A stretch of 64,000 nt of DNA from assembly GCF_011397635.1 (NCBI RefSeq), contig NC_064760.1:25431356-25495355 (forward strand). The letters are read 5' to 3'. Source of the DNA: Epinephelus fuscoguttatus (taxonomy: Eukaryota; Chordata; Actinopteri; Perciformes; Serranidae). A program made the translations under genes and the position numbers. A model generated the notes under the pieces. The model did not search any database. It was not told where the DNA came from and was given only the letters and a program-made list of their open reading frames with translations. Below are positions 1-64,000 of the stretch, piece after piece (positions within the stretch are counted from its first letter, which is position 1; each line of letters starts with the position of its first letter).

Positions 1-616
1 GGCTGGTGAAAGAGAGGGGATTCTCTGACAGATCCAGGTGAGCCAGGTTTTCTACTTTGTGAGCCCAGCTGCAGTCAATCTCTACCAGGCCAGAACGAAC
101 AAGAACAAGAGATTTTAGGGAGCCAAACAACCAGCGGTGGAGCTTCTGGAAGGAGGGCTGGAGGAGAGAGGGGTCCACTGTCACATCCTCCAGCACAAGG
201 GCTTTAACTGTAGATGCTTCCAGAAACTCTGGATGCCCGGAAGGCTGGACAACTTCCACAGTGGATGAAATTATGCTGATTGTCTTCAGATTTAACAGGG
301 ACAGAAACGGGAGGACTGCACTGATGAATGACGAGGAAATTCTGACGTTATTAAAAATGAGCTTATCTATCTGGATGAACTGGAAAATAGTCGGATCCAA
401 ATTTAGATCCATCTCAGATACATCCAGTTTGCCATCTCTCAGCTCCAGCTCTACAGCATTGAAACAATTCAGAAGGCTTTGTGGGTAGTGGATAACCATA
501 ACATTGCACACACAACGAGTCAAATCCTCACTTGAAATGCAAAGAGAAGCATCTGCTCCTGAAGTGACAGTGAGCCCCAAAAGCAGGAGCAGAATCAGTC
601 TCTGATTCAGTGTCAT
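1..616 (-). CDS. cd14: CD14-like leucine-rich-repeat pattern-recognition receptor, N-terminal part (partial, runs off left edge)
   Basis: One reading frame stays open from an ATG at 616-614 to the window edge (205 codons), so the C-terminus is missing. It starts with a hydrophobic signal peptide (residues about 6-20, a leucine run), followed by a mature N-terminus with the pattern C-x5-DLTRCVCN (C26, C34, C36). The acidic VELELRDGKLDV segment follows, then leucine-rich segments ending in LAHLDLSENPL near residue 195. Mammalian CD14 has the same order: an N-terminal DDEDFRCVCN block, AVEVEI, repeated LxxLxLxx strands and LTSLDLSDNP. In mammals CD14 binds LPS and passes it to TLR4/MD-2. Function here is inferred from family only. 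The coding part appears to be one uninterrupted exon after a 5' UTR intron, similar to the simple mammalian CD14 structure. Alternative: another small LRR protein; the CVCN block and the LDLSENP spacing argue for CD14. Confidence 0.72.
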   Translation of the reverse strand, partial: MTLNQRLILLLLLGLTVTSGADASLCISSEDLTRCVCNVMVIHYPQSLLNCFNAVELELRDGKLDVSEMDLNLDPTIFQFIQIDKLIFNNVRISSSFISAVLPFLSLLNLKTISIISSTVEVVQPSGHPEFLEASTVKALVLEDVTVDPSLLQPSFQKLHRWLFGSLKSLVLVRSGLVEIDCSWAHKVENLAHLDLSENPLSFTS

Positions 617-1101
617 GGTAGCCGGGAGGACTGTCAGCAACACCTGAAAACGTCAAGATCCAGAGAGGACAGAATATTATATTTCATGGTTTTAGCAGAA
701 AACTGAAGAATGAAAGGCATCCTAGTAACTTCAGAAAGATATTAAATTTAAAGTTGAAACTCTGGAACCTAAAACACTGCTTATATACCAGATTTTTGGT
801 TCATTTCTGACATTGTTAAGGAATAAAACAAAAACAGAACATTTTATATTAATAATATTTTCTTAAATTGTCCATATTGTTTCAATTTCCAAGTTCAAAA
901 TTGTTTAAAACTCCCTGTTTTGTCAATGATGCCATACGTGTCAAGCAGTGTTAAAAGCTGCTCAAAATGTCTGCTTATCTAAATGGAAAACTTCATAATA
1001 TACACGTTCTATAATCTCCAAAACCTTAATCTATAACTTGGCCTAAAAATGCACCAAAAACACTAATTCAACAACATATGTCTTAAAGTTAAACACTTAC
1101 C
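617..1101 (-). other. cd14: 5' UTR intron and non-coding first exon of the CD14-like gene
   Basis: On the minus strand a consensus donor, GGAGG|GTAAGTG, ends an upstream exon at 1101. An acceptor, TTTTCAG|GTG, begins the next exon at 643, leaving 27 nt of leader before the ATG at 616. The intron (644-1100) is AT-rich and contains no recognisable gene. The start of the first exon is not defined by sequence; it probably lies within about 100 nt above 1101. The reading is inferred from splice signals only. Confidence 0.5.
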
Positions 1102-1195
1102 CTCCGTTCAGCTCAGCTTAGCTGTTGGTAATGACCATCAACTGTTGACTCCCTTCAGTGTCTTTATTCTCACCTGACTTCTGATTTTCTGCTAC

Positions 1196-1250
1196 AGATG
1201 TTCCCACTTCCTTTCCTCTTACTCACACCTCTAAAAGAAAGAGGAAGGCC
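1196..1250. promoter_or_regulatory. Cluster of PU.1/ETS-type GGAA motifs upstream of the CD14-like gene
   Basis: The minus strand at 1201-1221 reads as two overlapping purine-rich GGAA cores (AAGAGGAAAGGAAGTGGGAA). The plus strand has another, AAAGAGGAAGG, at 1237-1248. PU.1 and other ETS factors recognise AAAGAGGAAGTG-like sites and drive TATA-less myeloid promoters, including mammalian CD14. The cluster lies about 100 bp above the presumed first exon. This is a motif-level inference. Confidence 0.35.
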
Positions 1251-1865
1251 CATGTTCTAGGACATATCTACTTCCTAAAAGCAGTTAATTAACTGTACCT
1301 GTCTGATCTTTGTGTGCCATCAACACAATGGTTTTCTTCTTCGCTGAACAGATCATGGTAATTTCATTTAATTGATTTGATGATAGGGTGCAGCAGTCCG
1401 ATCTGACCAGGCTGACGGCGAAGGCAGACAAGGTCAACTCATCCACTTTTAATGGAACTCCAGGTGCTCCCTTTTAGTAGCAGATATAGGTATCCTGAGA
1501 TCAGAACTAGCCAAGCTGAAATGTCATTTGTTCCTGTGGCAATTCAACCCAACAAACTGCTGTAGGTCGCTGAGCATTATGGGAGGTTGTGTTAACTTAT
1601 AGATGCAGATTGTGATCATGGACTTTCGTTGCTCTGTTCTAGCTGTGTTTACATTATGTTTATGTAGTTTACCGTGCTGTAACATTGCCCCTTTGGGGAC
1701 ATTCAAGTTTTCTAAGTCTAAGTCTGTCTCCCCTTAATGATAATGCTAGAAAATGTATGGGGAAAGAGGGAGGGATAGGTAGTTGTAAAACCATGTACAG
1801 AGGAGAATAAAAGCTCAAGGACTAAAGGATGATTAAATAAATGAGCTATTGAAACAGCTGCCATA

Positions 1866-2627
1866 AAGGGACAGTTCTCCCCCACATATCAAATACATAT
1901 TCTTCCTTTTACTTGTAGTGCTATTTATCAGTCTAGATTGTTTTGGTGCAAGTTGCAGAGTGTTGGAGGTATCGGCTGTAGAGATGTCTGCTTTGTTTTG
2001 AATATAATGGAACTAGGTGGCACTCGGCTTTTGGTGCTCAAAGTGCCAAACTATACATTTGTCACTCAAGATAATCCACAGACCTTGTTGTGAGCAGTTA
2101 AATGTAGAACTATTCTCTTTCTACCTAACTACACCCACCAACTGTATCACAGAAGGAAGTGTGCATCTATTATTAGCTCACCTAGCACCCTCTGAGCTAG
2201 CTAACGTTGCAGCTCAGCCGAGGATGGCATTGATGTTTGTATGGTGCATAATCAAAAGCGAGTGCTTCCTGTCCATGAGTAGATGCAGGTTCCTGTTGCA
2301 TGTTGATACATTTGGCAGGTGTAGTTCAGTCGAAGGAATCTGGTTCCTACATAACTACTCACAACAAGGTATGTGGATTATCTTGAATAACCGGGTCATG
2401 GTTTCTGCAAAGAGACATTGTTGTTGAGTTTTTCGAATGTATTTTTTCATGCTTTGAGCACCACAAGCTGAGTGCCATCTGGCTCCCTTATATTCAAGAC
2501 AAAGCAGACATCTCTACATCCAATATCTCAAACACTCAGCAACTCACACCAAAACAGTCTAGACCAAAAAAGCACTACAGGTAAGAGGAAAAATATGTAT
2601 TTTTGTTTTGGTGGTGAAATGTCCCTT
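1866..2627. mobile_element. Non-autonomous fold-back DNA transposon, Tc1/mariner-type ends
   Basis: The two ends are long imperfect inverted repeats. The left end begins AAGGGACAGTT and the right end finishes AAATGTCCCTT. Homology continues inward for about 190 bp: the left arm ATGTCTGCTTTGTTTTGAAT is mirrored as ATTCAAGACAAAGCAGACAT at 2492-2511. A second inner pair matches the ATAATCCACAGACCTTGTTG block at 2071-2090 with 2366-2386. The element is flanked by TA on both sides (1864-1865 and 2628-2629), the target-site duplication of Tc1/mariner elements. It has no intact transposase frame. The 136-codon frame inside it is not recognisable and spans the repeat arms. Confidence 0.8.
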
Positions 2628-2861
2628 TAAAACCAGAAACAGATGGCAGAAAATCCAGGACTGAGCAGCATCAGTGCATCTAATCAGGTTTATTTAGGCC
2701 TTATTCGTCTATAGCTTCAACAATTATTTGACGTAACAGGACCAGGTGTTGAACATATATGTATAATAAGGCAAACAGTGTTGTTAGGAAAACTTTATTT
2801 AGCCTTCTTAACACAAACATCTTCATAGAAAAGTCACATCCTCCAACGTTCACAGGCTTTA

Positions 2862-3374
2862 AACGGTCGGTTCACCCAAATTACAAAAGGCAAAACAAAA
2901 TACAATATTTTCTCACTAAAGTCATAAATATCTTGCCACAGTTTGAGTTTTATTTAACTGAGGCTTCTCTGTGGTGCTCACAGCTTTGACAAACACTTTA
3001 AAAAATGTAAACAGTCAGACTCTTTCCAGAAACAATGTCCTTTGTCACTCTGAATAATCAACAGACTTCACTGTCAACAGTTTTTGTTGGGACTACTTTC
3101 TATCAGAGAAATAGTTCGAATGAAAACTGTTCCCACTGTGGTCTGTGGATTATCAGAGTCACACAGGACATTGACTCTGCAAAGAGTCTGGCTGGTTATA
3201 TTTTTAAATATTTGTCAAAGCTGTGAGCACCACAAACAAACCTCCATTTACTTCCATTGTTGTGGGTTGGGAGCAGAGTAATCAGAGACGCTATCTTCAA
3301 ACCTGAACAACTTCCATGTCTGTAGACTGGTAGAGGTGAGGGAGTATTTATGTAATTTGGGTGAACCGACCCTT
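2862..3374. mobile_element. Second non-autonomous fold-back DNA transposon
   Basis: The terminal inverted repeats read AACGGTCGGTTCACCCAAATT on the left (2862-2882) and, in reverse complement, AAGGGTCGGTTCACCCAAATT on the right. Inner arms also pair: TGGTGCTCACAGCTTTGACAAA at 2972-2993 matches TTTGTCAAAGCTGTGAGCACCA on the far side. The left flank is TA; the right flank is degraded. The centre has the same ATAATCnACAGAC motif as the element at 1866-2627, so both belong to related families. Confidence 0.78.
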
Positions 3375-3688
3375 AAAGCTTTCTTTCAAGACAAATACAT
3401 TTAACACACATACCTTAATACACTGTAGTTGATGAATCTAGTTTAAAATGTCAATGAGAACACCCCAAGATTGTCTGTTATGAAACAAAAAATTAAAAGC
3501 AATAAACTGTAACAGGCCTCTACTGATTTGATTTAAAGCAGCCAGCAAAATGGTGAAAATCAAAAGATTACATGGAAGTCCACTAACTGATCGGGAGTCA
3601 CAGCAATTACCAACTGTCTGTACCCAGCTGAAAATACCTAGTTTCTCATTTCTGCAAAGCTTGATGAAAGCAAACATCCAGTGCTTTA

Positions 3689-6600
3689 TTAGTTTGTATC
3701 ATCTGGAAAAAAAAGAAAAACACAACATGTGAGGATGTGTGGCAACCAACAAAAGCTTGTCAATAAATATCCAAACTATGAATCCACTAAAAAAAATCTA
3801 TACTGAAGCACTTACCATCAAGGCTGAGGGTCTTCTGCATCAGCCTGGGTGCAAGCATCACGCGGCGAGGATACAGTGAGGCTAAAATGAACAGGGGAAA
3901 AAAAAAAAGTAATTAGAGTAATCATCCATGACAGCCTTGCATGGAAAGCTACAGATGCACCTTTGAATCAAAAGTCCTTTAATCTGTGTCTTTTACCTCT
4001 CTGACAGTCAGGGCGGCCGCGCATGCGGGTGCCCTCGATGACAGTGCCAAACTCGTCCACACACCAGCAGTAGCCGGTGGCGTGCCAGCACTGCATGGGC
4101 TTGTAGCGGCCCTGCTCGTCACACTGGGGCTTGTAGGAACCGATCTTGGAGGGTCCGGGTGCTGCCTCCTGCTGGCATTTGGTCAGAGGTGCAGAGGCTG
4201 AGGGAAAGAGCGGAGAACACTGGGATGTTAATGGGTTGTTCAGTGTTAATAACTGGTGACTGTGGCAAACTAAAAGTAGGAGTGATTTTGGGGATACACA
4301 CTTATTTGCTTTCTTGCCGAGAGTTAGATGAGAAGATCGATACCAGTCTATCTGTTCATTTCATGCAAAGCTACAGCCGCTTAGCTTAACATAGCAAAGG
4401 TAGTGAAGGTAACAAAATGCACCCACACACGTTAAAGCTCACTTTGCTTACTGGTGCACCGAAAGCGCTACATATTAATAAGAGTGGTATCGAATGAGAG
4501 CAGTAATAATCTTTTCATGTAACTCTTTTCCAGAGAGTAAAAAAAACGCATTTCCCCAAACTGTTCCTTCAAAGCAAGGCCAAATCTTTGTTTCAAGTTA
4601 CACCCTGTCCTGTGTTGCAAATAACACTTGTGATAAGAGAGATGGTCTCACCCTTTGCAAGACATAACAACCTCTTTTATAAACGCTCCTAAAACTCGGT
4701 AACAGTAGCAAAAACAATATCCTGAAGGCAACTGTTAACCTTTCTGCACCAAAATAATAAGAGCTATGGTAAAAGTTATCTTAAACAAGCCTCTGGTATG
4801 CATCTGGTAAAATCCTGATGGCCAGACTCTATTTTTGCTCAGATCTATCTTACATCAAGTGACATATTAGAGCCATGGTCCTTACTCCCTTTACTGGGAG
4901 TGTAAGAAAACCAGCAGCCACTGTCACAGCCCCAGTCTGGATTAAAACATCAGCCACACTAGGCTTGGGTGGTATCAAGGTATTATAGTAAACCAGGGTA
5001 TTCAGAAATCATGCAAGTATGATTTTCAATACAGTTAAAAATGCACATGCTCCTCTCTCTGTTAAACTGATACAGAGATGCTGTATTAGGCGATGTGCTG
5101 TAATGCACGACACTCGCCACCAGAGGTCAGTCTCTACTGGTGGAACAGGCGGCTGAGCTGAGAGATGGCAGTTTCAAGTGGTGGGGATAACGTTACAGGA
5201 CTACTTTAAAGAAAAATGCCTTTGCCCCCGTTTGGAAATATTGCAGCAACTGCCATTCTACAACCACCATCCGCATTTCATCTCTGTTCAGCCGATATGT
5301 CGGTATCTGCCACAGGAGCAAGTGTCATTGGGTCCTCTGGCAAAAAGGACCCTTATTTTCTATCTATTCATACTTCTATGGGCCCTAAGTATTAAAATCC
5401 AAAGACTTGTCTCAGATGACTTATTGTTTATTAGAAACACAGCATTGTAGGCTAGACGATGACATCATGCTACAATGACTGCTATTACCAGTAGCTCACC
5501 CAAGCTTGAACAACACACTCCAGTGTAAAGGAAAGAAAGTTGCACTAACTTGGTTCAGCTGTTGGGGGAGCAGGCGTCTTCTGGGCCATCTGGAAGATCA
5601 GCCAGTAACGCATCCAGGACTCAAAGCTCTGCACAATACAAAATGTAAAAAAAAAAAAAAAAAATCACTGACTAATACTATTTATTTATTTCTTAGTTTC
5701 AGTAGTGTCCATGCAAATGCGCGTGAGCCCTTACCTTCCAGTCGGTCTCATTCACGTGCTGCTTCATGCCCTGCAGGTTGGCCAGGAAGGTCTCGTTGAA
5801 CTCCGGCAGCTGAGAGTCCTCCTGCGAACATAACCAGAGCTTAGTGACAACACAACATCAGTAATGAGAGGACAAACAAGATGCGGAGTGCAGCATACCT
5901 GAAGGAGCTCCTTCAGCTGTGCCTCCACGCTGACAACAGCCTCCTTCAGTTTCTGATGAGAGGGAACAGAGGAGTCAAATAATTCAGTATATTAAATTCA
6001 TGTTGTAATGTATTTATTTTTTATAAGCTATTTAGGAAAATATTGTAAGTCTGAAACAAGTTTGTTGCCACAGAGAGCTAAAAGATTTTTATTCCCAGGA
6101 GGCAGGTGTGAACCTACAGTCAGGGGTGTCTTTTTGGGCTTGGTGTTGGCATCTGCGTCGAAGTCCATCAGCAGGGGAAGACTGTTCATGGGCATGTGCA
6201 TCCTCGCTGGGGCCACGGCTGTAAACAAAAAAGCATATTAATTAGCAAAGAAAAACAAAACAAAGAGAAATGGCATTGAAAAAAGTGTAAAAAAGTGCAA
6301 AATGAATTTGGGAAGAGAATCTGTTCACTTTTACTAACAGCTAATAAAAAAGAACGAGTGCTTTTCATCACAGCAACTCCGGATGTGTTGAATACTGGTT
6401 AATATACAAAATCATGGTAACTCTATGTGACACTTCTTGGAATGATAAGATCATGACAAGAACAGCAAAGAGCCGATTCTTCCCCCTATGAGTCACCAGC
6501 AAAACTTTCATTTCTCTGTCCTCAGCTCAAGTTCCTTAAAGCAAACTCTCACTTCCCTGTCCACCTCCTTATTCCTACAGCCTCCTCCTCCTCCTCCTCC

Positions 6601-8189
6601 TCGTCTGACGAAGACTATTACTCATTAATGACACATCCCTACTGGGACCATCCTGCTTGATCATTTTGGACTGTAATGCCTCTTTTTACCCTGGGATGAG
6701 CGGGTCAGCTGTCGGCCCAGTTTGTCTGAGTTCCTCTGCAGCGAGTGGATCTGCTGCTTCTGGTTAAACACCATGTAGGCGGTGAAGACCTGGCTGGCCA
6801 GCAGCAGACATGCTAGGGTGGTCAGGCCTGCGATCTTCAAGGCACGGCTGTTGGAGCCCCTGAGAGAGAGAAATGAAAATGATAAGCGAGGATAAAGCAG
6901 CAGGGGAGAAGGGATTACATGACACACAAAACCAAAGTCTGACTAAAATTGAGATGTTAAATTATCCAAAAACTTCCAAGGTATTAAATTTGTCTGGGGG
7001 GGATTTCCTCAAGTGCTGTTTGGGCATTTTTAAAGCAGATGTGAAATGAGCTTGGCACACAAAAAAGCCCCATATGTAAACAACAACTTTGGTATTAGAC
7101 ATATTCAAAAAAAACAAACAAAAACAAATAATCATCTCTTCAAAGTTATGATAATGTTACTTAAAGTCCTGAAGACAAAAAAATACAGTCAGCCTTTTCT
7201 CATCTGCTCATAATCAGCCAATGGAATGCGAGCGTCACTTGTTACCAGGCAGACAACTTCTCCTGACGTTATGAGGAAGTACATCCAGCAACTATTTAGA
7301 GCTTATTTAAGAGGTATAAACAAGTGTAAAACTGTATTTTTCATCATAAATAGGTCAAAACTGTACACTCACTTATTTCATAAATAGTTGCTACAAGTGA
7401 AACTACAAAACAAAGTCCATATTGCCTACTGTGTGTAAACAATGTCATGAAACAATATCTAATTGGTTTTTTTTTTAGTAAAATATTAGTCTGTTAGCTC
7501 TAATTTATCTTAATAGACTATTATTAAAATGAAATAGGCCTGCAGAAAAATAAAACAGTCAGTGATGTGAGGTAAACAACACACCTTATTTATCACTCAC
7601 ATTTTTTTTCATACATTAAAAACATGTTAAGTTGTAACACTCATGAATTATATATATTTTTATGCTGAAATGTTGAACGCTGGCTAATATTTTTCTTTGT
7701 GGTAAATTATTAACCAATGGTATGACAGCATCAATAGTTGCTAGGCAGATGTCTTCTGTAAAAGAGTCCAACTGAGGGTTGCTGAAGATGCTTTGAAATA
7801 CATTTAATGCAAAAACAGTGTGTTAACATGTAAAATATTGGAAAGCACTTATCAGATGCAAAGAAAACATTAGACTTCAGTATCATATCATTAAGGAATA
7901 ACAAAATATATAAGCACAATTAAAAAAAAAAAAAAAGAGTTATTTCTGTACATTAGCTACTAAACTTCACTAAAAGTTTTAATTGTGATTATTTTGTGCT
8001 CATTTTAATGAGCAGAGAGAGCAGAGATTAGCAATTGGAGCCACCACTGAGCAAACAGCTGTTGTTTTGAGTATAAATTCATAAGACAGGTTCCTCTCAC
8101 CCTCTGGGTGCTGCAGGAAGAACAAGGACTTCTTCGCTGCCCGACAGACTCCCAGTGGCCAGGGGAGCACCTTCTGCAGGTTCGGCCAT
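3689..8189 (-). CDS. cd74: CD74, MHC class II invariant chain (Ii), long form with thyroglobulin domain
   Basis: Nine coding exons join in frame to 286 aa: 8101-8189, 6690-6859, 6118-6218, 5899-5952, 5735-5821, 5550-5628, 3997-4197, 3816-3881 and 3689-3702, all with GT-AG junctions. Human long CD74 (p41) is 296 aa. Domains are a short cytosolic tail (1-35, with EEVLVL as a possible leucine sorting signal), one signal-anchor helix (about 36-60), a methionine-rich CLIP-like segment (87-105), a trimerisation region (about 121-193) with two N-glycosylation sites (N147, N162) and a thyroglobulin type-1 domain (201-258, six cysteines). CD74 is a type II membrane chaperone. It occupies the class II peptide groove in the ER and targets the complex to endosomes. 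The start ATG at 8189-8187 is the first in-frame ATG after the promoter-like elements that gives a membrane-anchor protein; an upstream in-frame ATG at 8384 would extend the tail across the promoter motifs and is unlikely. Teleosts often have two cd74 copies; I cannot tell which this is. Confidence 0.93.
3997..4197 (-). CDS. cd74: cd74 thyroglobulin type-1 cassette exon
   Basis: The 201-nt exon encodes about 67 residues with the complete type-1 pattern: cysteines at 201, 219, 230, 237, 239 and 258, including [16 protein letters not shown] and the closing RGRPDC. In mammals this domain is alternatively spliced (p41 versus p33) and inhibits cathepsin L-like proteases. Entry and exit phases are both 1 and the length is divisible by three, so skipping the exon keeps the frame and would give a form of about 219 aa. 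Confidence 0.88.
4210..5540. other. cd74 intron between the trimerisation exon and the thyroglobulin exon; probable transposon remnant
   Basis: No exon-like frame is present. The stretch around 4965-5040 (GGTGGTATCAAGGTATTATAG and GGGTATTCAGAAATCAT) has the GGTATnAnGGTATT wording of degenerate non-autonomous fish DNA transposons, but no intact inverted ends are visible. The rest is unremarkable AT-rich intron. Confidence 0.3.
6118..6218 (-). CDS. cd74: cd74 exon carrying the CLIP-like segment
   Basis: The exon encodes residues 87-120. Its core, [13 protein letters not shown], is the fish counterpart of the class II-associated invariant-chain peptide (human core MRMATPLLM), with methionine or hydrophobic residues at spacings suitable for the class II pockets. 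This segment blocks the peptide groove until endosomal proteases and the DM exchange factor act, in systems where that is known. The following run (DANTKPKK) is charged and presumably flexible. Confidence 0.85.
6573..6603. repeat. (CCT)n simple repeat in a cd74 intron
   Basis: About nine CCT/TCC units in a row lie in the intron before the CLIP exon. The tract is pure near 6580-6602 and pyrimidine-rich on both sides. No function is implied. Confidence 0.7.
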
Positions 8190-8321
8190 CTGTCTTGCAA
8201 GATTTTCCTCAACTTCTTCAAAGCAACAAACTGGAGAGACTCCGGGAGGTTGGAACTGATAAATGGTCCCAGAAATGAGGAAGGAGTACCAGACAGGTTC
8301 CTCAGAAAGATGAATGGATGT

Positions 8322-8429
8322 GGAAAGTCCCCTGTCTTTAAAGCGCAGTGGGATGTGGCTCAGTGAGGCTGTGAGAGGCTGCAAGCTGTGATTGGTCAGA
8401 TTATTACACCATCACTTGTTGATAGAGGC
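8322..8429 (-). promoter_or_regulatory. cd74: cd74 promoter: X/Y-box module, TTTAAA box and NF-kB site
   Basis: Reading the minus strand toward the gene: an X-box-like CCTCTATCAACAAGTGATGG at 8409-8428, then a CCAAT Y-box (TGACCAATCA, 8389-8398) about 10 bp later, a TTTAAAG element (8337-8343) and a perfect kappa-B site GGGACTTTCC (8322-8331). The ATG follows about 135 bp downstream. X and Y boxes are bound by RFX, CREB/ATF and NF-Y and recruit CIITA at class II and Ii genes. NF-kB sites are also known in the mammalian Ii promoter. The X-box is an approximate match; the Y-box and kappa-B are clear. Confidence 0.6.
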
Positions 8430-9210
8430 AGACGATAGAGAGGATTGCTGGGTTTCTATGGCCTGAGTTTCATCTAACTATTTCTACTGTATGATTTTAT
8501 CTATTGTTTTACCAATTTTTATCTAACATGGTCTTTTTAATAAATATAGGTTTAATAATAACCCATTAATCATATTTTTAGTAGCATTATACTTGTATTA
8601 ATTCTTAATAGAGATACTCCACTAGAGAATAAACTTAATTTGTAAAGTGCTTTTCCTATTAGCAAAGTTATAAAGTGCTTTATAGTGAAATAAAAATAAG
8701 CAAACAGTAAAGCAAAACTAGAATATCAAAAGTACATTAGTATTAGAGCAACACATATCTACTGATACTAAAATGCACCTTTATTCTGAAACATTCGTCA
8801 GTATTAACCATGCAAACATGAACTGTGTTAAGTATTTTTACTTCTACTATTCAGTATTATTTCTCACTGTAACAGTTCACCTTTATTTATGTTGGCCCCA
8901 TACTTCCTGGAGTAACATGGGCCGACTGCTCCCTTGGTACATTTTGGTGTTTTCCCAAACACGGAATTGAAATTTAAAACACATGAGCAACATGTAAGTC
9001 CACTTTGGGTTAGGTGAAACATCAGAAGTATATTTTGTTGCTGAACTGTGTAATTTTGAAAATGATTCGGGTCATTTGCTTCTTGAAAGTACCTCATTGT
9101 GAAGTGAAACCAAAAGACCAAGCAATCAAGCCAGACGGTGACGCATGTTTCTAGAAATCTCTGCACAAAGAGAACCTGCTTGCTTTGAATTCAGAGTGAC
9201 ACTCAATTAT
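8430..9210. other. Intergenic spacer between cd74 and ndst1
   Basis: AT-rich sequence upstream of the cd74 promoter. No coding frame longer than about 100 codons resembles a known family, and no ribosomal protein S14 exon is visible although RPS14 sits in the equivalent human interval. It ends where a LINE tail begins. Confidence 0.5.
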
Positions 9211-9214
9211 ACAA

Positions 9215-9610
9215 AAGTTTATCGGCTGTCCTCTCCCCTCCATGGAAGAGCTGTACAGTTCCTGCTGCCTTGAAAAAAGCCCAGAACATTCTGAAGGACC
9301 GATGCGACCCAGGACAGCATCTGTTTGAACTGCTGCCCTCAGGCAGGAGATACAGGACGGTTAAAACAAAGACAAACAGCTTTTATCCAAAAGCAATAAC
9401 TGAATAAATGCAAGGTTTGACTGTGGAAGTATGCTTGAGTGTAATACCTTTCGATTTGTGCAACAGGCTGAACACCCTGCGTGTGTGTGACTGTTTTACT
9501 CGTATTTTTTTACAATACAGTTTGCTTCTATAAGCTCTTTTTTTTTACTTATATTAGCACTGAGGAGGTTGCATTCAATTTTGTACATGTACAATGACAG
9601 TAAAGATATT
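9215..9610 (+). mobile_element. LINE 3' end (L2/CR1-like), truncated and frameshifted
   Basis: With one frameshift in an A-run near 9272-9277, the plus strand reads as MEELYSSCCL then KKAQNILKD, and later HLFELLPSGRRYRTVKTKTN and SFYPKAITE followed by a stop at 9405-9407. The LPSGRRYR-to-stop block is the recognisable C-terminus of fish L2/CR1-type LINE reverse-transcriptase ORFs. The tail (TGACAGTAAAGATATT at about 9594-9609) resembles the short A-rich 3' ends of this group. This is a 5'-truncated dead copy. Confidence 0.75.
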
Positions 9611-9679
9611 CCATATTATAATAAACAGGTAGAAATTCAACTAAGAAAAGAATGGGAAAAAAAGATCCAACTACTGAAA

Positions 9680-11631
9680 AATACAGTGGTGTTTTATTTG
9701 CAAATTAAAAAGCACCGACAATATTAGTTACACTGTAAAAATTATTGACAACAATTACAAATCTTTATCATACAGTCCAGGAGATTAGTACCATCATTGC
9801 TGTTATGTGTTATCACTTAATACTTTATATGGAGAGATTCAGTACCTGTGTACAATAGTTGGCAGTGAGAGGACATGAGAGGAAACAATCTTAGCGACAC
9901 ACCTCCGCACAATGACGTGACCCGACCTCCCCTCAGTACAGCACTGACATTTCACACTATGGGAACGGGCTGATGGAGAGTGTAAACCCAAACACATTCA
10001 ATAATTTAGGTCTACCGAGGGTTGCGTACCTATTATGTACATTACAAAGTCAGGAAATAAAGGACCAACATGTGCATTGTTATTACATCAGAACATTGTA
10101 CAAAACTATTGCAATAAGAGCAGCTTTTTGTTATCTATGCTTGACATCTAGTTGCAGTGGTAACACCTTGACCGACAACCAAATGTCTTGTGTGGTTTCA
10201 CTGGGCATACTGTTGGTTTGCCTGGCAACTTTTTCCCAGAGACAGCTTGTTTTTTTTCTCCCCCACCCCAAAAAACCTTAAAAATCATCTAATAAATGAA
10301 ATAAAAACAAAATTATAAGACAAAATATACAGTTTCGACAAATAAAAGCCAATGCTGAAAAACAGATTTGAAATGCACAATCTTGTTCTGTACACTATGT
10401 GAATCTCTACGACCAGAGTGTGGAACTAAACATACAGTAGCTAGCTTATGATCTTCTTCACAGATTGTAGTAGGATGCATTGTGTTAGTGTGCTTTCCAG
10501 TAACCTGTATGTTCAGAATCCATGTTCACTTGAGTGCCTTAAATATTGTGCTTTCAACATCTATCCCGCTGTTCCTGCTTGAGCCGCTTTAATGGTCATG
10601 GAACTGACTACGGAGGAGGCTGAGCCGAACAGTTTACACAAATCAGTCTTCTGTACACCTGGCCTATATGAAAGAAAACTGAGCTAATATGGTTTAGTTT
10701 TGGTACATTCTACAATAATGCATTGCCATCAGCATTATAGAAACGTTAAAACAAAGTCTGAGAAAACATAAAACTTAAAAACAAAAACAAACAAAAAAAA
10801 AGAACCCTCAAAAGTCCACATGGTAATATTTTAATGAAGATTCTGTCCTGGGCACTTGTAAATGCGATAACTAGATTCTACCAAGGCCTATCGAGTGAGG
10901 CTACAACATGCAGCCTGAGTCAAGACTCCAGATGTCCCGTTCTCCTCTCATACAAACACTTACACTTAACTTACGTCAAAGGCATTTGCAACCAATGTCT
11001 CTCTGTCAGTCAGGCTCTCATCCATTTTATTCAATGTTATGTCGCCTGTTTAAATGTGCGCCAAACACCGAAACTCACAGCTGGAGACACAGGTGATGCT
11101 GTTCATCTCTTCCACTTGTTTTCCCAGAGCTGAAACGATGAAGACTGCTCAAGCTTCAGATGTTTTTTTTTTTCCTTCCTTTTGATTTTTCAAGATGAAG
11201 TTCATGCGAAGAAGAGAAGGTTTGATTATGGAGAGCAGGGATGTGATTATCAAACACTGAAGGTCCCTCCTGCGCATCGCTGAGCCTTTCCTTCTTCTGC
11301 AAGACACAGCGGAGGCCGGCGTTACGGCGTCCATTGTCCTGGTTTGTCCTGCAGGGGAGTAACAGCATCTCGAAGCTCAGGGAAAGAGGGTAGCGCTATC
11401 TGAAAACAACTACGCTCTCTTCTTGCTCACCGTCCTCAGAGTCCCTGTTTGTTTGAGGAAGATCACAGTTAAGTTTTGAGTTCTGGTTCTTGATTTATTT
11501 CAGTCTCGTTCAAAACTATTTGGGATCTTCGATATTTCAGGCCACTCGGCCAGAGTCTCCCCCCCCCCACCCCCAGCAGGGTGGAGCAGTGGTTCAGTGT
11601 GTGGAGCTGTGGTCTCCCCCCAGTGGTGCTG
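9680..11631 (-). other. ndst1: Probable ndst1 3' UTR
   Basis: Below the ndst1 stop codon (11634-11632) about 1.9 kb lacks mobile elements and ends at a minus-strand AATAAA (9693-9698) followed by a T-rich stretch. Proximal AATAAA signals lie at 11494-11499 and 11026-11031. NDST1 genes in vertebrates carry long 3' UTRs, which supports the distal site, but usage cannot be read from sequence. The open frames here (for example 9973-10281 plus) are not recognisable. Confidence 0.5.
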
Positions 11632-27384
<15,753 letters not shown>

Positions 27385-28109
27385 CGTCTCGCGCCACACC
27401 GCTCCGCCCCACCAGCCCAGCAACACGGGGACAGTCTCTCTCGGTGTGGGTAAAAAACAGCAGGCAGAGATTATTCACGACAAGGTCAGTCTTGTTATGG
27501 AGCTAAACACAAACGGTGTTAAAGTAGCAGCTGCAGCAGCTACTGGAGAAAGAAATGAGACGGTCTCACGTTGGCTCTCCCTCATATTGCAGCGCCGCTT
27601 ATGTCACCATGGCAGAGAAATAGGGGGCCTTGGACCGCTGGTACACACTTATGCCTCAGAGGGAGGGCTGGCAGGCCGAGTCACTGGTGGAGAAAGATGA
27701 TGGAAGACTCCATCACCTGTCCATCATGTGAACCCGCCAACCATGTCCTACGTAGATTTCTCTCCACTCGTTTGATTGGAGAACGATCTCTTGAGAAAAG
27801 CAATGTCGCGCAGGTCATCTCAGCAGCACCATTCCCTCGGGATCCAATCTCCTCACCTAGAAAAACAGCAAGACAGAAGAAAATGATGTCAAAATCTGAA
27901 AGCGCAGCAGCCGCTCCTATAGAACAAACGACATATTGCATTCTTTTGTTGTGTGGGTTTAGCTGTGTGTGGGAGACGTGTGTATACTGTCAGTGCCAAC
28001 ACTCCAAAAGTTCACTCCAAAGTAGTCCTTGCATTCACCTACACAAAGTAAGAGCTGCCAATTTCCCCCTACACACACGCTCCTAACCCCTGTGTGCGCA
28101 AACATAAAC

Positions 28110-28121
28110 GCACACACGCAC

Positions 28122-28156
<35 letters not shown>
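28110..28156. repeat. (CA)n microsatellite
   Basis: CACACACG units pass into a pure CA run of about 30 bp, then A-rich sequence. The long CA/GT-coded frames on both strands (for example 28094-28531) arise from this repeat and are not genes. Confidence 0.9.
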
Positions 28157-28160
<4 letters not shown>

Positions 28161-29699
28161 CCACTCGCTCACGCAGCCTCCACACAATCAATAGGCAGAA
28201 TGTGAGTGACAACAAAGCCTCGAGGCGAGCCAATTCCAGATTCAGTCCAGTAGGACTGTGCGACTGCATACAAGTGAAGCCATCACCTGCGGGGACACTC
28301 GCCTTCTATTTCCCTCAAATCCTCAACAGTATCAAGACCGAAATGGAGTGCGGCAGAAGGGAGAAAAGCAAGCTGATAGAAGGGAAACGATCCAAGAGCA
28401 GAGGAGTGGAAGACAGTGACAGACAGACCTGGCAACAGTGGTTCCTTTACTCTGGGAGAAAACCCCCTCATCACACTCAATATACATCCCCATACCCTCC
28501 GCAGACCTATCATAATATACCAGCCCTTTAGTCAGTCTCCATCAAGTGGAGTGAGAAAAGTACAAGATGCAGCATGAGAACAGTGTGAGCTAGTCACTTA
28601 CAAATACATCATTTCTCCATTTAGGGGCCTGGTGGAGAACCGAGATGGAGCATCATTACCTTTGCAAGGAAATGCTCTGACCATTAAGCTGGAGAGCTAT
28701 CGAGATGCACACACACACGTAAGCCTTTATAAAACCCTAGATACCACATTAGATTGAGTCACAACCCTCTCAACCCAAAGACATTAAACACTGACCACCA
28801 AACCCATCAAGACTCATCAGACACAAATTAGACATAAAATGGATTTGATAATGCCATCAAAGGGTTTATTAGCAACACTATAAACCAAGGTTTAATTAAA
28901 GGTGAGTAACATTAAAAATACAAGAGAGGCCATACTATGCTCAGTGCTGGGAATCTTATGGGCTGCAATCATCCATCTGATCGCATTCTAATCAATAAAT
29001 TATTGATTTTTCACAGCCTTATTGGAGATAAACTTCACATCATTGCATACATTAGTTCTAACAGAACTCCCTGCAGGTAACGCTTTGATTATTGAAGTTA
29101 TCGTTCATGTAAACACGGTATTGCATGGGAAAAAAAATCCAGCCCATATAGTGTCCCTTTAATGTAATCAAGGTCAGCGTTCTGGCAAGTAGCGCTGCCC
29201 CCTCGAGCCTCCCAGCTAAGCTTAACAGGACGCCTTAAATCTCCCTGCGAGTGCGGTGGATAAAATCACTTCTTTTTCTGTGAATCGTGTCCAAGTTTCC
29301 TCTTTGCAGGGAGGCAGAGTCTAATGTAAAGAGAGGCCGTGAAAAAACTGTGGGCGTTCAGAGAATGTATCGCAGCCTAGCAGACAAAAACCAACAGCCC
29401 TGGTCGCTTGAAGATCCCCCTGGTACCTTGTTTGTTCGTTTCTGAGGGAGCCAGCGTTCGTGTCATGGCATATCAAAGTATGATTAGCCACAGGAAGTGA
29501 CTGCTGCTGCAAGCAGTCAAGCAGAAGAGGAGACAGGGCAGACAACTTTTAACACGACACCGTGGCCTAACTAACTTTCATTGATGAGGTCTTTCATCAC
29601 CAAATGCTAGTTATAAGGGTTGGGCATAACATATCGAAGCAGAATCTGAGGATGAAATGCATAATTGTGTAATCTGTTGGTATTTTAATTGAGTAATTA

Positions 29700-30030
29700 A
29701 TCAATTTATAGGGATGCGCAATAATATCAGCACATCATCGGCTGAAATTGGCTTTAAAATCAAATATCGGAAACGCGCTTTTTCTTATTTTGCACAATGA
29801 ATATATATTACATGAATTGAAAAGCATTGTTTTTTATGTCTTTATCTGCTGGTACACCATCACGATAAGAGTATGCATGCATAATATAACATTAATTCCA
29901 CTACAGAAGAGACCTGATGATCACTAAAATTAGGTAGGGATGAAGGTGGATATATCAATATCAGTATTGGTTATCGGCCAAATAAGTTGTAATATATCGG
30001 CATATCAGATACAGCAAAACTTATTCAAAC
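29700..30030. mobile_element. Degenerate hAT-like repeat with ATATCGG words
   Basis: The sequence contains AATATCAGCACATCATCGG, AAATATCGG, GATATATCAATATCAGTATTGG and TTATCGGCC, the repeated TATCGG/CCGATA vocabulary of fish non-autonomous hAT copies. No intact ends were found. Confidence 0.4.
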
Positions 30031-30249
30031 CAAAAGGTGCACTGTAGATTTTTCTTATAATCAAAGTTTGTTTAAATTCAGTATTTCTGACAAATACACA
30101 CTGTGTGCATATTTGACATCTAACAAATCAGTTGAACATATTTCCATCCTTATAAAACATGACGTTAATGGAGTAAATGGAAGAAATAACAACCTTGTAG
30201 ATGATAAAAATATGCGTTTATAGATTTTAAAAAAAATGAATACCGTAGA

Positions 30250-31120
30250 TCATGACATATCACTCAAAACAGAAAGGTATACCATCAGAGGGGCTGTGCT
30301 GAACTGGTTCAAAAGCTGTATAGGAATCTGGCAACAATTTTTGCAGATAGGTGCAGTATAATGTCTTAAATTATTTGTTGTGTACATAAATGACATATAT
30401 AATGTATAAAGAATATTAAAAATTGTCTTATTTGCAGATGACACCAGTATTTCCTGTTCAGGGGAAAACACCAGCAGCTTTTTGGAGGTAGTCAAAACAG
30501 AAATGCAATTCAAAATGTGGTTTGACAAAAAGAAATCTCATGAAATTTGAAACAAAACTTAACTCATGTTTGGAAATCTTAAACACACCATTACAAGTTA
30601 TGATTGACGATGTTATCATAGAAAGAGTACATGAATATACATTTCTGGGTGTGATGTTGGACCACAAAATCTGCTGGAACCTTCATATAAAATATGCACG
30701 AGCAAAGTTGGCAAGGAGCACTCCAGTTCTGGGAAAAACAAGAAACGTTATAGATCATAAAGCATTGTACACTCTGTATTGTTCACATGATTTACTATAT
30801 TTGAAGTACTGTGTGGAGGTATGGGGCAGCACCTACAAAGCACCCTACAGTCATTATGAATACTACAAAAAGAGAGCCACAAGGACAGAACACAATGGTG
30901 GATATTGGGAAACATTAACAGCCTGTTTTTAAAGTCCATTGAAATTAAGGGATCTGGAGGAATTTAAGATTGCACAAATTACGTGCAAAGCAGGAAACAA
31001 TTCACTTCCTGGTAATATAAAGAAAATGTCCTTGGACAGAGACGGGAGCTATAACTTAGAGGAAAATTTGATTTGTGGTTTAAATCAAGAAAAGTATGTG
31101 CATATCAGTTTGTGGGGTGA
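30250..31120 (+). mobile_element. LINE reverse-transcriptase relic (L2/CR1-like), copy 1
   Basis: Several plus-strand frames give reverse-transcriptase motifs in the right order: LFADDTSIS (the catalytic F/YADD box; 30430-30456), HEYTFLGVMLDHKICWNLHI (30631-30690), TLYCSHDLLYLKYCVEVWGS (30771-30830), then, after frameshifts, AGNNSLPGNIKK and DRDGSYNL (30990-31060). These are the thumb and C-terminal blocks of fish L2/CR1-type LINEs. The frame is broken several times, so the copy is inactive. Confidence 0.8.
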
Positions 31121-31549
31121 TCTCCACTGCCTCTGCTGGTGCACTGCTGCATTTCTTGGCGCTCCACCGTCACCTGTACATCACTGGAATGCTGTAAAAC
31201 TATCACAGCGTGAATGTGTATCATGTCACAGAACAGTTCCCCACTCACTAAAACATCACTCAATAGCACTAGTAAGCTGCCACAGGGGTATTGATGATAG
31301 ATTTTAGCACTAGCAGCAGAATCATATCACACCATGCCATATTCATTTCCTCTTTGGAAACTTTCTTTTGTTCAAGTTAATAATTATGAGCAAGTTCTCT
31401 TTGCCACTTTTGTTTTTCACAAAAGAGCTTGTCTCATATTAGGCACAACAGTGAGCCGTGATTTGTTACTTTGATCATCTGCTCAACAAGCTTACATGTG
31501 ATTTTGCATTTTGCATATTGTATATTGATAAAGGAGAATAATTTATTGA

Positions 31550-32253
31550 TAATGTAAATACATACAGAACATATATAGACCCTATAATTAAATTCCAGAA
31601 GAGTTATCAGAATAATAAAGAAAGCTTCCTATCGTGAAACCACTAACAAATTATTTATAGTGTCTCGTATCTTAAAATTCTTAGATACTGTATACTTAAA
31701 AACATTAGAAATACTATTTCGAGTAAAGAATAAAAGTCTTTCCACCTGTATTCAACAATTTTTTAAATTAAGAAAAAATATATAATTTAAAAGGGTTGAG
31801 TGTCTTTGAAATTAGTAATGTGAGACCTAATGTTAAATACAGATGTGTTTAATTTTTGGGAGTTAAATTATGGAATGGGGTTAGTGGTGAGTTGAAATTG
31901 TGTAGACCTCTGTTGAGTTTCAAAAAAACATTGAAAGGTAAAATAATTAAGGATTACAATGTAAAATGATTGAATTGTGAAATGATTAAGAAGAAGAATT
32001 TAGAGTAAATTTTGTTATGTTTTTTTCTTTGTATTACTGATATTCTGGGTTATCTTATGGATTGTACAGGATAGGCAAAAATAAGCCTCGGCTTCAGCCT
32101 ATTCCTTTTTCGGTTGCAGAGCTTGTTAAATTTTGCTGTGAGAAAATGTGTAGTGCAAATATGTATGTAAATGTTTTGTCAGTTGATTGCACACAATTTA
32201 GGTATTGTATATTGTAACTGAAATAAACCATTCATTCATTCATTCATTCATAA
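31550..32253 (+). mobile_element. LINE relic, copy 2, with ATTC-repeat tail
   Basis: The plus strand reads FQKRVIRIINKASYRETTN and then LKFLDTVYLKTLEILFRVKN (31592-31715), the C-terminal LQKRAIRI block of the same LINE group as the copy upstream. Stops follow in the decayed tail. The element ends in AATAAACC followed by a (CATT)n run at 32229-32252, a usual LINE 3' microsatellite. About 430 bp of unrelated sequence separates it from copy 1. Confidence 0.75.
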
Positions 32254-35200
32254 TGCAATAATGATGCACTCAGCTCCACTCTTTAAGGAAAAAAAAAGTG
32301 ATCTTAAAGTCATTTTCTGTTAATGATTCATCAGAATGAAGACGTGCTATCTCTGTCTGCGGGGAGACAATGAGCTCGGCCATGACTCTAATGACACTGT
32401 TGACAAGGCTCGGCACCAGATTAAATAGTGACACAACACAAACAGAGCAGAGGCACAGAAAAGCCTCACTTCTTGCCCAATTCGCAGCAGCGATGACCGC
32501 CTCCCAGTGTTGACCTTCAGACTGAGATACAGAGAGCAACTACCAATGGAAGGGAAGGGGGGCGAGGGTGCCTGAGAGGGGGAGTAAAGGAGCAGCTGAC
32601 ACAAATAGAGGGAAAGCTCAAGGCCCTGAGTGTGAAGCTAGTGTTTGAGATCAAGCCAGCTAAATAGAGAGCGTACAATACATTAGACTATAATGGAGAT
32701 GAGAATACTGACGGAGGAGAATAATGGCTAATGGATCTCAAATGTCTGCATGCCCATCTCACCTAATGTGTCTCTTACTCTCTGTGCCATGTATACCTTA
32801 GAAGAAGCCAAGATACAACCGCAAACATCTCTGTCCTCCTTCCGCCAAAATAATTGATGCAAAAATGTAGAGGAGGAAGAAAAGAGAACATGAATATTTC
32901 ATGTTTGGCTGATGAGAGGTGTAGCCAGTAGACACATCCACAAGGTAAAGAGCAGCCAAGAGGTGCGCAGAGACCGGAGTGTTTCACTCTGCCAAAGAGA
33001 GTCAGTGTCTTAACTCATGCATAAAGGGAGAGGCAGATGGAAACTAATGCGTATCTGATCGTCAACCTTTTCATTCTCAAAGATGGAAAGAGCTCAGACT
33101 GAATATTGAGCTGTGTAATTGCACACGTGGACTAAAAGTCTAAATGGAGGTGGCAGACAGACCAATAAGGGGAAAAACAAAGAGCAACAAAGGGAGAGGA
33201 GAACATGAGTGGAAGGGTGACAAAAGCAAGACAAGATGATCGACTACCAAACCTTGAGAAAAAAACAGATTGGTGGGAGAAATGAGCGAGAAATTCAACC
33301 CTGAGGCGACTATCCATCTCTAGGCTTTGAAAACATCAATTAAAATAGTCCCCTTGTTATTTTATAGCTGCTGAAAGATGGTGACAGAATGAAGTGGAGG
33401 CGTAAACAATAGCAGGTGACGGCCGAGGGGATAAACTAATGCTTTTCCTCGGGGTGGGTGGGCACTAAAACCTGCTCCCTCTACATCATGGGAAGCAGGC
33501 CAGAACCATACTGCTAGATTAATGAGAGACGATGAGGAACAGGGGGACTGGAGCCTGGTCCTCAGCTGTAACAACTCTCTGGATAAACAACGCTAAGGTT
33601 GGCCATATGTAGCCTTGCACGTCCTGTTCACTCTTCCCCCGCCCTCCCCGACACTGCTGTTGCACTTCTTTTAAAGTGTGAATAAGACCAAGTGTCCCGG
33701 GGCTTGTGAGGAGAGTCGGTACATTAACACTGTCAACCAAAGTCAGACTGGCCGTGGGTGATCCCTTCGACAAATAAACTTGTAAAGTAGAGCTGGACCT
33801 TTGGAGCCCCTCGGGACCCAACAGTATCCCCTTCTCCCCCTGCTGCCCCCTCTCTCCCCGAATCCGTCCCCTCGCCACTGACTGACAGAAATAAACGATG
33901 ACCCTCTGTGTTCAATCACCACAGGCCTTGGCAACCGCACGTTCTCCATGGAAACGCCGGAGTTGCGTTGTGCTCAGAGGCATGGAAACTGTGCAGAAGG
34001 AAATAGAAGGAGGGCAGTAATCCATAGGACACTCATCAAAAGGCTACTGTCACTTTCCTGTCTTTGTCCGTGTATTGATGTGCGTGCACCACGGTGGCTC
34101 GATCACAGCGGAGACAGACCCGAGAGACTCATTAGAAGAATCCAAATCACCTCGCAACAAAGCACGTGGGTTTTGTTTTTATTTATTCCTGAGCAAATAT
34201 TACTGAGCTTTTGTGCAAACACTCCAGGTCTTAACAAAAGACAAAAACAACTTTGGCCAAACCGTTTGAATTGTTTGCCGGGAGTATGGGTCAAGGTTAA
34301 CAATGGGTAAGAATGACGCCAGTGTAATCCCTAATCTGTAATCCTGTTAATCTCGACACTGCAAACAGTACCAAATGTGCTTATGCCAGCTCTGTTACTG
34401 TGTGAGATGCCTTGAAGGGATTAAGAAACGAGACACAATAGAGTGACGAGGGCGAGGATTGAATGCCGCATTGAGACGGAGGTCGAAATGCAATGCATCT
34501 TTACTCTTAGTTTTGTAAGAAAATGGTGCATGCATTACTCATCCACCGTCAACAGTTACAAGACCAGTGAGCTGGAATTCTTCACCACAAGCAGCAAGAA
34601 GCAAAGCTAAAGCAAATTTCTGTATTTGCATTCAGCCTCCTACCCTTTCTTGGGAGAGATTAAACTTCAAAAAGCGAAAATTTTCATATTTCTTTTGAAG
34701 CACATCTAAAGCAACAAACAGGCACATGAGAGGAGCAAGGGCTCGCCTTCTTAAAGAGGTTACATTTAAAAAAAAGCCACAGTCGCAGTTTTTTTTTTTT
34801 TTCTCGTTCCTTAAGCCAGCCTTGGCATTCATCAATATAGAATCAATCAATCTGAAATTTGAATTCCATTTTATGCATCCATTGTGGCTGCTGCGATTAA
34901 AGGCTTAGGCCATGAAATAGCGTGGAACGTGGCGCCGTATTTTCACTCCAGCTCGAGCCTCCCACCCTTCAGCCAATCTGAATGCACAAGCAGGCAGCTT
35001 CATTTTAGCTGCAAACATTTACACCGACACTTCCCTCTCCTTCTGTCTCATCAATTCATTTCATGCCACTGCGTGAAGGACAGAGGACTCGGGAGGGAAA
35101 TGTAGTTTTGCCTTCTAATTCTCCAGAAAGTGACTTTCAGACCATTTCCCCTACCAAACCATGCGGCTGAATTATCACATCATTTTTCAGCACCTCAATT

Positions 35201-36060
35201 TACTGTCCCCAAGACTGAGGCAATTTCACAGAAGAAAAATGCCTTTCCTCAATTCGCCCGTGCCCCTCCAATTACATCTCAAGGCCCTACTTGAAGACCT
35301 CGGTCCCGGCGCTGTCGTAATTGAAATGATTGCAATGTTATTCGTTGACACAGTAATGGGACAAAGAGGCAGAGGCTCCTCTTCAAATCCAGACAACGCA
35401 GTGCAATCTTTTTCCTGAGAGCAATTATGAGCAGAATGGAACGACAGCTAAAGTGTGTTCAATGACAATTAGAGAGGATTGGGGCATTTCTGTACCACGG
35501 CTGTACTGTATATTCAGCACCAGAAAGACAAAGATCCCACTCTTAGATTCCCATTAGGGGAGATCACGTCACATCCCATCAACACAGATATCATCCTCCA
35601 TGACGATAACCTGAGCGGGCATGGCATAATAGCATGATTACACATTCACATTATGTGGGGACGATTAGGACCGGGATGAATAAAAACACAGGGCAGGGAA
35701 TGAAATATACATGGCGCTCTCAGAGTCTTTTTCATCTTAGAATAGGCTCCCAAACCTCCCGTCCTCTTTAGATCTAGGATCTCAAGCAGGAGGGATCTGA
35801 GAGCAGCAGGAAGTGTAAAATGGATTACCTCACAGTGTGAAAAGCAGTGTGGATGAGCTGTGGGAGCCATGGGAAAACTGTGGCGAGGTGGAGACCTAGC
35901 AAAGAAGAGTCATTAGGGAACGGTGGAGCAGAGATGTGAAATGGAGACTCTCCTCAACGGTATTACTCCTCTGGGTGGTGGGTTAGAGTGGCGAGAGCGG
36001 AGCCAACACCTTCATCAATAGCCTCGATCACCTCCACGCAGCACATAAAAAGCACAGCGC
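32254..36060. other. Repeat-poor intronic tract, no gene seen
   Basis: About 3.8 kb with no recognisable transposon or coding frame, apart from a T-run at 34790-34802. Compared with the flanking 10 kb it is unusually free of repeats and has balanced composition, the appearance of constrained regulatory DNA. That interpretation is inference only. Confidence 0.3.
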
Positions 36061-36071
36061 AAGCATACACA

Positions 36072-36072
<1 letters not shown>

Positions 36073-36112
<40 letters not shown>
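36073..36112. repeat. (CA)n microsatellite
   Basis: A nearly pure CA dinucleotide run of about 40 bp. Confidence 0.9.
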
Positions 36113-36114
<2 letters not shown>

Positions 36115-37154
36115 AACTGCTGCTGATAACCACCGGCAGCTCGCTACCACAGTGTATCTATTTATAGACACTCTGTGCCCCATTTACAGGCATGGGGACA
36201 CTGGATCTGTACAATAAAAAAAAAAAAAAAACAGCGGAGACCATGGAAGATATAATTTGTATACTGCAGACTTTTATTAGCAGTTGAGAAGGAGTCAGGG
36301 ACGGCACGGAGAAAAGACACATAGAGATGCTGCAGGAAGCTGAAACTCCATTAAGACAGAGAGTCGACCCATTATCACTCACAAATGATAGTATTCATGT
36401 TACTGAGCGGTGGACAGATTAATCAGAGAAAAGAGAAATAACTGACCCCACTTTGGAGGCTCTGCATATATGATTTCATCTTTGAGTGGCATCGCAGGCT
36501 ATTAGCCAGCAGCCACGGGAGAGGAGATCCTACGGTGTGCGCAATTGAAATACATAATAATTTCCTTCACTGGTCTTTTTTGATGGTTTGACATCATACA
36601 TATGGATGTCCTGCAGGCTCGAAATTACAGCAGTGGCATGTTTATGTGTGGAAATTATAGAAAGGACCTGAGGCAATGAACAACCACTCCTACAAAAAAA
36701 AAAAGCACACTTCCGAGGAAAGGGGGGGCCCTCAGTCTATTGGATTTCTGAGAGGAGAAATAGGCTTGTAGTGCATCGGACAGCCAACGCGAGGCACAGG
36801 GAGGTGGCGGCAGAGGGAGGAAGGGGTTGGTCATTTATCATTTTTGTCAGTCCTGGTAGAAAAGGGAGGTGGGGCACGGGGGCTTTCATATAAATTGAGT
36901 GTAGGTGGAATCAATGTGGCGTTGTTGGTGAGAGGAGGGGGGGGCGAGGGAGCCGGATCAATGCTGGTGGGAGTGACTGTTTGTTCCCATTGTTTATCTA
37001 CTGTCATCTCAGGATGCTGCTGAAGGACAAGGGAGCATGGCGGGCAGCACAATGTCTCCATTGGGACTCAGGATTCGTAATGGGTCTCTCCTTATACACA
37101 CAATGGACATCACTCTGAGGTGAAAGTCATAGTGTTCGTGGATAAGGCACGTCT

Positions 37155-37198
37155 GTTTGTGTGTGTGTATAAGTGTGTGTGTGTGTGTGTGTGTGTGA
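37155..37198. repeat. (GT)n microsatellite
   Basis: GT dinucleotides with one TATAA interruption. A purine-rich GGGGTGGGG stretch follows at 37220-37245. Confidence 0.9.
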
Positions 37199-37555
37199 GA
37201 ATGTGTGAGTGAGCGTGGGAGTTGGGGTGGGGCGGTGGGGGGGTTCTGAGTGGAAGGGGCGAGTAAAGATAACAGTACTTGTCAGTGTGGTTTCATGCTG
37301 CAGGGTCTGCCGATCAAATCAACTGCCTATTCAGCGGAGAAAACCTATCCTGAGCTGCACAGAATCTCTGACTAAAGCACAACAGTTTTATTAAGACTTT
37401 TATACCTGCAGCGGAACAGCAATAACAGATCTGCTGACCTGACTTGAACCGGAGATGCTATCAAACAGCAACGCTCGTGATGACCGCAGATGAATAAAAG
37501 AAAACTATCAAACTAATAACAAAATCCCCAGGCATGTTGTAACACGGGCTGTGGC

Positions 37556-37583
37556 GCGCACACACACACACACACACACACAC
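37556..37583. repeat. (CA)n microsatellite
   Basis: A CA dinucleotide run of about 28 bp. Confidence 0.85.
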
Positions 37584-39289
37584 TAACACTATAACTGTCT
37601 AATGTAGTCAGTCATTCTGGGAGAGACTGAGGGGGGCACAGCCGAGCAGGCCATGTATCTCGGAGCATAATACGTATAAATACAATACCTGCTCATGAAA
37701 TGATGATGAGCTGGATTCAAGATGCCGCCCAGTGAATTTCAGGTATTATCCCTCTCAGGGGAGCCCTGCCTCTCTCCTCCTCTTTCCCTTTTTCTCTCCC
37801 CCTTTTTCCACACCTCCCTCTTCCATCTTCCCTTCTTTCATGTCCAGATAAGAAACGGCCCGCACTGATCTGACTGTGATTCGCACAGCAGAAATGCGTT
37901 CCCATGGGAATATCACGGTGCGGAAGAATAGCTGACACAAGAGATGAGATTCTGTTGTGCTGCCCATATTTTTGCCTGCGAGATCAAACGGATAGGATTT
38001 TTCCTCCTGCATGAAAATGTGCTCGTAATCATCAGCTTGCTTTCAAAGCACAATCAAGAACAACAGATAAACGGGTGGTGGTGGAAATTTGACTGGAGGG
38101 CTGTATACAGTACGTTTTTACATAAACAAACAGTGCACACTTGACACGTGCCCCCATCGCGGTAATTTCAGGCATTAAATGTGGGAAAACTCAGACTGCG
38201 GAGAAATACCCAGCCTCATGATTGGTTTATCGCAATAACAATAATTACACTCCAAATTGTAGCCCGTTCATGAATCCTATTACAAATCCTGTGTGTTTTT
38301 TGAAACTGAGGCTCAGCTCCAGCTTTTCTCTTCTCACTCTCTCTCATACTTGCTGCCTCAGTCGCGGTTTTTAAAAACACAACCACAGTCGAGCTCCACT
38401 ACACTCTCCAGTTATCCAACGTGGCAGTACTCACCCCCCTTAAACCATTTCTTCTCTGTTGTATGAAACTAATTAAACTAAAAACAAAAAGTTTTCAGAA
38501 AGTGTACAAATTGATGAACAAATCTAAGATGGCTCAACACCACAACAAGCTTAATGAAGGGAAGGCAATTGGTACGTATTAAGTCTAAATGTGGTATGTT
38601 GATAGGTGTGGGAAAACCGTTAAAAAACACACACATGACTAATTTAATTAAACATAACCAGTGCATCCAGTTTTCAGAGGATGCATAAAATGAAATGAGA
38701 GCAGCTGTGTGTAATTAAGGGGTGTTAAACACACCTGTATCGACATGAACAGCTGACATTTTCCTGTTAAAAACTACATTATGAAATGTCAAAACAAAAC
38801 TTTAAACAAATCCAAAAATACAGGGGAACATAGACGCTGAATTATCTCTTGTAGTACAGTAAGGTCAGTCATTAGAGGACTAAATCTGCCAGCTGTGTAC
38901 TTGCCAAGAGACAGCTAAGAAAACTGAGCATCTCTGCATTGAAGGACACAAGTGTGACGGCCACCGAGAGGCCTCCAGCTCTACATGGTTTCACGGCTGA
39001 GAGATGGGAGACACTGTGCATTCAAAAACTGCTGCCTGGGGAATTCACCATCACAGTTTTACAGCACACTGGTAGAGAAAAAGAAGACACTGTTAAAAAA
39101 AAAAAAAAACCCTCACATGACACCTCAGTTAGTGTTTGCCAGAAGGCATGTGGGAGAATCTGAAACAAAGTTGAAGAAGGTTCTGTAGTGTGATGAGACA
39201 AAAATGCAGCTTTCTGGCCGGCATACTAAAAGCTGTGTTGGGTGTACGCCAAATACGACGCATCACCAGAAACTCATCATCCCCATAAT

Positions 39290-40406
39290 TAGGACGGTAT
39301 GATCCATCAATCTGGGGTCGATGCATGGATTGAATGATCAATAATCCAATATCATCGACACAAAATTAAAAACAGCGATCCATGACATCATCTTTTAAAT
39401 ACCCTTTATGTTAGAATTCCCATCGCATGTCTGTGTCTGTCAAAAAGTGCCAGGCAGATAATGGCAAGCAGCCAAGAAAAAAAAAAGACTATGAGGATAT
39501 GTACTCCCTCTCTCGGGAATAAATCAGTAGCGCCGAAATATTTTGGATTTGGACAAAAAAGATGGGTCGACAGGCAAAGCACATGCAATATTCGAACAAT
39601 GCCGTTATGAGACGAAATACTCAGGAAACATGATGAACCTGGCCGGGCTTCTCACTCCGCTAACTTGTTGCTCTCACTACGGCAACATTAGCTGCTCTGC
39701 TTCAATGATATTAGGCTGAAATAAACGTGCATGCAGGCTGAAATTCAACTGTGCTGTTTCTGTCGGGTGATGGAGTGACTTAAACCAACTGTTAGGAATG
39801 CTGTTTACACACTACCAGCAACATAGCAACAGGCTACAGGCCTGTCAGCGCTCAATCATGTTTTTTTCTTTCAGCTGTGGCGCTGAGATATTTAGCTTCG
39901 TTAGCTGATGCTATGCTAGCTTACTGTGCATTGCTTTGCACAGGGAGATACAATGGGGCAGGTTAATGTGTTGCTAAAATAGGGCTCATAGTGTGAACAC
40001 AGCATTAGAAAAAGTACAAATATTACATGTAGTTTGTTAAGCGATGGGTCGAGGGAAAGTCTGCAGCTACCAGGGTAATTTATGTAATTTAAAAGAGCTG
40101 AAGCCAATAATGGTGATTGTCAATTTAAGTAAACTTAATTGTGCATAACTGGTTACAATACAGTTATTCATGGCTTGTTTTATTCTTTTAGCCAAAAGCA
40201 AAAAAGGAAAAGAGTGGCAGCTTCTTCTGTAGTCAATTGTGTTAAATGGGCATATGACATCGTCTCACATCGATCGCAGGCCCCCGAATTGAATCACATC
40301 AAAATCATATTGTGACTTTGTGATATCAGCGAATACTGTATCATTGTCCAAAAAAAATCAATATAATATAACAGATTGTGTTGAAACTAGTGATTTACAC
40401 TCCTGC
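39290..40406. mobile_element. Longer degenerate copy of the hAT-type element found at 44.5 kb
   Basis: The left part (GATCCATCAATC, CGATGCATGGATTGA, then CATCTTTTAAATACCCTTTATG and CGCATGTCTGTGTCTGTC) and the right part (ATGGGCATATGACATCG, ATCGATCGCAGGC, TGTGACTTTGTGATATC, GTGATTTACACTCCTG) match, in the same order, the two halves of the 454-bp element at 44493. The interior of about 800 bp is absent from that copy. It is either a longer parent form or a copy split by a later insertion. Ends are decayed and no target duplication is clear. Confidence 0.5.
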
Positions 40407-40489
40407 CCTGCAGCATAACCACGAGGAACTGCGGAGAAAGAGTAAAATAAATGCAGCAGGAATCTATAAGAAGGAAAACCCACTGAAGA

Positions 40490-40870
40490 CTGTGACTTGG
40501 AAGACAATTTATGTTTAAGCAAGACGTCAATCCTAAACACAGGCCAAAAGCTGCACAGGAATGCCCTTAACACAACATTGTTAATGTCCTGAAGTGGCGG
40601 GGTCTGGACCGTAATCCAATCCAGGATCAGCTGCGGGACTTCAAACTTGCAGCTCATGACGCTTTGCAGGGCCACACTGACACAGATCTATCCCTGCCGC
40701 CAGACTTTAACTACTACTAAACATAAACTTGAGGTGGATGAATATTTATGCAATCACTATTTTGTTTTTTACATATTTGTGTGTATTTTGATTACCGTTA
40801 AAAAAAAAGCTGTATCCAATACATCTTTTATGAACAGTCGAAGGAGAGTGAATAATTTCTTAGGCATTGT
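40490..40870 (+). mobile_element. Tc1-like transposon relic, 3' portion
   Basis: The plus strand gives FKQDVNPKHRPKAAQECP near 40510 and, after a stop, VLKWRGLDRNPIQDQLRDFK. This resembles the QDNxPxH...W...DLNPIE...DLK order of Tc1/mariner transposases, heavily mutated. Downstream, TGAATATTTATGCAATCACT (40739-40758) is a wording I associate with the 3' part of fish Tc1 elements. Confidence 0.5.
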
Positions 40871-41213
40871 ACCTGCCAGGTCTCCTCACCCTTCTCCCTC
40901 AAGTCTCCCCGTGTTCCCTGAAATAAACACAGCTCTGCCACGGCTCACCATTATCCCTCTCCGGGCTTTAGTCTAAACTCCGCAACCGGTCGAGAATCTC
41001 TGTCTATTTCAGCCCCTCGCTGAGGCGCTCTACCTGTCGCCAGCCAAGCTGCTTTCCTTTCCTCTGTTCTCGTCCTGGACCAGAGGGTGAGGCATGTGTG
41101 GGTGTCATGGAGCTGACAGGTCTATCTGGGCTCTGTCTACTGTGCTGGCTCTTCCCATTTCCCCTCTTTACTGCCGCCTCTACAGCTGCTGTGTATCCTA
41201 CCGTGACACCCCA

Positions 41214-41215
<2 letters not shown>

Positions 41216-41245
<30 letters not shown>
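41216..41245. repeat. (CA)n microsatellite
   Basis: A CA dinucleotide run of about 30 bp. The surrounding long frames on both strands (41004-41540) are translations of this repeat and its flanks. Confidence 0.88.
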
Positions 41246-41248
<3 letters not shown>

Positions 41249-41856
41249 TATCAGTTTACAGAAGGGGGTAGCTGGGGGCCTTTGCACGGGGTCAAGCCTC
41301 CACAGGGCTGCATTCATGGTGTATGTCCTGGAACACAACACTTTGAGATCAAAACAGAATTTCATTATCTTTTTTTTTTTTGTGAGGAACACAGGACAGG
41401 GGAGAGACAGGGAGACGGAGAGAGGTGCATTTATGTGGGAAGAGAGCTATGCTTTTCCCTGTCAGTTCAAGGAAAGCCTGTCAGAGTTATGGATTAAATG
41501 TCACTATGCGGCATTGTGTACACACACACATGCTGCCTGACAGTTTAATGGTGTGTATATGCATATGTGTAGTCATGTGTGTAGAAGTGCGCACATTTAT
41601 GCAGCGCTGGGTGCATCCAGCTTGGCGTTGGGTTATGGGTCCAAACACCCAATCTGAAAAGCAGACTGTCATGTAGTGTGTTAGCCATGTAAAATCTAAA
41701 ATGTGTCTCCTGCCGCCCATCCATAACCGACCAGCAGCTGCCAGAGTCAATGCGGTTCAGGCACACGTCGTCACCATAAACCCTATGTAACACATTTCTC
41801 ATTTGCTACGCCTCTCAGCCATTTGCTCTCCTGAGCACACAAACAGCCGTTTCCAG

Positions 41857-41857
<1 letters not shown>

Positions 41858-41894
<37 letters not shown>
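41858..41894. repeat. Compound (TC)n(AC)n microsatellite
   Basis: TCTCTCTCTC passes directly into an AC run. More CACACAGACACA units follow at about 41905. Confidence 0.88.
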
Positions 41895-43028
41895 AATCAA
41901 TTTGCACACACACAGACACAGATACACAATTCCACACACAGATTGGTGGGGTGTTTCTCCTCCCGCTGGCTGTAACAGGTGTGTGGGGGTAGGAAGTAGT
42001 AAGCTGATCCCGCCATGAAGACCCACTCCTTCCCCTCTCTTGCCAAAACATCCACAGTCCCACTGCTATCCTTCACCTCCTGAAGGGAAACTTCCAATCA
42101 GTCCAGCAGATCAATACGCCCTAGCCTCGGGATATGAGGCTCTAAAGTTAACTAGAAGCACTTAAGGAAGAGAGGGATCTGTATTGATTACAAAGGGTTA
42201 ATGAGACCTTTTGTGCTGGCTACGCTTTTTTTTTTTTTTAAGATTGGAAATGCGCGACTGTCAGTTAATTGATACAAATTGGTAACACATGTACAAACTT
42301 GACTGCTGTTGAGGATTTAATGTGACTATTCTGCAGTCTGTTGCTTGTGTTTTGACACTTAACAGTATACACAAAGGTGAAATAAGGCTGAATTAAATAA
42401 TGATAATAGCTCCTCGGTCAACGGAGAGCACGGTGCTGCGATGAATCAGTGCAGACTGAACTAGACGGCCAGAAAGAAAGCAAACTGGTGAATCTTTTAT
42501 CTGCACTGCAGGTAAAAAATACTGAGTAGGATAAGGTTCGGGATGCCACGACATCTTTGCTCCAATATCAATTATTCAGCATTGCCTTTTCTAACCCTTT
42601 AATTATACATCAGTGTTAGAATAACAAAGGCTAGGGACGCTCACTGTGTTCCTGCTTACAAAGGCCACGACAATGAAACCGGATGGGGGAACTTTAGCCT
42701 TTAGGTGGAGGTTGGTGGAAGACGGAAGCAAAAAGGCCTTCGGGCTGCTTTGCCCTGCTGTCGAGCTGTCATTTATGATGTGTTCGCCTCACCCACTGTG
42801 TGATCAGAGATCAAAGGGTTAACTGAAACTCTGGCCTATAGCCTCCGTGCTTACATTATTCAACAGCTTGTTACAACAGCCTGCTCCCTGATCTCACACA
42901 CAGGGAGACGGGAGCTGGAAACTCCAGGGAGGGGAACACTAGGGACGAATAGCCGGATTAAGAAACAGGGATGACAGAGAGACCGAGAGGCTGGAGAGAA
43001 GAAAGATGAGGGGTGGAATTGAGGATGT

Positions 43029-43060
43029 TTAAAAAAAAAAATTAAAAAAAAAAAAAAAAG
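43029..43060. repeat. Poly(A) tracts
   Basis: Two A-runs separated by TT lie within a purine-rich stretch (42950-43160). The block could be a retrotransposed remnant, but no coding or SINE body is recognisable. Confidence 0.5.
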
Positions 43061-44492
43061 GTGAGGCGTGGAGAAAATGGGTGATTCAATAGGATGAAAA
43101 GAGGTATTGAGAAAAGGGAAGGATGAGAAAGTGGTGAAAGATAGTAAGAGAGCACAGGTGGACAGAAGAGGAGGGCTGTCCTTCCAAATCTGCCTGTTAC
43201 TACGGGAGACTGATCAGAATCACTGAATATGGACGCTTAACCTTTGACCATATACCTCATTTGTTAGCTCAGCTCCACATTTTGTCCGAGGGGAGCAGAG
43301 GTTTTAAACATCTAAAATGTTTTATCCCCGGCCCTTTCACAACACAGTGGCAGAAAATGCCACAGTCCATTTACTCACATCTCAATTATGATGGAACATA
43401 ATGGTGATGGAAGGCCTTTTCTCACAAAAAAATTTCAAATCTGTCTTTTTCTTTCACTGCTAATTCTCAATAAGAGACAGCCGAACACTGGCTGGTCGTG
43501 TTTTCAAAAAGGTAGCGCAGCAGTATCCACTCGCTTTAGGCTCCTCTGAAGTAGTACTCATAGATACGCGCAAAACAACAAAGCAAAACAACATCCATCA
43601 GATGAGCACTGAACTGACAGCGACCATGTTTTGGGAGCGCCCTGTTTATAGTCCCAGACTCGCGCCGCTGCTCAGTGAGCGGGCTCCTTTGTTCATTAAT
43701 TGATTGGCCTCCCCTGCTGGGCCTCAGTAACTAGGTTACACAGATCCATGAAAAGAAGAGGATTGGCCCCCCCGGTGAAAGGCGGAGGACAGATAGACGA
43801 CTTCGGGGCAGGAATCCGAGTGTTAATATAACTAATGGAGTGAGGACGACAGTAACTTTATTGAAATCACCCTCATCTAATTAGAGCAAGCAGCTGATGA
43901 GAGCAAAGAGGGACGGGAAGGAAGGTTGGATTCCATTATGCAAGGGTGAAGTCACCGTCGTGTCAACTGAATGGGCGAGGCTGCGGAAAGGTGACGCGAT
44001 GGCTATGAGAGAGAGAAAGAGAGAGAGATGCCGTGATGTTCATTATCCAGCTGTCACAGGTGGATCTCCCACTGGCACTGTCACTGTCAGTCGCTAATAT
44101 GATGGAAGCAGGTGAGGGAAAGTGTAGAGACTGTTGTGAACATCGCACTGAGGTCACCGTTCGCTCTGGCTGAAGCAGCGCCTGGTACCATATTCTTAGC
44201 TGGGACAAAAGGCGCATTTCTACTGATTCACTTTTGGTAACAGGTCCATTTCTGTCTTTTGTTTCACACTGCCAATAGTACCCCTCAGTGTAGGCAAGAG
44301 TCTTAACAGATCGCGCAAAACCTCTGTGATGTCATCGTCCACGCAGCTCTCACTGAATCCTTTCATCGGCAACCAAACAGAGGAACGTCTGCACTTCGTC
44401 AATTGTATGGTGTGCTGTACGGCGCACTATTGCAGGCTAACAGTTTTTCAAATATGGGTCAGGTGAATCAAGAAAATCCGGTTGCTGTTGAT

Positions 44493-44946
44493 TAGGGGTG
44501 TAACGATACATCGATCCACATCGATTCATTGATTAACGATCCAATTACATCGATGCAAAATGAAAACATCGATCCATATCGTCATCTTAAAGATACACCT
44601 TTATTTTGAAATTCACATAGCACGTCTGTGTCACCATTTTAGTGAACAGGTCTATTTTTATTATTTTTTGTTACAGAAGAATACTGTTTTTCATTTAAAT
44701 GCCTGATACCCGGAAGAGCTCAGAAATAATATGGTCAAATCATATTCTAGTTGTTTTTGTGAGTTGATGTAAATGATTGTGTTTGATGGGCATATGGTAT
44801 TGCATTATATCGATCGCAGGCTCCTCAATCGTATTGAATCGAAATCGTATCGTGACAGACTTTGTGATATCGGCAAACATCGTATCGTCATCCAAACAAA
44901 TCGACATAATATCGTATCGTGATGAAGCTGGTGATTTACACCCCTA
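44493..44946. mobile_element. hAT-type non-autonomous transposon (454 bp) with inverted ends and 8-bp target duplication
   Basis: The ends are TAGGGGTGTAA and TTACACCCCTA, perfect 11-bp inverted repeats. They are flanked by CTGTTGAT (44485-44492) and CTGTTGGT (44947-44954), an 8-bp target duplication with one mismatch, the size typical of hAT elements. The body is rich in ATCGAT and CGTATCG words. There is no transposase frame. Confidence 0.85.
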
Positions 44947-45898
44947 CTGTTGGTGGTAGCTTGGTTATTTAAAAATGGCAGGTTTGTGCAGGATGTCTTG
45001 TGTCATGCAAGTGACAATTCTCTCTGCAGTGTTTTAACTCAAGTCTACTGTACAAAAATATTGATTTATCAATGCAAATTGATTTTTTGCAAGTATTTAA
45101 AATGGCTTCAATACTCTTTTTCCGCAGTATCGATACATCAGCTACACATTCACACCCTCTTACTGTTAATGTTTTTTACAGTCTTTATGTTGTCCTCTGA
45201 ATTTAACCAAGAAAAGTTGTCGTCATATCATATCTATCATTATCTTTTAATAAAAAGATTTAATAGTATGCCTCCAATGTCATTTTTTTCCCCAGTGATA
45301 TCGAAAATACTATTAAATAACAATGTTGTTCAAGGTATTGTATCAAAGTCATATATTCCAGTATCATGACTTCACTACCTTCTAGTATCTGCTCAGCTCG
45401 ACTGAGGTGGTACCACAAATAATCCCAGGTACTATAAACAACTTTGCTAATGGAAAAACCAAAACATCGAAAATTGAGAACTGAGTTGAGTACAGCTGTG
45501 TCGTACCATGCAGTAGAAATGCGGCATAAATGACCTTCAAGATGAGGGGAAAAGCGCGACAGCCAGACCACAAAGGTAATCATTTCCATTCATTACTAGA
45601 GGTTTGACCAGTCGTCTCAGTGATCAGGGAAAATTTGCCCTTAAAAAGTTCCTGAACACTAGTGAAATTAAAAAATAAAAAGTAGAAATGCTGGATTCCC
45701 TTTCATCCCGTTTATCTAATAAATCGACCTGTCGCATAGTTTGTTAATGTACAGTATGATTTCCATTACTGTGATTCCTGGCAGCTCATCATTGGCTGAT
45801 TTTGTCCAACGTGTGGGTAAAAAAAAAAAAACAACAACAATTTTGTTAATTAGTTTTTTGGTCAGAAAACAAGCGTCAGTTGTTTCAAGTGTAGAGCT

Positions 45899-45921
45899 TT
45901 AAGCACTGGGGGGGGGGGGGC
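45899..45921. repeat. Poly(G) tract
   Basis: An uninterrupted run of about 12 G at 45909-45920. Such runs are prone to length variation and assembly error. Confidence 0.8.
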
Positions 45922-48900
45922 TGACCTCAAGCCACCATGTCCAACAAAACCAAAACCACCAACCAGTGTTTTCAAACAAATGTCACACAAGAGGTTAAAG
46001 ATGGCTGCTTGGGAATAGACGATACAAAAAGTCCTAGAGGCTGAAATTAAATGTTAATTAATATATAGTTAAATTAAAATGCCCTGCAAAAGGACCACCA
46101 TGAATCTAAATTCTGATTTAAAGAGGCATGAAAGCCTCAGAGCAAACCGTAAATATCTCACCCAGCCCTGTAACTGCTGCAAAAACAGAGACGGAGACAT
46201 GATGTGGCCTCCCTGCCGGCACAGGGCTCAACAGCTGAGCCAACGGAGGGTCTGCATCTGCCCCGCATACCTCAGAGGATACAAGTTTCCACCACAAACT
46301 TTATCCCTCAGGTGACAGGACTGAGATTCCGCCACTAAGTGAGATGGACCGGGTGGCGGGCAATGTGGCAAACAGCGGCGCTATCAGCCTGACGAATACT
46401 GGCCCTGTGTGTGCTAACAGTCAATACGGGATGAGTGGTGTGGATGTCATTGGCAATAGGTCGAAATCCAAAACAAAATCAAACAAGGCCTCAGGCGGCC
46501 TCTGGGGAAAAAAAAGCCTATCAAGAGTATGACTCTGCAAAAAAAAAATGCTGGCGTAGTACTTCTCAACTCAAGTGGGGCGTGACAGCTCGCAACATAA
46601 TCTTAATATATTATTTGATCCTCCCACCCCCGAGCGATGGAGTCATAATGCATTACGAGCTCCAGTGAGGCTCGAGACCCGCAGCGGCAGAACGGTTGAC
46701 CACTCCTCACAAGAGATGACTTCTAGGTCACACGAGGACAGCGCAGCAAAGATGAGGTTAATATTACTGTCACCGGTAGCCAGAGGGAGAGAGAAAAAGA
46801 GGCAGAGGAGTAAAGGAGAGAAAATGAAAAAGAAATCTAAAGCATTTCACTTGTATTCCTTTAGACTGCAAATTACCTACTCTGCAAATTGCAAGGAAAA
46901 GGCAGTCCACCTCCTCCCAACAGCCTCTCTAATGGTGTTGTCTTTAAAACCTTTATCACTAATTCATTACTTCTGATTTTCCAGCAGCAAGGGTTGAAGC
47001 TTTGTCTTGTGTCTAATTGAGAGCCGGTGGCTTCAGGCCCTAATCAGTCAAACCTACTAACAGCTTTCCTCGGGGGAGGATGAAGTCAAAAAACAGCATT
47101 ATTGTATCAGTAGGCCATTTGCTCTGTGTGCAACTTCAAATGACTTTAATTTCAGACTCTCCAAGATGGTGTTTTGTGGAGTGGGTAAAATGTCAGGCAG
47201 TAATGAATGTTGAGGTTTCCCCCCAGTTGTCCCTCATCAGATGCTGTCATTAAGCGGCACGACATTCAAAGAATATGCCACATATTCGAGACAGGTTTTT
47301 GAGTTAACTTTCAGTGCCCATTCAATCACTGAAAAAAACTTTCAAAGGGGAAAAAAGCCATTTTCTCTACTCGCTCCATCTCCCTTCACCCCCACCTCTC
47401 CCCTCACACATGGAAGCGTACACAAGTCTAATTAGCTGTGTCGTATCCCTTGATGACTCCGCCATTTCCTCTCACTGGGAAGATTAACCACCACCACCAC
47501 GCTAATATCAGCCTCCACATCAACACAATTAGGTGAAGAGTGAAATGCGAGGCATGTCGTCACATCTCCCCGGCTTCATTAGGGCACACAAAAGACAACT
47601 TGACGACAGACAGGCCGCTGTGTCTGCAGGTTGGGGAGGCGCTGGGCAGGTGTACTTGGCAACCCAGACGGTCGCCATGGGATGTGGTTAGAACTTGTCC
47701 TAGATAATACAATGTGGCCGGGTTTATTGTTGGAGGTAGAGGTTACAGAGAGAGCTCAAAGGCCACTTTAGATTTGAAAAGCGGACTCCTGTAGTTTTCA
47801 CTTGGCTTATCCATTAAAAAAGCACAGAGCAGTGACCAATTTTGATAAGTAATGATAACATTTATAGGGTTATATATATGATTCTATCAGATCAGTTAGA
47901 TCTTTATACTGTAAAGCTGTTTTCTCAAATGAAATCCAGGCAATGTCTAGAGAACCAGGTCCAGACATTGTTGCCCTTTCACACGCGTAGCACATAACAG
48001 GAGACTTCCTGTGTCAAATGCGCTCTCACCTACTGGAAATACTTCATTTGGTTTAGGCGAGGGGTGGCACCAGGGTGGAGCGTTTAGGAGGGAGAGCATG
48101 ACACAAAAAGTACACTGCTGAAACGGCACTGTTTTATTTGTGAAAGTGGTTCGTAATTTGGTCATAAACAACCGAGTCTCTTGTCGTTTCTTGTATTTGT
48201 CTGATGATTTCAGCAACAGAAATTCCTGTCTCTTCAGTTAAAACATTTTCATTGCCGTCTTTGTGTAAATGACCCTTCCTCTTCACCCTCGGAAGTTTGT
48301 ATTCTTCCGGTCACGCCACTCGCATGACAGAAATGTCATCAACATGCCCACTCCCTCGATGTGAATTCTCTGGACAATGACCTGCTGTATTCACACATGG
48401 CCTCAATCGGACATTAGATAGACTTTGTCCTCGGAAGCTGGCAGGATGAAGTCCATTTAACGTCCGGTCCAACGGATTTAGACATTTGCATTCTCACATA
48501 CAGCTCCTCTGGGTAATGTCTAGAGAAGTTCATGGATGCAGTGCATGAGCGAAAAGGGGCTTAAGTGATTAGATTATATCATTCAGTAAAAATCCAATAT
48601 CATTAGGCCAATGCTATTCACAGCTGACACAACTGGAATGAGGATATGATTTTTTTACTCTGTCAGGTTTTGGTGCGGGAGTCTATAAAATCCTCCAAAA
48701 AACTACCTCCTTCTGCCAATCCGCAAAAAGTTTTTGAGTTTTAAGGTGAATATCGAATCAAAGAACGGCAAGTCAATCTTTCGATGTCATCCAACTCCTT
48801 CCCAAGTTTGTCTCAGGAGGCTGAAACTCAGGAAGGAGAAGCATCCATACAGTTTGACATGGAGCCTGCTGAAGACAATCCATTGTTTCAAAATGTTTCC

Positions 48901-49944
48901 AGATGCTCCGTACTCTAAGCTGTTGCATTTTCTGGCCAGGATTTGTCATTCTTTCAGTCAATCTCGGGGCTTCCTATTAGTTCCCGTCAGCCAAGTCACC
49001 ACCCAATGCATCCTTAGCGAGCAAGTGGACTTCTGAGACATTTGGGTGCGTTCGTCTTTTGTTTCTGTTACGAGAAATCCTTCAGCTACTACTGGAAATT
49101 AATTGCTCAGATACACAACCTAAGAGAAACCCACAATTCCCCACGGTCCTCATGCTGTTTAATAAACAGCTTGTTTATGCCAAGAATACATTTCTAAAAG
49201 AACACTGAGTATTTGTCATTTCAAGGATTTGTTTTTGGCATGTTAAATCGTCAAAATTACATATGAGGCTGAGAAAGAAAAATCTGAAAGACAAAAAGGA
49301 ACTTCAGCTGCATAATATCCCACCATAATCAACTTGATATATTACAAAATATGACCAGTTTTGCTAATGATGTCGTTAATTAAAGCTACAATTTGTCATC
49401 CAAATGTAAACCAAAGACTAGCAGCCCCATCATTAAACATCAAAACACGGAGCTGGAACCTATAACTCATCAACTAACAAGCCATACATAAACTACAAAC
49501 AACGGCAACTCAATCTGACCCATTAATGTTTGCTGATGTCATGCTTTTTACATCATAAAAAAGGTATATACATATATACAAAGCTGAATTAATGACAGTA
49601 ATTTTGACAACTGATGAATTGTTGAAGTCGTTTTTCAAGCAGAACTGTCAAACATTTGCTCGTTCCAGCTTCTTGAATGTGAAAAATGTGTCACAATGTA
49701 GTAAAATAAACATTTTGGGGTTTGGAGCAGTTGATTGGAAATCATTAGAGACATTAACTCGGGGTTTGGGAACATACGATAGACCTGTGACAAATGTCTA
49801 AATGAATGAAAATAAACAATACTCGTCACAGAGCACTTGCTTTCTTCTGACGGTCGCAGCTATAGACCGCAGGTGCAGCTAATCCAGTTAAAACGGCAAT
49901 AGCTTTACTCAATTAAGCCAATCAAAATCAATTGTTTACTGTGG

Positions 49945-50163
49945 ATGGACCAGCGTACGAGAGATGTGAGAGAGATGAAGGCATGGAGCATGAAGCAAAT
50001 GCACTTCTACTTTCCGACTGCGACTGTTTTCTCTGTTCTAACCAAAGTAGCACTACACACCATGACCATGTTTGGAGCGACATACAGCTGTGAGTCAGCT
50101 TCCTCTGCTATGAACACTATTAAAAGCAACTATGGTTTCAGGCTCACCAATGAGCAACTATAG
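49945..50163 (+). pseudogene. hAT transposase C-terminal dimerisation domain fragment
   Basis: The frame encodes 72 residues. The second half reads LHTMTMFGATYSCESASSAM followed by NTIKSNYGFRLTNEQL. This is the hAT dimerisation signature (mFGSTYxCE-x3-S-x-MN-x2-K-x2-R-x-RLTDEHL), also present in domesticated hAT genes. It ends in a stop at the expected place just after the signature. The upstream catalytic part is not found in a continuous frame, so this is a relic in the intron and not a gene. Confidence 0.78.
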
Positions 50164-50749
50164 GCACGACAACGGCACTGACAAGATTCAAACCAAAATC
50201 CATACAACTGGCAGGGTAGTCACAGGCCTTTTCCTCTCACTGAGAGAAGGAGGAGAAAAAGATCTAAGTAAATTAATAAATAAATAAGAGAAGGGAGCTG
50301 CTCAAAGCTCGGTTTGCAGTTTTTCTTTAAAAGAAGGCACTTGTTATTGATTTTATTCAGAAGATTCTGTCTTGCTTTCTTTTACTTGCAATGTAGGCCT
50401 TAAGTTTGTTGCACTGGGGCTAGTTTTATTTATGGTAAACATACCTTTTTGTTGTCCATACAAGTGCCATACAAGTTCAGTTTGTCTGTATGTTAAAAGT
50501 ATGCTACTTTGAAAATTGACAGTATTGTTTAAATGATATGGCAATGCATGTTGCTGATTTCATTTGATAGATGTAGGGGTAGGCTATAGTACACAGTTTA
50601 CTAATTATGAGGTTCGCATGTTTGCTGGGAGGAAATTTAAGTCAGTGGACCTCTTTCCAATTTAGTTTAATATTCCTGTTTTTCATCCAAATGTTAAAAA
50701 AAAAGTCCAGGTACATTGGAATAATACTTGTCATTAAAGATGTTCGTGA

Positions 50750-51300
50750 CAGTTTTTTTCCCCCTTTTCCTCGATATTAATACCTGAACTTGCATATCTG
50801 TTGATACCGAGTACCAATGTGACGGCACTGCCTGGAAATAAATAAAACTAAAATTGACAGCTGTATACTACTGACCCTGTATGGCTGTCAAATGATTGCT
50901 ATCACTATTTTATGGCATGGCTCAGGATAAACTCTTTGTAAAACACGAACAAATACATACAGAGAATGAGCGTCGTAAAGCTCTCTTTTATTCAGTGTAA
51001 AATACTGCCAGATTGCTGACATTTTGCTAACGGCTAACGACAGACTATTGACTGAAAATCAATTCTTCTTCACTGCTCTAAAACAGTAGTTGCCAGTGGC
51101 TGCAAATCCTAACTTGCTGTGTAGGCAGCTGTTTTAGAGCAGCAATAAAGAACAGATTTTTGGGGAAAATGCAGTTTTATTTGGGTGTGAAACTATGTTA
51201 AAGTTTGTTAATAAGTTACTGGTATTGGATCGGTTAATAGAGTGATCCAGCATTTTAGGCTCTGATACCGGTATTGCTGTCAGTATCAGTCATTCTATTT
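50750..51300. mobile_element. Probable fold-back hAT-like repeat with a central hairpin
   Basis: The flanks carry ATACCGAGTACC on the left and CTGATACCGGTATT on the right, TATCGG/ACCGG-style wording seen in non-autonomous fish hAT copies. The centre contains a perfect 14-bp inverted repeat: CTGCTCTAAAACAG at 51073-51086 and its complement at 51129-51142, with partial pairing beyond. No defined ends. Confidence 0.45.
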
Positions 51301-53963
51301 GTGATGTATATTTTCCAAAACTAAAATGCTTACTTGGATGTTTAAGAAAATCTCAGACTTGGTAGAAAGTTTGTTCCTTAGGGCACCAAAAAGTTCAATC
51401 TGAGTATATGCAGCGAGGTGCTCCAAAACAAAATCAGATCATCCACCTCTATCTATAGGGGGAATCTTTGCCGCCTCGCATGTTTGTTTTTCAGCAAAGT
51501 GACAGAAACAGATGCCACCATGACAACACAAAGTCCTGCCATGTGCTGTGATGTTAACAAAAATATCTGGATCAGCCTTCAAAAGTTGACGTTGTTGGGC
51601 CCTTGAGTGATGTTTTCATTTAGGCCTTCAGACCACCTAAAGGTTTCCTGGCGGGGAAAAACTCTTTTTCACTGCATGAAGAATAGACACGGACATGAAG
51701 ACAGAGATATCCTTATGATCGGATCTGCTGTCAACTGACATTAGAGCACGCAGCGGATATTTACAGCTTTCTGGAAACATCTGTAGGCTCATGGAGGACT
51801 GTCAGGCAGGCAGGGTAAACAACATGCTTACTAGAATCTCACACCCCCATGCTAACCAGGCCTGTCAATCACATGAATCAAGCTAGTGGCTGCAATTCAG
51901 ATGTGGATGAAAGAAGAGAGCTGCACAACGGATGGTGCAGGAGCCCGGCAAGCGGCTGCGCCACATGAGCAACAAATATGTCAATTAATTGCAAAAGACA
52001 AAAGAGAGAGTTTAAGTCTCAAAGAAACCAACAAAAACACAACAAATACTCCGCTAATTGAAATGTTTTGCTCAAAGGACTGCAGCAGATCATTTGGTGA
52101 TAGCTTGAGCAGCGAGTTCAAAAATATGTAACAGAAGGGAGAAAAAAAAAGATGTGAAATCTGCCACTGAACACAAGCACACAGAACAGAGCAGAGAGGA
52201 AAACATGCAAAGGGGAAAACAAGAGAGCTAGAACAGAGGAAATCTAACAAAAGACAACAGAACATAGTCGGAACACAGTGGAGCTGAGCACAACACACCA
52301 GAACAGGCTGTAATTGTGTTGTGCGGGACTGACCCCAGCGCATCCCAGCAGGCATTGCATGATGAATGGGCCTGGCGATGACTACATCCCACATCCCTCC
52401 TCCTCCTCCTCACATGCTCTTTTCTCTCCCTCTCCTCTCTGTCGCCACTATTAGCCCTCCTTCTGTCCCTCCCTTTGCTCCCCTCCTTTCCCCAAAACCA
52501 CACTCTATTCAGCTGCTGCCATCCCACAAGATTAATTTGCATTCAGTGCACTTAGTCCTCGTATTGTGCTCTGACACAATGACATATTACAGTGCATGGC
52601 ACACCTATTAAACATATAGTCTAGCTTGAGGGTCGATGTTTTTTTTTGCAAGATGGTTATGATGGAGTACAAATGTGTAGAGCAGGAAGCATGAGGCTCG
52701 ATCGGCTACGAACGCAAAGAGGCCCTGACACGCAAGTCACAGCAGAATCATTACAGGAACAGTTAGATAACCTCGATTAATGATTCACTAGACCCAAACT
52801 AATAAACTGGGTCAGATTGTGTTAGCAGTGGTAGCAAGAGCAGGGAGACCTTCAGGTTAGGCTGCATGAGAGGGAACAGCAGCAGCGAGAGCGAGACGGG
52901 GAGGGAGCAAGAAAAAGAAAATTAAAGAGAGAGGAAAAAAGGCAATAGAGGTGTTGGTGTTACTCCACTATAGACCCTGAGGAAAGAGACAGTAATGCAT
53001 GGGAAATGGGCTTTTTCCTCCAGATTTCTTTGCTCCTGCTCTCCTTCTACTGTTCCATCGTGCCCACGTCCAAGGGGAGCAAAAGAGGGAGACCAAATTT
53101 AATTTGCTACACCGTCTCTAGCCATCACCCTTTGTGCCTGGGGACAAAAGAAATGGATTCTGGAATTTAAAAAGATGAGTGAAATAAAGAAATAAAACAG
53201 GGCACTCAGGAGAAGGCATGAGAGACAATAGCACAGAGGGTGGCAGCGAGAAATGAGAGCACAGTTTGTGGGGAGAGGGGGGTGGGGATGGGGGTGAGAA
53301 GCTAGGAGAGCGTTATGTGGGCCAGATATTAACTGTATGGTTATCATAAACCAGCTCAGAGGCCTGGCCATCTGGAGAGGCCACAGGTTTACTCAAACAA
53401 TCAGATCAGGGTGGTGATAGCGGCCACTGCTGATGGTATGACGTCCAAACACAGAGGTGGCTGAGGGGTTAACAACCCATTACCTCACCCTGCTGCGCTC
53501 CCCGGGGAGACACAGTATGGAGTTGTGGTAGCAGTGTGAGTGTGTGTGTCTCCTTCAGAACCCAGAGCGCACCTTTAGGCTGTTACTCAACAAAGGAGAG
53601 CACGGCACAGTGACATCACCAGAGACTACGCCTGTGTGCAGGAGGCAAGTGGGAGACAAGGGCGTGGAGGATGGAGACTGTGGACTATGTGGGAGTCACA
53701 TTACTCGCCTCCAGCTCTTCTCTACCTGTCATATAAGCACTTTGAGGACTCAACAGTAAAGCCAGAGTCTTGACAACTTCAAACGCCTGATTTGCTGGGG
53801 TAGATCAGAGGCAACGGAGGGATAAAGGGAAGAATAAAGGAAGAAAGAGGAATCTAAAAAGCACCAGGCTTGCTCAGTGTGTAGCCTCAACATTGTGTTG
53901 TGGGATGTCTTGAATTTCATTATCAGATTCTTGACTCAAGTTCATCCATGGCTCAGTCCCACA

Positions 53964-53984
53964 GTAGAAGAAAAAAAAAAAAAA
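53964..53984. repeat. Poly(A) tract
   Basis: An A-run of about 17 bp within otherwise ordinary intronic sequence. Confidence 0.6.
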
Positions 53985-54515
53985 AAGAGGGGCCTCCACC
54001 CCGGCCTATTGAGAGCCAATGAGCTCTGGTCGAGCTGCAGCAGAGAGTTGGGGGCCATTACGGAGAGAAAACAAACATAGACCTCTGGCCAGGCACACAC
54101 GGCCCGGCCCAGACACCTGTGTCCCATTCACCAAACATATCCGGCCACTTAACACTTCACAGAGGGGGTAGGGTGGTGTTTGTGTTTGCAGGCTTGCACA
54201 CCCCACTGTGGTTCCTTTAGTTTCGCTTCTTTACCAAAACAGCCTCCCGAGCTGCTCTGCGAAGACCAAATGCTTGCGGCTGTGGCGCGTCCCGCTGAGA
54301 GCAGCCAGCCGTTACACCACCTGACCATCACAAGTGACCCCGTTCGAAGCTGCGCCGTCTGAATAAAACTGGCCAAAACCCGGCAAAACAAAGCTCATTC
54401 ATCCTGCTGTCACCCGCAGTCTCCGGCTGCCCTCCTGTCTAGGTGCCCCAGCTGCATCTGGACTGACCTCGGGGTTGCCAACACCTGTCCTGCACAGACA
54501 GGGACAGGCATGTAC

Positions 54516-54546
54516 ACACAAACACACAAACACACACACGCACACA
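54516..54546. repeat. Short (CA)n microsatellite
   Basis: Interrupted CA units (ACACAAACACACAAACACACACACGCACACA). Confidence 0.7.
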
Positions 54547-55559
54547 GCTCCCTACCACCCAGGATGGATGAGAGACAGCAGGCTGGGCAGACACGGCACC
54601 GCCTCGGATCAGTGGAGGGGCACACTTGGAGCTGCCAGGAGCTAAACCTCGGGTCGGCACCATTACAATTCTTTCCACCTCAGCAATTCAAAATGGAGAA
54701 GAGGTATGCCATCAGCTGTGGTCAGTTTGTTACGGTAGATTCTCAATGCCTCCATGCAATTTAATGAATTGAAATGGAGATGACCCATAACCCTGGCAAT
54801 GCACTCATAGTTTCCACCCAAAGATTAAGCGAGATAGCAGAGCCGAGCTGTTTAGATGTAGCGGAGGCCACTCGCATGCCGCAATGCTTTGTTTGCAGTC
54901 AAGCCAAATCACAGATGGGAGCCGACTGGACACCAGATGACTTGCTGTGGTGTGGTGGTGTGGTCTGCTTTGAGGCTAAGAGACAGGAGAGAGAGGGGAA
55001 ATAGAAGAGGACAAGGGCACTGGGCACCAGATGCCCTGCTAAAGTTTACCCAGTCCGGCTGCCCTGGTGGGACGCCACGGTACTCCGGCCTGGTGACTGA
55101 TCTCAAGGCCGTGTCACAGACGTGCCTGTTTTAATGTTTCACCGTTATCCTGGCTAACAACCGTCTCTATCATCACGGGCTAACAAAAGAAAAATTGAAA
55201 CCTCTACGTGACCTTGTGTAGGTGTTCACTGCTCTCTTTCCTGCAGTATCACCGCGTCTCATGACAGCACTGTAAACACAAACTGTAGTTGGTAAACACC
55301 GAACGTGGTCTTCGTGACAGCATCGGGCCACAGCTGTGATGTTGTTTAAGCTTCAGGGTGAACAGTCAAACAGTGCAGGCAAAGACAGCTACACTTGTTA
55401 AGAAGATAAGTACACTGACTTAACACTTAGCTGTTGGTTAGCAGGTAACTTAAACAACAGCTCTGCAGAGGCTCCTACCTTCATGACGGTTTTGACATTG
55501 TCTGAATTGCTCGCCTGAAGGTGTAACAGTGGGTCTGCAGTTCATCTTGGCAAGGTGTA

Positions 55560-55660
55560 GCTGATAAACTGTCAAGTTAATGTATATTTTGATCAATAAA
55601 TGTTTCCCAAAGCCCAAGTTGATGTCCTCACAGATATGCCTCCACGGAAAATGGCGAACA
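55560..55660. mobile_element. Fragment of a hAT-like non-autonomous fish repeat
   Basis: TGTTTCCCAAAGCCCAAGTTG followed by ATGTCCTCACAGATATG matches, from memory, the interior of an abundant fish hAT-derived repeat (TTTCCCAAAGCCCAAGATGACGTCCTCA). Probably the same family as the end fragment at 17300-17490. Confidence 0.45.
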
Positions 55661-56340
55661 TAGTGATTTATTGATTGTTTGGGGACCACATTTAACAACA
55701 AAACTATGACAAAACATTCATTTACAGACTCTTGCACAACTTGTGCAGCATAATACAAGTCTCATTTATCCAGGTGTACACTCAGTACCTCCCAAACACA
55801 TGCATTTTCACTCAAACCTTAACCTTTTAAAGTTATCTTTCTTCAAAGCAAGACTCCACTACTAAGCTGTTTTAGCAAAAATGCATGTGTTTCAATCAAT
55901 AAATCAATATGTTTGCGGTTTGCCGTGGAGGCATGCGAGAAAAACAAAGTTTACCTCATGAAATCAAGGTAACACTGCATCACTAATTTACTAACAAATG
56001 GTCATTTTGTGGGTGAAGCATTCCTGTTAGTGTTTTTAAGCAAGGTATCATTCATAATATACTGTAAAAACTACTGAGAGTTTTGTTTTTGTATGTCTTC
56101 AAATATCAGTTTAAACATTACACTAAGAAACCTAATTTAATACAGTGTGTTCCTCAAAGGAAAACTTGTAAACAGTTTACACTCTCCACTTATATACTGT
56201 ATGCATGGTAAACAACTTGAGGCGTGCGTGAGTGTGGGCGTACACACACCAGCTCTAAAGTAGGTGAGACTATGTGTGTGGTATCCGTGGTGCAGCCAGA
56301 CCCCGCCGAGGCCACCAGACAACTGGGTAAACACAGAGAC

Positions 56341-56352
56341 CCCCCCCCCCCA
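56341..56352. repeat. Poly(C) tract
   Basis: A run of about 11 C within intronic sequence. No function is inferred. Confidence 0.7.
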
Positions 56353-59300
56353 CCTGTCTGCCCTCCGTGCTCACATCAGTGAGCTTTAAACAACAAGCCA
56401 TAGTAGCAGTGATGTAAGGCTGATGATAACATTGTTCACCTGGTAATGGTACAAATCCTTGACCCAAATACAACAAGCTCAAACTTCCTCGATATAAATG
56501 ATATGTACTGGATGTCCCAATGCAATACGAAGGCAACACAAACACATACCTCTGCAAAAGAGCCTTCCGCATGGCTAAGTGGACAAAGGAGGAAAAAAAA
56601 ACAAACCTAATCATATCCGATGACTGATAGCACTTATGATGAGGACAAGGGGTTAGAATATCCCACAGTGAAGTGGTGCGTTCCCATTACTGCATCTCTC
56701 CATCTCTGAAAATGGCTTCATTAACAGGCCAGCGCCGAGAGCTCCCTTGCTGAGTGTATGAGCGCGCTGTACCCCGAGGGTCCGCCGGAATGGCTGAGGT
56801 GAAGTCCATTAACACCCGACAGCTTGTTTTTTGACCACTAAATAAAACAGGGTATTTTTCTGTGTCTGCAGTATAAATAGCCTTTAGCTTAGGAGCTGGC
56901 GGGCACACATTTCTGGGGTTGAAAACTCCGAGAAGAAAATTAGATTGGGCTCCTGATACGGTGTCATTGCCGCTGCTGAACTACACCCAGGTGAATATGT
57001 AAAGACTTACATGAAGCGCAATGTCACAGCGTTCTTAGAAACTCCTGGACCTAGAAAACAGTTTCGTGTCATAACTTGTCTGAAGAGTAGCCCAGCAGGT
57101 TCTAATGACTTTTTGGTTATTTGTCAGTAGTCATTTAAATGCCAGTTAAACTGCCTGTGTGGGTGTAAACAGAACACAACTGAGTATATGATGTACCAGA
57201 AACAATTGAGAGGTTTTTCCTACGCCCTGTTTATTGTAACTTGGATCAAAGCGTCACCGGAATGCCTAAAATGATGTAAATGTCTGTATCTAAACGGTGG
57301 CAAGTGGGCGGAGGCGTGATAAGTAGAAAAGCTATAAAAGCCATGCTGTCTTCTGCTGGGGATAAATCCATATCTCATATAACCTGTCCCGTTCTTCTGG
57401 CATACTTCCCACTCCCTCAGGCAACCAGAGCTGGCTACCTCTGAGCCTATGACATAGCTCCTACTTTCCCAGCACTTACGCTCCAATCATGTGTCATCTG
57501 ATGAAACGCTACACCCTAGTCACCATTATTCGTCTGGATACAGGAGCCTCTGGAATGTATCGGATTCCTGCCTCAGGGGGTAGGCACCTTGGAAACATGG
57601 GCCTACCTCCACAGGCTAGCCTCTCCCACTTTTCCTCTCACCCTCTGTGTCTCTCTCTCCATCTATCTTTCCATTCAGCAAAATTCCACTAGAGGCCTGC
57701 TTGATTTACACCGCCTCATTGCCCATCTGACATGTGCTCACATTTTTGACACAACAGAAGGACATGTGAGGGACAGTTTGGAGTTTTGGGACTGTTTTCC
57801 AGCTGTCTGCTGCCTCCTTTATGTCAAAGTCCCAGCCAAAGAGTAAACATCACAATGACCGTTAACCCTTTCCTACAGTCCTACAGTCACATCACCTTCC
57901 ATGCTTGGGCAGAAGCACCAGAGCTTGACTTTAAATTCAAATTAGAAAACTATTTTGTCCTCTACTGCAACAATAGCACAGCCATTCTCAACCTATCTCC
58001 TCTCTCCAGAGAGCAACAGTTATGCAGAGCAGTACTCAGGCCTGTAGTATTGAGTATCTCTGAGTCACTGGCCTGCGTAATTCAGTCTAGGGAATTATGA
58101 CAGTGGAAAATCATTTCCCTGGGCCGGGGATAGGAGGCCATGGCTAATCGTTCAGTAATCTGATCTGCCTGCATACTGTAGCATTCAGCCGCGCCGCTAG
58201 CCTAGCCAGCCAGTCACACATGTGGACACCCCCAGTGCCTGCCAACTATCTGATGGAGGCTAGCACTATTCAAAAACAACTCTCCAGGTTTTCCCGAGGA
58301 TTACAGATGCTATCGGATCATTTGCTAATACTCGGTTGTGCTGTGCTGTTTGAAATGTATTTACTCTGCTCCTGCTCTCCAATACCCCTCCGATAGCGCA
58401 GCCTAAGCCAACAAATGCCGCAGCCACATTCCAGGCAGAAAAAAGGCACTTCAATGCAAACTACCTTACAGGCTACAATGGTACAATCTGTTTCTGGCAT
58501 TCTGGTGTATTAATCCAAAAGCTTGACTTAATGAGGAAACATCTGAGTTTGTCTGTCAAACAGCAGGCTATTTTGGGTACACTTCCAATTGTAGATTCCA
58601 GTATCTAGCGGAGCCAGTGGTGTTGTAGTAGTATATGAATAAGAACCATAGGGAGCAGTACTGTGGCACAAAGCAGTGTTTATACCCAGCAGAGAGGGTT
58701 GGGAGGGGGGCTTGAGTTTTGGAAAGATGCCTGGCTTCAGCGCCACTCTAAAGAGAGGTCTGCCCCCCACACACTGAGTGTGGATAGAAGGGGCACTGAC
58801 ATGGAAAAATACAAGAGATGGCATGTTGTTGGGCACTGAAGTTCCCAACAGTTATCTTGTGAAGCATTAAACACGATGGTATAGTTAGTGCTCTACAACG
58901 AAGATTACATCCGCCTCCATGTGCAGATAAGTAGCAGTAAAACAGTCAGCGCTGTGATTGACATTCTTCTTACTCTTCCCCATTCAAGCCTAAAATCTAA
59001 AATGACGAATTGTGTGTGATCATGTCTCATTCTGATAAACGGCCAAACACCGCTTGGTGACGCGATCTGTCATACTCTGTCATGCCTACAGTATTTTATC
59101 AACCTCCATGTGTAGGCATTGTAGTCCAGTCGCAGCGTTTCACAGGCATATCTAAGTGAGGAGATGCTGATATATGATCAAATGGCTGCGGCAGCAGTGG
59201 CAGACTTCATCAACTGAAAGCGCTAGATCACAGCATGTTTGGCAGCCAGTGGAAGCAGTCAGATGGAGGGTTAGAACAACCAGACAAACAGTTGGCACAG

Positions 59301-59408
59301 ATAAATAGAACGCAACTTAAGATTCAGCTCTCCACAAATTTGACAAACAAATGACAGCAACCACACTCTTTTTTTTTAATCTAATCTGCAAATGGAATAA
59401 GCCCCTAC

Positions 59409-59430
59409 ATTTTTTTTTTTTTTTTTTTTA
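59409..59430. repeat. Poly(T) tract
   Basis: A T-run of about 20 bp, preceded by a shorter one at 59369-59377. The pair faces a purine-rich region and has no recognisable SINE body. Confidence 0.7.
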
Positions 59431-60839
59431 ACAAATGATGGGTGGAACATGTGATAAACAACACATGGCTTGAGAAAAGCAAAAAAATGTGGAGCACTGG
59501 TCAAATAAATCTCATGATACATAAAACCAGAGGGACAGCACTTTTCAGTTGCAAGAATGTATTCTGCAGCTGAGGCGAAAATGCAGGGAAAGTCCTTATG
59601 ACTTTACCAAATACATGCAGAGTGTGAGTCATTCTCCTTTAGTAATCTCTTACTCACAGAGGTGCACGCTTGCACGCGCACACACCCCAAGGCAACAGAT
59701 TTCAGGCAGGTCTGGACTGCCCCTTTTTCTCTCTCTCTCTTTCTTTTTTTTGCCACACAGTGGAGTCAAGTGTTTATAGTATTTAATACATACAGCTACC
59801 TCGGTGGAGACACAAAACAAAGAGTAACAAAGCGGCCTCTTGCAGCAAAGAAAGATGTGAAAGAAGGGACACTAGATCGTTGGTGCATTGTGCCACTATG
59901 CCACATATAAACAACATATAGCCTAACACTTGCATATCTCTGTTGAGTGCATCCCAAACTACCCTACTTTTTGGAAACCAGAACTAGAGACGCATAGTCA
60001 GCAGTATCCTTTTGAGTTTATGGGTGGAAGAGACAGTGTAGAAATCTTCCTAAGGAGCAATATTAGTGACAATCAGCTTGCAGATGATCCTACAGGTAGC
60101 TACATAATAATCTGATGCATCAACACAGAGCCTGTCATCTCATAATTACCAAGTTCCCAGAAACCATTTGGACAAATTGAATAATGTGAAAGCGGTCGCT
60201 GCATTCCCATGGTGATCTTTTCTCTCCCTCTGTCATGTGTGCTGCTGTTAGATTAGGTGGCAGACAGTCGTATCGACCTTTAATTATAATTTGCACACAA
60301 AATCGTTTGGCCTTTCCATTGCAAGACTGTAGCGTTTGTGGCTGATTGCTATACTGTTGCCAAATTGTTGAAGCTAACTTGATGCGAGCATTTTTTTTGA
60401 TAAATACAATGTACATGGCTACAAAGTTGCACAAACAAGTTCCTCGCTTGTGGCTGGCACCGGGCTGCAGCACGGTATCCGACTGGATAAAGGAATTCCG
60501 ATATTAAATCACGGAGCGGAGCAGCCGGACGCAGCTCTCTGTCTATCCCGAGCGCAAACTTCGACCTGACCTGCTTCAAAAATAACGTTAGCCTGCTTCC
60601 TGTGCTGCCAAACGGACGGGCTGGAAGCTGCACCGAGCCTCCACCGTCTCACCGGGGCTTTGTGTTTCCTGCCAGCGGAGACTCAGGCCGAAAAACTGGC
60701 CTCATTCTCCGTCTGCGCCAGACAATGTTCACTAGCCTGGCCTGGGAGACCGAGCGGCGGCGGGGCTCTCTCGCGGTCGTGTTACCAAACATGTGCGAAA
60801 ACACCGCGACCACACTCGGGTTTGTGTCGATGTACTCAC

Positions 60840-61010
60840 CTTGTTTGAGTCTAGGTGGATTTGGTACAACGCGGTCCAGTTGGGAAAGCTGCGGGGTTGA
60901 AGCACGCCGGGCGCATGTCGTCGTCGTCGTCGTCTCGGTTTGCTGTCGGCCGTGATGTGGAAGCGGCACAGCGGACTCGGCTGGGAGAAATCGGGAAATC
61001 TGAGAATGCC
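60840..61010 (-). promoter_or_regulatory. ndst1: CpG-rich promoter and presumed non-coding first exon of ndst1
   Basis: The block from about 60480 to 61010 is rich in CG dinucleotides compared with the AT-rich flanks, including a (GTC)n run at 60919-60934 that is CG-linked at its borders. On the minus strand CAAACAAG|GTGAGTACA forms a near-perfect donor, ending an exon at 60840. No long coding frame with a recognisable product precedes it, so it is read as 5' UTR. The nearest minus-strand gene is ndst1, whose first coding exon needs an upstream leader. The transcription start is not defined; the exon probably begins within 60.9-61.1 kb. Confidence 0.55.
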
Positions 61011-61099
61011 CCTCTCTTTCTGCAGCTCAGTGCACCGGCAGTGGCCCATAACTGTCGACAGGAGGCGCCAGCGCAGCACATTTTTGCCTCTGACACACG

Positions 61100-63080
61100 C
61101 ATACATGCATAGTACACAACTCCTCAAAGAAATCACTGTGCGCTCATATTCCTGCAAGAGCTTTATCTGCATCCATCCTCTTCAGTGGGGAGATTATGGT
61201 GGCGTTGATGGGCTGCGTGGCACTGCACTGCTCGGAGTTTAATTGTACAGCGATGCTGGGATTATCCCGGAAGTTTTTTTATCCGTCATATTTCTCAGAT
61301 CAGGAGCTCAGGGGTAGTCGTGATGGTTTTGATTAGTCACCACACCGTGCAGATTATACAACACGGCCCGTGCAAAAAAGCACTGCTTTAAAATTCTAAT
61401 CAGTGTTGCATCAAAGAGGCAATCTGATTATATATTTAAAAAAAAACAAAAACACTTTGATATTACAAGCACAATGTCATTCATACTCATAGTGACCTTA
61501 CAAGAGCCTACTCAAGGTACTGCTATGATTTTCAAGAGAACTATGCGTTTATTGGATATTGTCATCATCTTCTGAGGGGAATATCTCCAAATGAATATAA
61601 CACAAATATAAAATTAATGTCACTAAACAAACAACTTCAACCTTGACTTGGATAGAAAACTCAACCCACTTTTACCAGATGTCTTTTTCTTACAGTTTCA
61701 GGACAACAAACAGCCTATAAATGAGTATGAAATACAAGTATATTTTTTAAATCAACATATAATTTGTGCATAAAACAGACTTTATGTCACATTGTACCAC
61801 ATACAGGAATATATAACAACAGAGCCGTCCATAGGCCACAGCTTAAATGGAGCACTGCAGCATGGAGCAGCTGTGAGGTAACAGTACACCTACACGTCCT
61901 CTGACCTCGTGACTCGTGAGGTTGGTGATTCTGATTATGGAGTGGCCAAATCTGAGACAAAGCCGTCATTCAAAACAGCTTTGGCTGTCTCATCTGCATC
62001 ACATGATAAAGGAGATAGGGTCACACGGCTCATTGAGACAAAGACGGAGATGGCTGGAAGGTTTACCTCGGTGTGCCACTAAACACAGGGCAAGACATAG
62101 ACTGTGCACCCAGATACAAGACACATGGGCTGTTTAGAGCTTTCTCATGGAAATATGATCCCATGAGCAAATGTCAATCAATAATCAGTGTCACCCAGCT
62201 GATGAGCACAATGCAACAAATCTAACTCAGACATCACAAGTTACAGGAGAGACTGTTTAACATTGAAAGTAGCCTTAAAGCACAGCACACATACTTTTCT
62301 GCCTACCTTAATGGCAGCTGCATTTTGAAATAGTTTGCCAGCTCTTCCGGCCTGGATCTAATCCCTGTCCTCTGACTCCTCCACAGCCTCACCCTGACCT
62401 TAAATAAACATTAGGGGCTTAATGTCTATCTCAAACATCCTACTCCCCGCTAATTGGAGTTTCACACAGCAAAGACACCCTGACCTGAATTGGAACAGGT
62501 GGATAGATAAACTGTAAGTGGACTACACAATTGGCTTATGGGCTACAAGCTCTCACACACACACCAGCCAGTCAGCTTCACACACATGCGGTGGTGAGAG
62601 AGGTAGCCTACTTACATCCTTCACTTTAATTAAAAGTAGGCCTAGGCTACGCTACCAGAATGTAGAAATACTCTGTTACAGGGGAGAATCCTCAAAATCT
62701 ATCTTAAGAAAAAACCCAAAAGCATTAAAAGCATTTTGAAGAATGGTCACTCTTACATTGCAATTTCAAGGTGTATTAATTATATTAGGCTTTTTTTAAC
62801 GGATTCATTAGCTACATATAGGCTACATGTTAACATTTAGATACTGTAGCTGGTCAGCGTGGAGGTGTAAGCTTTAAGTATACTGTAATTCATGGCAGAA
62901 CATTGCATTATATTTTATAAACTGATAATGTGTTGTGTATGAAAGACACACACGCATTTATACCTAAACTGCCAATGCCAGAGTTATTTGTGGCGCAAAG
63001 CCAATATTCACACTCTCCTAGTATTTACATTTGCCTCTTATATTTACTTCTTTTTTCCTTAATTAGATTATGCGTGGTAG
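61100..63080. other. Intergenic region between ndst1 and rbm22 promoters
   Basis: About 2 kb of AT-rich sequence between two outward-facing presumed promoters. No gene, long inverted repeat or LINE motif is recognised. Confidence 0.45.
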
Positions 63081-63104
63081 TTTATTGAAATAGGGCGACA
63101 CCCT

Positions 63105-63180
63105 AAGGTGGAAACGTGGCTCTCTCCGCCGCGGTGCATTGTGGGCTCATTTGGCTCACTCTCTGCAAAATGGCGACATC
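63105..63180 (+). promoter_or_regulatory. rbm22: rbm22 core promoter and leader with a YY1-type motif over the start codon
   Basis: A CG-containing leader (CTCTCCGCCGCGGTGCATTGTGGG, 63122-63145 region) precedes the ATG. The start codon lies in CAAAATGGCGAC, which matches the YY1 element AANATGGCGNC often found at the initiation region of housekeeping genes. No TATA box is visible. Typical of a constitutively expressed splicing factor; motif-level inference. Confidence 0.45.
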
Positions 63181-63223
63181 CCTAGGATCCAACACCTACA
63201 ATAGACAGAACTGGGAAGACGCG
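63170..63223 (+). CDS. rbm22: RBM22 first coding exon (gene continues beyond the window)
   Basis: ATG at 63170 opens 18 codons, MATSLGSNTYNRQNWEDA, followed by a GTAGGT donor at 63224. The translation is identical, as I recall it, to the start of vertebrate RBM22, whose next residues (DFPILCQTC) should lie on an exon to the right of the window. RBM22 (yeast Cwc2/Ecm2 counterpart) binds U6 and the intron in the catalytic spliceosome through a zinc finger and an RRM, neither encoded here. The remaining 780 bp of the window is intron 1 with no second exon seen. Confidence 0.92.
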
Positions 63224-64000
63224 GTAGGTTTAATCGGCTTCATAGCTTACCGGATCGGGAATATGACTGACAGAGTGTCTTTTTCTCTTATATTCAGTGA
63301 GTTAACATGATTATGAAAGCTACCAGCTTGCTACAAATCTGGTCGGTTTGCTTGTTAGCTTGTTAGCCAACCGTTAGCTAAAGTTAGCTAGTATAAGCGT
63401 GGCTGCTGCCTTTATAAAATGTTTCTGTTAGCTTCAATGTAAACGTTAATTCATAAAACAGAATAATATCATCTGAACCCAATAATAGTGAGCTACAGAA
63501 AATTGTCAATAACGTTAGAAATTAGGCTCAAAGCAAATACTCGGCTATTGTAACATTAGCATGTTTTATGCTAACGTTAGCTCCATGAGCTAGTGAAGGC
63601 TAGCACAAGCAGGCTAACAATAATAAAAGTGAAGTTACCTCACGCATGAGTTAATCCAAACCGAGCCAGTCCGACACATACGTTTTGCCTGCTATTTTAG
63701 GTCAGCTTGGTTCTTGGTGTGTCAGTCATATTTCTGTAAACCTGTATTATAACGATTTAATTGTATCGTTAGATTAGCAGGCGCTCACAGGAAATAACCA
63801 AATCCGCTTTCCTGACAGGTTAATCTCAATTTTATTTTACGATTTATGAAATTATCAGAAGAAACATGGTCTGTGTTGTAACCGGCTTTCAGTTGTTTTA
63901 TTATTTTAACCATGCTTGTCGCTGGTCATTGTGGGGAAACGAACTGATGTGACTTTGCATTTGAGCCATGTTAAAGTTAGCACAACTACCAGATTTGAAC
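63224..64000 (+). other. rbm22: rbm22 intron 1 (partial)
   Basis: Begins GTAGGTTTAATCGG. AT-rich, with repeated GTTAGCTAA/TTAGC words (63336-63610) that form short direct and inverted repeats. No acceptor followed by the expected DFPILC frame is found before the window ends. Confidence 0.6.

Follow-up and report, generated by a model that had tools for sequence, protein, structure and literature searches.

The open reading frame at the left edge of the window, by which we mean the whole 64,000-nucleotide stretch analyzed here (C9:25431356-25495355), is with high confidence the fish orthologue of CD14. The explanation that best accounts for the data overall, and one that we hold nearly as firmly, is a CD14 orthologue that would act as a transmembrane lipid co-receptor, likelier through TLR2/TLR1 than through TLR4. 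The cysteine pattern, the database match of residues 30-317, a CD14 profile and synteny with slc35a4 all support the CD14 interpretation proposed in the first-pass annotation of this DNA. We consider the identity decided by synteny: slc35a4 lies 12.3 kb from cd14, and the two genes face each other as they do in human and anole.

The cd14 frame and its protein

Within the window, the frame runs on the minus strand from position 616 down to 2, comprising 205 codons with the ATG at 614-616, and exits at the left edge. The remaining coding sequence was read from two 10-kb stretches of the same genome to the left of the window, yielding a complete CDS in one uninterrupted exon to the stop codon (L002:8569-9972:-, equivalent to C9:25430568-25431971). 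A separate protein search of the genome (1,046,998,120 bases in 26 contigs) recovered the identical frame with zero internal stops. Among the 55 matches of this search, in which the best candidates are scored, there was a single cd14 copy and no second one; the runner-up after cd14 itself was tlr2 on C3 (41.8 bits, 25% identity). The genome is probably that of a teleost, to judge by its 24 large contigs (C9 measures 46.8 Mb) and the genes it contains. The features of the gene that lie in the window are as follows.

Window 1..616, minus strand: 5′ (N-terminal) 205 codons of cd14, an open frame whose CDS extends leftward to C9:25430568
Window 17..37, minus strand: LDLSENP repeat segment, residues 194-200 (LDLSDNP in human and mouse CD14)
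Window 464..541, minus strand: N-terminal cap with cysteines 26, 35, 37 and 51, spaced C-x8-C-x-C-x13-C
Window 548..616, minus strand: signal peptide, residues 1-23, a signal-peptide-like start MTLNQRLILLLLLGLTVTSGADA recognized by hydropathy, with the cleavage site placed by eye
Window 644..1100, minus strand: putative 5′-UTR intron of cd14, predicted from the splice-site letters GTAAGT...TTTTCAG, 27 bases upstream of the ATG
Window 1101..1200, minus strand: putative non-coding first exon of cd14, likewise predicted from the letters of the sequence, its upstream limit a guess

The signal peptide, RCVCN, VELEL and LDLSENP are all present in the order given by the first-pass annotation. The mammalian spacing that it also claimed stands in part: the N-cap and its four cysteines align, however, the last gap is x13 in the fish and x14 in human CD14 (C-x8-C-x-C-x14-C). 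Extension to the left, which had been expected to give about 350-400 aa in total, instead gave an intact frame of 467 aa. The added length relative to mammalian CD14 comes from further repeats retained at the C-terminal end and from an LRR C-terminal cap (CDC...CLC), both of which are missing from the mammalian crystal chains (310-312 aa). Its leucine-rich repeats score 54.4 bits with Pfam LRR_8 (cut-off 27), and it carries six N-glycosylation sequons. A Pfam scan of all 467 aa found no TIR domain, C-terminal or otherwise, and a C-terminal TIR was the observation that the first-pass annotation had named as counting against CD14; we rejected a Toll-like receptor identity on this ground. An AlphaFold model of the full protein, run without an alignment, was poor (mean pLDDT 42.9), and a Foldseek search with this weak model put TLR2 at the top and human CD14 (4glp) in tenth place.

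A C-terminal GPI or transmembrane signal had been suggested as a further check, and an anchor-like hydrophobic tail is present. It consists of 21 hydrophobic residues (442-462) with a mean hydropathy of 2.09; KRHLC comes next, and the frame ends 5 residues past the stretch. The tail looks better suited to a transmembrane anchor than to a GPI signal, because the basic KRHLC following the hydrophobic residues is what a stop-transfer segment would have. For chicken CD14, the portion of PMC7157566 available to us (citing Wu et al. 2009) describes a transmembrane protein that has one additional LRR and in which 8 cysteines are conserved. That the fish protein is instead GPI-anchored as in mammals is somewhat doubtful: small residues (TAGT, SSP) do precede the hydrophobic stretch, however, both the stop-transfer-like KRHLC and the transmembrane chicken protein speak against it.

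Kinship with CD14 and with TLR2

When the 205 residues encoded in the window were compared with 177,635 distinct PDB sequences, mouse CD14 (E 1.1e-4) and human CD14 (5.7e-4) were the top two matches. CD180 (RP105) followed both at E 1.3e-3; it resembles the fish protein in having an LRR ectodomain without a TIR, but its weak match is confined to one repeat region and scores below CD14. With residues 30-317 as the query, mouse CD14 was the best PDB match in one co-linear stretch (57.6 bits, E 1.4e-14), ahead of human TLR2 (48.0 and 47.8 bits) and human CD14 (47.3 bits). A small leucine-rich proteoglycan identity was rejected, since decorin reached only 22 bits (E ~9e-4) against 57.6 for CD14 and the cap spacing is of the CD14 type, as opposed to the N-terminal cysteine cluster of SLRPs. 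The order changes with the full 467 aa, where TLR2 chains lead at 70.9 bits and CD14 chains take ranks six and seven (58.1 and 47.5 bits). TLR2's lead comes mostly from residues 163-404, and the CD14 crystal chains stop at 310-312 residues without the C-terminal part that resembles TLR2. With human CD14 as the query the top non-CD14 match is also TLR2, and we therefore regard affinity to TLR2 as a property of CD14.

Pairwise and profile comparisons gave a similar picture. By blastp, the fish protein is 28% identical to mouse CD14 over 304 columns and 25% identical to human CD14 over 330, with scores of 72.8 and 67.8 bits, respectively, against 47.8 bits for the human TLR2 segment (27% over 271 columns). 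A profile of human and mouse CD14, a comparison that the first-pass annotation had proposed, scored 55.2 bits in its best stretch of the fish protein; among 500 shuffles of residues 24-330 the best score was 3.7 bits, and just 37 of them gave any reported match.

In an alignment of the fish, human and mouse proteins, all eight human CD14 cysteines (6, 15, 17, 32, 168, 198, 222 and 253) were matched by fish cysteines (26, 35, 37, 51, 182, 212, 237 and 264, respectively). The eight cysteines of CD14 pair as four disulphides, and the fish protein has equivalents of the human pairs 168-198 and 222-253. Six of the eight were also aligned in the ten rows from which the tree was built, with fish 212 and 237 falling one column off the mammalian residues. 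The aligned TLR2 segment, which leaves the N-cap outside, has three of the eight in common with the fish protein and none at fish 237. A regular expression for the N-cap cysteines was applied to 32 ORFs (200 aa or longer) taken from 30 LRR loci in the genome, cd14 included, and cd14 alone matched. The fish protein shares with mammalian CD14 (4glp human, 1wwl mouse) a leader, a four-cysteine N-cap, an LRR solenoid and the lack of a TIR domain, and differs in its low identity (25-28%), its length, its transmembrane-like tail and a pocket rim that is 8 residues shorter. The shortened segment lies beside human CD14 57-64, a region that we take to be part of the LPS-binding rim and important for LPS binding.

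A tree had also been proposed as a check. Ours had ten rows: CD14 from this fish, human and mouse, to which the CD14 rows were limited; human and mouse TLR2 segments; four TLRs of the TLR1/TLR2 kind from this genome (L011, L012, L014 and L018); and, as the outgroup, the TLR7-9-like L013, named by eye. Fish, human and mouse CD14 grouped together in all three builds, with supports of 83/86 (341 columns), 66/56 (159 columns) and 75/83 (257 columns, L013 omitted). None of these supports was starred, and long branches were flagged. In AU tests, placement of fish CD14 with TLR2 was not rejected (p 0.168 and 0.29), nor was placement with L014 and L018 (p 0.055). As far as the sequences go, then, the tree leans toward CD14 in every build, however, with supports that are not strong and a TLR2 placement still standing it does not settle the position.

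These results bear on a different origin for the gene, in which it would have arisen independently from a fish TLR2/TLR1-type receptor, would lack the TIR and would serve as a decoy or soluble receptor. TLR2 is the full-length top match, the LRR C-terminal cap is of the TLR type, the C-terminal repeats and cap are shared with TLR2 (human, mouse and that of this fish), and the AU test tolerates the placement. We nevertheless consider such an origin very improbable and set it aside, as the full-length score is outweighed by the CD14-type N-cap, a cysteine pattern that includes position 237, the closest match of residues 30-317 (to mouse CD14) and the slc35a4 neighbor oriented as in human and anole. 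The fish's own tlr2 lies at a different locus, on C3. Any CD14 would be expected to show affinity to TLR2, as the human protein does, and chicken CD14 is reported to have a transmembrane end and an additional repeat in the accessible text of PMC7157566.

Chromosomal neighborhood

The gene order on C9 is csf1r-like(+), an HMG-box gene(-), slc35a4(+), a kinesin-like gene(-), cd14(-), cd74(-), ndst1-like(-), rbm22(+) and a guanylate-cyclase-like gene (HNOB domain). The table for anole and human in the part of PMC2764143 that we could consult gives Sra1(-), Apbb3(-), Slc35a4(+), Cd14(-), Tmco6(+), Ndufa2(-). In the fish, slc35a4(+) and cd14(-) are likewise convergent, 12.3 kb apart, in the orientation seen in human and anole. 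The slc35a4 frame (C9:25417290-25418267) scores 146.7 bits with Nuc_sug_transp and is preceded by an upstream ORF (L003:4523-4750, DUF4535, 38.9 bits) that ends ~0.54 kb before the main ORF. We presume that the gene is A4 and not another SLC35A, a name that rests on the slc35a4 sequence and on this upstream ORF. Between slc35a4 and cd14 the fish has a minus-strand gene encoding a kinesin-motor-like coiled-coil protein (L002:6000-6700 and L003:6895-9794), with KIF15 as its closest PDB match (E 3.5e-4). No kinesin-like gene occupies this position in the table for human and anole, in the portion of PMC2764143 available.

On the other side of cd14, the window holds the following.

Window 1864..2629, no strand assigned: fold-back (inverted-repeat) element between cd14 and cd74, with arms of 63, 136 and 40 nt that are 81-90% complementary
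Window 2859..3377, no strand assigned: second, nested fold-back element, with outer arms of 30 nt that are 90% complementary
Window 3818..6849, minus strand: cd74 (invariant chain, thyroglobulin-domain form), its 3′ UTR running on to lower coordinates
Window 23750..27426, minus strand: 5′ coding exons of an ndst1-like gene with heparan sulfate N-deacetylase domains, the next neighbor identified

The first-pass annotation had placed cd74 about 3 kb from cd14 on the same strand, against about 10 Mb that it gave for the human genes, and the fish distance and strand were borne out. A thyroglobulin type-1 exon at window 4004-4186 scores 64.4 bits with Pfam and is 50% identical to human CD74; FESWM is found at 5563-5625 (E 0.005), and 6649-6849 weakly matches the transmembrane exon (E 4.2). 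The last cd74 coding exon ends at window 3818, leaving ~3.2 kb between the two coding regions on their common strand. Two nested fold-back elements occupy much of this gap.

We take human SLC35A4 and CD14 to lie at 5q31.3, and CSF1R, HMGXB3, CD74, NDST1 and RBM22 at 5q32-33. The fish segment therefore mixes pieces of one ancestral linkage group, and a rearrangement inside it is the best reading of the adjacency of cd14 and cd74. The HMG-box gene was read by eye as hmgxb3. The csf1r-like gene, a class III receptor kinase gene on the plus strand at 25.382-25.390 Mb, lies ~40 kb from cd14; its kinase exon matches CSF1R and KIT almost equally (67.2 and 66.9 bits). Three myeloid or antigen-handling genes, csf1r-like, cd14 and cd74, fall inside ~55 kb (C9:25382000-25438200). 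A query with the human RPS14 sequence found only two chance matches in the window (E 4.7), and ORFs at window 30522-31307 resemble, by eye, remnants of a LINE reverse transcriptase.

Partner genes, proposed function and the literature

Candidate partners of CD14 were sought in the same genome. Present are tlr2 (L011) on C3, the tlr1-like L018 (C9:24.99 Mb) and L014, of the TLR1 kind. A TIR family search gave 24 matches. None of the 24 was a TLR4-type TIR: with a human TLR4 TIR as the query, no match exceeded 41% identity over at least 100 columns, and the best long match (40.6% over 143 columns) was tlr2 itself. A human TLR2 TIR used as the control query gave 65.0% (L050) and 57.5% (L052). MD-2 was not detected in a search for the ML-domain family (MD-2, NPC2), whose two matches were exons of a single C14 gene that reads by eye as NPC2; this absence is weak because MD-2 exons are short and the search goes exon by exon. 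The LBP/BPI family search gave six matches, one of them above the cut-off.

TLR2 and TLR1 are known partners of mammalian CD14. From its sequence, fish CD14 would probably be a membrane-bound lipid co-receptor of TLRs. We propose a leucine-rich solenoid at the surface of myeloid cells, possibly also shed, held by a transmembrane segment instead of a GPI anchor. Its N-terminal pocket would receive amphipathic bacterial molecules (lipopeptides and perhaps LPS) from an LBP/BPI-type protein, and it would pass them to a signaling TLR, here TLR2/TLR1. The shorter rim beside human 57-64 may, judging from the alignment, give a different ligand preference. TLR2/TLR1 is a likelier receiver than TLR4 because tlr2 and a tlr1-like gene were found while a TLR4-type TIR and MD-2 went undetected; we name TLR2/TLR1 as the partner, rather than another receptor, only tentatively.

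Mammalian CD14 also has non-TLR roles, and the fish orthologue could in principle serve in apoptotic-cell or phospholipid uptake or in NFAT-type signaling. TLR4 was not found in the genome, as such a role would allow, however, tlr2 and tlr1-like genes are present and the sequence nowhere selects such a role, so we consider it unlikely. A mammal-like LPS receptor for TLR4/MD-2 is a distinctly poorer prospect. It has the mammalian function and the LBP/BPI-family match in its favor, but there is no TLR4-type TIR among the 24 TIR matches and no MD-2 among the ML-domain matches, and the pocket rim is 8 residues shorter. Returning to the TLR2/TLR1 co-receptor, we speculate, at something short of even confidence, that CD14 outlived TLR4 and MD-2 in this lineage as a TLR4-independent transmembrane lipid carrier for TLR2/TLR1, perhaps the ancestral state, in a compact myeloid neighborhood, and that mammals later tied CD14 to LPS and TLR4.

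The first-pass annotation remarked that CD14 is commonly called missing from teleosts, and seven papers, in the portions available to us, do state its absence in zebrafish, fish or non-amniotes. 'All fish genomes lack' MD2 and CD14 according to PMC6036275; fish in general are said to be without CD14 (PMC6043800, PMC9533005); CD14 and MD-2 are given no orthologues outside amniotes (PMC5826337); and zebrafish is described as being without CD14 (PMC12469797, PMC12689318) or without an annotated CD14 (PMC12047837). The available text of PMC6362898, PMC5869700, PMC10178140, PMC5343853, PMC6411690 and PMC10426278 holds nothing on a fish CD14 gene. We recognized no description of a teleost CD14 in our literature search, though an automatic gene annotation may exist. 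In the accessible parts of papers from 2018-2025, the supposed absence is used to explain the resistance of fish to LPS, and also the need to add mammalian CD14 to zebrafish Tlr4 and its MD-2. A fish CD14 that is intact and syntenic makes 'fish lack CD14' untrue of fish in general, dates CD14 to the ancestor that ray-finned fish and tetrapods had in common, and provides a candidate co-receptor that is now open to experiment; this genome is the sole fish compared. If TLR4 and MD-2 are truly missing here, CD14 has a TLR4-independent function that has been kept under selection.

Several other TIR loci were observed in this genome. The tlr1-like gene (C9:24993334-24994731; L018, L051) lies on the same chromosome as cd14, ~0.44 Mb away. 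The L052 match, at C23:6231432-6231812, is a second tlr2-like TIR with one stop codon within the match, and is possibly a decayed copy. Four tandem genes at C4:36863589-36875374 (L054-L057) have open frames of 413-436 aa with an N-terminal TIR followed by hydrophobic stretches; L057, the sole one of the four that was scanned, scores 76.3 bits with TIR_2.
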